Shown one piece after another: positions 1 to 45,816 of a stretch of 45,816 bases of DNA. The DNA is taken from IMG/VR virus record IMGVR_UViG_3300024518_003916, positions 1 to 45,816 of that record, one strand, 5' to 3'. Position 1 is the stretch's first letter; every line of letters starts with the position of its first letter. The notes under the pieces are model-generated. The model was not told the origin of the DNA, did no database searches, and saw nothing but the letters and a program-made list of their open reading frames with translations. The position numbers were made by a program, and so were the translations under genes. The stretch comes from a virus.

Positions 1-22
1 CGGCCCGTGACCACCCCCACCC

Positions 23-283
23 ATGACTGAAGCGAGCAGGAAGCGGCGGAGCCTCGCCCAATTCGTGAACGGCCTTCGGCGGCGCCCGGCAGAGCCCGCC
101 GGGATTCTTGAGATGGTCTCGTCCGATATCCGTCTCCCGGATCCGTGCCCTGGGTGCGGACACCCGATCGTGTGGGGCGAGATATCCCGGGTCGTCGGGC
201 CTGGGCCCGCAATTCACAATCGATGCCCGACCGTAAGAAGCGGACGCCGACTGGAATCCCCCTGGAGTGGACCCGTCCGCTGA
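23..283 (+). CDS. small zinc-ribbon-like hypothetical protein
   Basis: An 86-residue protein of unknown function. The N-terminal 25 residues are very basic. From about residue 42 there is a CPGCGH knuckle followed about 20 residues later by HNRC, so a single zinc site (Cys-Cys plus His/Cys) is plausible. No clear ribosome-binding site precedes the ATG at 23, and an internal ATG at 113 would keep the zinc motif. The start codon overlaps, on the other strand, a possible start for the gene that runs off the right end of the window, so at most one of these two starts is likely to be used. The Cys pattern supports a real gene; the start does not. Confidence 0.45.
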   Translation: MTEASRKRRSLAQFVNGLRRRPAEPAGILEMVSSDIRLPDPCPGCGHPIVWGEISRVVGPGPAIHNRCPTVRSGRRLESPWSGPVR

Positions 284-290
284 GAACGAA

Positions 291-304
291 CTGGAGCGCT
301 CCAG
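291..304. repeat. 14-base perfect palindrome
   Basis: CTGGAGCGCTCCAG lies 8 bases after the stop of the first gene. It could form a 5-6 bp hairpin or bind a dimeric protein. There is no T-run, so a terminator role is only a guess. The surrounding stretch 284-549 shows no gene I can support. Confidence 0.3.
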
Positions 305-549
305 ACCCAGCGGAACGAACAGAGACGCCCTGAGAGCCCCTCTCCAGCGCCCGGACCCCTCGAAGCTATGGCCGGAGGGGGCACCCTGAGAAGTCTCGAC
401 CTGGGCGAAATTGCCTATAGATTCCATGTAGTGGGTCGCGTGGGGCTGGAATCTGCGCGGACGGCGGAAGAGTCCGCCCCGGACGGAGACGGTACTTGCC
501 GGCGCGTGAGGGCGGACAGATGCAGCGGGGACGGAACACGACGGCCGGG

Positions 550-975
550 TCACCTCTTCTGGCGGACGGGGTAGAGCGTCTCGAACTGATCGACCCGCTC
601 GCGCCGTCCTTCCTCTGGCTCTTCCGGGGCGGCCTCGGGCTCGACATATCGAGGGATCTCGTAGCCCCTACAGAACGATCTCGTCAATTGATGGTCCTCC
701 CACGAGATCAGGCAGTCGTGGCAGGAGAGGTCGGGGGAGAACTTGTGGCCCAGGGAGGGGACGACGATGACGGTCGCCCGAACGTATCGCCCACTCACCT
801 CGGACCCGAACTCCATCTCGTCGCCCGTGGTCACGACGTCGGCCAGCGCTTCCGCGCCAGCACACTCCGACGGCGTCACAGACGAGAGCCAGGGCTTGCC
901 GAAGGAGTCGTTCGGAGAGGTGTCGTAGCCGGCCAGATGCTGGTAGTAGCTTCTGCGCCATCCAGCTCGTCTCAT
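550..975 (-). CDS. hypothetical protein with CxxC motif
   Basis: A 141-residue reading frame of unknown function. I chose the ATG at 975 because the upstream extension to 1041 is proline/arginine-rich and looks non-coding. The middle holds an ordered segment with hydrophobic beta-like runs, then CHDC followed by W and H and a further Cys about 14 residues on, which could bind zinc. The C-terminal third is acidic, rich in Glu and Pro. Its amino-acid composition is more balanced than the antisense frames here, which is the main argument for it. No strong ribosome-binding site is visible. Confidence 0.45.
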   Translation of the reverse strand: MRRAGWRRSYYQHLAGYDTSPNDSFGKPWLSSVTPSECAGAEALADVVTTGDEMEFGSEVSGRYVRATVIVVPSLGHKFSPDLSCHDCLISWEDHQLTRSFCRGYEIPRYVEPEAAPEEPEEGRRERVDQFETLYPVRQKR

Positions 976-1234
976 TGATTCACGGACATGAGGGGGGGGT
1001 CCTTCGATGTCCCCGGACGGCTCCACGGCCGGCGGGCGCACTACTCCATTAGGATGCCGCTACAGGGCTTCGACGCCAGCGGCGGAGGGTGGGAAACGGT
1101 CGTCCTGGGTCCGAGCGCTCGGCCGTCGGCTCCGACCAGAACGTCCCACTCGTGTTCTCTCTCCGACGACGGCAGAGGTAACTCTAGGATGAACCCCCGG
1201 CCGTTCGGCTGTCAAGCTCGGCCTTGGGGGAATA

Positions 1235-1304
1235 GCGGAATCGGGTGATCCAGGATCGCGTCTCCTGAGATCGGCTGAGATCGGCTGAGATCGCCCAGAA
1301 TCGG
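1235..1304. repeat. short phased direct repeats (iteron-like)
   Basis: Three back-to-back copies of CTGAGATCGG lie at 1265, 1275 and 1285 (the last base of the third is C). Degenerate copies sharing a GATCGS/AATCGG core lie at 1235, 1250 and 1295. Starts are spaced 15, 15, 10, 10 and 10 bases, so the copies fall roughly on one face or alternating faces of the helix. This spacing suggests a protein-binding array rather than chance. Confidence 0.55.
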
Positions 1305-1374
1305 GGAATGACGGAATTTTGAGGCACCCCATCGTGGGCCGGCATGTCGACGCTATCTCGACCAGGCTCACTCG

Positions 1375-1403
1375 TTCATAGAAATGCGCCGAAATACTGC
1401 AAT
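1375..1403 (+). promoter_or_regulatory. possible promoter for the gene at 1466
   Basis: TTCATA at 1375-1380 and TGCAAT at 1398-1403 are separated by 17 bases, each matching four of six consensus positions for a sigma-70-type promoter. It lies in the A/T-richest part of the non-coding region. This is weak, pattern-only evidence. Confidence 0.22.
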
Positions 1404-1465
1404 AGCCCAGGGCCCCTCAAGCTCTGCGCCGGCCGCGCCGAGGAGGCCAGGGAGGAGGCGAGACG

Positions 1466-1702
1466 ATGGGATTGAAGCCGGCGGACATCCTGGAGCGCGC
1501 CCGAGCGCTGGACGCCGAGGGCTATGACGAGATCCCGCTCCACCTGCTACTCGGGGCGGCCTGGACTCATGACCCGGGCGCGCTGGAGCCCCTGAGGCCG
1601 CTCCTGAAGGACTATCTCATCCGGTGGACCGAGACCCCGGGCTTCCTGGAGATCGTCGACGCGGACACGGTAGAGCGCCGCAGGATCCCCAGAGACGGGT
1701 GA
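1466..1702 (+). CDS. hypothetical 78-residue protein
   Basis: Unknown function. A strong ribosome-binding site (GGAGGAGG, about 8 bases upstream) supports the ATG at 1466. The protein is acidic and mostly helical in look, with an ordered Leu-rich middle (residues 20-50) and no Cys or membrane segment. It is the only convincing rightward gene in the left arm and faces the leftward early operon, from which it is separated by a strong stem-loop. A small phage regulator or host-takeover protein is possible, but nothing in the sequence shows it. Confidence 0.65.
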   Translation: MGLKPADILERARALDAEGYDEIPLHLLLGAAWTHDPGALEPLRPLLKDYLIRWTETPGFLEIVDADTVERRRIPRDG

Positions 1703-1752
1703 GCCCGGACTGGGTCGGGGCGTCGGCTGACACCCACGTTCAGTCCGGGCTC
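1701..1752. terminator. bidirectional stem-loop between convergent genes
   Basis: GAGCCCGGACTG at 1701-1712 is perfectly complementary to CAGTCCGGGCTC at 1741-1752: a 12-bp G+C-rich stem with a 28-base loop, starting in the stop codon of the rightward gene. It sits exactly between that gene and the end of the leftward operon (1807). There is no T-run on either side, so it may be a rho-independent-like or RNA-stabilising structure rather than a textbook terminator. Confidence 0.6.
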
Positions 1753-1806
1753 TCGGCACGGGGAGCACGCCGCCAAGCATGAAAGCCGCGCCGAACGCGC
1801 ACAAGC

Positions 1807-2178
1807 CTACCCCATCTCCCCGGGATTGCGCCCCATCTCCCCGGTCGTGAGCCGTTCGACCTCTACGGCCAGGTCCACGGGGAGGCCCTTCGCGGCGTCG
1901 CGGAGGATGTAGGCGCGCAACGAGCCGTCGTAGACGGCCTGGACGAGGAGCGCGAGGTTCTCCGGATTGCGCCCGACGCGGCGCCAGAGGTTCGCCAGTC
2001 CGACCCCGGTGATCTTCAGGAGCTGGAGTAGGGTCGCGACTCCCTCCGCGTCGGCCCCGCTGCTCTCGCAGTCCGTCAAGACGTCGATACAGTTCGCCGC
2101 CAGGTCGTCGTCGTCGATGACCGACGAGAACAGCTCCCCCCTGGCGACCATGGCGCGGTCGTAGCCGAGTCGGCTCAT
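1807..2178 (-). CDS. hypothetical protein, last gene of leftward early operon
   Basis: A 123-residue, mostly helical acidic protein of unknown function. No Cys cluster of note, no membrane segment. Its ATG overlaps the stop of the upstream gene (ATGA), so the two are translationally coupled. The C-terminus carries a short imperfect repeat around GEMGRNPGEMG, which is a 7-residue duplication at the very end. Being the distal gene of the primase/RusA operon suggests an accessory role in replication or early takeover. Confidence 0.65.
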   Translation of the reverse strand: MSRLGYDRAMVARGELFSSVIDDDDLAANCIDVLTDCESSGADAEGVATLLQLLKITGVGLANLWRRVGRNPENLALLVQAVYDGSLRAYILRDAAKGLPVDLAVEVERLTTGEMGRNPGEMG

Positions 2179-2528
2179 TCCAGGCCGGCCCCGTCGTCCC
2201 AGTCCTTCGGGAGCCCGAGCGAGAGCTGGCCGTCGGTGTCGATGTGCATGTCCAGCTCGATCTTCTCGCGCGGCGTCCGGACCCTAGAACCCAAAGTCGC
2301 CGAGAAACGCCCTTGCTTCGCCTTCTTGATCTGGAGCGTCGGGCTCCAGCTCCCCTGGGCCGCCGAGGTCTGGACTCCCGCGTTCAGCTCCGGCAGGACC
2401 TCGATCAGGTCCCTCTCCAGGATCGCCATCACGGCGGAGACGATCTTCTTCTGGCCCGCCGGTAGCTCCTTCCTGAGCTGGGCGAGATCCTTCGGTCCCT
2501 CTGCTGGTCTGATCGGTGCGACGCTCAT
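2175..2528 (-). CDS. hypothetical protein, early operon
   Basis: 117 residues, unknown function. The start at 2528 is favoured over longer frames because a good ribosome-binding site (AAGGAG) lies just upstream and residues before it are low-complexity. The N-terminal half is helical and charged; the C-terminal half looks like beta strands, ending in an acidic tail. The 5' 245 bases are also read in another frame by the long open tail of the RusA-like gene. It overlaps the next gene by 4 bases. Confidence 0.65.
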   Translation of the reverse strand: MSVAPIRPAEGPKDLAQLRKELPAGQKKIVSAVMAILERDLIEVLPELNAGVQTSAAQGSWSPTLQIKKAKQGRFSATLGSRVRTPREKIELDMHIDTDGQLSLGLPKDWDDGAGLE

Positions 2529-3147
2529 GTGGTTCTCCTTCTCGCGAGGGTGCCCAGTCGATCCCACTGATCGACGACAGAGTCCCCTCGAACATCGTGA
2601 CGAACGGCGGCGTCGCGAGCGGCCGGACGAGGATCTCCATCCTGGGCGACTCGTCCTGGGCCCCGCGGACGGTCTCCACCACGGCGCGGGCCACCTGGGA
2701 GTCGTCGTGCCAGAGGATCCCGGTCGCGACGTCACAGATGGGCTTTCCGAGGTTGTCCCAGTCCCCGGAGCGGATCGAGGTCGACCAGTCCCGAGGCCGA
2801 GGCTCCCGCTTGCGGTGATGGCTCTTCGCCAGCTCGTGGATGCAGAGGATCCAGATCTCGACGGGCTCGCCCTTCGGCACGATCGGCTCGCCGCCCCATG
2901 AGGAGTTCCTGGACTCCAGGAGCGCGATCTCGGCGTGGGCTCGCCACTTCTTCATCTGCGGGTCCGGGTCGGCGTAGACGTGGGGCCGGAAGAGGGTCCT
3001 GAGCGCGTTGATGGTCTTCGCGGCGTGAGCCCTGGCGAGCAGGACCGGAGCCTTCGCGGTCGGCATAAGGCCCATCCGAGGACGAGCGCCGGGGGGCGGG
3101 TCTCCATCGATCCGGGCGTAGAGGTATCTCGGAGGCGGCGTCTCCAT
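2284..3147 (-). CDS. rusA: RusA-family Holliday junction resolvase with open C-terminal tail
   Basis: RusA-type endonucleases cut Holliday junctions and related branches during phage recombination or before packaging. The family signature is clear at residues 127-150: Asp129, Asp131, Lys135, Asp139 and the DDS of Asp148-149, in the usual GDWDN...K...D...HDD order. The family is normally about 120-150 residues. Here a roughly 90-residue N-terminal part (start ATG 3147 chosen because the upstream 38 residues are Arg/Pro/Ser-rich) precedes the motif, and the frame stays open for about 100 residues past the domain, the last 81 of them overlapping the next gene in another frame. Those last residues look like a shadow translation, so the true end, or a lost stop, is uncertain. 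The resolvase assignment itself is firm. Confidence 0.8.
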   Translation of the reverse strand: METPPPRYLYARIDGDPPPGARPRMGLMPTAKAPVLLARAHAAKTINALRTLFRPHVYADPDPQMKKWRAHAEIALLESRNSSWGGEPIVPKGEPVEIWILCIHELAKSHHRKREPRPRDWSTSIRSGDWDNLGKPICDVATGILWHDDSQVARAVVETVRGAQDESPRMEILVRPLATPPFVTMFEGTLSSISGIDWAPSREGEPHERRTDQTSRGTEGSRPAQEGATGGPEEDRLRRDGDPGEGPDRGPAGAERGSPDLGGPGELEPDAPDQEGEARAFLGDFGF

Positions 3148-3184
3148 CGGGGTAGAATGGACCCTCTCGGCGGGCGGCGTCAAG

Positions 3185-4963
3185 CTAGAACTCGATCTCG
3201 TCCTGAGTCGATGGGGTGTCGGCCACGGAGTCCTGAGCCCTGGCGGCCGGCGTCCCGTCATAGATCCGGACGAGACGGCCCATCTCGTGGTCCAGGAGGA
3301 AGTCGCCCCACTCGCCGGTCCGGCCCCACCAGTTCTTCGTGAGGCGGATCTTCTTGATCGTCTCGTTGTCCGCGTCCTTCGTCATGGAGAGCGCCATGTC
3401 GCAGCGATGATCGAGGAAGCGGCCCTTCGCCCGGCCCTCCTTGTTCAGCTCCGAGAGCAGGAGGAACGCGAGATGGCCGTGAGAGAGCTTGCGGGTCCCG
3501 ACGACCCACTTCGTCACATGGCGGAGCGCGCTCATCCCGAAGGTATCGCCGCCCTTCCCGTCGTCCATGGCGTCGACGAAGCTCGACAGGGAGTCGAAGA
3601 CGACCAGGGTCGGCCGCGCCGTGACCGTCTCGGCGAGCATCGCCACGACGTCCTCGATCGTGACGCCGATCCCGACGTCGAGGTGGTGCCAGGTGTCCGG
3701 CAGGCGGACCCTCTTGGCCAGGCTGATCGCCTCGGTCCTCGTGCGCTGATCGCGCCAGAGGTTCTCGGGGATGTTGGCGGAGGCCACGGCGCGAGCGGCC
3801 CGGTCCCGGATCAGGTCCTCGTGCATCTCGGCGGAGAGGTAGAAGGCATCCCAGCCGGCCAGGGCGGCGTCGATCGCCGTGGAGATCGCGACGAAACTCT
3901 TCCCGGTCGAGGGCTCCCCGGAGATCGCGACGCACCCCCTCCAGTTCAGGTAGAACGGCGCCAGCGCGACCCCTGTCTTGTAGAGGGGCTGCCGCTCGTC
4001 GATCTCCTGAGCGCGGGCCTCAGGGTCGTCTGAGACGAACGTCAGCGTCTGCTCTGGCCGCTCCAGCGCTCTCCGGAGCTGGTGACGCTTGAAGCGCTGC
4101 GGGTCGATCTCCAGGAGGTTCTCGGGCTCGGGCCAGACCTGGATGAGCTGGTCGACGGTCTTCCCGGCGGCCAGATGGTCCGCGGCGTCCTTCCCCTCGG
4201 CGGCCTCGACGATCGTGATCGAGGAGCCCTCTGGCAGGACGGCCGAGATGGAGTCGAACGTCGCGCGGGCGTGGGCTCGGCCTGGCTCGTCGCGGTCCTG
4301 GATGACCCGGATCTCGCAGCGGTCGGCGTGGAGGAATGCGCGAGACAGCTCGTCCCGCCACTTCCCGGCGCCGCCCGTGTTACACGTCGCGACGCACCCG
4401 GCCGCGCGCAAGGCGTCCACGTCCTTCTCTCCCTCGCAGACGATCACGGAGTCCCCGGCCTGGAGAGCTGGGATCAGCTCCGGGATCTGGTAGAGGGTCG
4501 GGGTCGCGCCCTTCATGTTCCAGAGCCAGCCCCCCTTCCCGTCCGGGCGCCGCTGGCGGAAGGACTTCGGCTCGGTCCGGCAGACCTCGTATAGGAGAGC
4601 CCCGTTCAGGTCGAGGTAGCGATAGGTCGCGACGACCTTCGCGCGTTCCGTGTCGCCGATCTGGCGGATCTCGGCCGGCTTCTTCCGGGCCGCCGATCTG
4701 GCCTCGTGGGGCTTCCAGTCGTCGTTCGGGTCGCCCGGGGCGTGGGTCTCGCCGCAGGGGCACTCCCCGCGCGCCTTATGGCTCCAGGTCTGCGAGCCGT
4801 CGTGATACTTGCAGCGGGTCCCCTCGCCGAGACGAGAGCAGTGGAACCAGTCGCCGTCCGAGGAGAAGCCGATGCACCGGGTCCCCTGGCCGCGCTGCAT
4901 CCCCTGGTGTCCGCCGCACGCCGCGCACGGCTCGCTCTGGGTGTAGCGGCGGATCGCCCTCAT
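3185..4963 (-). CDS. Toprim primase / RecA-fold helicase fusion
   Basis: A 592-residue replication protein combining primase and helicase parts, as in T7 gp4-like proteins. Order: an N-terminal Cys-rich zinc-binding region (Cys13, 16, 30, 42, 51, and CPC at 68-70); a Toprim domain with the EGEKD motif at 177-181 and the DRD acid pair at 223-225; and a RecA-like ATPase with Walker A GEPSTGKS at 349-356 and Walker B (VVFDS) near residue 460. The ATPase part resembles RepA/DnaB-like hexameric helicases. It should unwind the fork and prime lagging-strand synthesis by a host polymerase, since no phage polymerase is seen in this window. It follows two small genes with 1-base spacing in the leftward operon. 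Confidence 0.9.
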   Translation of the reverse strand: MRAIRRYTQSEPCAACGGHQGMQRGQGTRCIGFSSDGDWFHCSRLGEGTRCKYHDGSQTWSHKARGECPCGETHAPGDPNDDWKPHEARSAARKKPAEIRQIGDTERAKVVATYRYLDLNGALLYEVCRTEPKSFRQRRPDGKGGWLWNMKGATPTLYQIPELIPALQAGDSVIVCEGEKDVDALRAAGCVATCNTGGAGKWRDELSRAFLHADRCEIRVIQDRDEPGRAHARATFDSISAVLPEGSSITIVEAAEGKDAADHLAAGKTVDQLIQVWPEPENLLEIDPQRFKRHQLRRALERPEQTLTFVSDDPEARAQEIDERQPLYKTGVALAPFYLNWRGCVAISGEPSTGKSFVAISTAIDAALAGWDAFYLSAEMHEDLIRDRAARAVASANIPENLWRDQRTRTEAISLAKRVRLPDTWHHLDVGIGVTIEDVVAMLAETVTARPTLVVFDSLSSFVDAMDDGKGGDTFGMSALRHVTKWVVGTRKLSHGHLAFLLLSELNKEGRAKGRFLDHRCDMALSMTKDADNETIKKIRLTKNWWGRTGEWGDFLLDHEMGRLVRIYDGTPAARAQDSVADTPSTQDEIEF

Positions 4964-4964
4964 C

Positions 4965-5171
4965 TTAAGACCCGGAGGCGGATCGGAGTCTGCGGAGTTC
5001 CGCTTCGAGGTCTGAGACTTTGGCGCGTAGATCAGCCAGCTCGTGGGCTGTGACGCTCCCGCAAAATGCCCCGGGCTCCCCGTGTGGTTCGTGCAGCGTC
5101 TCGTTCATCACGAATGGCTCATCCAGCGGCTTATATCGCCCGCAGCAGCATTGCTCAGGCATTCCACCCAC
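4965..5171 (-). CDS. small Cys-rich protein with C-terminal coiled coil
   Basis: Up to 68 residues, unknown function. The N-terminal half has a CCCG cluster, two His and a later Cys, a possible zinc site; the C-terminal 25 residues form a clear leucine-zipper-like heptad pattern (LADLRAKVSDLEAELRRL). The listed start is a GTG directly abutting the upstream stop; an ATG at 5162 with a GGTGGA upstream is an equally good start. It is wedged between two genes with almost no spacing, ahead of the primase-helicase, so a dimeric adaptor for replication is a reasonable guess only. Confidence 0.6.
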   Translation of the reverse strand: MGGMPEQCCCGRYKPLDEPFVMNETLHEPHGEPGAFCGSVTAHELADLRAKVSDLEAELRRLRSASGS

Positions 5172-5639
5172 TCACCTCTCACCGGAGGCCTGCAAGCGGA
5201 TTACCTGCCCACCCTCCGGCCGTATCAACTTGCCGCCCTCATCGGAGGAGGCCACGACGATCGCGGTCGCCCTGGCCTTCCGGTCGTAGAGGAGGGCCCA
5301 CTCTCTCGGCTGTCTCAGCGCGGCGGCGGCCTCATCGTTGCCTCGCGCTGCTATCCGAGCCAGCCGCCCGCGTTCGACGGTCCGGATCCGGTTCTGGATC
5401 GTCTTGACCCAGCCCATCTTCTTCCCGCCCTCTCCTCCCCACCACTCCAGGACCTCCTCGATGTATTGGTCGAGCGTGGTGAAGCTCTCGAAGGCTCCTC
5501 GCGAGACCCAGGGGATGGTCTTCTCCGCCCAGCCGTGGATCTGGCGGATCTCCGGAGGGGAGAGGGTCTCGGGGGCGAAGGTTCTGCCGCGTGGCTTCGC
5601 GGCGGCGTCGTCGAATAGGTCCCCGGTCTTGTCGGGCAT
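5172..5639 (-). CDS. hypothetical protein, first gene of leftward early operon
   Basis: 155 residues, not recognised. It has a conserved-looking central helical region rich in Trp (about 37-80) and a beta-rich C-terminus. Its ATG lies in the left arm of a perfect 20-base inverted repeat whose right arm carries the ATG of the first rightward gene, so both early operons begin with the same leader and nearly the same first codons. As promoter-proximal gene it is probably expressed very early; a role in takeover or regulation is inference. Confidence 0.7.
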   Translation of the reverse strand: MPDKTGDLFDDAAAKPRGRTFAPETLSPPEIRQIHGWAEKTIPWVSRGAFESFTTLDQYIEEVLEWWGGEGGKKMGWVKTIQNRIRTVERGRLARIAARGNDEAAAALRQPREWALLYDRKARATAIVVASSDEGGKLIRPEGGQVIRLQASGER

Positions 5640-5796
5640 GTCGTGGCGGCGTCCTCTCTGCGGCGAGCTATTCCCGGCCCGCCGACCTGCTCCTTCGTGA
5701 TACCACAGACGGGCGACGGCGTGGGAGTTTTTTCTTGACCCACGGCGACTATTCGTGCAGGATCACCTTCAACCACGAGGACGCCGCCACGACATG
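5637..5796. repeat. perfect 20-base inverted repeat flanking the control region
   Basis: The left arm 5637-5656 and the right arm 5777-5796 are exact reverse complements; each, read outward, is GAGGACGCCGCCACGACATG and ends in the start codon of its operon's first gene. The match continues 6 more bases into both coding regions with one mismatch (MPD versus MLD). Upstream of the arms similarity stops abruptly. Each mRNA therefore has the same ribosome-loading region. Confidence 0.9.
5640..5793. promoter_or_regulatory. divergent early control region
   Basis: 154 bases between the two divergent early operons, so it must hold at least two outward promoters. On the plus strand TTGACC (5735-5740) is a good -35 box after an A/T-rich T6 run, but no matching -10 at 16-18 bases is obvious (GCAGGA/CAGGAT are poor). 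On the minus strand TTGAAG and GAATAG are spaced too closely. Promoters may therefore need an activator or be unlike sigma-70 sites. Confidence 0.5.
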
Positions 5797-6261
5797 CTCG
5801 ACTCGCGACAGCTAGGCCCTGCGCCCTTTCCGAGGCCGCCCACGAAGCTCTGCCGGGCGTGCAACGTCGAGAAGGACGAGTCCGAGTTCTATAGGAGAGT
5901 CGCGTCCAGGGACGGCCTCCAGTCCAGTTGCAAGCCCTGCGAGCGGGCCCGGCGTGTCATGTTCAACACAAGGTCCCCGGGCGTCCAGGCGGAGAGGCAG
6001 AGGGCCTACTACTGGAAGAACCACGAGGAAGTGAAGCGCCGGATGAGGGCCTACCATCGGTCCGACCCGCTGAGATACTCGGCCCACGGCGCCGTCAGCC
6101 GTGCCATCAAAACGGGGCTACTCACCAGACGGTCGTGCGAGATCTGCGGATCCCCGCGGACCGATGCCCATCACGACAGCTATGCACAAGAGGACTGGCT
6201 TGTCGTCCGCTGGCTCTGCCGGAGCCATCACATCGCCCACCACAGAAAGGGAAACCAATAA
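5794..6261 (+). CDS. HNH endonuclease with N-terminal zinc finger
   Basis: 155 residues. The start at 5794 is chosen because the ATG lies in the shared leader repeat; upstream codons read non-coding sequence. The N-terminal half has a four-Cys site (CRAC at 20-23, CKPC at 46-49) followed by a basic Arg/Tyr-rich helix region; the C-terminal half is an HNH/endonuclease VII-like ββα-metal domain with CEIC at 115-118, HHD at 126-128 and CRSHH at 142-146. Free-standing phage HNH enzymes act as homing endonucleases, in packaging, or in debranching DNA. Its place as first gene of the recombination operon fits either a DNA-processing role or a mobile insertion. The stop overlaps the next start (TAATG). 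Confidence 0.8.
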   Translation: MLDSRQLGPAPFPRPPTKLCRACNVEKDESEFYRRVASRDGLQSSCKPCERARRVMFNTRSPGVQAERQRAYYWKNHEEVKRRMRAYHRSDPLRYSAHGAVSRAIKTGLLTRRSCEICGSPRTDAHHDSYAQEDWLVVRWLCRSHHIAHHRKGNQ

Positions 6262-7202
6262 TGTCCGCCGCCGCCCCCGTTCTCGTCTGCGACTCCTCGA
6301 ACCGACCCGCGTGGCTCGAATCCCGGAAGAAGGGGATCGGCTCCTCCGATTCCCCGTGCATCCTCCGCCTGGAGAAGGCCTGGGGGAACCCCTTCGTCGT
6401 CTCGTGTATCAAGCGAGGCCTGACGCTCCCGGACGACGCCCCCGACCAGGAATCCGAGTTGATGAAGTGGGGCCACTACGTCGAGGGCCCGCTCCTCCAG
6501 GCCTTCGAGGAGGAGACCGGCCACACCGCACAGCTCTCCGGCCTCATGTATCGCAGCGGGAACCCGGACACGCCCTACGCCATGACCACCCAGGACGGCG
6601 TCGTCCACGAGAAGGGTGGGAAGGTCGGCGGCGCCGAGTGCAAGCTGGCGATCTATACCTCGAAGGACTGGGAGCGATACGGGATCCCCGAGCACGTCGC
6701 TTGCCAGAACCTCCACACGATGGACGTCATGGACTGGGACTTCGTCTACACCCTGGCGCTCCTCGACGGCTATCGGTTCCGCTGGAAGAAGCAAGAGCGC
6801 GACGACGAGATCCTGGGCGACATTATACGCCCCGCGGAGGCGGAGTTCTGGCGGCGCCTCCAGGACGGCGAGCAATTCGACGCCGGGGTGGGAGGTCGTC
6901 CTGGGATGTCGGCCGACTGGCTGAAGAGCCTCCACCCGAACGACAACGGAGAGACCGCCCTACTGAAAGGCGACCACTGGATGGACGTCATGGACCGCTG
7001 GCGACTCGCAGCCGACGAGGAGAAGGCCGCGAAGGAGCGGAAGGAGAAGGCGAAGAACTCGCTCGTCCAGGAGGTCGGGGACGCCACCTTCGGGCGCCTC
7101 GACGACGGGCGGCGGGTCTCGCTGAAGACTCAGACCAGGACCACGAAGCCGACCACGGCGACGAAGACCTCGACGTTCCGGGTCCTGAGGGAGACGGGGT
7201 GA
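6261..7202 (+). CDS. YqaJ-type viral recombinase exonuclease
   Basis: A 313-residue PD-(D/E)XK nuclease of the YqaJ/lambda-exonuclease group, which degrades one strand of duplex ends to expose single strands for an annealase. Visible motifs: IGSSD at 26-30, a WGHYVE helix ending in Glu75, and the catalytic core Asp112 (TTQDG) with Glu126-x-Lys128 (AECK). The C-terminal 80 residues are charged and helical. The RecT gene two genes downstream is its natural partner. Start ATG at 6261 overlaps the HNH stop by one base; longer in-frame starts lie inside the HNH gene and are shadows. Confidence 0.88.
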   Translation: MSAAAPVLVCDSSNRPAWLESRKKGIGSSDSPCILRLEKAWGNPFVVSCIKRGLTLPDDAPDQESELMKWGHYVEGPLLQAFEEETGHTAQLSGLMYRSGNPDTPYAMTTQDGVVHEKGGKVGGAECKLAIYTSKDWERYGIPEHVACQNLHTMDVMDWDFVYTLALLDGYRFRWKKQERDDEILGDIIRPAEAEFWRRLQDGEQFDAGVGGRPGMSADWLKSLHPNDNGETALLKGDHWMDVMDRWRLAADEEKAAKERKEKAKNSLVQEVGDATFGRLDDGRRVSLKTQTRTTKPTTATKTSTFRVLRETG

Positions 7203-7786
7203 TGGGCTTTCAGACGATCCCGGAGAGGCGAGCGGAACTCCTCAAGCTCGTGATGGAGGTCTCTCTCGAACGGCGTGAGGTGACGCTCGCCAGTGGCCGG
7301 AAGAGTCACTTCTACCTGGACTTGCGCCAGACCATGATGCGACCACTCGGCGTCAAGCTGGTCGGTGATCTGATCCTCGATAGGCTCCTGGGAGGCCTGG
7401 GGGTGGACGCAATCGGCGGCATGGCGGTCGGCGCGGTCCCGGTAGTGTCGGCGGTGCTGTCCTCTGCGGCGCATTGGAACCAGGCCGAATGGCTGGTTGG
7501 GTTCTTCGTCCGTAAGGAGAAGAAGAAACACGGCCTCGGCCTTCAGATAGAGGGCGCCTTCCAGGAGGGTCAAGCCGTCGCGCTACTGGAGGACACGACC
7601 ACCACGGGCGGCTCGACGCTCGACGCCCTCGATATCGTGGAGGCCGCGGGAGGGAGGGTGGCGCGCGTGATCTGCATCGTGGACCGCGGCGAGGGTGCGG
7701 CCGCGGCCTTCGCGAGGCGAGGCGTCACGCTTGAATCGCTTTTCGATCGCGCCGACATCGACGAAGCGCTGAACCGGGAGGGGTGA
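7202..7786 (+). CDS. pyrE: orotate phosphoribosyltransferase
   Basis: A 194-residue type I phosphoribosyltransferase matching OPRTase, which joins orotate to PRPP to make OMP in UMP synthesis. Signatures: the N-terminal helix and SGRKSHFYLD substrate segment; the mobile-loop motif FVRKEKKKHG holding the conserved RKE and HG; and the PRPP-binding motif LLEDTTTTGGS with the paired acids. Length is slightly below the bacterial norm (about 210). All key regions look intact, so it should be active. It is coupled at both ends by TGATG overlaps, between the exonuclease and RecT genes. Phages rarely carry pyrE; supplying pyrimidines when host synthesis limits, or consuming PRPP, are possible roles. 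Confidence 0.85.
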   Translation: MGFQTIPERRAELLKLVMEVSLERREVTLASGRKSHFYLDLRQTMMRPLGVKLVGDLILDRLLGGLGVDAIGGMAVGAVPVVSAVLSSAAHWNQAEWLVGFFVRKEKKKHGLGLQIEGAFQEGQAVALLEDTTTTGGSTLDALDIVEAAGGRVARVICIVDRGEGAAAAFARRGVTLESLFDRADIDEALNREG

Positions 7787-8289
7787 TGCCCATAGAGAAC
7801 GGGATGAGCGTCGTCTTCACTCACGACGAAGTGATCCACGCCCACAGCGAGATCCACGACGCCGCGGGCCGTCTCTTCGGATGGAATAACGACCAGCCCG
7901 AGGCCCTCAGGATGGCGAAGAGGATCGCCGGCTGTGCGCGGATCCTGGTGATCGGGATCGAGGAACGCCAGGGGGCGAGCGACCTGGACCCTCGGAAGAA
8001 AGAGGATCGATGTCTCGCAATCGCCCGGCAACTCTTCGCTGCGGCGGGCCACCTGAGGGCCGCGATGGACTGCATCCCGGACATTAGGCCGGACGTTCGG
8101 GAGGATATTGACAGCGCGAGGGCCAAGCTCCACGCGGCGGCGTGCCGGAGGCTGGACGACGCGCTGAAGTCCGAGTTGAACCATGCGGAGATTACATGGA
8201 TCGGCGTCGCGGTCCGCCGCAGGATCTCGGACGAGGGGCGTCAGATCGTCACCTCTTCCGCCCCGAGGCCACCCACAGAGAACGAATAG
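7786..8289 (+). CDS. hypothetical helical protein
   Basis: 167 residues, unknown function. Start ATG at 7786 overlaps the pyrE stop (TGATG); an ATG at 7804 is an alternative. The sequence looks almost all helical, with several His, Asp and Glu residues spaced as in helical-bundle metal or nucleotide hydrolases, for example an HDEVIHAHSEIHD stretch near the start. I do not see a full HD or MazG signature, so I leave it unassigned. Its position after pyrE makes a nucleotide-related role worth testing. Confidence 0.7.
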   Translation: MPIENGMSVVFTHDEVIHAHSEIHDAAGRLFGWNNDQPEALRMAKRIAGCARILVIGIEERQGASDLDPRKKEDRCLAIARQLFAAAGHLRAAMDCIPDIRPDVREDIDSARAKLHAAACRRLDDALKSELNHAEITWIGVAVRRRISDEGRQIVTSSAPRPPTENE

Positions 8290-8300
8290 GAGACGCCGCC

Positions 8301-9290
8301 GTGCCCGAGCTACAAGACGACCAGGACCGCCAGAGGGAGGCCAAGTCGAACACGGCCACCCTGGAGGACTTCCTCCAGAGCGACTCGTTCGCCGACCACC
8401 TCCGGCAGATCCTCCCGGACCACCTCAGCTCCGACCGGTTCTCGACGATCGCCCTCCGGCAGACGCGGGCCATCCCGGAGCTTCAATACTGCGACCTCTC
8501 CACGGTCGCGGCGTCCGTGATGGAGGCCGCCGGCCTCGGGCTGGAGATCGGGATAAACGGGGAATGCTGGGTCATCCCGCGACAGATCAAGCGGAAGGTC
8601 AGCGGGGAATGGACGAAGGTCTGGGAGGCGGGCCTACAGGTCGGCTACCTCGGCCACCTCGCCCTCGCCTGGCGCTCCTCGCAGGTCGCCGGCCTTACCG
8701 TGGACGTCGTGATCGACGGGGACCGGTTCGAGTTCGAGAAGGGGACCTCTGGATTCCTTCGCCATCGTCAGCGCGAAGGCCGCATAGTCTCGGAGGCGAC
8801 CGTCACCCACGCCTACACGGTCGTCCAGACGGTCTACGGCGGCACGGTCTGGGACGTCATCGACAAGGTGGAGATCGAGCGGATCCGGAACTCGGGGCCG
8901 AGTTCAAACTCTCCGGCCTGGCGCGACTGGTATGACCAAATGGCCCAGGGGAAGGTGATGAAGCGGGCCCTGAAGTTCTGCCCGAAGAGTCCCGAGCTGG
9001 CGCGGGCGATCTCCCTGGACGATCAGATGGACGGAGGCGTCCGCCAGACCTTCACCCAGTCGCTCCCGGCCATCCCAGCCAGCGTCACGTCCTCGACGGT
9101 CAGCGACACGGAAGAGGCCCTTCGCCGGTCGGCGGCGACTCAGAAGGAGGGCGGGCGCGCTCCCGAAGAACCTCCGCCGGCCGGCGATGAGGTCCCGCCG
9201 ATGGAGGAGGACCAGCGAGAGCCCGTTCCGGTCACAGAGCAAGCTCAGCGCGAAGAGGGGAAGGCGACAGTCGGGGACTACGGGTTCTAG
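8301..9290 (+). CDS. recT: RecT-family single-strand annealing protein
   Basis: 329 residues. RecT proteins coat single-stranded DNA exposed by the partner exonuclease and anneal it to a complement. The family pattern is clear: the N-terminal FSTIALRQTRAIPEL segment, the SVMEAAGLGLE motif, the long QVGYLGHLALAWRS core, and the AWRDWYDQMAQGKVMKRALK segment near residue 210-235. The C-terminal 85 residues are acidic, Pro/Glu-rich and probably disordered, a likely protein-contact tail. Start is GTG at 8301 with AGGAG upstream; the 9-base GACGCCGCC before it also occurs in the leader of the two early operons. Confidence 0.92.
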   Translation: MPELQDDQDRQREAKSNTATLEDFLQSDSFADHLRQILPDHLSSDRFSTIALRQTRAIPELQYCDLSTVAASVMEAAGLGLEIGINGECWVIPRQIKRKVSGEWTKVWEAGLQVGYLGHLALAWRSSQVAGLTVDVVIDGDRFEFEKGTSGFLRHRQREGRIVSEATVTHAYTVVQTVYGGTVWDVIDKVEIERIRNSGPSSNSPAWRDWYDQMAQGKVMKRALKFCPKSPELARAISLDDQMDGGVRQTFTQSLPAIPASVTSSTVSDTEEALRRSAATQKEGGRAPEEPPPAGDEVPPMEEDQREPVPVTEQAQREEGKATVGDYGF

Positions 9291-9710
9291 ATGGGCGACG
9301 TCGACCTCTCCCGCTACGTCCTGGACTTCGGGAAGAAGCACAGAGGCGAGCGGATCCAGCGCATCCCGGCCTCCTACCTCCTCTGGATGGTCCGGGACCA
9401 CTGCGGGCCCTACGCCGTCGCCCAGGCCGAGCTGGACCGGCGCGGGATCAAGCTCCTCGACATTGAGATCAGCGGCCACGCGATCGACGCGGCCTCGCTG
9501 AGGATCCGGAAGACCTGGCACGAGAACCGGGAGAAGGCGGAGGGGCTCCATGGATGGCTCTGTCGCGCCGCCCTCGATGCTCGCGCTCTCGGCGAGAAGG
9601 TGGACGAGGACTGCCTGGCATGGCTCGGCGTGAAGTGGGTCTTCGCCTCCGATCGAGGGGAGTGGCCCCTGCTGAAGACCGTCGTCCCGCTACGGGAGAA
9701 GGAGGGCTAG
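9291..9710 (+). CDS. DUF3820-like protein
   Basis: 139 residues; the ATG directly follows the RecT stop. The N-terminal 45 residues match the DUF3820 pattern found in phage and exonuclease-associated proteins: a glycine-lysine segment (FGKKHRG), then RIQRIPASYLLWM. The rest is mixed helix with a Trp-rich C-terminus. The function of this domain is not established; it often sits next to phage recombination genes, as here. Confidence 0.75.
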   Translation: MGDVDLSRYVLDFGKKHRGERIQRIPASYLLWMVRDHCGPYAVAQAELDRRGIKLLDIEISGHAIDAASLRIRKTWHENREKAEGLHGWLCRAALDARALGEKVDEDCLAWLGVKWVFASDRGEWPLLKTVVPLREKEG

Positions 9711-10160
9711 ATGGACTGGAAGGAGGCGACGGACCTCGGGCAGGAGGCGGCCGAGCTGATCGGCAAGCTCCAGAAGGTCTTCGATGACCTCTCGCAGGCC
9801 GGGTATATCGTGGGGCCCCCGTCGTGGCGACAGATCGAGCAGAGCTTCGTCGTGAAAGGCCACGAGAGGGCCCTGACCCTGATCGAGCTGGAGGATCGCC
9901 TGACGCTCGCGTCGGTCATCGAGCCGAGACCGATCGATGGCCCGCCTGAGAAGGTGAAGTCCTCCGAGCCGTGGTTCGACGTCGATACCGGGCTGCCGCT
10001 GGCCGCCGATGGACACGGCGAGGTCCCGAGATGGGTCGCGAACATAGACGCCCAGACCTGCCCTAATTGCCGGGAACGCGACGGGGAGGCCTGGGATCCA
10101 CATCAATTGCCACACTGCCAGAACGAGGTGTGCCGGTGCGTCGTGGGTCGGCCGGGATGA
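9711..10160 (+). CDS. hypothetical protein with MuF-like Cys/His motif
   Basis: 149 residues, starting directly after the previous stop. The N-terminal 70 residues are helical. The C-terminal 35 residues hold CPNC at 117-120, DGEAW, His135 and CRC at 141-143, in the order DAQTCPxCxxRDG...CRC that closes many MuF/SPP1 gp7-type head morphogenesis proteins. This phage has its own MuF gene in the late operon, so the early protein may have borrowed the metal-binding piece. Function unknown. It overlaps the next gene by ATGA. Confidence 0.7.
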   Translation: MDWKEATDLGQEAAELIGKLQKVFDDLSQAGYIVGPPSWRQIEQSFVVKGHERALTLIELEDRLTLASVIEPRPIDGPPEKVKSSEPWFDVDTGLPLAADGHGEVPRWVANIDAQTCPNCRERDGEAWDPHQLPHCQNEVCRCVVGRPG

Positions 10161-10465
10161 CCCGACGAGACCCCACCTTCGGGCCGGACTACGATGTCGA
10201 CCTCGATGGCCCTCGGGTCAGGCGGCAGATGGACGTCATCCGGGAGTTAATGCTGAGCAGGTGGAGGAGCGGCGCCCCCTGGCTGACTCTGTCCGAGATC
10301 GAGCGCGCGACCGGATACCCTCAGAACAGCATCTCGGCCCAGCTCCGCCACCTCAGGAAGGCGCGGTTCGGGTCTTACGACGTCACGAAGCGACGACGAG
10401 GAGAGCCGAAGGCTGGGCTCTGGGAGTATCGCGTCCGGCCGGAATTCACCCTCACGGGAGACTGA
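10157..10465 (+). CDS. winged helix-turn-helix protein
   Basis: 102 residues. Residues 42-68 form a helix-turn-helix (LTLSEIERATGYPQNSISAQL), followed by a basic strand-turn-strand and a WEYRV ending, as in a winged helix. The pattern resembles small phage DNA-binding proteins that regulate early or late genes. It is translationally coupled to the gene before it (ATGA) and is the only recognisable DNA-binding regulator in the window, so it is a candidate to act at the divergent control region or at the 1235-1304 repeats. Confidence 0.75.
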   Translation: MTRRDPTFGPDYDVDLDGPRVRRQMDVIRELMLSRWRSGAPWLTLSEIERATGYPQNSISAQLRHLRKARFGSYDVTKRRRGEPKAGLWEYRVRPEFTLTGD

Positions 10466-10526
10466 GAACGTCACCTTCTCCCCACCCTGGCCACTCACCA
10501 CGACCACTACAGAGGAGCGCCACTCG

Positions 10527-12512
10527 ATGCTGAAGCTCGTCCTGAAGGACTTCATGTGCCACAAGAGCCTCGTCCTGGAGTTCACGGAGCCCGTCGGGTT
10601 CATCGTCGGGGCGAACGGGGTCGGGAAGACCGCGATCCGGGACGCGCTGGAAATGGTCTACCTCGGAACCGGCAAGATCCGCGGGATCTCGACGAAGAAG
10701 GCGCTCGGCGAGCTGTCGGTCCGGGAGGGTGCGAAGTCCTGCTCCGTGACGGTCGAGACGGAGAAGCTCAGGATCGAGCGGACGATGAAGCGGGACGGCT
10801 CCCAGGAGTTCTGGATGACCCAGGGCGTGGAGACGGCGAGCGGCATCGAGTTCGGTGAGCCCAGGCAGGTCCCGCCCCGCCGCGACGGGAAGAGCCAGGT
10901 CGGAGGGATCGCGGACGACGCCCTCCGTGTGGTCCTGGAGCCGACCGAGTTCTTCCGCCTCGATGAGGCGCGACGCCGAGAGCTGGTCCTCAAGGCGACC
11001 TCGCAGAAGGCCACGCTGGCAGAGATCGTCCAGGCGCTCCACGACTGCCTGGAGCCCGAGGGCGAGGAGGACAAGAAGGCGATCCAGGACGCCGCCGAGT
11101 TCGTCGTCGAGTTCGGGATGAGGCCGGCGGAGACCCACGCGGCGGAGGTCCGCGCTCGGGCGAAGCGAGACCTGAAGGACGTCACCCCGGAGAGGCCCAC
11201 CCACGCGGAGGGCCTGGCTCCGGAGCTGTGCGAGGTGATCGAGGCTCGCACCCTTGAGGAGCTGGAGACCCGCCTGGAGGAGGTCCGCACGCTCCACACC
11301 CAGGCCGTCGCGAGGGAGGCCAGCTCGACCGGGGTCATCGAGGGCCAGCTCCAGGAGGCTCAGGCCGCCCAGGCAGCGGCGGAGGCCGTGGAATACGAGC
11401 CCGCGGACAAGGGGGCGAAGAAGGGGCTCGTCGAGGCGACGAAGAGGGTCGCGGCCGCCACGGGTCAGGTGGAGAGCATCCGGAAGAGCCTGGACACGGC
11501 CCGGCAGGTCTTCGAGGAGACCGAGGTGGCCGTGTCCGAGATCGATTACGAGACCTTTGTGAAGCCGAAGGCCTGCCCCGCCGTCCCGTTCCCGTTTCAG
11601 TGTACCGTGAAGAAGGGGAGCTTCCGGGCGGCGATCGAGGCCGGGAACGGTCAGGCCGACGATCCTGGCGCTCTCGGGACCGCCAAGAAGGCCGCCGACG
11701 AGCTAAAGGTGAAGCTCGACGCCGCCGTCCAGGCCCTGGAAGCCGTCCAGGCCCAGCTCGCCACGGCGACGGAGCGCGCCGAGACAGAGCGCGACCGCAC
11801 GACACGAGACGACGCGAAGGCCGAGGCGATCAACAGGACCCGAGCGCGGGCCCAGGAACTCGAAGGCCAGCTCCTGGAGGCGCAGACGATGGAGTCCGGC
11901 ATAGTGGGGGAGACCGCCCCGGCCCTGGAGGAGCGCGTCGAGCGCGGCCGTGAGATGGTCGAAGCGAAGCGGGCCTGGGACATCCAGGAGGATCTCTACC
12001 GGAACCAGACGACGAGGAAGACCGAGCTGGAGATGACGATCGCGCGCTGGGACGAGATCGCGAAGGCCCTCAAGCCTGACGGCATCGAGACGATGCTCGG
12101 AGGAGGGGCGAAGGAGGAGTTCCTGGAGCTTCTCGATTCCGCTGAGGGTCTGGCCGGGTCGATCGAGCTGACGCCGGACTTCGACATCGTGGTCCACAGA
12201 GGCGTCGATGTGAACCGTCACCCCCTCCAGCTCTCCACCTCTCAGAGGCTCGCGGTCGGGATCGCGATCCAGCACGCCTTCGCGACGCTCCTCCAGTTCC
12301 CGATCCTCTGCTGCGATGCGATCGATACCTTCGACCAGGGCCTGAAGTCGGCGTGGGCCGAGTTCGCCAACAGGGTCGAGGACCGTTACGACGGAGCGAT
12401 CCTCGGGATCTCGACGACGAGCGTGGCGACGCCCGCCGCGCCGCCGCCTGGGTTCGAGAGCTACCACCTGCACGACGGGACCGCGACCCACCTCATCACA
12501 GCGGAGGAGTAG
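10527..12512 (+). CDS. SMC/RecN/SbcC-like AAA ATPase
   Basis: 661 residues. The N-terminus has Walker A GANGVGKT at 28-35; the C-terminus has a Walker B-like FPILCCDAIDTFD near residue 595; between them lies a long charged region with coiled-coil character. In the middle is Cys350 and Cys359 (C-x8-C, rich in Pro/Phe), a possible equivalent of a zinc hook or hinge. This is the layout of RecF/RecN/SbcC-type DNA-repair ATPases. No SbcD-like nuclease gene lies beside it. Phage members are thought to help replication or recombination; the exact job is unknown. A good site (GAGGAG) precedes the ATG. Confidence 0.85.
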   Translation: MLKLVLKDFMCHKSLVLEFTEPVGFIVGANGVGKTAIRDALEMVYLGTGKIRGISTKKALGELSVREGAKSCSVTVETEKLRIERTMKRDGSQEFWMTQGVETASGIEFGEPRQVPPRRDGKSQVGGIADDALRVVLEPTEFFRLDEARRRELVLKATSQKATLAEIVQALHDCLEPEGEEDKKAIQDAAEFVVEFGMRPAETHAAEVRARAKRDLKDVTPERPTHAEGLAPELCEVIEARTLEELETRLEEVRTLHTQAVAREASSTGVIEGQLQEAQAAQAAAEAVEYEPADKGAKKGLVEATKRVAAATGQVESIRKSLDTARQVFEETEVAVSEIDYETFVKPKACPAVPFPFQCTVKKGSFRAAIEAGNGQADDPGALGTAKKAADELKVKLDAAVQALEAVQAQLATATERAETERDRTTRDDAKAEAINRTRARAQELEGQLLEAQTMESGIVGETAPALEERVERGREMVEAKRAWDIQEDLYRNQTTRKTELEMTIARWDEIAKALKPDGIETMLGGGAKEEFLELLDSAEGLAGSIELTPDFDIVVHRGVDVNRHPLQLSTSQRLAVGIAIQHAFATLLQFPILCCDAIDTFDQGLKSAWAEFANRVEDRYDGAILGISTTSVATPAAPPPGFESYHLHDGTATHLITAEE

Positions 12513-12515
12513 GCT

Positions 12516-12746
12516 ATGACGCAGACCAGAATCGACTGGTATGATTTGAGCCAGGTCGCCGGGACAGTCCTGGCCGTCTTCGGCCTGGGCGCGATCATCG
12601 CTGCCGGCGTCTGGCTGAAGTACGCGAGCCCGCGGAGCGACTACCAGCGCCTGAACGCCCTGGAGCAGAAGGTCCAGGCCCTGTCGATCCGCGTGGACGC
12701 GCGGCATTGCCCCGAGGTCGAGGAGGATAGCTCTCATGCACCTTAG
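12516..12746 (+). CDS. small membrane protein with coiled coil (first of pair)
   Basis: 76 residues. A membrane helix covers about residues 12-34, then a basic KYASPRSD stretch and a heptad-patterned segment (LNALEQKVQALSIRV). Probably an inner-membrane protein with a soluble coiled-coil domain. It follows the ATPase with 3 bases between and overlaps the next gene by 11 bases. The next gene encodes the same architecture with little sequence identity, so the two may pair. A holin role is possible but the lysis genes lie elsewhere. Confidence 0.7.
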   Translation: MTQTRIDWYDLSQVAGTVLAVFGLGAIIAAGVWLKYASPRSDYQRLNALEQKVQALSIRVDARHCPEVEEDSSHAP

Positions 12747-12951
12747 GGACTCCATGGGGATCCGTGCAGAGTGGATCCTGACCTTCGCGATCGTGATGGT
12801 CGTCATCCACGCGGTATTCAACACGCTCTCGATCAGGCGAGACGCCGAGAGGATCAGCACGCTCGAAACCAGGGTCCAGGAGCTGGAAGCGAACCAGGAG
12901 ACTCTAATCGGGGCTTTAGATAAGGTCGTCCTCATCCTGGAGGATAGATAG
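12736..12951 (+). CDS. small membrane protein with coiled coil (second of pair)
   Basis: 71 residues: a membrane helix at about 12-32, then a clear coiled coil (ISTLETRVQELEANQETL) to the end. Same plan as the preceding overlapping gene. The shared layout and 11-base overlap suggest the two make a hetero-oligomeric membrane complex. Placement directly after an SMC-like ATPase hints at membrane anchoring of DNA or a superinfection/defence function; this is inference only. Confidence 0.7.
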   Translation: MHLRDSMGIRAEWILTFAIVMVVIHAVFNTLSIRRDAERISTLETRVQELEANQETLIGALDKVVLILEDR

Positions 12952-12953
12952 CC

Positions 12954-13289
12954 GTGATCCTCACTCTGGACGCCGACGGCCGCTACATCCAGGGGCCCGA
13001 CTGCGGAAAGGTCGCGATGTTGCTCGACGCTGGGGCGAAGCGGAGGGTCCCGCCCAGGAGGTTCCCGCCCCGCGCTGGTCGGCAGTATGTAGCCGTTGAG
13101 ATTCAGGGCACCCACGACGCCGCTCTCTGGGTCCAGGACGACGTGGACTTCAAGCGCTGCAAGCGAGACGACGACCGATTTATCGTCTGGCTGGAGATGG
13201 AGACCGAGCCCCTGGTGAGCGCTGGGCGTCTGCCACCAGACCAGAAGGTGAGCAACTACGAGGACCGGGCCTTCCCGGGGATGTGGTGA
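12954..13289 (+). CDS. hypothetical basic protein
   Basis: 111 residues, GTG start with GGAGGA upstream. Unknown function. The N-terminal half is basic and Pro/Arg-rich (KRRVPPRRFPPRAGR), the C-terminal half has alternating strands with Trp and acidic residues. No known motif seen. Its stop overlaps the next start (TGATG). Confidence 0.6.
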   Translation: MILTLDADGRYIQGPDCGKVAMLLDAGAKRRVPPRRFPPRAGRQYVAVEIQGTHDAALWVQDDVDFKRCKRDDDRFIVWLEMETEPLVSAGRLPPDQKVSNYEDRAFPGMW

Positions 13290-13399
13290 TGTGGTGGCTC
13301 GGATGCGTCCGGAGATGGTTGAGGGAGATCACCTCGGAGCCCACCTACTGCGATGGCTGCAAGCGCTTTTCCAGGGGCTTCATCTGTCCCTACTGCTAG
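13289..13399 (+). CDS. 36-residue zinc-ribbon mini-protein
   Basis: A short gene overlapping the previous stop by one base. The peptide has a Trp/Arg-rich front (residues 2-12) and ends in CDGC (21-24) and CPYC (33-36), a complete four-Cys zinc ribbon closing exactly at the C-terminus. Two CxxC knuckles of this quality in a coupled frame make it a probable gene. Function unknown; such ribbons often bind nucleic acid or a larger partner. Confidence 0.65.
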   Translation: MWWLGCVRRWLREITSEPTYCDGCKRFSRGFICPYC

Positions 13400-13405
13400 G
13401 AGATC

Positions 13406-13594
13406 ATGCCGAAAAGGCCGCACGCTACGGGGCATCGTTTCGGCCCCGACCTCGTCTGCCTCTGTGGCGTCGAATGGGAGTCCCACCAGACCGCACAGAC
13501 CGAGTGTCCGCTGGCCAGGACCGAACCCGACGCCTCGCCGGATGAGCCGGGAGACGTGGAGTCCGAGGAAGAGACGCCAGGATCAGGTGCCTGA
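13406..13594 (+). CDS. small Cys/His protein, last rightward gene
   Basis: 62 residues with a good site (AGGAG) before the ATG at 13406. Residues 7-35 carry H, CLC, H and C in a zinc-finger-like order; the second half is acidic and disordered. Unknown function. It ends the rightward operon 4 bases before the stop of the last leftward late gene. Confidence 0.6.
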   Translation: MPKRPHATGHRFGPDLVCLCGVEWESHQTAQTECPLARTEPDASPDEPGDVESEEETPGSGA

Positions 13595-13596
13595 TC
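13581..13596. terminator. hairpin between convergent operons
   Basis: GATCAGGTGCCTGATC is a perfect 7-bp inverted repeat with a 2-base centre (or 6 bp with a 4-base loop), located at the meeting point of the rightward early and leftward late operons. No T-run follows. It may stop or slow both transcripts, but the stem is short. Confidence 0.4.
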
Positions 13597-13598
13597 TC

Positions 13599-14096
13599 CT
13601 AGAGGTCGATCCAGAGAAGCTCGATCCCGGCGTCCGTCGGCGTCGCGCCCTGGTTCTCCCACTGGACGAGGTAGTCCCCGGCGGCGAGGATCCAGCCGTA
13701 GGTCTCCAGCTCCAGAGGGTCGAGGGCGTTGTAACGATGTCCGGCGTTCGAGAAGAACTTCGCGAGCTTCGTCCCGTCGGCCACGACGGTCGGGGTGTGG
13801 AACACGATGGCGGACGAGGTGATCGAGTCGACCCGGTTCCGGGCCACGACCGTTAGAGGCGTCCCGTCGGCCACGGGATCGTCCGGGGTGGGGCCGTCGT
13901 AGAGGGCGCCGTAGAAGTCCCCGTCCCCGGAGAAGGCGAAACCGAGGAGGATCCCGGCGCCCGCTGCCACTCGGACCAGAAGCTCGATCTGTGCCGGCGA
14001 GGCGCCGACGGCCTCGTCCTCGTGGGTGACGGAGAAGACGCGGCCAGCATCGAGGGCGGCGGCGTAGCTGTATTTCGAGAAGGCGCTAGCAGGCAT
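13599..14096 (-). CDS. virion-type protein, paralogue of the upstream gene
   Basis: 165 residues. It is clearly homologous along its length to the gene at 14108-14608: same start region, RVAAGA core, AxNRxxS segment, DGTKL..FFSN segment and identical LxWIDL end. The last 20 bases or so are nearly identical in DNA. The fold looks all-beta. Such proteins at the distal end of a late operon are often fibre-, decoration- or receptor-binding-related; the family itself I cannot name. Confidence 0.75.
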   Translation of the reverse strand: MPASAFSKYSYAAALDAGRVFSVTHEDEAVGASPAQIELLVRVAAGAGILLGFAFSGDGDFYGALYDGPTPDDPVADGTPLTVVARNRVDSITSSAIVFHTPTVVADGTKLAKFFSNAGHRYNALDPLELETYGWILAAGDYLVQWENQGATPTDAGIELLWIDL

Positions 14097-14107
14097 GGCC
14101 CACCCTC

Positions 14108-14608
14108 CTAGAGGTCGATCCAGATCATCTCGATCGTCGCGTCCGTGACGCCGGCCGAGTGGTTATCGAACTGGAGGAGGTAGTCGCCGGGGTCCAGGAT
14201 CCAGCCCCGCTTCTCGATGTCCAGGCCGTCGACCCCGTTGACCCGCTGGCCGTTGTTCGAGAAGAACCTCCGGAGCTTCGTCCCGTCGTCCGAGACCGTC
14301 GGGCCGTCGAAGGCGAGCGTCGTCGAGGTGTTCGTGGAGATGCGGTTCCGGTTCAGGACAGCAATAGCCGCGCCGTCCGCGCCCGTCGTCGGGTCGGCGT
14401 AGAAGCCCGCCCAGCAGTCCGCCCCGCCGCTGATCGCGAAGGCGAACCGGATCGCCGCCCCGGCCGCCACACGGAGGAGGACCTCCTGCTGGCCCGGCCC
14501 GCCGTTCTCGGCCGGGACGTCGTCGACGTCGAGAGTGGCGGAGAAGGCCTGGCCATCCCGGATCGCCGTTGCGTAGCTGAAGGGGTCGATGATTGACTGG
14601 CCGCTCAT
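14108..14608 (-). CDS. virion-type protein, paralogue of the downstream gene
   Basis: 166 residues, all-beta in look, tandem duplicate of the gene that follows it. Compared with its partner it differs mostly in surface-like loops, which fits divergence after duplication. It has GGAGGCAGCC upstream of its ATG. It is placed after the lysis cassette rather than with the tail genes, as are some accessory fibre or decoration genes. No enzymatic motif is visible. Confidence 0.75.
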   Translation of the reverse strand: MSGQSIIDPFSYATAIRDGQAFSATLDVDDVPAENGGPGQQEVLLRVAAGAAIRFAFAISGGADCWAGFYADPTTGADGAAIAVLNRNRISTNTSTTLAFDGPTVSDDGTKLRRFFSNNGQRVNGVDGLDIEKRGWILDPGDYLLQFDNHSAGVTDATIEMIWIDL

Positions 14609-14650
14609 GGCTGCCTCCTCTGCTGGCGCGAAGGTATCGGAGGGCGCGAC

Positions 14651-14887
14651 CTATCGCCCGCCCCGTAGCGCCTCGATGTACGCCGAGTAGGACATGCACT
14701 CCCAGCCGAACTCGGCCAGCGGCGTCCCGTCCTCTCGGGCGGCCTGTTCCTCAGTCGCCTCGTCCATGATCGGCGGCCTCTGTAGCACTCCGAAGCTCGG
14801 CGGCGCGGGCTTCGCGCATCCGACGAGCGCGAGCGCGGCGACCGACGAGAGTCTTAGGAGGGTGGTCCAGGTGGATCTTCGCTGCAT
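14651..14887 (-). CDS. outer-membrane lipoprotein, o-spanin-like (Rz1-like)
   Basis: 78 residues. A basic N-terminus and hydrophobic stretch end in a lipobox (LVGC, residues about 21-24), so the mature protein should be a lipoprotein of roughly 55 residues, with Pro-rich start. Its 5' 137 bases lie inside the preceding i-spanin-like gene in another frame, the usual Rz/Rz1 arrangement. O-spanins join the i-spanin across the periplasm and fuse the two membranes at the last step of lysis. The lipoprotein call is firm; the spanin role rests on context and overlap. Confidence 0.75.
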   Translation of the reverse strand: MQRRSTWTTLLRLSSVAALALVGCAKPAPPSFGVLQRPPIMDEATEEQAAREDGTPLAEFGWECMSYSAYIEALRGGR

Positions 14888-15026
14888 CGTTGGCCTCTTG
14901 GTTCGCTTCGAGCGTGTCGGTCCGGTGCTCTGCGACGGCCTGGGCGCTCTTCGCCCTGACGAGCCTCCGGATCAAGAGACCCACCAGGGCGAAGAGTCCG
15001 CCGAGTGCTGCGAGTAGGGCTTTCAC
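14751..15026 (-). CDS. inner-membrane i-spanin-like protein (Rz-like)
   Basis: 91 residues from a GTG at 15026 that overlaps the preceding stop (GTGA). One membrane helix at about residues 2-20 is followed by a charged helical region, giving the N-in, C-out topology of Rz. The 3' half is shared, in another frame, with the lipoprotein gene. It is shorter than lambda Rz (153), but comparable to small i-spanins. Two further small membrane or exported proteins sit between it and the endolysin. Confidence 0.65.
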   Translation of the reverse strand: MKALLAALGGLFALVGLLIRRLVRAKSAQAVAEHRTDTLEANQEANDAAKIHLDHPPKTLVGRRARARRMREARAAELRSATEAADHGRGD

Positions 15027-15364
15027 TCGGGCGGCGCGGGCGGAGGAGTATCTCCGGCCGCACACATGGGGCCGAGCAGGTCGCCGACCTTCGGGATCAG
15101 ACAGATCCCGCCCAGGATGTTGATCGTCGCGTTGCCGCACGCCACGACGCCGCCCCCGTAGCCCACCTCGAAGTCGACGAAGTCGGCGGCATTGAGCCCG
15201 ATCGCGGGAGGCCACGCAAAGCGGACCACCTTGGCGTCCAGCGCGGTATCGAAGGAACAGTCCGCGGCGTAGGCTGGGCTGGCGGCCAGCACGAGCCCGC
15301 CGAGCACGAGTAGCAGGACAGCGCCCCTGACGATCGTCCCTCTGAGAGCCTCTGAGAGCTTCAT
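15023..15364 (-). CDS. exported Cys-containing protein in lysis cassette
   Basis: 113 residues with a classic signal peptide: basic N-terminus, hydrophobic core at about 14-28, and AYA-AD cleavage near residue 34. The mature part has four Cys, likely two disulfides, a Gly-rich middle (GYGGGVV), and a Pro-rich tail. No known family recognised. Coupled by ATGA and GTGA overlaps with its neighbours, so it is made together with the endolysin and spanins. It could be an envelope-weakening accessory or an anti-superinfection factor. Confidence 0.7.
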   Translation of the reverse strand: MKLSEALRGTIVRGAVLLLVLGGLVLAASPAYAADCSFDTALDAKVVRFAWPPAIGLNAADFVDFEVGYGGGVVACGNATINILGGICLIPKVGDLLGPMCAAGDTPPPAPPE

Positions 15365-15663
15365 GGATTCCCCCTCCTCTGGCAGTCCTGGACGTCGCGC
15401 TCCAGGTCTGCGATCACGAGAGCCAGATGGCTCACGACTGAAGCCGGGATTCTATCATCCCGGGCCGCCTCTGCCTCCAGGGCTCGGAATGTGCGGTCCT
15501 CCAGGTCGTCGGAGACGGCCTCCCTGGCGCGTCCCATCGCGGCCAGGAAGGTCGCCTCCTCCCCCCGGTACTCTCCCCCCAGAAAGGCGCCGAGAGGGAC
15601 TGCCAGGGCCAGCGCGATCTTCAGGACCAGGCGGACCCACTCGGGCGCCGGCCCGAGGCTCAC
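15361..15663 (-). CDS. single-pass membrane protein in lysis cassette
   Basis: 100 residues from a GTG at 15663 overlapping the endolysin stop (GTGA). A membrane helix spans about residues 10-29; the rest is a charged helix with coiled-coil character and a late Cys. The topology resembles an i-spanin or antiholin. A longer start at 15711 would run back into the endolysin gene and is less likely. No family recognised. Confidence 0.7.
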   Translation of the reverse strand: MSLGPAPEWVRLVLKIALALAVPLGAFLGGEYRGEEATFLAAMGRAREAVSDDLEDRTFRALEAEAARDDRIPASVVSHLALVIADLERDVQDCQRRGNP

Positions 15664-16058
15664 GGATCGAGTTCCGCATGGATGTGGACGTTCCACTCCT
15701 TCCCGTGACACGAGACGTCATAGTTCACGCCCTGGCGCGCGAGCAGGTCGACCCTCATCCTGGCGGCCCAGGCCTCGCCGATCGTCCGGCGATCCTCCAG
15801 GACGTCCGTCGTCCCCCAGAGCGAGATGTCGAAGGCGTTGTTCCGCTCGTGGGCGTCCAGGGTGTCCCGGATCTTCCGCCAGCCCTCCGAGACTATGACC
15901 TCCGTCATACCGTGAGGGGCGGTCCGGAGCGCGGACTGGACGATGCACCAGACCTCGGGGCGTGTATTGCCCTCGGTCAGAATGCAGCCCCGGCGAGCCT
16001 TCTCGGAGCTGTCCTTCCAGTCGGCCTTTATGATGAGCCGCGGGCCCTTGTAGCCCAT
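15660..16058 (-). CDS. M15/VanY-like peptidase endolysin
   Basis: 132 residues. The C-terminal half has the metallopeptidase M15/LAS signature: His70-x6-Asp77 (in HERNNAFD) and the H-x-H at 125-127 (EWNVHIH), the three usual zinc ligands being His70, Asp77 and His125 with a nearby acid. The segment EGWR at 58-61 corresponds to the conserved region before the first His. Such enzymes cut peptide cross-links of peptidoglycan. There is no signal peptide, so release depends on the holin-like protein encoded just upstream. The N-terminal 45 residues are basic and not recognised. Confidence 0.75.
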   Translation of the reverse strand: MGYKGPRLIIKADWKDSSEKARRGCILTEGNTRPEVWCIVQSALRTAPHGMTEVIVSEGWRKIRDTLDAHERNNAFDISLWGTTDVLEDRRTIGEAWAARMRVDLLARQGVNYDVSCHGKEWNVHIHAELDP

Positions 16059-16061
16059 CTC

Positions 16062-16490
16062 TCAGTGTCCTCCGGGTGGCTGCGAGACCGTCCCGAGCCA
16101 CTCCCAGACGCGCTGCAAGATGGCCCAGAGCCCGACCGCTCCTGCCGCGCTCGCTCCGCCGACGACGGCCGTCTGACTTGGGGTCGCCCCATGAGCGCTC
16201 CCGGCGATCTCCATCTTCTCGTGGGCCGCGAGGTCGTCCCGGACGCCGTCGATCTTGTGGTGCGTCCCGTCCAGCCGGTCGTCCACGACATCGAAGCGGC
16301 GGTTCGTCTCGGTCTCCTGGGCGGCCTGCCTCTCGTGGCCTTGCGTGAGCCCACGGGCTACCTCGATCCGGAGCGCGCTCGTAGCCTCAGCGCTGCCTCG
16401 GATCATCTTCTTCGCTTCATCCAGGGACTCCCCGAAGTGGCTCATCGTTGACTCGATCTTGCCGAGTGTCCGCTCGATCTCCTCGCTCAT
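16062..16490 (-). CDS. holin-like protein (coiled coil plus C-terminal membrane helix)
   Basis: 142 residues from the ATG at 16490, which overlaps the upstream stop (ATGA). Residues 1-95 are charged and helical with heptad pattern; a membrane helix follows at about 107-126 and the end is short (WLGTVSQPPGGH). The layout is that of XhlA-type holin components. It directly precedes the endolysin gene. A second holin partner may be one of the small membrane proteins downstream. The longer open frame to 16829 is a shadow of the upstream gene. Confidence 0.65.
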   Translation of the reverse strand: MSEEIERTLGKIESTMSHFGESLDEAKKMIRGSAEATSALRIEVARGLTQGHERQAAQETETNRRFDVVDDRLDGTHHKIDGVRDDLAAHEKMEIAGSAHGATPSQTAVVGGASAAGAVGLWAILQRVWEWLGTVSQPPGGH

Positions 16491-17017
16491 CCGGTTCTCC
16501 GTCGTCGTCTCAGGTGGAGGATCGTCAGTAGCAATAGGCCGGCAGATAGTAGCCGGCCCTGGGCGGGCTCGGGGACGTGGATCAGTGGAGGGGGTGGGTT
16601 GAGGCAGTTGCCGATCAGGATCGGAGCACTCCACGAGGAGCGATCTCGATGGAGAGGTCCCCCGTCGTGTTTGTGGGGAGGGTCCAGGGTAGCGGCCTGG
16701 ACTCGGGAACACCCGGGAGCGTCGAGGAGCGTCGCCTCGGCGTAGACCTCGTCCGTGGAGTAGCCGTGGCGCGCGGCGCGGTCCATCTCGTCCTGGGTGA
16801 GTCCGGACAGCGCCTTCGACGGCGCCCACTGGAACCAGTCCCAGTTCTGAGGCGAGGAGCGGAGGGCCAGATCGCGAGCGGCGCCGTTCGGTAGGGAGGC
16901 CTTGAGGGGGTCTGCCCAGAGGACCCGGCTCGCACCCTGCCAGGGATCGGCGAACGCGATCCGGGCGGCGGCGAGCGTCACCAGGAACACGAAGCCGCCC
17001 ACTGAGATCCGTTGCAT
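16487..17017 (-). CDS. exported protein with PEP-CTERM sorting signal
   Basis: 176 residues. The N-terminus is a signal peptide (hydrophobic 7-22, cleavage near FADPW). The C-terminus carries VPEP at 148-151, a hydrophobic helix at about 155-169 and a run of five Arg at 170-174: the full PEP-CTERM signal recognised by exosortases of some Gram-negative bacteria. The middle is unfamiliar, with Trp-rich segments (WDWFQW), two Cys and a Pro-rich linker before the signal. It is first in the lysis cassette, coupled to the holin-like gene. Known PEP-CTERM proteins are host surface proteins linked to exopolysaccharide; a phage copy may modify the cell surface during infection. Motif firm, role inferred. 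Confidence 0.75.
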   Translation of the reverse strand: MQRISVGGFVFLVTLAAARIAFADPWQGASRVLWADPLKASLPNGAARDLALRSSPQNWDWFQWAPSKALSGLTQDEMDRAARHGYSTDEVYAEATLLDAPGCSRVQAATLDPPHKHDGGPLHRDRSSWSAPILIGNCLNPPPPLIHVPEPAQGRLLSAGLLLLTILHLRRRRRTG

Positions 17018-17034
17018 GACGTCCGCCAGACCTC

Positions 17035-18711
17035 CTACCAGACCTTCACGATCGACATATTGCCGAAGACGTCCCTCGTCCCGGTCGAGTCCTGGTAGGC
17101 CACGCCACGCACGATCTGTCCGACGGCCAGCTCGATCCCGAGAGTGACGTGGACGATGGTATCCGAGTTCGTTGTGGGGTGAGGGTCGTTCTGGCCGAGC
17201 CCCCCGGACTCGATCGTCCCGTCGATACTGATCGCGATAGCGCGGTTGACCCCGCCGTTCGGCGTCCCGGTTCCTGAGTCTTCGTCGAAGAGGACGTTCA
17301 GCCCGATTTCGTACCAGCCAGCGCCGCCCGCTGGCACGGTGAAGCGGTCCGGGTTGGCCCCGCCGACGTCGATCATCCCGCCGATATCGGTGACCTCGGT
17401 CTCCCAGTCGATGTCTGTCGCGGTGTCGTGCGCGATATTGAAGCCCGTCGTCACAGTGGCCCGCGCTCTCGCCTGAGTCGCAGAGCTGACGAGCTGGGTC
17501 GCGCCGATCTCCACAGCGTCGATCTCGTTGGTCACGAGCGAGAGCTGGTCGACTCCAGGGGATCTCATCCCAGAGGTCGGGTCGGTCTGGAAGGAATAGA
17601 CCGGGTTTGTCTCCGTCCCGTCCGCCGCTCGGAGCTGTTCTGGCTGCGCCGCCCCGCCGTGGGCACGGACCACATGGACGCCGCCTGCCGTGAGGGCGAC
17701 CTCGTCAGCCGCTGGCCAGTAGACCCCGGTATTCGGGTCTCCGATGGGAGCGATCGATGGGAGCGGGGCGGTCCCGGCCGGGAAGAGGATCCTCAGGCTC
17801 GACGGCTCCAGGCCCGCCAGGATCTCGTCAAGCTGTTCGAGCCGATCGTGGAGCCCGTCGAAGTCCGAGAAGAGGAAGTGGCCGCCCGTGACCTTGATCC
17901 CTGTACTCGGTCCCTCGTCGGCGAACGACCCCCCGGTGACCGTCATCACGAGCGCCGAGAGGCCCGTGAGCGTATAGGGCCCATCGTTCAGCTCTGAGTC
18001 GTCGACCTGGATGTCCTGGCCGTTCACGAAGCCGTCGGCCGTCCAGTCGCCCACGGTCCTCTCCAGCGTGTCGGAGCCGTTGCCGTCGATGAACTCGATC
18101 GAGTCGGTCCCGTCGAACCACGGGGTCGTCCCGCGCCGGACTCGGCTCCGCTCGTAGTCGTCGCCGTCCCAGAAGACGGGAGCGAGCCGGGTCGGGTTCG
18201 AGAGCACCGAGCCCGAGTCGATGTCGAAGTGCCAGAGGTCGACGATCGACGGGAGCACAGAGGCCGTGTCCACGAGTGTCGGGATGCCCTGGGTGTTGAC
18301 GTTGAGGAAGCGCTCCAGCGTGTCCCCGCCTCCAGCGTAGGTCGCCGTCAGGACGGCCGCCGTCGCCGGGGCGACTCGGACGCCTTGGACCAGCGCGGAC
18401 CCTGTCGCGACGTCGATCCGGTTGTCGTTCGGGGCGTCCTGGATGGTCGGGAAGTAGGAGTGAACCCCGATCAAGCCGCCATTGACGTGGATCGTGTATC
18501 GATCGTATTGGAGCAGGTCGAGTGGGAGGACGGATCCGGGCCCCTGGATGTTGTTGATCTCCAGGGTGTGGAGGTTCACGGTATTGAAGAGCGTCAGGAG
18601 CGTCGCGTCGAGGTCGTCTCCGTAGGTGTAGTAGCTCGCCGAGGTCACGGCGCCCTGGCCCGACGCGAAGGCGACGTAGTAGTTGTTTCCGATGACCATC
18701 GTCTGAGCCAT
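17035..18711 (-). CDS. tail fibre / receptor-binding protein with C-terminal C1q-like domain
   Basis: 558 residues, beta-rich. Residues 1-200 resemble a fibre attachment region; 212-266 form a module also present in the upstream protein (SDTLERxVGxW..DGF..G pattern); 282-302 is a short coiled coil; about 318-350 matches the GDPNTGVYWPAADEVALTAGG pattern common in phage fibres; about 400-558 looks like a C1q/TNF-type jelly roll often used for receptor contact. It is the last tail gene before lysis, typical for a host-range protein. No intramolecular chaperone motif was seen. Confidence 0.75.
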   Translation of the reverse strand: MAQTMVIGNNYYVAFASGQGAVTSASYYTYGDDLDATLLTLFNTVNLHTLEINNIQGPGSVLPLDLLQYDRYTIHVNGGLIGVHSYFPTIQDAPNDNRIDVATGSALVQGVRVAPATAAVLTATYAGGGDTLERFLNVNTQGIPTLVDTASVLPSIVDLWHFDIDSGSVLSNPTRLAPVFWDGDDYERSRVRRGTTPWFDGTDSIEFIDGNGSDTLERTVGDWTADGFVNGQDIQVDDSELNDGPYTLTGLSALVMTVTGGSFADEGPSTGIKVTGGHFLFSDFDGLHDRLEQLDEILAGLEPSSLRILFPAGTAPLPSIAPIGDPNTGVYWPAADEVALTAGGVHVVRAHGGAAQPEQLRAADGTETNPVYSFQTDPTSGMRSPGVDQLSLVTNEIDAVEIGATQLVSSATQARARATVTTGFNIAHDTATDIDWETEVTDIGGMIDVGGANPDRFTVPAGGAGWYEIGLNVLFDEDSGTGTPNGGVNRAIAISIDGTIESGGLGQNDPHPTTNSDTIVHVTLGIELAVGQIVRGVAYQDSTGTRDVFGNMSIVKVW

Positions 18712-18723
18712 GGCGCTCTCCTC

Positions 18724-19458
18724 CTAGACGAGATTCCCGTCCTGATCGACGGTCGAGACTTCCGGGAAGCCGGGATAGTCGCCTCCGTTGTTCCACAGCG
18801 CAGCCCCGACGACTCCGATCCCGATGGTCCCGCCGTCGGTGACGACCTCATCGATAAAGGGATCCCCGGAGAACTCCAGGACCAGGGGCCCTACGGCGGC
18901 GACGTCGATGGGGGAGCCGTCGTCCTTGTCGTTGTCCATGGTTCGCTGGATCGTGACGGCATCGCCCACCTCGAAGCCGTCGTCCTCCCAGCTCCCGACG
19001 AGCCGCGTGATCGTGTCGTTCCCGCCCGTGTTCGCGAACGTCACCTGGGAATTCCCCTTCATGGCCTTCGGGCCCTTGTAGAACTCGAAGGGCTCCTGGC
19101 GGAAGGTGAAGCCCACCTCGACGTCGAGCCCGACCTGGAGCTTCGTCCCGACGTTGTAGGTCTTCGTGGTCGTGATGGCGTTGCGCACTCCTCCAGGGCC
19201 GATGACCTGCCAGCGCCCTCCGGCGAGCCGGAGCTGGACCGTCCGTCCGCGCTGGGCGTAGGTCATACTCCCACCAGCGCTCTTGACCGGGATGTTCTTC
19301 ATGGGCCGGCCCGAGCCGAACTCGATGTCCGTCACCCACGTCCCGGCCGTGTTCGCAGGGCTCATGGACAACATCCGGAGGTCGCCGATTACGGTCACGA
19401 TCCGGATGGGGTCGCGCGCTGAAATCTCCCGTTTTATGAGAGCTTGCTCCTGGGTCAT
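18724..19458 (-). CDS. tail-tip/structural protein with shared DGF module
   Basis: 244 residues, mostly beta. Residues 146-206 carry the same module as the fibre protein downstream (NDTITRLVGSWEDDGFEVGD). Residues 80-125 are a Gly-rich strand region. The position, between the large tail-tip protein and the fibre, suggests a baseplate adaptor that holds the fibre. No enzyme motif seen. Confidence 0.7.
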   Translation of the reverse strand: MTQEQALIKREISARDPIRIVTVIGDLRMLSMSPANTAGTWVTDIEFGSGRPMKNIPVKSAGGSMTYAQRGRTVQLRLAGGRWQVIGPGGVRNAITTTKTYNVGTKLQVGLDVEVGFTFRQEPFEFYKGPKAMKGNSQVTFANTGGNDTITRLVGSWEDDGFEVGDAVTIQRTMDNDKDDGSPIDVAAVGPLVLEFSGDPFIDEVVTDGGTIGIGVVGAALWNNGGDYPGFPEVSTVDQDGNLV

Positions 19459-19459
19459 A

Positions 19460-21346
19460 TCAGACGACCTCGATCCCGCTCGTGATCTCCAGAGCCTGGA
19501 TCGTAGCGTTGACCGTCTTCGCGTCCCGCTTCAGTGTCCGCGACATCTGGCGGATCAAGTAGATCCGGTCGTCGTCGGTGGAGGAGAAGGAATCGGCCGG
19601 CTCCAGGGCGAGGTCGTGGAACATGGCGATCGTCCGGGGATGGAGCGTCGCCTGTTGCATGAAGAGAACCTCGCGAGCCAGGACGATTGCAGTCGCGTCG
19701 TCGTCGATGAGGTGGTTAACCACCTCGATCCGGCTCTCCGAGAATTCCAGGGCCTCGTCGGTCCGCGCGATCTGCTTGATCTCCTGGAAGACATACTCGA
19801 AGGGGTCGGCGTGGATGTCGTAGACGCCGCGCCCGAGCGAGTTCATGATCCACAGGCCCAGGACCAGCGCGAAGGCCTGGATGATCCGGCCGATGGAGAT
19901 CGTCACGAAGAGCGCCGCCCCGTCCGGGATCGCCGCGAAGACGACGTGGATTATGAGAAGGATCACGGCCAGCCAGGGCGCGAAGCCCGTGTCCACTGTT
20001 ATCAGCATACCGACATAGCCCTCGGCCAGGTCGTTCGGAGCTACGATCCCGGTCGCGCGTTCTCCTCCGCCGAGAGCCTTGAAGCCGCCGTTCACGGAGG
20101 TCTTTACGACGAGCTTCGGGTTGTCGGCGAGCTGGGTCCGGTCGTCAGAGAAGAGCGCCTCGATCCGCTCGTTATCGGCGAAGAAGCCGGTCGTCAGATT
20201 GACCTGAGCGACGACCTGCCGAGGCTGGGTGATCTTGCTCTGATTGAAGTCCAGGCCCTTGATACAGACCGAGTCCGCGGCGATCACGTCCGAGAGAGGC
20301 CACTCCACGGAGATCCGCGTCCGCTGGTCCGAGTAGAAGCGGTCGATGTTCCCGCCCAGGATGGACAGATGCTGGCCGAGCTTGCCCTCCCCGGTGAAGC
20401 GAGGGATGAAGCCGTCGGCGAACATGACGCGCGCCAGCAGGACGATCGGAGACTCCCCCGAGAGCGTCATCGTCGTGTGGCGGAGGACGCGGGTCTCGCC
20501 CCATCCGGAGAACTCGATCTCCGCCGGGGCCAGCCCCATCTCGCTCTGGGCGAGCGTGTCCCCGATCGCCCGATAGGTCTCGCCGTCGGTGAATTCCCGG
20601 CTCGTGCGCTCGTAGCCCAGGAAGTCCGCCTCCCTGGAGGTCGCCTTGAACTGTCGCTGGCTCTTGCCTGCCGGCCCGAGCGCCCTGGAGCGGATCCAGC
20701 TCGGCTGCCCCCGGATGATCATCGTCAGGGTGTTCGGCCAGAGGTCGGGGTCGACCTGTTCGTCCCCCTCGTAGACCCTGAGGACGTTGCCCTTCCGGAA
20801 GTAGCGGGCGTCGAGGTCCTGGGAGTAGTCCGCCTCGTAGTCCTCGCCGTCGATGGGCTCGGGCGCGATAAACTGGATCCCCTCGGTCGTCCAGTCGTAG
20901 TCTGTGCCCTCCGTGAGGGCGACCCCGTTCTTCCGGACCTCGCGGGTCACGTTGGGGTCGTGGATGCTGACCGGCCGGTTCGAGACCTCCTCCAGCTCGC
21001 CCCCGGTGTCGCCCGTGACGTCGATCTCCTCGCCGGTCGTGGTCGCCGTGAGGAGGCTCAGCGGGTTGAATATGCCCGTCGGGTCCTCAAGCGTGACCGT
21101 CGCCGATCCCGCGGAGATCCCGCCCGTCGTGTAGTCGCCAGAGACCTCTTGGATGTCGATCTGGGCCGCGAAGTCCGTGAAATCCTTTGGGCCCACGATC
21201 AGCTCCAGGGCCGTCTCCGTGACGATGTCTCCGATCGTGTTCGCCAGACTGCTCCGGAGGTCATAGAGGTCCACGCGGAAGGCCGGCGCGCGGCGCTCCG
21301 TCTCGCCGAGAGAGATCGCCTCCAGGAGCGGAGGGAGCGAGCGCAC
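19460..21346 (-). CDS. large tail-tip protein with internal hydrophobic hairpin
   Basis: 628 residues, starting at a GTG that overlaps the upstream stop (TAGTG). The N-terminal 180 residues are beta-rich and include a module (104-174) also found in the gene at 23126-24730. The middle (about 180-450) looks like a baseplate-hub or tip domain. Residues 458-501 are two strongly hydrophobic helices separated by a short AAIPDGAA turn, unusual for a virion protein. The C-terminal 120 residues are mixed helix. It may be a tip protein that inserts into the host membrane during DNA entry. Hub identity is inferred from position after the tape measure. Confidence 0.7.
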   Translation of the reverse strand: MRSLPPLLEAISLGETERRAPAFRVDLYDLRSSLANTIGDIVTETALELIVGPKDFTDFAAQIDIQEVSGDYTTGGISAGSATVTLEDPTGIFNPLSLLTATTTGEEIDVTGDTGGELEEVSNRPVSIHDPNVTREVRKNGVALTEGTDYDWTTEGIQFIAPEPIDGEDYEADYSQDLDARYFRKGNVLRVYEGDEQVDPDLWPNTLTMIIRGQPSWIRSRALGPAGKSQRQFKATSREADFLGYERTSREFTDGETYRAIGDTLAQSEMGLAPAEIEFSGWGETRVLRHTTMTLSGESPIVLLARVMFADGFIPRFTGEGKLGQHLSILGGNIDRFYSDQRTRISVEWPLSDVIAADSVCIKGLDFNQSKITQPRQVVAQVNLTTGFFADNERIEALFSDDRTQLADNPKLVVKTSVNGGFKALGGGERATGIVAPNDLAEGYVGMLITVDTGFAPWLAVILLIIHVVFAAIPDGAALFVTISIGRIIQAFALVLGLWIMNSLGRGVYDIHADPFEYVFQEIKQIARTDEALEFSESRIEVVNHLIDDDATAIVLAREVLFMQQATLHPRTIAMFHDLALEPADSFSSTDDDRIYLIRQMSRTLKRDAKTVNATIQALEITSGIEVV

Positions 21347-21972
21347 TACGTCACCTCGGAGACGATGTGGAAGGTCAGGACGACGTTCTCGTCCACGTAG
21401 CCGGTGGGGTCGACGTCCCAGCCCGTGAAGGCGTTATCGATCGGGTCGCTCGGACCCCGGATCTCCTTCATGTCGAGCGCCTTCCCGGTCGACCCGCCGC
21501 CCACCTGGAGCTTGTAGAATTCTACATTGTAGGACTTCTCGGAGAGGTCTCGCGGCGCCCAGACGATGTAAGTCTGGGCCGATGGGACCAGCGCCGGAGG
21601 GTTGACCAGATAGTTGATGAAGAGCCGGAGGAGATAGCTCGGCATCGAGGCGACCGACTCCTTCGCCCCCTTCCAGGTCAGATGACAGTCCATGTCGTCG
21701 AGCTGACCCTCGAAGCGGGTCACGAGCGTCGTCCCGAGGGTCCTCTTCGTGCTCGCCAGGGGGACCGGGATCACCTCGTCCAGGAAGTTCGAGACCGAGT
21801 CGGGGTTCACGGAGAACACGATCGGCGGGAAGCTCGCGCTGAGAGGATGCGTCAAGGTCTGAGAGGCGCCCAGCTCCCCGGCGCCGCCCACATCCAGCAG
21901 GGGAGCAGAGGCAGCGGCCGCAGCCGGGGCGCCCAGGGCGATCTCGAAGTCGGTGGAGACTGTGATGGTCAT
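21346..21972 (-). CDS. tail protein, hypothetical
   Basis: 208 residues. An Ala-rich N-terminus is followed by a mixed beta domain with VSNFLDEVIPVPLAST and a DMKEIRGP segment. I do not recognise the family. Its position among tail-tip genes and coupled ends suggest a virion component such as a distal tail or tip adaptor. Confidence 0.65.
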   Translation of the reverse strand: MTITVSTDFEIALGAPAAAAASAPLLDVGGAGELGASQTLTHPLSASFPPIVFSVNPDSVSNFLDEVIPVPLASTKRTLGTTLVTRFEGQLDDMDCHLTWKGAKESVASMPSYLLRLFINYLVNPPALVPSAQTYIVWAPRDLSEKSYNVEFYKLQVGGGSTGKALDMKEIRGPSDPIDNAFTGWDVDPTGYVDENVVLTFHIVSEVT

Positions 21973-21974
21973 CG

Positions 21975-23129
21975 TTAGAAGACCTCCAGAGAGAAGTCGA
22001 TGTCCTTCCCGACGTCGCCGTCCAGGATGGAGGAGGTGTAGACGCGCTGCGTCACCACGCCGTCGTCGCTTGTCTCCTCCTGGTTCTGTGGGTGGAGCGT
22101 GCCCTCGGCCGTGTCGAGCGTGATGGCCGGGGTGTAGTTCGGGACTGGGAGCCCCGTGACGCTGTCGCGGACGATGACCCTGACCCGTGAGCCCCCGAGG
22201 CGCCGGTTCTTCCGGTCCGGGCCCATGACGATCTCCAGGTCCGGGCCGTCGATGTCGACGATGACCATGAAGCTAGCGCCCCGTTCCGGCTCCGATGCGG
22301 TGCCCTCGGCGTGAACCTGCCAGACGCACGTCTGCGGCCTCGGGATCGTTGCGTTGTCCCTGAAGCGGAGCCTCATCCAGAGCGCCCGGTGGGTGAGCCC
22401 TGGGAGCGCGGTAGTGTCGCCCCTGCGAGGCGTCATTAGCTCGGCCTGGTTCGCTGGGCTCCGCCTCCAGGTCTGAGGACCGCCTTCGTCTCCGGTGCCG
22501 ACCATCGCGCCGGCCGTCGTTTCGATGTCTGGCTCGACGCGCTCGTTCGCGATGCCCGGGATCTCGATCGCGGCGGCGTCCAGCTCGGCCATCGTGGAGC
22601 ACGCGATCTCCAGGATCAGAGGGCCGGGCTGGTGGTCCGTGATCCAGACGTTGTAGGGCCCGTTCGTCGTCCCGTTGCCCAGCGCGTGGATGAACATGAG
22701 CCGGTATCTGGGCTCTCGGGAGACGGACGTCAGCGCGTCCCAGGCGTCGAAGACGGAGTTCGGGGTGTAGAGTCGGTAGACCCGCCCGACGACCGAGACG
22801 ATCGGGAGAGGGCCGTCCAGGGTGAACTCTCCGGTCACCGTGTCGAAGCCGATCACCTCGACGGCGAAATTCACCTCGTCAGTCGCGGCCACGAAGGCGT
22901 CCTCTCCGAAGAAGATGATCCAGGAGCCCGTGTAGTCGGTGGAGGTGGGCAACAGACCCGCGTCCGTGAAGTGATACAGGTCGCCCGCGTCCGTGATCGA
23001 TCCGTCCAGCTCGTCGATCGTGGTGGAGGACCTGAAGCCCCCGAGCATCGCGTTCGGATCCGTCTGCGGGTCGCCGACCCCAGAGGCGACCGCCCGCTTC
23101 ATCTCGCACTCGAAATTGCGCCGGCTCAT
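21975..23129 (-). CDS. tail-tip/structural protein, Ig-like C-terminus
   Basis: 384 residues. Start ATG overlaps the upstream stop (ATGA). Beta-rich; the C-terminal 100 residues (GSRVRVIVRDSVTGLPVPN..., TLDTAEGTLHP) have the pattern of a bacterial Ig-like (Big) domain, common in phage surface proteins. The N-terminal half is unrecognised. Likely part of the tail tip. Confidence 0.7.
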   Translation of the reverse strand: MSRRNFECEMKRAVASGVGDPQTDPNAMLGGFRSSTTIDELDGSITDAGDLYHFTDAGLLPTSTDYTGSWIIFFGEDAFVAATDEVNFAVEVIGFDTVTGEFTLDGPLPIVSVVGRVYRLYTPNSVFDAWDALTSVSREPRYRLMFIHALGNGTTNGPYNVWITDHQPGPLILEIACSTMAELDAAAIEIPGIANERVEPDIETTAGAMVGTGDEGGPQTWRRSPANQAELMTPRRGDTTALPGLTHRALWMRLRFRDNATIPRPQTCVWQVHAEGTASEPERGASFMVIVDIDGPDLEIVMGPDRKNRRLGGSRVRVIVRDSVTGLPVPNYTPAITLDTAEGTLHPQNQEETSDDGVVTQRVYTSSILDGDVGKDIDFSLEVF

Positions 23130-24730
23130 CCGTCCGCCTGGGCCGTGACCCGGTCGCGCGTCTCGGCCAGATCGTCGTCGTCCGCGTACCGGACTCGGGC
23201 CTGACCGAGCCCCTCCGCGTCGGTGATCGAGGTCGCGGCCAGGAGCGTCCCGTGGGCCGGCGTGACCGGGTCGTCGGTGTGGGGGTAGTCGACCGTGTAG
23301 ACCTCGGTCCCGTCGACCGGATAGGGCACGTTGAACTCTACCTGGGTCGTCGAGAAGTCGAAGTCGACGCCCTCCTCCAGCTCGATCCCGTCCTCGTAGA
23401 CCTTCTTCGGGTAGTCGATCGTCAGGTTGATCGGGCCGTTCGCGAGCGTGAAGTCATCCCCAGGCGACGACCCCGTAACGTCGATCACCTCGCCCTCCGT
23501 GCTGGTCGCCTCGATGCTCCAGTTGATGACCTGACCGCCGATCAGCTCGCCCAGGTCGCCGCGTGCGTCCGTGTCGAGCAGATTGACCCGGCCCGTCGAG
23601 GGGCGCGCGAGCCATCCAGGCGGCCGGAGCTGCGCCACCTCGGCCGCCATGCTCCACTCCAGGATCGAGTGACATCCGGCCCGCGCGTTGCCGTTCGCAT
23701 CCGTCACGCTCGACCAGAGGACCAGCCGCTCGCGGGACGAGTCGAAGAGCGGCGTCTCGTAGTTCACGGGCGTCGTCGCTCCGACGCGATAGTTCGCGGG
23801 AGTAGCCGGGAGGACCGTCGTCCCTGACCCGAGCACAGAGGCGATGCAGCGCGACGAGACGCCGAGCCGGCCGTGGACACGGATGGGGCTCCCGCTCGCG
23901 CCCGTCGGATTCCAGTCGTAGAAGAGGACGTAGTAGCGGAGTTCTGGCGCCGACGGCTGGATGGAGCGAAGACACTGATAGAGTCTCCCCTTCGGCGTGG
24001 CGTGTTGTGAGTCGGCGTCCGGGATGAACTGGATGTAGTCGACGACCATGTCCGCCTCGCCGTAGAGCGGCCCGGCCTGGAACGTAGCCGGGGAGGAGTT
24101 GTAGCTGCACGGGATGTCCTGCTCGATCGTTCCGAAGCCGGTCGAGAGGTCCACGAGAACCATGACCTGCTCGTAGGAGCCCAGGTCAGAGTGGACGCAT
24201 TCGGCCCGGCTGAGGAGCATGTAGCCCCACTCGGGGAAGAAGATCGCGTTCGGCGTATTGCTCGACGCCTCCAGCTCCCAGAAGCCCTCCTGGCCAGTGG
24301 TCGGGCTCGTCCGCGGGCCGTCGAAATCGAGGGCCGGGAAGGGGTCGTCATCGATCTCGATCGTCGGGTCGGAGTAGTTCAGCTCGTTGAAGTGGGTCGA
24401 GCTGTCGTGGGAGAAGAGCCTCTGGGTCCCGGTGATCGGCTCGAAGTCGCCGACGAGCTGAGGTTGGATGCCCCCCACGTCCCAGGTCCCGATGTGGCTC
24501 CCGGTCGAGTCGATCAGCTCGGGGTCGAATCGGACCACTCGCCAGTCCGGGCCGCCGTCCGCCTCGTCCCACTGGCAGGAGAAGGCGGCGAAGCGGTCGA
24601 GATAGGCGCGAGCGGGGCGGAAGGTGCCCGTGTTCGCGAACTCGATGCCGTTGGCGAGCGCCGGGACCTGGAAGTTCCCCAGCTCCAGGTAGGCATACAT
24701 ATCCCGATTCGAGAGGAGCTTCAGACTCAC
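23126..24730 (-). CDS. tail-tip/structural protein with repeated EGxD module
   Basis: 534 residues from a GTG at 24730 with GGAGG upstream; an upstream in-frame ATG (24955) reads low-complexity shadow sequence of the previous gene. Beta-rich with many aromatic residues. Residues about 413-482 match residues 104-174 of the protein at 19460-21346 (EVIDVTG..., then DGIELEEGVDFD, then a FxxPxPxDG strand). The remainder looks like large virion proteins of phages with long tails; no enzyme motif. Confidence 0.7.
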   Translation of the reverse strand: MSLKLLSNRDMYAYLELGNFQVPALANGIEFANTGTFRPARAYLDRFAAFSCQWDEADGGPDWRVVRFDPELIDSTGSHIGTWDVGGIQPQLVGDFEPITGTQRLFSHDSSTHFNELNYSDPTIEIDDDPFPALDFDGPRTSPTTGQEGFWELEASSNTPNAIFFPEWGYMLLSRAECVHSDLGSYEQVMVLVDLSTGFGTIEQDIPCSYNSSPATFQAGPLYGEADMVVDYIQFIPDADSQHATPKGRLYQCLRSIQPSAPELRYYVLFYDWNPTGASGSPIRVHGRLGVSSRCIASVLGSGTTVLPATPANYRVGATTPVNYETPLFDSSRERLVLWSSVTDANGNARAGCHSILEWSMAAEVAQLRPPGWLARPSTGRVNLLDTDARGDLGELIGGQVINWSIEATSTEGEVIDVTGSSPGDDFTLANGPINLTIDYPKKVYEDGIELEEGVDFDFSTTQVEFNVPYPVDGTEVYTVDYPHTDDPVTPAHGTLLAATSITDAEGLGQARVRYADDDDLAETRDRVTAQADG

Positions 24731-24735
24731 GGTCG

Positions 24736-25164
24736 CTAGGCCTCCTTCGGCGGTTCTCCAGTGGAGCCGCCCATCGAGCGCGCGAGGTCCTGGACGTTGA
24801 CCCCTCCCATGTTCGGCATCGTCCCCAGGATCCCGGACATCCTGGTCATAGCAAGGTCCACGGCCTCCGCCGCCTGTCCCTTGGCCCCGTCCGCCATGTC
24901 GGAGACTTTCCTCATGTGGCCCTCTGTCGCCCTGGTGGCCGCCAGGATGTCGCAAAGGACCTGGGCCTGGACGAAGAGCAGCATGACGACAGGAGAGGGA
25001 TCCTGGGCCGCCTCCAGGAGCGTCAGCTTCCGGTGGACGCCCGCCTCCAGGTCGAATAGCTCGACTAGCTCGGGATTGATGACCACGCCGCGCTGAGGCA
25101 TCTCAGATCGGACGGACTGGGGGAGCGCGATAGGGGCAGACGGATCGCGGGAGCTGGCGGACAT
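24736..25164 (-). CDS. small tail protein downstream of tape measure
   Basis: 142 residues, unknown family. The middle is helical and hydrophobic, with a VVMLLFVQAQVLCDILAATRA stretch; the ends are Pro/Gly-rich. It directly follows the tape-measure gene in the operon, where distal tail or tape-measure-associated proteins are usual. Confidence 0.65.
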   Translation of the reverse strand: MSASSRDPSAPIALPQSVRSEMPQRGVVINPELVELFDLEAGVHRKLTLLEAAQDPSPVVMLLFVQAQVLCDILAATRATEGHMRKVSDMADGAKGQAAEAVDLAMTRMSGILGTMPNMGGVNVQDLARSMGGSTGEPPKEA

Positions 25165-25173
25165 GGGGGTCTC

Positions 25174-27288
25174 CTATGCGAGAAGGGCTGAACTCTGCGA
25201 GAGGGTCTCGGCTGCACTCTCGCCGACCGAGCCTCCGGCCGCCACTCCGCCAGAGATCGAGCGGATCGCGTCCAGGATGAGGGCCTGGAATTCGTTGTTG
25301 ACGTCGAGCTTCCCCTCCGTCCCGACCAGGGCGGCCTCCAGGGTCTGTCCGACCTGGAAAATGGGGAGCGAGCTGTCCCCGGCGATGACGCCGCGCTGAG
25401 CCTCCGCCTGGGTGGCGTTCGCGGCCGAGCGGACCAGGGAGTTCGTCACGTCCGCCTCCGTGTCCCGGAGCGCGCCAGGGAGGATCGACATAGCGGCCCC
25501 CAGGCCGGCCGTCCAGCCCCTCCCGAGACTTTTCCCGAGTTCTCCACCCAGGAGCCCGTCCTTCCCGAGGATCCCCTTCTCGCCGCCCAGAAGTTCCTTG
25601 AATTGCTTCCCGAGGGTATTCATGACGTCGTCCATGGAGTCCTTCAGGAGCTGCCCGGCCGTGTCCGCGAGTAGCTCCATCATGTCGAAGCCCTCGCCCG
25701 TGATGGCGGCACGGAGCCCGCCTCCGATCGCGTCCTCCAGGCTGTCGCTCAGGGTCTCGCCGAGCTTCCTGGCCGTCGCGTTCGTCTTCGCGTCCGCCTT
25801 CTCCTGGGCCTCCGTCTGCGCCTTCTGGACGAGGAGGATCTCCTCCTGGATCTTCTTGACGCCGTCGAGGGCGGCCTCCACGTTGCCGGCGGCCTGGGCC
25901 GTCGCGATCAGCTCGTTCGCCTGCTGGCCGAGGAGGAAGATCTCGGCCTCGTATTTGTCCTTTCGTCGCAGCGCCGAGAGATTGATCTTCTCGTTCAGCT
26001 CCAGGAGCTTCTCGGCCGCCTTCGCCTGGGCCTCGATCGCCTCGCGACTCTCGCCCACTGGTAGGTCGACCTTCGTGTCCACTTTCGGAGCGGCGGATCC
26101 GATGGCGCCGCCAGCGATGACCCCGGCCGCGCGCTGTTTGATGCTGTCGAGGGTGGACTCGAACTTCGCCGCCTCTTCCTCCCCGAGACGGAACTCGTCA
26201 GCGAGGCCGCCGACCGTCACCTGGAGGGCAGAGAGTTCCGCCCGAGCTTCGCCGATGCGTCCGGTGAGATTTTCGACCAGCGGCTGGTCGCCTCTGCCCT
26301 CGGCGGCCCTCCGCATACTCTCCAAGCGCTCGACGTGGCCCCTCGCCCTGCTCAGCTCCTCCTCGCCGATGATCCCCTGGAAGACAGTCCCCACTCCCCG
26401 GAGCTTGTTCAGGACTCGGAGCGCCTCTACGGCCGCCAGGGTGAGGAGGCCGAATAGCTGGATCGCGACGTTCAGCCCGTCGCGAGCGAAGTCCGTGATC
26501 GCGTCCTCGTTCTCCTCGATGATCTTCTGGAGATCGCCCAGGAAGGGGAGCAGGACATCCCGTAGGGAGTTGATGACCGGGCCGCGGAAGGCGTCGCCGA
26601 GGGCCTTCGAGACGTTCGTCGTAGCGTCGCCCACGTTCGAGAGAGCGCCGCCGAGCGTCTTCGAGAGGTCTTCGGCGGCCTTCCCGAAGGTCCCTCCGGC
26701 CCCGAAGGTCTGCGCGAAGGCGACCTCCAGCTCCGCCATCGAGAGCTTCGTGGCGTCCGGGATCCCGGCGATCGACTCGATCAGAGCCTTGACGCCGCGC
26801 TCGCGGAAGAGATCCGCCGAGGCGATACCAGCCGCCAGAGAGCGCTGGAGGTTACCTGCCGCGTCCTGGAACGAGAGCCCGGTCACGGCCGCCAGGTTCG
26901 CGGCCGTCTCGGTCAGCTCCTCCAGGCGCTCTCGGTTCCCGAGCGCGGCCGAGGCCAGTGTCGACGCTCCCTCGACGATCTCGGAGACCGCGAACGGCGT
27001 CTTCGAGGCGAGCTTCGTGAAGGTTTCGAGGGCCTTGTTCGCCTCCCGCTGGTCCCCCAGGAGCCCGGCCAGCCGAACGCCATACTGCTCGAAGGCGGCG
27101 GAGGTATCGATCGCGGCCTTCGCGACACCCAGGAATCCCCGGATCCCGGCCAGGATCCCGAGCGCTGCGACGAGGCCGAGGATCTTCTTCCGCACGGAGC
27201 CCGAGGTCTTCCCGACTCGCTTGATCGACGACGAGGTGGCCTTCCCGCCCTTCTCTGTGATGACGATTTCGACGATCTCTCGCGCCAT
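25174..27288 (-). CDS. tape-measure protein
   Basis: 704 residues. Tape-measure proteins set tail length and pass into the host during DNA entry. The pattern fits: basic N-terminus, a hydrophobic stretch at about 34-60, then long Ala/Leu/Lys-rich helical regions with the DAAGNLQRSLAAGIASADLF segment typical of tape measures, a TM-like LFGLLTLAAVEAL segment in the middle, and a helical end. At the usual length per residue this gives a tail of roughly 100 nm. It is preceded by the chaperone and connector genes and followed by the tail-tip genes. Confidence 0.9.
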   Translation of the reverse strand: MAREIVEIVITEKGGKATSSSIKRVGKTSGSVRKKILGLVAALGILAGIRGFLGVAKAAIDTSAAFEQYGVRLAGLLGDQREANKALETFTKLASKTPFAVSEIVEGASTLASAALGNRERLEELTETAANLAAVTGLSFQDAAGNLQRSLAAGIASADLFRERGVKALIESIAGIPDATKLSMAELEVAFAQTFGAGGTFGKAAEDLSKTLGGALSNVGDATTNVSKALGDAFRGPVINSLRDVLLPFLGDLQKIIEENEDAITDFARDGLNVAIQLFGLLTLAAVEALRVLNKLRGVGTVFQGIIGEEELSRARGHVERLESMRRAAEGRGDQPLVENLTGRIGEARAELSALQVTVGGLADEFRLGEEEAAKFESTLDSIKQRAAGVIAGGAIGSAAPKVDTKVDLPVGESREAIEAQAKAAEKLLELNEKINLSALRRKDKYEAEIFLLGQQANELIATAQAAGNVEAALDGVKKIQEEILLVQKAQTEAQEKADAKTNATARKLGETLSDSLEDAIGGGLRAAITGEGFDMMELLADTAGQLLKDSMDDVMNTLGKQFKELLGGEKGILGKDGLLGGELGKSLGRGWTAGLGAAMSILPGALRDTEADVTNSLVRSAANATQAEAQRGVIAGDSSLPIFQVGQTLEAALVGTEGKLDVNNEFQALILDAIRSISGGVAAGGSVGESAAETLSQSSALLA

Positions 27289-27717
27289 CTAGGCCCCCAC
27301 GGCCGTCAGGGCTTTACGCTGCGCGAAGGCTCTCTCCCGCCCCGCCCTGGTCGCCTTCGCGACGAAGTTCTTCGGGGCCTTGGGGGAGGATCCGTTGTTC
27401 AGCGCTGCGATGTAGTCGATGTTGTTCCGGATGTAGGCGACGTCCCCGACCCGGTAGCGGGAGGCGACAGTCGCGATCCTGGCGGCCGTGGCGGTCCTGC
27501 TGGGATCTAGGAAGGCGACCGGGGAGGTGACCGGGACGTTCAGCGAGGGGCGCCAATTTGCCACAGCGAAGCCGGTGAGGACGGGGGTCGTCGCGGTCAG
27601 CTCATCGCCGATCGACTCGATCACGTCGGCCACCAGGGCCTCGACGTTCTCCGTGAGCGCGCTCGCGATCTTATTGAGGCGGCGCTCCAGCGTCCGGATG
27701 TCCCTGCTCGCCGCCAT
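27289..27717 (-). CDS. HK97 gp10-like tail completion/neck protein
   Basis: 142 residues. The order TPVLTGFAVANWR, then YIRNNIDYIAALNNGSSPKAP, matches HK97 gp10-like head-tail joining proteins. Unusually, it lies between the chaperone genes and the tape measure rather than before the tail tube. It overlaps the upstream gene by 47 bases, long for this genome. Confidence 0.75.
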   Translation of the reverse strand: MAASRDIRTLERRLNKIASALTENVEALVADVIESIGDELTATTPVLTGFAVANWRPSLNVPVTSPVAFLDPSRTATAARIATVASRYRVGDVAYIRNNIDYIAALNNGSSPKAPKNFVAKATRAGRERAFAQRKALTAVGA

Positions 27718-28081
27718 CCTCAGCCCCCCCAGGCGCGTCCGGCTCTTCCCAGTTCTTCCGATGATCGAGGTAGTCTCGGAGCTTCTTGAAGTGGACCGGG
27801 TGCTCGATCAGCCACGCTGTCCAGTCCTGGCGCGAGAACTCCGCGAAGCCCTCGGTCGGGCTGGAGAGGATGACGCCTTCAGCGTAGACCATCGCGTAGA
27901 GGCGGACCGCCCCCTTCTCCGACATCTTCCCGCAGTCGATGGCGAGCCGGTGTGGCTCCAGGAAGGCGCTCGCTCCAGCGCGATAGACGGCGTTCACGTC
28001 CGGGAACGGAGGGGCACAGTCGAGGGAGATGTCCGGAGGGCAGTCCGGGATCGCGAAGGTGACCCTCATCTTCCGGCGCAC
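27671..28081 (-). CDS. hypothetical protein after tail chaperones
   Basis: 136 residues from a GTG at 28081 (TAGTG overlap with the chaperone stop; GGAG at good distance); an ATG at 28069 is possible. The N-terminal half is beta-like with conserved-looking Cys and Pro, the middle has a WTAWLIEHPVHFKKL helix, and the C-terminal 25 residues are disordered. Family not recognised. Position suggests a tail-assembly factor. Confidence 0.65.
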   Translation of the reverse strand: MRRKMRVTFAIPDCPPDISLDCAPPFPDVNAVYRAGASAFLEPHRLAIDCGKMSEKGAVRLYAMVYAEGVILSSPTEGFAEFSRQDWTAWLIEHPVHFKKLRDYLDHRKNWEEPDAPGGAEDGGEQGHPDAGAPPQ

Positions 28082-28934
28082 TATGCCATCTCCCCGGACG
28101 CGACCGCGGCGCGGACGCGATGCTGGAGGACCCCGATATCGTGGCCCTGGAGCTGAGTCCGGCCGGACGAGTCCTCTCTCTCTGTGGCCTGAGGACGGAG
28201 GGACTGCGAGAAGTGGCGGAGGGCGCCGGACTTCGCCCCTCCGAGGGCGTCCAGGATCGCAGCGTGGACCCCGTAGGCTTCCACGACAGACTCCTCTCCG
28301 AGGGCGCGGCGCTCGATCAGCAGGTTCGTCGTGAACTCCAGGTAGGTCAACTCGCGCCGTAGCTTCCGTGGGGTCGTCCCCCAGCGTCGCGACAGGAAGG
28401 CCAGCCCCTCCTCCTTCAGGCTGGCGATGAACTCGGGACGGAACTCCCGTTCGAGGGCCTCTGGTCGGGGTCGCTCTGGGGCGTAGTGTCCGAGCTTCGG
28501 TCGGCGCCTCGTCTCAGGAGCAGGATCGGCCCGAGGAGGGCCATCCCTTTTCCCACCATTCCCCCTCCGTCCGCACGCATGATCGAGGTCAGCCAGACGG
28601 CCTGGGCGATGGCGTATATGTCGTCACCCCAGAGGTCCTTCCAGACGATCCCCATGTCGCGAAGCTCGTCCCGAACGCTCCGCTCGCAGATGACGGAGAC
28701 CTCCCGGTGGAAGTTCAGGAGGAGCGCCCCGAGCGAGAAGGTCGTGGCCTTCTCGTTGCTCTCGTTCCACTCCAGCCAGCGGTCCACGAGAGCCGCGACG
28801 AGAGGCATCGTCTCGTCCTGAGTCTCCATGGTCCACGGCCGGACCGTGAGAGATCGAGCCCCTCCCATGATCGGAATCGGACCTGGCAAGAGCGCGACCT
28901 TCGGCGGCGTGGTGCTCCCCTCTGCGGCTTCCAT
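28081..28934 (-). CDS. tail assembly chaperone long form (G-T fusion by -1 frameshift)
   Basis: A 284-residue fusion made when ribosomes slip back one base at 28548-28554: residues 1-129 come from the short-form frame, then reading continues in the -1 frame from 28548 to the stop at 28081 (155 more residues). The -1 frame is open for 156 codons from the slip point and has no credible start of its own (first possible start is a TTG at 28350 inside the domain). In lambda-like tails the long form carries the part that holds the tail tube protein near the tape measure. It lies exactly between tube and tape-measure genes, as expected. Confidence 0.85.
28416..28934 (-). CDS. tail assembly chaperone short form (G)
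   Basis: 172 residues from the ATG at 28934 with GGAGG 4 bases upstream. The N-terminal 125 residues are ordered and helical (LVAALVDRWLEWN..., WLTSIM). After the slippery site at codons 127-129 the zero-frame tail is short, Ser/Pro-rich and probably disordered, ending at 28416. This is the usual pattern for the more abundant short chaperone form. Confidence 0.85.
   Translation of the reverse strand: MEAAEGSTTPPKVALLPGPIPIMGGARSLTVRPWTMETQDETMPLVAALVDRWLEWNESNEKATTFSLGALLLNFHREVSVICERSVRDELRDMGIVWKDLWGDDIYAIAQAVWLTSIMRADGGGMVGKGMALLGPILLLRRGADRSSDTTPQSDPDQRPSNGSSVPSSSPA
28528..28577 (-). promoter_or_regulatory. programmed -1 frameshift signal
   Basis: Three elements in order on the minus strand: a GGAGGGGG run at about 28573-28566, a slippery heptamer GGGAAAA at 28554-28548 read as G GGA AAA in frame, and, 5 bases later, a hairpin GGCCC-TCCTC-GGGCC at 28542-28528. 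This is the layout of efficient bacterial -1 frameshift sites (internal Shine-Dalgarno, XXXYYYZ heptamer, stem). Lambda's G/GT site uses GGGAAAG. Confidence 0.88.
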
Positions 28935-28944
28935 CGTGCCTCCG

Positions 28945-30084
28945 TTATGCGCCTGCCTCGGTCTCGCTCGCGAGCTGGATCGTCCCGTAGCGGTCCGTTC
29001 CGCCTCCGTCGAGGATGTTGAGGACGATTGTCCCGACCCCGAAGTCATCCGAGCCGAAGGTCAGCGCGTTGTCGTCGATCCGGATTGAGGCGTAGGGGAC
29101 CGTCCAGATCATATTGATCCCGACATCCGTGAGGTGCTTGATCGTCGCCATGCCCTCGAAGACGCCGCCGCCCTGGGTGAAGGGCTTCATCGTCGTGTGG
29201 GCCTTCCGGTTGTACTCGTATGCGAGGGAGACCGGCTGGCCTGCCCGCAGCGCTGAGGTCGCATCCGGAGAGGCGAAGGTGTCGAGATTCGGGAAGCGGA
29301 TCCGGCCGAGCAGAGGGTCGAGAAGCATGTCCGGGTCTGCCGCGTCGTAGTCCTCGACGAAGGCGTGGGTCGGGGTGTAGGTGACGTTGAGTTGATTCCC
29401 GACCGGCATGACCTGGGTCATGTCCAGCTCGCCCGAGGCCGCGATGACCCCGTCGTTCACGCCCAGCTCCGTCGCGCCGGCCGAGGTCGTGTCCACGATC
29501 GAGAAGGTCCGGACCAGAACGCCCGTCGCCGTAACGGTCTCGGTCGCCGCCGTGACGTCTCCGAACAGGAGGACCTTATAGGCGAGCTGGTAGTCGCCCG
29601 GCGTGTCGCCCGTCCCGTCTCCCACGATGACCTCGGTGATCTCCTGAGAGGTCAGGGTCAGGTTCGCGTCCGTGTCGTCGACGTCCCCATTGACCAGAGG
29701 GACGAAGGTCCGCGCGGCGTCGGTCCCGACCGGGATCGTGATCTGTTCGGCGGCCACGGCGGAGGCGGCGTCTGCGACGACGTCCGTCAGGCTCGCAGCC
29801 CCGAAGATGTACTGGGCGACGTCCTTCCTGAAGTTGAAGGTCGAGAGATTGAAGCTCGGCTCCAGCGACGAGAGAAGCTCTCGGTTGACGGAGATCGTCC
29901 CAGGAGAGCCGTCGGGCAGCGTGAGGAGATTGACCTCCTTCGCCATCTCCTGGCCAGAGAGGATTCCGACGTCGACCGGAGTCCCGAGGACGCCATCGAC
30001 TCGGGGCGTGAACTCGACCTTCGAGAACCCGAGGAGCAGATTGTCCCGGCTGAAGGTGTCCGGCGATCGGGCTTCCATCGGCAT
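28945..30084 (-). CDS. major tail (tube) protein
   Basis: 379 residues, beta-rich, with Thr/Asp/Gly-rich linkers. It lies just upstream of the frameshifted chaperones and tape measure, the standard position of the tube protein. Good ribosome-binding site (GAGGGGGAA). The middle (about 130-200) could be an extra Ig-like decoration domain inserted in the tube fold (SQEITEVIVGDGTGDTPGDYQLAYK), common in siphovirus tube proteins. It is on the long side for the family. Confidence 0.8.
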   Translation of the reverse strand: MPMEARSPDTFSRDNLLLGFSKVEFTPRVDGVLGTPVDVGILSGQEMAKEVNLLTLPDGSPGTISVNRELLSSLEPSFNLSTFNFRKDVAQYIFGAASLTDVVADAASAVAAEQITIPVGTDAARTFVPLVNGDVDDTDANLTLTSQEITEVIVGDGTGDTPGDYQLAYKVLLFGDVTAATETVTATGVLVRTFSIVDTTSAGATELGVNDGVIAASGELDMTQVMPVGNQLNVTYTPTHAFVEDYDAADPDMLLDPLLGRIRFPNLDTFASPDATSALRAGQPVSLAYEYNRKAHTTMKPFTQGGGVFEGMATIKHLTDVGINMIWTVPYASIRIDDNALTFGSDDFGVGTIVLNILDGGGTDRYGTIQLASETEAGA

Positions 30085-30109
30085 ATTGTGTTCCCCCTCT
30101 GGACTGCCC

Positions 30110-30547
30110 TCAGGTTACCACTGAGGCGCGGTCCGTAAAGTAGTTCCAAGTGGCTCCGAGCGTGATCTGGTGCCAGGCCCCATCGTGGCCCTGGTCTGCT
30201 GGTGTTCCGATGCTGTCGAAGTAGACGGTCGCGAGCTTGTAGGCCTCCATGAAGTGGGAGGCCGCGTCCAGCAGGGCGTAGCCGGCGTCGAGGCCCTGGC
30301 GGAGTCGGACGTGAGCCGTGAAGACGATCGGCCCGGTCCTGAAGAAGTTGTTCGGCTCGACGGAGTGGGAGTGGCGACTCTCGAAGCCGCCCCCGAGCCC
30401 CCACTCGATGAAGGCGTCCTCGTCCGTCGGGACCTTGTCGCGGTCGAAGTCCCGGTTCGGAGAGGCGATCTGGCTCCGGCTCGCCCAGAAGGTGTCGAAG
30501 CCGGTCATGATCTCGTCCTGCATCGCTGTCGTCGAGACGTCGCTCAT
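30110..30547 (-). CDS. tail terminator-like protein
   Basis: 145 residues. The ATG overlaps the upstream stop (ATGA). The ordering, just before the tube gene, and the FTAHVRLRQG strand with helical ends fit tail-terminator proteins of siphoviruses, which cap the tube. Sequence identity to a named family is not obvious, so the call rests on position and size. Confidence 0.6.
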   Translation of the reverse strand: MSDVSTTAMQDEIMTGFDTFWASRSQIASPNRDFDRDKVPTDEDAFIEWGLGGGFESRHSHSVEPNNFFRTGPIVFTAHVRLRQGLDAGYALLDAASHFMEAYKLATVYFDSIGTPADQGHDGAWHQITLGATWNYFTDRASVVT

Positions 30548-30957
30548 AGCTGGACCACCACGAAATACATGAGGAGGGTCCCGCCTGGCTGGACCGGGGT
30601 GACCGAGATGACCGTGTAGGCCCTCCCGGTGCTATCGACGAGCTGCCACTCCGGCCCCATCTCCTCTGGGACGATCTCCGTCCCGAAGGACGTCACAGTG
30701 GGCGGGACCGTGATGGCCCAGCGTCCCAGGCGGCGCTCGATCGTCGAGAGGGCGGCCGTCGCCTTGTCGAGCGCGATCTGGACGCCAGCGGCCGAGAACG
30801 ATTGAGCGGCCGTCTTCGCGGTCGGGCCCTGGTCCTGCTCCCAGGACTTCGCGGCCGCCCGGGACTGTCTGGTGAGAGTGATCGTGGTCCCGAACTGAGG
30901 GATCAGGACATCCGGGACGGCGGCCTTTAGGGCGGCGTAGTCGAAGCTCGCCGACAT
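30544..30957 (-). CDS. head-closure / head-tail joining protein
   Basis: 137 residues, beta-rich with a FGTTITLTRQSR start and a PGGTLLMYFVVVQL end, the pattern of small head-completion (stopper) proteins. It sits between capsid-side genes and the tail terminator gene. The call is by position, size and fold look. Confidence 0.6.
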   Translation of the reverse strand: MSASFDYAALKAAVPDVLIPQFGTTITLTRQSRAAAKSWEQDQGPTAKTAAQSFSAAGVQIALDKATAALSTIERRLGRWAITVPPTVTSFGTEIVPEEMGPEWQLVDSTGRAYTVISVTPVQPGGTLLMYFVVVQL

Positions 30958-30960
30958 GGG

Positions 30961-31458
30961 TCACTCTCCGCCAGCGTCGGGAGTGCCCTCGCCCTCGCTG
31001 GTCGCCTCGTCCTGGGCGGCGCGTTCCTCGCGGATCGACTCCAGGACGTGGAGGAGCTTCTCCTTCCCCCTGGCCTTGTAGGAGCCCTCGCCGTCGGAGA
31101 TCGTGTACCAGCCGCCCACGGGACCAGAGACGGAGACGCCCAGCGGAAGCTCGCTCTCATCGTCCTCGGTCGTTGCCGGATCGGTCTTCTCGGGCGCGGG
31201 CTCCACCTGGCCCGTACCGACGTCGGGATCCTCGAAGCCGTGTAGCTCGATCTGGTGAGCCTCCCAGAAGCGCCGGAGCTTCGTGGGGCCCATCTGCTCG
31301 ATGATCTCGGGCGGGACCTCGTCGCCAGGCTCGAACTGTAGCTCCTGAGTCCAGGCGGTCCTCTTGCGGAAGACCATGCGGGCGTCCCTGTCGAACCGCT
31401 GTTTCCAGTGGCGAAGGACCCGGACTCGTCGGGGAGGCTGGCTGGCTTCCGCTGTCAT
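30961..31458 (-). CDS. hypothetical protein with acidic C-terminal half
   Basis: 165 residues from the ATG at 31458 with GGAGG upstream; the longer frame to 31617 is a shadow. The N-terminal 75 residues are basic and Arg/Trp-rich, the middle is a Glu/Asp/Thr linker (about 88-110), and the end has a GWYTISDGEGSYKARGKEKL segment. Unknown family; likely a connector or capsid-associated protein. Confidence 0.6.
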   Translation of the reverse strand: MTAEASQPPRRVRVLRHWKQRFDRDARMVFRKRTAWTQELQFEPGDEVPPEIIEQMGPTKLRRFWEAHQIELHGFEDPDVGTGQVEPAPEKTDPATTEDDESELPLGVSVSGPVGGWYTISDGEGSYKARGKEKLLHVLESIREERAAQDEATSEGEGTPDAGGE

Positions 31459-31477
31459 CCTGCTCGACCTCCTGGGG

Positions 31478-31915
31478 TCAATCGGCCACGAAGGAGAAGA
31501 CGAAGGAGCCGACGCGCGAGGTGTCGGCGGCGGCCGTGAAGTCGACGGTCGCCCGTTCGTTCGTGGTGTCGCCCGAGATGAGCCCGACGTCCCCGTTCGC
31601 GTCGACATAGGCCCCATGGACTTCAGTCGCGGCGGCCACGTTCGCGATAGCGTGCCCGGTCGGGAAGTCGATCCCGAACTCGGTCGCGGCGGCCAGGGTC
31701 GGGTCGACCGTCACGCGACCCGAGACGATCACGACGTCGTCGATCCGCTTGAAGTGGCAGACCCCGACGATCACGGAGGTACAGTTCGTCACGGCGGTCA
31801 TCGCGAGCGCCTCTGCCCCTCCGACGTCCTTCGCTACCGAGGCGGCGTCCTGGGCGTCGTCGATCGCGGTCTGATAGATCAGATGTCTCGCGGGGCTGAT
31901 ATTGTGGATCGCCAT
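31478..31915 (-). CDS. capsid-associated protein, tandem paralogue (second copy)
   Basis: 145 residues from the ATG at 31915 with GGGAGGC upstream. It is a tandem duplicate of the gene at 31935-32375: shared starts (MAxHNxxPAxH), the VGVCHFxRxDD strand, FPTGHxIANVAAATEVHG (identical for most of it), and the SRVGxFxFSxVAD end. Fold looks beta-rich. Position directly after the capsid gene suggests decoration or fibre-like roles. Confidence 0.75.
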   Translation of the reverse strand: MAIHNISPARHLIYQTAIDDAQDAASVAKDVGGAEALAMTAVTNCTSVIVGVCHFKRIDDVVIVSGRVTVDPTLAAATEFGIDFPTGHAIANVAAATEVHGAYVDANGDVGLISGDTTNERATVDFTAAADTSRVGSFVFSFVAD

Positions 31916-31934
31916 GTGGGCCTGCCTCCCTGAC

Positions 31935-32375
31935 TCAGTCGGCCACGTAGGAGAACGTGAAGTATCCGACGCGCGACGCATCGGCCGCCGCCGTGAAGAT
32001 GCACTCCGCCCGCTCGTTCGATGCGTCGCCGTCGATGACCCCGACGTCCCCGGCTGCGTCCACGTAGGTCCCGTGGACCTCTGTGGCCGCCGCGACGTTC
32101 GCGATCCCGTGGCCAGTGGGGAAGGCGATCCCGAAGGTCGTCGCCCCAGCCCCCGATGTGTCGACCGTTGCCGCCCCGGAGACAGTCACGGTATCGTCAA
32201 CGCGCTGAAAGTGGCAGACGCCGACGATCGTGATCGTGTCGATGTTCCCGACGTCCGTCAGGGCGAGAGCTTCACTACCCCCGACATCCTTCGCGGCGGA
32301 CGCTGCGTCCTGGGCGGCGTCGATGGCGTCCTGGGCGGCCCTGTGCTTCGCCGGGTTGAGATTGTGGAGCGCCAT
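31935..32375 (-). CDS. capsid-associated protein, tandem paralogue (first copy)
   Basis: 146 residues, first of two paralogues downstream of the major capsid gene. Ribosome-binding site GAGGAGGA is strong. An Ala-rich N-terminal helix (AAQDAIDAAQDAASAAKD) precedes a beta domain. The strong site and immediate position after the capsid gene suggest high copy number, as for decoration proteins. Confidence 0.75.
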   Translation of the reverse strand: MALHNLNPAKHRAAQDAIDAAQDAASAAKDVGGSEALALTDVGNIDTITIVGVCHFQRVDDTVTVSGAATVDTSGAGATTFGIAFPTGHGIANVAAATEVHGTYVDAAGDVGVIDGDASNERAECIFTAAADASRVGYFTFSYVAD

Positions 32376-32456
32376 GTGGTCGTCCTCCTCTGCGCCTGCC
32401 AGGGCGAGAGAGATTGGGCGTCTCTCCCGCCCGTCGGGCTGAGTGGCTTGTGGGTG

Positions 32457-33488
32457 CTACTGGACGATTGCTCCGAAGAAGTAGCCGAGGTCTGCCGAGA
32501 CCAGCTTGAGGTCGTCACATGACTCGATCTCGACCCGGTCCGCCTTCTTGAGCGGGACGCGCTGCCGAAGGATCCGACTCCCGTCATCCGTCGCGCCGAG
32601 GTGACCCGTCCAGGAGAACGTGTAGCCGGCGGCCGGCGTCATCCGACCCGGGACAGGCGGGCTATAGCTGAGGAGCGCGTTATTCGACGCGATGAAGGTG
32701 TGGACGTTCGTCGCCCCCTTCTCGGCCGTGTTCTTGATCGCGTCCATGACGTGGATCTGATTCACCTCGAAGAGCGCGGCCAGCGCCTCCCGGTTCACGA
32801 GTGCCGTCGAGACGGTCTGCCCTCGATCGATCCGGCCCACGATGTCGGGGTGGTCGAGAAGGATGTCGTAGACCGTCCGGGCCAGGGTGAGCTGATTCGG
32901 CCGGAACCCGGTGATCGACTGGACGTAGCGCTTGCCCTGCCGGATGTCCTCAATCGGCGTCGAGGCCGCCAGGTTCCAGTACAGCTTGTCGTTATTCCCG
33001 GCGCTCGTCGGGTCGAAGGACCCAGCGGCCGTCGCGGTCGTGGCGCCGTCGACGTCGAAGGTCCAGGTATCGCCAGGAGCGCCGGCCGTGAAGTAGTCCG
33101 TCACCCACCGGATCTCGCGGTTGATGAGGTGCTTCAGCGTGACGTAGCGCGTCGCCTCGCTGTCCTGGTCGAGCGGGTCGTCCTGGTTGTCCCGGACCTC
33201 GTCCGCGATGTCCTTGTGGAAGGCCCTGAGATTGCAGAAGTAGGTGGCCTGGTCGATCTCGTAGCCACCCCCAGCCGACTCGGTCGCCGGACCCCGGAGC
33301 TGCATCTCGTCACGGTTGAAATCGCCGTGATCGTAGGTGAAGTAGATGTTCGAGCGCTTGTCGCTCGGGATGAGCGGGAAGACCTTCCCCGCGACGAAGC
33401 TGTCGTCCTCCTGGATGAAAGCGCTGGAGACGGCCCCGAGCGGCGTGTTGACGTGGACGTCGGATCGCGACGGCTCGATGAACGGCAT
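32457..33488 (-). CDS. major capsid protein
   Basis: 343 residues. Pattern of HK97-fold capsid proteins: an N-terminal arm, an E-loop-like segment with FTYDHGDFNRDEMQLRGP, a spine helix region (LKHLINREIRWVTDYF), and a P-domain with RQGKRYVQSITGFRPNQLTLARTVYDILLDHPDIV, where the ITGFRPNxLxLxxxVxxxLxxHPxI motif is characteristic. No maturation-peptide is obvious at the N-terminus, consistent with scaffold being a separate gene. The 100-base gap upstream contains a small CGGCC-AGTA-GGCCG hairpin and a GGGGGG run before the ATG. Confidence 0.88.
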   Translation of the reverse strand: MPFIEPSRSDVHVNTPLGAVSSAFIQEDDSFVAGKVFPLIPSDKRSNIYFTYDHGDFNRDEMQLRGPATESAGGGYEIDQATYFCNLRAFHKDIADEVRDNQDDPLDQDSEATRYVTLKHLINREIRWVTDYFTAGAPGDTWTFDVDGATTATAAGSFDPTSAGNNDKLYWNLAASTPIEDIRQGKRYVQSITGFRPNQLTLARTVYDILLDHPDIVGRIDRGQTVSTALVNREALAALFEVNQIHVMDAIKNTAEKGATNVHTFIASNNALLSYSPPVPGRMTPAAGYTFSWTGHLGATDDGSRILRQRVPLKKADRVEIESCDDLKLVSADLGYFFGAIVQ

Positions 33489-33588
33489 GATTGATTCCCC
33501 CCAAAATGATGATTTGGCTGTGATCGGGCTCGCCGGTCAGGCGACCTCGTCCTCCGTCGGCCTACTGGCCGCTTTCACCTCATTGACT

Positions 33589-33972
33589 CTATGCGCTGTC
33601 GCTGTTGACGGTCCTAACGCTCATGACGATCGGAACGATGTCTCCCGAGATTCCGCCCACCAGAAGGGGACCGACGACCAGATCGCCTCCGATGACCGAC
33701 GCGGTGTCGCCGACGCCATCCGTTCCGGCTGAGACCATCAGCCCGCCGGAGATCGTCGCGCCCAGCTCGATTAGACCGACCGAGCCGTCGAAGATGGCGA
33801 TCGGAAACTCCCCACCAGACGCCACGGACTCGGCAGCGATTCCCGACGCCAGATCGGTCGGGTCGTCAGTCTTGTCCCACGTCTGGTCGGACTGGGGATC
33901 GACGAACCGATAGATCACGATCGCCTCACCTGCGAGGCCCGTGATGTTCTCCGTCGCTTCCGAATACGCCAT
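33589..33972 (-). CDS. capsid cement (DUF2190-like), second copy
   Basis: 127 residues. The alternation of short strands with Gly turns (AGEAIVIYRFVDP, GSVGLIELGATISGGLMVSAGTD, GDLVVGPLLVGG) is the pattern of DUF2190-type head-stabilising proteins. It is a tandem duplicate of the gene at 34050-34430; even the intergenic region before each copy is similar. Cement proteins lock the expanded shell. Confidence 0.75.
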   Translation of the reverse strand: MAYSEATENITGLAGEAIVIYRFVDPQSDQTWDKTDDPTDLASGIAAESVASGGEFPIAIFDGSVGLIELGATISGGLMVSAGTDGVGDTASVIGGDLVVGPLLVGGISGDIVPIVMSVRTVNSDSA

Positions 33973-34049
33973 GCCTGGTCTCCCTCTCGGGCAAGTTGCA
34001 AATCTGGTCGTTCGCGGCCTGGTCGCGCTCCGCCCTTATCTCACGGACT

Positions 34050-34430
34050 CTACGTATCCTCGTTCACGGTCCTGGCGATCATCATAATCGGGACGATCTC
34101 TCCCGAGTCTCCGCCGACCAGGAGAGGGCCGACAAGCAACTCACCCCCCGAGGTCGAGGCGGCCGCCGCTACCCCGTTCGTTCCGGCGGAGACCATGACC
34201 GCAGCCGCGATCGTCGCGCCAAGCTCGATCAGACCGATTGCCCCGTTGAACGTGGCGATCGGGAATTCCACACCGGAGGCCACGGCCTCGGCGGAGATGC
34301 CTCCGACCAGATCGGCCGGGACGTCGGCCATGTCCCACGTCTGGTCGGACTGAGGGTTGACGAAGCGATAGATCGCCATCGTCTCGCCGGCGACGCCCGT
34401 GATGTTCTTGGTCCCTACGGAATACGCCAT
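34050..34430 (-). CDS. capsid cement (DUF2190-like), first copy
   Basis: 126 residues, about two-thirds identical by eye to the following copy, including the start MAYSxxTxNITGxAGE and QSDQTWD segment. The ribosome-binding site GAGGGAGACC is shared. Two cement-type proteins could occupy different sites on the shell, or the duplication may simply raise dosage. Confidence 0.75.
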   Translation of the reverse strand: MAYSVGTKNITGVAGETMAIYRFVNPQSDQTWDMADVPADLVGGISAEAVASGVEFPIATFNGAIGLIELGATIAAAVMVSAGTNGVAAAASTSGGELLVGPLLVGGDSGEIVPIMMIARTVNEDT

Positions 34431-34512
34431 GGTCTGGTCTCCCTCTGATCTTCACCCTCTCGGGGCGAGTTGCGAGCTGTGGTCGTTCGCGGTCTCCGTT
34501 GCCTGCCGCGTT

Positions 34513-35217
34513 CTACTGTTTGACGCTCTCCGCGTAGAGGCGCCGGCCTTCGGGCGTCTGGATGACCTTCGCCATCGCGACGTCCTCGCTGACGTTGTTC
34601 TCCCTGGCGTGCGCCTTCGAGAGCTTGTCCAGGTCCGCCTCCGGAGATCCCTCGACGGACTCGGCGGGCAGGCCGCCATGAGCGTCGAAGGCCTTGGAGA
34701 TGGCCGTGTTCCCTGCCGTGACCTGCGCCATCGCAGCGTCCCTGGCCGGGCCTTCCGGGATCGTCTCGATCGCCTTCAGGAGCTGGACCGTCTCGGCCTC
34801 GGTCCCGGGCAGGGCGTTCAGGCCGCGGGCCGCCTTCGACAGGCGCTCCCCGGCCACCTCGTCCTCGGCCTTCTCCGCCCGGGCGCGGTCCTCGTCGCTC
34901 CGCTTCGCCAGCGTCAGCATGAGGTCGCCGTCGGACTTCCGGACCTTCACGAGGCCGTCGGTCGACGTGTAGACGACCGGGTCGGCCGCGTCCTTCGCCT
35001 TCTGGATCCGGTCCAGCTCGGCGTCGCGCTCGGTGCTGGACTTGGCCGCGAAGGCGGGCTTCGTGGAATCGTCGAGGGTGTCGAAGTGGGCCTTCTGGGT
35101 CGGCGTGAGCCCGCCGAGGATCGTCTGAAGGTCGGCGCGCGCTTCGGCCTTCTCTGCCCGCGCTTCGGCCTTCTCCAGTCGAGTCTCCAGGGCCTTGAGA
35201 GTCTTGTCGTCGGGCAT
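34513..35217 (-). CDS. nested internal-start scaffold protein
   Basis: A 234-residue in-frame product starting at the ATG at 35217, preceded by GGAAGGAGA at a good distance, one of the best ribosome-binding sites in the window. It would contain the coiled-coil scaffold without the His-rich domain, as Nu3 is nested in C in lambda. This is an inference from the site; the full-length product is listed separately. Confidence 0.5.
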   Translation of the reverse strand: MPDDKTLKALETRLEKAEARAEKAEARADLQTILGGLTPTQKAHFDTLDDSTKPAFAAKSSTERDAELDRIQKAKDAADPVVYTSTDGLVKVRKSDGDLMLTLAKRSDEDRARAEKAEDEVAGERLSKAARGLNALPGTEAETVQLLKAIETIPEGPARDAAMAQVTAGNTAISKAFDAHGGLPAESVEGSPEADLDKLSKAHARENNVSEDVAMAKVIQTPEGRRLYAESVKQ

Positions 35218-35670
35218 CTCGGTCTCCTTCCGGACGGGGGTCCTCCCCGTCGTGGGGTGAGCTTTGTTCATCGCGGCGACCAGGGCGGTCGTCACGTCGG
35301 TCGCGTTGACCGTGTGGGTGTGGCTCAGGTTCTCGCCGATCTCGATCGTCCCGGCGGCGGCCAGGATCCAGGGATGGTCGTGGTGAGAGCCGTCCTCGGG
35401 ATCGTTATCCCGCTGGAGGGTCGTCTCGCCGGCCGCCCCGTGGAGCCAGAGGATGTGGGTGTGGCCGTTCTCGGCGGAGGTCAGGATCCCTGGCGTGTCG
35501 CCCTTCCAGAGACGGCCGTCGGAGTCCTTCTCGATCTTCTCGCCGTCCTCCGGGTCGTGGCGCTTCATGAGGAGCGCGGTCGCGCCCTCCTGAGTCGGGA
35601 CCGGGCAGCCTGCCAGGAAGTCGATCTGGATCTCGTCGAGGACCGTATAGGTCTGCTCTCGCTTCTTCAT
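34513..35670 (-). CDS. scaffolding protein with N-terminal His-rich domain
   Basis: 385 residues from the ATG at 35670, overlapping the protease stop (ATGA). The N-terminal 150 residues are a His-rich beta domain (NGHTHILWLHG, SHHDHPW, SHTHT), probably metal-binding. From about residue 155 the protein is charged and helical: a coiled coil with a repeated KAEARAEKAEARAD segment, then typical scaffold sequence to the end. A strong internal start allows the scaffold part to be made alone. Scaffold proteins shape the procapsid and are removed by the protease encoded just upstream. Confidence 0.75.
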   Translation of the reverse strand: MKKREQTYTVLDEIQIDFLAGCPVPTQEGATALLMKRHDPEDGEKIEKDSDGRLWKGDTPGILTSAENGHTHILWLHGAAGETTLQRDNDPEDGSHHDHPWILAAAGTIEIGENLSHTHTVNATDVTTALVAAMNKAHPTTGRTPVRKETEMPDDKTLKALETRLEKAEARAEKAEARADLQTILGGLTPTQKAHFDTLDDSTKPAFAAKSSTERDAELDRIQKAKDAADPVVYTSTDGLVKVRKSDGDLMLTLAKRSDEDRARAEKAEDEVAGERLSKAARGLNALPGTEAETVQLLKAIETIPEGPARDAAMAQVTAGNTAISKAFDAHGGLPAESVEGSPEADLDKLSKAHARENNVSEDVAMAKVIQTPEGRRLYAESVKQ

Positions 35671-36083
35671 GCCGCGACCCTCTCGTCGTGAGAGGCGCGG
35701 ACCCATCCGCCGATTGAAAACCCTTTGTATTCGCCGGAGACGTACTTCGCGAGGAGGTCGGGCTCGGGGGCGGCGGCGATCATCCAGCCGGTCCGCTCGC
35801 AGGTGATCCCGTAAGCCTTCGCGATCTCAGTCGTGAGGGGAAAGTGGAAGCGAACGACGCCGGCCTGGACCTCGTCGTGGCAGTCGTCCATGGCGCCGGA
35901 GTTGATCGAGAAGTCCAGGGCGCCCTTCAGCATGACCGATTCGGGGATATGCTCGTTCTGGCGGTCGACGTAGGGAGCGCCTGATTCGGTACAGACGACG
36001 CCCCAGCCGAAGACTAGACCGAGGTCGGCGTCGACCTTGGCTAGCTTGCACTCGACCCGGAACTTCGTCCCCTCGTCGGGCAT
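35667..36083 (-). CDS. XkdF-like prohead protease
   Basis: 138 residues. It fits the XkdF-type protease pattern: KVDADLGLVFGWGVV at the start, VDRQNEHIPESVMLKGALDF, His69 in MDDCHDE, a GWMIAAAPEPDLLAKYVSGEYKG segment and the FSIGG ending with Ser123. His69 and Ser123 are the candidate catalytic residues. In many relatives the segment after the His has a VES motif; here it reads VVRFHFPLTTE, so the exact triad is unclear. Coupled to the scaffold gene, its expected substrate. Confidence 0.75.
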   Translation of the reverse strand: MPDEGTKFRVECKLAKVDADLGLVFGWGVVCTESGAPYVDRQNEHIPESVMLKGALDFSINSGAMDDCHDEVQAGVVRFHFPLTTEIAKAYGITCERTGWMIAAAPEPDLLAKYVSGEYKGFSIGGWVRASHDERVAA

Positions 36084-36165
36084 CGTCCTGGAGCCCCCCA
36101 GCTCCTGGCGGCGTGCAGCTCAGAGAATACAGATCGGATTGAGTCGCGCCACACCCCGAGACGAA

Positions 36166-37227
36166 TCAGGCGGCCTCGACGAACCTGGGCGGAGTCGGGA
36201 GGGGCTGGACGGCGCGGCGGTTCCTGGCGGCGCGCTTCAGCTTGCGGGCCACGACACAGCGACAGTTGACCGTGTCCGAGGCCGGGCCGAGCGGGTCTCC
36301 AGGGAAGCGGAGGTGGTTCCCGTTCCCGGAGATGAAGGGCTCGCCCAGGGGCCTCTTCTGGCCCTCCATGGCGGCGTGAGAGGGCCGGCGCTTCTCGTCC
36401 GGGGCGGTCCTCCAGGTCGACTCGACGTCCTGGGGCTGGACGGCGCCGCTCTCGACGGCCTGGAACCACATCTCGCGCTCTCCGGCGTGGATCGCCGCGA
36501 CCGTCTCCGTCCTGGCGATCACGTTCGCGCGAAATTGGACGTAGCGCGCCTGGTAGCGGTCGACCATGCGATCGATCTGAGCCGGCGTCAGGATCCGGTC
36601 CCCCCTCGCCACGGCCCGGAGCGTCGAGTCGAAGCGCCGGTCCCGGAGCTGACGACGCATCGCCTGGTTTATCGCCCCGGCCGTCCCCTGTTCGAGCTGG
36701 CGGCGGAAGTTCACGACATGGCCGGCCTGTTTCCGGGTGAGCCCGATCGACCCCTTCAGAGCGCGGGCCTGCTCGATCGGGGCCAGGCCGCGGTCGAAGG
36801 CGTCCCGGAGTAGGACCTGAGTCGCGGCCCTCTGGTCTCTGGTGAAGTCCGCCACGAGCCGGAGGCGCTCGCGCTGGAGCGTCTCGATTGACCTGGCGTT
36901 CAGGGAGCTGAAGTCGAAGAGGGTGTCCACCTGATCTCGCAGGACGGCGGCCGCGCTGAGCCCGACTGAGGCGTAGACCTGCTCCAGGGAGGACGCGAAG
37001 CCCTCGGCGACGCCCTCCGTCACCACTAGGGCCTCATTGACCCGGCCGGCCTCCAGGAGGACGCCGATCTCCTCCAGGGTCGCCAGGTCCTTCGAGGCAT
37101 TGATGAGCCGCAACCAGCGGCGGCGCATCGCGGGCTCCAGGCGGTCGATGAGGGCGGCGATGTCCGTGAGCTGGAGCAGGGCGGCGTCTGTCGCCGTGAC
37201 CGAGACCGGAAGAGCGCCGAAGCTCAC
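36166..37227 (-). CDS. MuF-like head morphogenesis protein
   Basis: 353 residues from a GTG that overlaps the upstream stop (GTGA). The middle has the RARYVQFRANVIARTETVAAIHAGEREMW motif, where ARTE is characteristic of MuF/SPP1 gp7 minor head proteins. The end has a NCRC motif at about 321-324 (Zn-like). MuF proteins bind portal or DNA inside the head and are few per particle. Helical N-terminus. The call is firm. Confidence 0.85.
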   Translation of the reverse strand: MSFGALPVSVTATDAALLQLTDIAALIDRLEPAMRRRWLRLINASKDLATLEEIGVLLEAGRVNEALVVTEGVAEGFASSLEQVYASVGLSAAAVLRDQVDTLFDFSSLNARSIETLQRERLRLVADFTRDQRAATQVLLRDAFDRGLAPIEQARALKGSIGLTRKQAGHVVNFRRQLEQGTAGAINQAMRRQLRDRRFDSTLRAVARGDRILTPAQIDRMVDRYQARYVQFRANVIARTETVAAIHAGEREMWFQAVESGAVQPQDVESTWRTAPDEKRRPSHAAMEGQKRPLGEPFISGNGNHLRFPGDPLGPASDTVNCRCVVARKLKRAARNRRAVQPLPTPPRFVEAA

Positions 37228-37856
37228 GGGAGCCCGCCGTCGCTATAGCCGAAGTCGTCCGCGTCGTCCGCGAAGGCCGAGACGGCGTCGGTCCCGGAGG
37301 TGAACGAGAGGACGAGCCCGGAGCGGCCGGCCAGGAACTGTCCGATCAGGTCCATCACGATCCCGGGGTAGGGGTTCGAGCTGCCGAGCGTCGGGGTGAA
37401 GTATTGAGTCTCCGACGAGACCGTGAGGGCCCCCTCCACGCGCTGGGTGGACTTCTCGACCTTCACGTTCGAGCCCGTCGGATCGGCCGTCTGGACCGTG
37501 GCGTCGTTCAGGAGCGCGAGGGCTAGCTCGAAGTTCCCATCGATCACGTCCTGGGGGATCGAGGCGGAGTCGATCGCGACTCCGTTCTTGTCCGTGAGCC
37601 CCGTCCTCCCCCACTCCAGGGGCTGAGTCCCGGCCGGCTGGCTCACCGGGTCGCTCTTGTCGATCGGGAGCGTGGGGTCCCCCAGCCAGCTCTCGCGCTC
37701 GAAGACGCGGGACGCCGTGACGAGGAGCTGATTCCGGACCGAGGAGTCCGCCGCCAGCCAGGGCGCTCCATGGGAGGCCGCCTTGAAATACTCGTCCGCG
37801 GCGGCCTTGTCCTCGTAGACCGGATGGAACGTGGCGCCGATCTTGATGTTCGGCAT
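37224..37856 (-). CDS. head-tail adaptor (DnaT-like/YqbG-type)
   Basis: 210 residues. The order EDKAAADEYFKAA, APWLAADSSVRNQLLVTASRVFER, LEWGRTGL and IPQDVIDGNFELALALLND matches the adaptor family sometimes labelled DnaT-like in phages, which forms the first ring below the portal. Usually such genes follow the capsid gene; here it lies upstream of MuF, so gene order is rearranged. Confidence 0.7.
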   Translation of the reverse strand: MPNIKIGATFHPVYEDKAAADEYFKAASHGAPWLAADSSVRNQLLVTASRVFERESWLGDPTLPIDKSDPVSQPAGTQPLEWGRTGLTDKNGVAIDSASIPQDVIDGNFELALALLNDATVQTADPTGSNVKVEKSTQRVEGALTVSSETQYFTPTLGSSNPYPGIVMDLIGQFLAGRSGLVLSFTSGTDAVSAFADDADDFGYSDGGLP

Positions 37857-37865
37857 GGCGGCCCC

Positions 37866-39923
37866 CTACGTCTGGGTGATGTCTGGGAGGATCGTGTACT
37901 TCCCTTTGATGATCGTCCGGGTCTCCGGGACGTCGTCGATCTGCTCGACGTCGAAGAAATACTCCCCGGGGTCCTGGGTGTGGTTCACGATCGTCGGGCT
38001 GAAGGTGACGATCCCGGTCGTCGGAGCCGAGAAGTCTCCGTCTAGCTGGAAGAGGTTGGAGAGCGCGTCCGATGGCTCCTCGCTCGGGTCCACGGTCAGG
38101 GTGAACGAGTCGTAGTTCGTGAGGTCCAGCGCCGCGCCGTCCTCGTCCGTGAGAGCGAAGGAGAAGGACTTTGAGTCGCGCTTCGTCACCTCAATGTCGA
38201 CCTCGACCGGGCTAATATCGAGCGTCTCTGCCACAGTGTCCTCCGTCGCCGGCCCACCTTCGGAGGGGGTCGGTAGTGGAACGGTCATAGTAGCGGCCGG
38301 GACCGCAGTGGTCAGGGCGGCGTCCTGGACGGAGACCGTGGCCTCCGTGTCGGCAGTAGCGGCGGCGATCTCCGTGGAGACGATGGCGGCGGCGATCTCC
38401 GTGGAGCGCTCCGGGGTGGTGAGGGTCGCCGCGGGGACGGCCACGGCCTCCGGAGTGGTCCCCGGCCCGACCGTGAGGAGCGGGATCGAGGGCTGAGCGG
38501 CCTCCTGGGTGGCCTCTATGACGATCGTGCGGACCGCGTCGGCGAGCTGGGCGGTCGTCGTCACGTTGGCCAGGGCGGCCTCGACGATGGCCGTGGCGAC
38601 CGGCAGGGTCATCGTAGGATCCGATACCTCCACGAGGTAGGCGACCAGATCCACGACCGCGTCCTCGACGGTCAGGGCGGCGTCGATCGTGAAGCTGAAA
38701 TCGAACGAGGCGGCCAGCTCAAAGGCGTACCGGACGACGAGGACCGGCCCGTAGTAGTCGGTTCCGTCGACGTCCTGGGGCGTGGCGTGCTCGGCGGAGC
38801 GCCACTGCCGGTCCTGGCCGGAGGTCGGAGGGTCGGGATCCTGGACCACCACGCCAGGCAGGAACGAGAAAGAGAGGACGTCGTTCCCGGCCCGAGCGTC
38901 GAGACCGTCCTGGACCCAGGACGTGAAGTTCGTCAGTGTGACGTCGGGCGAGAGCAGCGTGTCGCCGAGACTGTACTGATCGCCAGCGACGAACTCGGGG
39001 AAGACGAAGCCCTCGGAGGCAGAGCCAGCGGCGTCCCGGTCGCCGTTTCCGATCTTCTGCTCGACGCCGTGGATGTAGGACGGGCTCCCGAACGCCTGGA
39101 TGGATGGGCCGAACGACAGGCCGTTCTCTGCGCCGCCGTTTAGGATCGTGTCCATCCCGAAGAAGACCTCGCCCGCCGTGGTGTCGCTGAAGGACACCTC
39201 CACGATCCGGACGTCGCCCGGCGCCGCAGCGATGGGAGCGGGTAGGACGAACTCAAACTCGACGACTGTGAATGGAAACACGCTCGGGAGATCGAGGACG
39301 TCTCGGTCGTTGGATGTGGCGAGGAGCGTGCCCTTCTTGTAGCTGCCAGACGCGCCGGTCGCCTCGTAGACCTTCGCAACGCACGTCCCAGTCGGAGCCG
39401 GGACCGCCAGCCGCCGCATGAACATCGAGACGGTCTCAAGCTGCCCGTTGCCTCCCGTGTCTAGGACGAGGACCTGACCGACGGAGTCGCTTCCGTAGAA
39501 CCCCTCGTGGACGTTGTGCTCGAAGGGGACCGTCGCAGTCGTGATCCCGAGCTGAGTCGAGGCCGTGTCACGGGCGCGACAGTTGTATTGGGCTTGCTGG
39601 TGGATCGTCTCCGTCGTGCTGTCGACGTTGGGCGTCGTGCCGTCTTTGTAGCGCCAGATCCTGGAATCGAAGACGTCCGCGCTATTCGCGTCCGCCGTCA
39701 GATAGATCCCGGCGGCCACAACGACGGCCCCGAGCGGGACCGCGGAGACGTCGAATTGAATGTTCGAGCCGATATCGAGCGCGATCTTCGCCGAGTCCTT
39801 CCCGACCCAGTCATAGGTCGAGCCGTAGACGGTCGAGTTCGTCGTCTGCGCGGCCGTGAAACGGACCTCGCTGGTCTGGACTGAGTTGATCGCCGACGAC
39901 CTGACGCAATAGGCAGTCGGCAT
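37866..39923 (-). CDS. large surface protein with BppU-like C-terminal domain
   Basis: 685 residues, beta-rich. The first 420 residues look like a lectin- or carbohydrate-binding type beta structure with many Ser/Thr/Asp; residues about 430-570 are Ala/Thr/Val/Glu-rich with short repeats (STEIAAA twice, AVPAATxT twice), likely a stalk; about 575-685 fits the Ig-like fold at the N-terminus of BppU/upper-baseplate proteins (KRDSKSFSFALTDEDGAALDL). It lies in the head-gene part of the operon. A head- or neck-fibre is the likely role; orientation of the domain order is unusual. Confidence 0.65.
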   Translation of the reverse strand: MPTAYCVRSSAINSVQTSEVRFTAAQTTNSTVYGSTYDWVGKDSAKIALDIGSNIQFDVSAVPLGAVVVAAGIYLTADANSADVFDSRIWRYKDGTTPNVDSTTETIHQQAQYNCRARDTASTQLGITTATVPFEHNVHEGFYGSDSVGQVLVLDTGGNGQLETVSMFMRRLAVPAPTGTCVAKVYEATGASGSYKKGTLLATSNDRDVLDLPSVFPFTVVEFEFVLPAPIAAAPGDVRIVEVSFSDTTAGEVFFGMDTILNGGAENGLSFGPSIQAFGSPSYIHGVEQKIGNGDRDAAGSASEGFVFPEFVAGDQYSLGDTLLSPDVTLTNFTSWVQDGLDARAGNDVLSFSFLPGVVVQDPDPPTSGQDRQWRSAEHATPQDVDGTDYYGPVLVVRYAFELAASFDFSFTIDAALTVEDAVVDLVAYLVEVSDPTMTLPVATAIVEAALANVTTTAQLADAVRTIVIEATQEAAQPSIPLLTVGPGTTPEAVAVPAATLTTPERSTEIAAAIVSTEIAAATADTEATVSVQDAALTTAVPAATMTVPLPTPSEGGPATEDTVAETLDISPVEVDIEVTKRDSKSFSFALTDEDGAALDLTNYDSFTLTVDPSEEPSDALSNLFQLDGDFSAPTTGIVTFSPTIVNHTQDPGEYFFDVEQIDDVPETRTIIKGKYTILPDITQT

Positions 39924-39925
39924 CG

Positions 39926-40549
39926 CTAGCGCCCGTCTGCGAAGCCCACGGGAGCCACACGTCTCTCGATGCTCTCCATGTATTCGGTGGGGCCATACTT
40001 GGGGTGGGGTCTGAAGTGGGTCTTGAAGACGAGGCCCCGCGCCTCGATCAGCTCGCGGAATCCTGGCACTTCAATGAGTCCCCACTGGTGGGTCGGGTCT
40101 TCGCCGGCCCTCTGGTCCGGGAAGGTCCACTTCCGGATCCGAGTCTTCCCGCCTCCTCTCATCTCAAGCGGGACGCTCAGGAGGTAGCTTCCGATCTCCG
40201 CCACCTTCTTGACGTAGTTCGGATCCTTGACGTGGAGCAGACACGGCGCCATCTGGACGTTCACGTCCCAGAGTCCGGGCTTCAGCGAGCGCGTCTGGAA
40301 GCCGATCAGAGACCAGGAGCCGTAGAACTTCCCGTCGCGCCTGAGAGCGAAGACGTTGATCGCGTTCTGGGGCTCGGGCTTACTGTCGGCGCGGCACGTC
40401 TTTAGCCTCTCGCCACGGCCCCGCTGGATTATCATGGCGTTCTCCCAGCGCTCCTCCCAGGCGTGGACCCTCTCTGCCAGCCTCCGGTCGCCGCCAACAT
40501 CCACCAGCGCCCAGGGACCGAAGCGGATCGTCTCGAATCGTGCGGCCAT
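39926..40549 (-). CDS. hypothetical protein
   Basis: 207 residues, GGAGG before the ATG. Not recognised. It has an ordered mixed alpha/beta sequence with FYGSWSLIGFQTRSLKPGLWDVNVQ and a PHPKYGPTEYMESIERRVAP ending, somewhat like acetyltransferase-fold proteins but without a clear cofactor motif. It sits between two surface-protein genes and may modify or accompany them. Confidence 0.6.
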   Translation of the reverse strand: MAARFETIRFGPWALVDVGGDRRLAERVHAWEERWENAMIIQRGRGERLKTCRADSKPEPQNAINVFALRRDGKFYGSWSLIGFQTRSLKPGLWDVNVQMAPCLLHVKDPNYVKKVAEIGSYLLSVPLEMRGGGKTRIRKWTFPDQRAGEDPTHQWGLIEVPGFRELIEARGLVFKTHFRPHPKYGPTEYMESIERRVAPVGFADGR

Positions 40550-40560
40550 GGGGGGGCCTC

Positions 40561-40974
40561 CTATGCCCAGTTCATGTCGAGGGCTTGAATCGGGAATAGC
40601 GCCTGTTGTCCGCTCGTGATGTCGGCGGAGTCATCTAGGGCCGTGCGGCCAAAGTAGGGCGTCGAGTCCGTGAGGTGGCCGATCAGAGCGATCCACCCGA
40701 CGTCCCCCCAGTCAGCCGTCGCCACACCGAAATCGATCACGACGTTATTGGACCGTGAGACGGGAGGGGACGTGCCCAGGGTCACATACAGCATATTGTC
40801 AGTAAGAAGCTGTCGCTCGTAGCTGCCTCCGGACACCTCGACCCCGCCCAGTGACGTGTAGCCTGGGTCCGACAAGAACAAGCCAGCGTAGAGCGCCGCC
40901 GGGGCCGTGTAATCAATTGCGTCGACTAGATGTCGAGACAGCGCGTACCCGTAGATCCTGGACGCATCCGACAT
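40561..40974 (-). CDS. small virion surface protein (fibre-type)
   Basis: 137 residues. The order ALYAGLFLSDPGY, EVSGGSYERQLL, NNVVIDFGVATADWGDVGWIALIG is the pattern of a small beta protein found beside phage fibre genes (LYxGLxxxxP...EVxGxxYxRQ). Probably a virion surface component related to the two genes that follow it. Confidence 0.7.
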   Translation of the reverse strand: MSDASRIYGYALSRHLVDAIDYTAPAALYAGLFLSDPGYTSLGGVEVSGGSYERQLLTDNMLYVTLGTSPPVSRSNNVVIDFGVATADWGDVGWIALIGHLTDSTPYFGRTALDDSADITSGQQALFPIQALDMNWA

Positions 40975-40983
40975 CGGCGCCTC

Positions 40984-42390
40984 CTACTCGTCGGGCTCTG
41001 GTTCTGGCGGCGGTTCCGGAGGCAGTAGGTCGTCCAGCTCGTCCTCGCCGCCACCTCGTCCTGAGGCGTCCACCTCGTCCTCCTCTGGAGCGTCCGGGAG
41101 CCCCATGAGGGAGCGGACCACGTTGATCGCCGGATCGTCCGGGCCGAGTGGGGCGCCGGCCGTCGCGAGGTCTCCCAGGGCCGCCGTGAGTTGTTCGACA
41201 TCGCGGAATTGCATCTCCTCCGGGGTGAGCGTCGGCCACAGATCTCGGGCGATCCCGTTGAGAGTGCAGATCGTCTCCACGAGGTCGGTCTGGTATGCCT
41301 GGGCCAGCTCGGTCAGCGCGGAGTCGATCACGACGGCGAGCTGGTGAGACTTGTCCCTGGCCAGCGCGAGGGAACCGACGTTCGCCCCTCCCAGGAGGAT
41401 CCCCTCGGTCCCGAAGAGCCTGGCGATCTCTCTCTGGAGCCGCTCGACCGCGGCCGCAATCGCCTGGAGGCTCATGGATCCGCTTCCCGTCAGTAGCTCG
41501 ACGTCCCACAGAGGGACGCCGCTCGGCGCTTTGGTCTCGCCCTGGTCGCGGTAGGTCGCGGAGTCGAGCATGACCCCGGTCTCCACTGAACGGATGTGCT
41601 GAGTCACGAAGTCCGTCAGAGGCTGGAGGATCGCGACCCGCTCGGCCTCCGTGATCTTCTTGATCCGCTTCATCTCGTCGAGGACGCCGTAGGGCGCTCG
41701 CGCCTTCGGGACACCCTGGAGGTCGGTCTCGAAGCCGACCGTCTCCAGTTGCTGGTAGCGCTGGAGGCGTGTCGCGGTCTCCGTGAGCTGCCGCGCGATG
41801 CCCAGGCCCTCTGGAGAGTCCGAGAGGGAGTCGTCGACCACGTAGGCGATCTTGGTCCTCGGCAGGTAGGCGAGCTTCTGGGTCGCCGGCATGAGCTGGA
41901 CGACGCCCACGACATGACCGGAGTCGTCGGTGTCCCAGCGCTCGATCGTGTGGGCCGGCCTGGCCTCGACATCGAGGAGGCCGATCTTCCCGTCGTCCCG
42001 CTTCTTCGCCGTCCACTCCTGGATCCCGAAGCCCCAATAGCGATACATGAGCCCGCGGCGGACGACCTGAGCCCAGGGCGTCCTCATGTCGCGGAGGACG
42101 TCGTCGACGAACTCGGCGGTCTCCACGGCGGCGGGCGTCTCGTCAGCGGCCTCCAGCGTCCACTTCGCCGACTGTCCGAGGTTCAGGTAGTAGCGGACCG
42201 AGGCCGCCACGACGTCGACGTTCACGAGATGGTCGGAGAAGGTCTTCCAGCGCGCGGTCCCTTGGACCTTGGCGTTCGTCTCATTGCGCTCGATGAAGCC
42301 CGAGAGGACGACGGTCCCGGAGGATCCGACTGTCTCGGTCGGACGGACCCGGCGGCGTAGCCGGCCGAGCCCGAAGAGTCCGTTCGCCAT
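40984..42390 (-). CDS. portal protein (DUF935/Mu gp29-like)
   Basis: 468 residues. The portal is the 12-fold ring at the packaging vertex. Typical features: the RRGLMYRYWGFGIQEW segment, a long helical clip/stem region, LFGTEGILLGGANVGSLALARDKS, and an acidic Pro-rich tail of about 45 residues. The pattern best fits the DUF935 portals. It follows the terminase gene by 3 bases. Confidence 0.85.
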   Translation of the reverse strand: MANGLFGLGRLRRRVRPTETVGSSGTVVLSGFIERNETNAKVQGTARWKTFSDHLVNVDVVAASVRYYLNLGQSAKWTLEAADETPAAVETAEFVDDVLRDMRTPWAQVVRRGLMYRYWGFGIQEWTAKKRDDGKIGLLDVEARPAHTIERWDTDDSGHVVGVVQLMPATQKLAYLPRTKIAYVVDDSLSDSPEGLGIARQLTETATRLQRYQQLETVGFETDLQGVPKARAPYGVLDEMKRIKKITEAERVAILQPLTDFVTQHIRSVETGVMLDSATYRDQGETKAPSGVPLWDVELLTGSGSMSLQAIAAAVERLQREIARLFGTEGILLGGANVGSLALARDKSHQLAVVIDSALTELAQAYQTDLVETICTLNGIARDLWPTLTPEEMQFRDVEQLTAALGDLATAGAPLGPDDPAINVVRSLMGLPDAPEEDEVDASGRGGGEDELDDLLPPEPPPEPEPDE

Positions 42391-42393
42391 GCG

Positions 42394-45021
42394 TCACCCC
42401 CCTCGGATGATCTGCGGCGCCGAGGGCACCACGTCCTGGCCTTCGATTAGGATGGCGCGAGCATAGGCCCTAGAGGCAGCGTCGACGAGGTCCTTGAAGT
42501 CGGATCTAGGGAAGCGAGTCGCCTCGGCGATGAAGGTGGCCGTCCAGGGGCCGCGGACGAGGTAGAGGTTCCCGTTCTCGGACTGAGCGGCGAGCGTCCT
42601 CGCGCGGGCCTCCTTCGAGCCCGTCTCCGTCGACGAGTGGACCTCGTAGCCCTGGAGCTTCCCGGCCAGGTAACTCTTCTGGCTCTTCCCGGCCTGTCCT
42701 GGGTCCTGGGGGAAGTCGATCACGACGCCATAGCCGTCGATCTCGGCCGTGTCCTCCATCCAGGTCTCGACCTTCCCTGGCGTCCCCTTCATCCGGTCGG
42801 CGTCGGAGATGTAGACGTTCCCGTCCAGGACGGCGATCTTCGTGTTCGCCGAGTAGGCGCTCGATGCGTCCTCGGAGGCCGCGAGGTCGTACCCCCGGCA
42901 GAAGGCCAGGCCGGGCGGGAGTTCGGAGAACTCGATGAGCTGGAAGTCCTTCTTCTGGAACATGCCGCCGCCGCGAGGCGTGGGGCTCTGGTCGAGCTGG
43001 CTGGACTCGGCGTAGCTCCCGCCGAAGGCTCGGAGAGGGGCCTTTAGCTTCTTCTCGACGGCCTGGCGACTGAAGCGCTCGGGCGCGAGGAGCTGATCCT
43101 TCCGCTTCCTCCAGTCCTGGCTCGTGAGGAGGCGGACCGGGCCGACCTTCTCCGCTCCGTCCGGGATCGGGGTCTTCGCGTCGAGCCACGTCGGGATCGG
43201 GAGGTCCTGGGTGTGGACGAGGCGGACCCGGCGCCTCGGGACGCCCTTCCTGGGGACGGTCGTGAAGCAACGACGGCCCGGGGTGAACTCCATCGGGAGG
43301 CAATTCCCAGAGATCGAGACGCGGCCATTCCTGCGGACGACGAGAGCGGTCGACGGAACCGAGACGCAATGGACCTCCCCGTCGTAGTCGCGCCTCGTGG
43401 TGTGGCGCTTCCCGATCTTCGACCATGATTTTCGCGGCCTCCCCGGCTTCTTCGATCGACGGAGAGTTAGGAAGTGCATCGGCTCGCCGTGCTGGGCCCT
43501 CGTGACGGCCGAGGAGGCCCATCCGACCTTCAAGGCCGCCTCCTGGAGATCGTCGATCATGCCACGGGATCGAGACGAGATGGATGGCCTGTCGCCCCGG
43601 ATCCCTCCTCGGTGGCCGTCTCCGTCGATGTACGCCTCCAGGAACGCCCAGAGATTCTCTGGCCCCATTTCCAGGAGCGCCCGGGGTGCCATCTTCGTCC
43701 AGGATGATCCGAGAGGGCGGAGCGACCGAGCCAGGGCCTTCGATCCGATCGTGAAGTAGGCGCGGCGGCCGTCGGGGCGCTCGTTGTATCTGAACGGGAA
43801 CGGGGACCGCTCCAGGATCTCGCGAATCCGTTCGGCCTTCGGCCCGATGTTCTGGGCGATCGAGGTGTAGCCGCCGGAGACCGAGGCGTTCCCCTCCGAG
43901 AGGTACCACCCCAGGAACTCCGCATAGGTCCGCGGGTCCCAGATCCGGCCCCCGAGTCGGACCGGCTTGTCGACTCCCTCCCATGATCCGAGGGCCTGGG
44001 GAAGGTAGAAGTCCTGGGGGAGATCCTCGGCGCTCCGGACCCTCCAAGTCCCAGGGCCGTCATTCGAGTCGGCGTAGACCATCCGGTGATCCGGAGTCAC
44101 CACGAGATCCGCCGTCATGGACGAATACTCAATAACCGGCCCCTGGTATCGCTTTCGGAGATGTCCCGTAGGCCGCTCCCATCGTCCCGCCAGAGTCACA
44201 GGATCGACCCCCATCACCAGAGCGCTCCTCGGGAGATCCCGGAAGAGAGTCCAGCCGGCCGGCGTGAGGACCTCCGTCCGATCGTCATAACAGAGCCACT
44301 CGTAGCCCAGCTCCTCCCGGAGGATCAGGCCGGAGACGTCGGACTCGTGGGTCCTCTGCTGGATCACGACGATCGCGCTCTTGTCGATGTCGTTCAGCCT
44401 GGTCGGCAGGACCTCGGAGAACCAGAACAGGATGTCGTCCCGGATGACGTCGCTCTCGACCGTCTTCACGTTGTTCGGGTCGTCGACGATGAGGAAGTCC
44501 CCGCGCTCCCCCATCCCGACGCCGCCGACCGAGGTGGCGAGCTTGAAGCCGTGGTGGTTCGTGTGGTAGAGCGAGTCCGCGAAGGAGACGAGCTTGAAGC
44601 GGTCCCCCCAGTTCCGCCGATAGATCGGGGACTGGAGGAGGATCTTCGCCTTCCTGGAGTCGCGCCTGGTGAGGGCCTGGGCGTAGCTGAAGCCGACGAA
44701 GCGCTTGTCCGGCATGTCCCGGGGACCCCAGACCCAGGTCGGGAAGAAGACGTCCGAGAGGAGGCTCTTCGAGAAGCCCGGCGGGACGTTCATGAGGAGC
44801 CGGGGGATGTGGCCGGCCGCGACGGCCTCCAGGTGGTCGCAGATCGCGTCCCAGGACCGGCCCCGGACGAGGGGCTGGCGCGGCTCCAGGGTCTTCCACA
44901 TGAGCGAGCCGTAGTCGGAGAGACTGTTCTCGGCCTTCAGGCGCTCGGCCTCGCAGAGGAAGCCCTGGGGATCCTCCCGGACGGCCTCCAGGAGTTCGGG
45001 GTCGAGCGCGGGCGCGGCCAC
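42394..45021 (-). CDS. terL: terminase large subunit containing an intein
   Basis: 875-residue precursor; the mature terminase after splicing would be 545 residues. ATPase part: Walker A-like VPPGFSKS at 79-86, Walker B FLIVDD at 176-181, coupling motif VIQQRTHESDVSG at 219-231. Nuclease part after the intein: Asp712 (GYDLAASED), a VVIDFPQDPG strand, and Asp844/Asp847 near the end. The intein (residues 244-573) sits between the ATPase and nuclease parts, before Cys574. Start is a GTG abutting the small-subunit stop. Function: ATP-driven DNA packaging and cutting of concatemers. Failure to splice should block packaging. Confidence 0.92.
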   Translation of the reverse strand: MAAPALDPELLEAVREDPQGFLCEAERLKAENSLSDYGSLMWKTLEPRQPLVRGRSWDAICDHLEAVAAGHIPRLLMNVPPGFSKSLLSDVFFPTWVWGPRDMPDKRFVGFSYAQALTRRDSRKAKILLQSPIYRRNWGDRFKLVSFADSLYHTNHHGFKLATSVGGVGMGERGDFLIVDDPNNVKTVESDVIRDDILFWFSEVLPTRLNDIDKSAIVVIQQRTHESDVSGLILREELGYEWLCYDDRTEVLTPAGWTLFRDLPRSALVMGVDPVTLAGRWERPTGHLRKRYQGPVIEYSSMTADLVVTPDHRMVYADSNDGPGTWRVRSAEDLPQDFYLPQALGSWEGVDKPVRLGGRIWDPRTYAEFLGWYLSEGNASVSGGYTSIAQNIGPKAERIREILERSPFPFRYNERPDGRRAYFTIGSKALARSLRPLGSSWTKMAPRALLEMGPENLWAFLEAYIDGDGHRGGIRGDRPSISSRSRGMIDDLQEAALKVGWASSAVTRAQHGEPMHFLTLRRSKKPGRPRKSWSKIGKRHTTRRDYDGEVHCVSVPSTALVVRRNGRVSISGNCLPMEFTPGRRCFTTVPRKGVPRRRVRLVHTQDLPIPTWLDAKTPIPDGAEKVGPVRLLTSQDWRKRKDQLLAPERFSRQAVEKKLKAPLRAFGGSYAESSQLDQSPTPRGGGMFQKKDFQLIEFSELPPGLAFCRGYDLAASEDASSAYSANTKIAVLDGNVYISDADRMKGTPGKVETWMEDTAEIDGYGVVIDFPQDPGQAGKSQKSYLAGKLQGYEVHSSTETGSKEARARTLAAQSENGNLYLVRGPWTATFIAEATRFPRSDFKDLVDAASRAYARAILIEGQDVVPSAPQIIRGG
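43303..44292 (-). mobile_element. LAGLIDADG intein in terL (330 residues)
   Basis: Residues 244-573 of the terminase precursor. Block A begins with Cys244 (CYDDRTEVLTPAGW); block B has TPDH at 309-312; two LAGLIDADG helices are at about 369-377 (FLGWYLSEG) and 460-469 (FLEAYIDGDG), each with an acid residue for the homing endonuclease; blocks F/G read VHCVSVPSTALVVRRNGR and end in Gly572-Asn573, followed by Cys574 as +1 nucleophile. Penultimate His is replaced by Gly. Codon use looks like that of the host gene, which argues for long residence. Confidence 0.92.
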
Positions 45022-45558
45022 CTAGTGGACCTTCTCGTCGTCCCTGGCCGGCGCGTCCGACATCTCGGAGACGGCCCCCATCTGGCCCAGGGCGAGGGCG
45101 AGAGCTTCGAGCCCCTTGGCGTCCATCTTCTGGACGGCGGCCCTGGCCGTGTGGTTCACCTCGACGGCGCCCGTCACCTCTAGGGCCGTGGGCTTCACCC
45201 AGAGCCGGGACGTCAGGATCTCCATGAGCTGGGGATCGTGGTCCGCCCGAAGCGACCCGGAGAGGATCTTCCGACAGAGAGCCTCCATCTTCGGCATGAC
45301 CCGGCCGTCCGTGGTGCGGGCCTCTTCGGCGAGGATCCGCTCCATGGTCGTCTTCATCGAGTGGGCGCCCTTCTTCCGGCCGCCCGGGTTCCCGCTCTGT
45401 CCGGGCTTGAACTGGGCGGCCAGGAACTCGGGGGAGAAGTCCTGCTCTGGCGCCAGGACCTCGTCGGGCTCCAGGACCTCGCCCTGGGAGCGCTTCTTCC
45501 GGGCGCCCTTCTTCCTGGAGGCCTTCGTCTGGAGTCTCTTCCGGTTCGTCTTCGTCAT
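45022..45558 (-). CDS. terminase small subunit candidate (DUF5681-like)
   Basis: 178 residues. The N-terminal 30 residues are very basic; residues about 50-65 carry the FKPGQSGNPGGRKKG motif (DUF5681), common in proteins encoded directly before phage terminase large subunits. The rest is helical. No ideal ribosome-binding site is visible. The assignment as small subunit rests on the motif and position. Confidence 0.75.
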   Translation of the reverse strand: MTKTNRKRLQTKASRKKGARKKRSQGEVLEPDEVLAPEQDFSPEFLAAQFKPGQSGNPGGRKKGAHSMKTTMERILAEEARTTDGRVMPKMEALCRKILSGSLRADHDPQLMEILTSRLWVKPTALEVTGAVEVNHTARAAVQKMDAKGLEALALALGQMGAVSEMSDAPARDDEKVH

Positions 45559-45609
45559 GAGCCGAGGATCCCTAGCCCGGCCCCCTGCTCTGAGGGCTCG
45601 GGGTGGAGG

Positions 45610-45816
45610 TTAGCGGGGACGGCACTCGAAGCCCGTGAAGCTCGCCTTCGGGGCCTTCCGGACACGGAAGAAGCGGTCCAGGATGGCCTTCCACTCTGCG
45701 GGGCTCTTCGCTGCCCTGCCTCCTACGGCTGCGGTCCCTGAGAGCTTCGGATCGGAGAGGACGGCGACGAGCGCGATCGCCTTCGGCTCCAGGAGGCGGG
45801 CGATCAGGGCCAGGAT
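45610..45816 (-). CDS. partial protein running off the right end
   Basis: The last 68 codons of a leftward gene, without a start inside the window. The sequence is ordered: a Leu/Ala-rich helix (LALIARLLEPKAIALVAVL), then SPAEWKAILDRFFRVRKAP and a short GFECRPR end. If the two window ends are joined, the frame stays open and reaches an ATG at 22-24 (minus), giving a 76-residue protein. Family not recognised; a small DNA-binding or packaging protein before the terminase genes would fit. Confidence 0.5.
   Translation of the reverse strand: MLALIARLLEPKAIALVAVLSDPKLSGTAAVGGRAAKSPAEWKAILDRFFRVRKAPKASFTGFECRPR

Follow-up and report, generated by a model that had tools for sequence, protein, structure and literature searches.

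A stretch of viral DNA of 45,816 nucleotides (IMGVR_UViG_3300024518_003916, positions 1 to 45,816; hereafter the window) carries a gene, designated P0001, whose product starts with a signal peptide and ends in a PEP-CTERM-like tail. The chances are close to even that this is a late phage protein using the exosortase pathway of its host, the phage supplying the cargo and not the enzyme. A broader proposal is put forward more tentatively, with appreciably less than an even chance: a lineage of tailed phages may make a private set of unrelated exosortase-tagged proteins, encoded in early, structural and lysis regions, and may re-dress the surface of the infected cell by means of the host enzyme. 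The gene and its signals are the following.

16487 to 17017, minus strand: P0001 gene, phage protein of 176 aa that has a signal peptide and a PEP-CTERM-like tail
16949 to 17017, minus strand: signal peptide, residues 1-23 (AFA before D24), from the sequence; helix 6-21, hydrophobicity 2.33
16490 to 16576, minus strand: PEP-CTERM-like segment, residues 148-176 (VPEP, helix, RRRRR), from NCBIfam and Pfam alignments and AlphaFold2
17030 to 17036, minus strand: AGGAGGT, resembling a ribosome binding site, 12 nt 5' of the P0001 ATG; it overlaps the fibre gene's stop codon
16487 to 16490, minus strand: ATGA, overlap of the P0001 stop and the start of the next gene

The signal peptide, the tripartite C-terminus and the ATGA coupling to the downstream gene had all been claimed in a first-pass annotation and were all found. 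The hydrophobic N-terminus and its AFA site are plain from the sequence, the translation ends in VPEP (148-151 of 176), a helix with a hydrophobicity of 2.14 and RRRRRTG, and the ATGA at 16487-16490 joins the two genes. The P0001 frame is coding: codon statistics from 12 other genes of the window gave it a log-likelihood of +13.4, compared to -24 to -44 for four overlapping ORFs, and it was the best of the six frames in 10 of 10 segments along the gene, with negative values in two. AlphaFold2, run on the single sequence, predicted helices at residues 6-21 and 153-175 with usable confidence; the part between them is unreliable.

Proteins sorted by exosortase (EpsH/Xrt) are outlined in PMC1569441 as possessing a signal peptide, a PEP motif, a helix and a basic end, and several unrelated proteins per genome are described there that have the tail in common and show little homology outside it. 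As far as this outline goes, the phage group of P0001 has the same parts and also unrelated proteins sharing a tail. It differs from the PEP-CTERM/exosortase systems defined by TIGR02595 and PF07589 in that P0001 is encoded by a phage, among tail and probable lysis genes, that no exosortase was found in any of the eight phage records searched, and that its scores stay under the cut-offs. The whole protein reached 15.5 bits with PF07589 (cut-off 20.7) and 12.2 bits with TIGR02595 (cut-off 16), while the last 45 residues alone reached 19.7 bits with PF07589. Its C-terminal stretch was aligned by PF07589 and eight NCBIfam models, seven of them of PEP-CTERM or exosortase-dependent types, and the PEP-CTERM alignments cover residues 148-173. 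The tail assigned to PEP-CTERM in the first-pass annotation was matched by the models at scores below the curated cut-offs, and P0001 is therefore termed PEP-CTERM-like and not filed as a member. MYXO-CTERM, sorted by myxosortase, was also considered. Its tail is likewise tripartite, with helix and arginines, and its signature motif is described in PMC11980579 as containing an invariant cysteine. This assignment was rejected: P0001 matched the model with 8.3 bits (cut-off 20) and has no cysteine in residues 139-176, the last one being residue 138, ten residues before VPEP.

As a control, coding-like ORFs ending in a helix and a basic tail were collected from 36 records (40 out of 3063 ORFs); twelve of these records are partial, namely G002, G047, G057, G059, G070, G073, G075, G078 and the bin contigs L121-L124. 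PEP precedes the helix in seven of the 40, and these seven fall in four records, three of which have two each. PF07589 matched six of the seven motif tails, including that of P0001, and none of the 33 control tails lacking PEP, a comparison that is partly circular, with the seven chosen by motif and some control ORFs probably not being genes. The control shows that a helix and a basic end are not enough for a PF07589 score; it says nothing on processing.

The window corresponds with 99.9 to 100% identity to bases 7598-53413 of a second record, G001 (IMGVR_UViG_3300024520_000072). Although this record of 61,647 bases is classed as linear, the same 126 bases are present at both ends, so that a complete genome of about 61.5 kb, circularly permuted, is probable. 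Outside the part shared with the window, at 37-714, it encodes a second protein with a signal peptide, LPEP, a helix and arginines. This is the one motif tail that failed PF07589, as whole protein and as tail alone; NF038129 gave 20.1 bits (cut-off 65), the tail is 52% identical over 25 residues to a tail from G005 (BLASTP, E 7e-4), and the AlphaFold2 model is of low confidence outside the end helices.

Further PEP-tailed proteins are encoded on contigs that have structural genes in common with the window, two each in G005 and G010 and one each in G004, where the gene is cut by the contig end, and G043. Four of these six proteins exceed the TIGR02595 cut-off of 16: one of G005 (17.8), both of G010 (18.6 and 18.0) and that of G043 (20.9). 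With PF07589, whole proteins of G005 (24.5), G010 (21.5) and G004 (20.8) lie over the cut-off, and the other G010 protein (18.5) and that of G043 (19.6) under it. Neither library matched the second G005 protein at E 0.1, its tail alone giving 10.5 bits with PF07589, and the PEP-CTERM assignment of this protein and of the second G001 protein would rest mainly on the motif. In G043, signal peptide and tail are in different frames, as after one frameshift. In G004 (L026 4-975), the PEP-CTERM tail is not C-terminal; the frame continues through a lipobox-like stretch into another domain, and the NCBIfam model 'lipo-invert' for C-terminal anchoring matched weakly (13.6 bits, cut-off 37). This protein may be a fusion of a PEP-CTERM protein and a lipoprotein, or it may reflect a sequencing frameshift. 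Whole-record searches with PF07589 were in a first pass too strict for P0001 and gave no match in G001; scans of our own were used instead.

When the tails were removed, only one of the 28 pairs among eight PEP-tailed sequences was alike by BLASTP, which fits the look of a sorting tag, one tail on many proteins. The pair consists of G005 5133-5675 and G010 14417-14923, and the tail appears to be kept in it, because the final 27 residues include 20 identities, compared to 41 in the 142 before, nine of the 41 being at the very start. Neither protein of this pair has a signal peptide, a misfit with normal export, hinting that in these two the tail may be no more than an anchor. Directly upstream of these genes, a lipoprotein gene was recognized by eye in both phages, an arrangement (L022 827-1587 in G005; L024 1489-2377, minus strand, in G010) recalling a spanin pair of reversed membrane topology.

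The PEP-tailed genes occupy various sites: beside the fibre gene (P0001), inside the structural block (G043), and, for those of G005 and G010, outside that block, beside replication genes or elsewhere. The genes soon after the G004 PEP gene match those following the second G001 gene, across the circular junction of G001 (45% over 77 aa, 55% over 31 aa), and one PEP locus seems to be common to G004 and G001. The pattern is wider than the first-pass annotation had seen and is not special to the lysis region, being located elsewhere in relatives too.

That annotation had placed P0001 at the head of a lysis cassette, next to a holin-like gene. The genes around it are listed below.

17035 to 18711, minus strand: tail fibre / virion structural protein, encoded immediately upstream of P0001 (phrog_13989, E 1.3e-6; phrog_28766, E 3.7e-4)
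16062 to 16490, minus strand: 142-aa protein with a long polar part followed by one helix (by eye; no family match)
15660 to 16058, minus strand: 132-aa protein in the place of the endolysin, with an H/D pattern that recalls M15 peptidases (by eye only; no match)
15361 to 15711, minus strand: 116-aa protein, single helix plus polar tail, resembling an inner spanin (by eye; no convincing match)
15023 to 15364, minus strand: 113-aa exported protein with signal peptide, no PEP motif (by eye; no convincing match)
14651 to 14887, minus strand: 78-aa lipoprotein (LVGC lipobox) resembling an outer spanin (by eye; no convincing match)

The term holin-like was not borne out for the 142-aa neighbour, in which one helix was seen by eye and for which no convincing family match was obtained. 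The placement fared better, in so far as the position agrees with that of lysis-like genes in relatives: by eye, a one-helix gene and an Rz-like (spanin-like) gene follow the tail fibre gene in G005, G010 and G091, and in G091 a lipoprotein gene overlaps the Rz-like gene. In G005, a protein similar to M15 peptidases is encoded further downstream (PF13539, E 7.9e-5, 23.6 bits, cut-off 25), to which the protein of 15660-16058 showed no BLASTP match; searches against solved structures yielded nothing useful. Since no convincing family match was obtained for any of the five genes that follow P0001, lysis is a label by position only, and by position this is likely to be the lysis region.

Among viral contigs, no homologue of P0001 was detected except in the near-identical twin G001, and none was found in 50,697 phage records. 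In the search of related phages, the gene was present in one of 11 capsid relatives, again the twin, and in none of the 35 other records compared. The PEP-tailed proteins of the relatives gave no tblastn match to P0001, and short tail queries against the phage records gave none either, a result probably made empty by the low-complexity filter. For the tails, contigs of 19 kb or more were regarded as long, and those sharing the gene at 28945-30084 as core, with the cut-off contig G004 included by its terminase and portal, which are near 60% identical. An initial notion that every long core contig bears a PEP tag was refuted by two fresh contigs without one, G086 of 54 kb and G088 of 33 kb, a loose PQP match in G086 not being accepted as PEP-CTERM. 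PEP tails thus occur in five of seven long core contigs (G001, G004, G005, G010, G043) and, by scanning, in none of 19 further long contigs that have a related capsid gene, a split with a probability of about 3e-4 by chance, the grouping having been made after seeing the data. Other long records, among them G028, G046, G069, G074 and G076, gave no match in a search confined to PF07589, and none of 14 well-known control genomes exceeded the PF07589 cut-off. The spread is patchy, as might be expected if the tails are host-dependent.

Capsid relatives with 49-59% identity were also located on four bacterial contigs from GTDB genomes, belonging to three bins. Two of the three encode an exosortase, which scored 245.9 bits in Candidatus Contendobacter odensis and 65.6 bits in a bin of Rhodobacteraceae. 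The Candidatus Contendobacter odensis bin specifies 17 PEP-CTERM proteins, while no PEP-CTERM match was obtained in the other two, including the second with exosortase. The phage contig in the Candidatus Contendobacter odensis bin, its capsid protein being 49% identical, showed no PEP tail in the 12.8 of 24.8 kb read. The bins indicate only that such phages may meet hosts with exosortase, if the binning is right.

If P0001 is indeed cargo of the host exosortase, it would be made together with the tail and probable lysis proteins and exported through the Sec pathway, with signal peptidase cleaving after AFA. Topology rules and the published PEP-CTERM model suggest that the C-terminal helix would then hold it in the inner membrane, with VPEP facing the periplasm and the arginines on the cytoplasmic side. 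The host exosortase would cut near VPEP and pass the protein to the cell surface. There, as a guess, it would most likely alter the surface of the infected or lysing cell, for example by blocking the binding of further phages or of released progeny.

In favor of this reading are the signal peptide and all three PEP-CTERM parts present in P0001, the concentration of the motif tails (seven in four of 36 records), and the exosortase in two of three bins with capsid relatives, one of them with 17 PEP-CTERM proteins. Host sorting, already suggested in the first-pass annotation, gains from the behavior of the tail relative to the controls and from the four proteins of relatives over the TIGR02595 cut-off, and loses from the lack of a PEP tail in G086, the nearest relative by tail genes. 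Also speaking against it are the whole-protein scores of P0001 below both cut-offs, G088 as a further core contig without a tail, the second G001 and second G005 tails being weak by models, the internal position of the tail in G004, the lack of a P0001 homologue beyond the twin in the data searched, and the two bins, one with exosortase, without PEP-CTERM match.

Some of these observations are accommodated by the main rival, which appears doubtful on balance and is nevertheless a serious possibility. P0001 could be an ordinary protein of the inner membrane, belonging to the lysis region, that is exported, held by its helix so as to face the periplasm and never cut by exosortase, the likeness to PEP being a common sequence at a helix boundary; such a protein could regulate or assist lysis or block the entry of DNA from other phages. 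The scores under the cut-off in both libraries and the lysis-like position would be explained, and the two related PEP proteins lacking signal peptides look as if the helix alone mattered. Against it stand the 33 control tails with helix and basic end, none of which PF07589 matched, and the clustering of the motif in a few related phages, with two per genome in three. Two results, the unmatched control tails and the presence in the twin of a second protein that starts with a signal peptide and ends in LPEP, helix and arginines, make it highly improbable that the tail merely happens to read VPEP, helix and arginines by chance, even though this second tail is a weak model match. Shuffled sequences gave on average 1.0 motif-like tail per 11978 ORFs compared to six found, with a pattern so strict that it rejects P0001 itself, which has a histidine in the helix.

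It is also conceivable, though unlikely, that the PEP-tailed genes are captured host genes (morons) still serving a bacterial function, such as in matrix or aggregation, and playing no special role in infection. One of the two PEP-tailed proteins of G010 (13252-14019) has the appearance of a typical bacterial PEP-CTERM protein, and its gene and the neighbouring PEP-tailed gene are on opposite strands. Yet this protein was unmatched when 369 genomes from the class to which one host bin belongs were searched, without positive control, and P0001 is tightly packed among its neighbours, with an ATGA overlap, and has no homologue in the data searched.

PEP-type tails have some precedent in viral contigs, because 13 virus-acquired proteins of the TIGR03118 family, with a C-terminal exosortase-interaction domain, are reported for hot-spring viral contigs in PMC11003980. 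The portion of that paper concerned with them counts one family, with no lysis region and no repeated unrelated cargo per phage group. Among the papers listed on PEP-CTERM or exosortase in phages, viruses and prophages, as judged from titles and the openings of abstracts, no such phage protein was described, and by the same measure no description was found of a phage group with several unrelated PEP-tailed proteins, one in a lysis-like region. The major capsid protein of the window has counterparts in Roseobacter phages RDJL Phi 1 and 2 and in Pseudomonas phages KPP23 and RSP (60% and 47% identical). No PEP-CTERM protein was found in the putative RDJL Phi 1 record (G025), and none by family search in the putative RDJL Phi 2 record (G028). 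If the exosortase reading of P0001 is true, phages feed cargo into a surface-sorting system of Gram-negative bacteria; exosortase would thereby be linked to the conflict between phage and host, and the PEP tail would serve as a sequence marker for host prediction of uncultured phages. The phage PEP-tailed proteins would offer small, defined substrates for probing exosortase function.

Some other features of these genomes were noted. In capsid relatives such as G013 and G024, the capsid gene is up to 66% identical, and the terminase, portal or tail genes are distant or were not found; structural modules have therefore probably been exchanged. The large terminase of the window (42394-45021, minus strand) contains an insert of about 320 residues (residues about 251-573) with a LAGLIDADG match (E 5.6e-7), absent from the compared relatives G002-G006, G008 and G010, and very likely an intein with a homing endonuclease. 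At 13599-14608 (minus strand), two adjacent genes, coding for 165 and 166 aa, have their matches at identical single sites in G027, G029 and G031 and thus look like a duplicated tail-associated gene.
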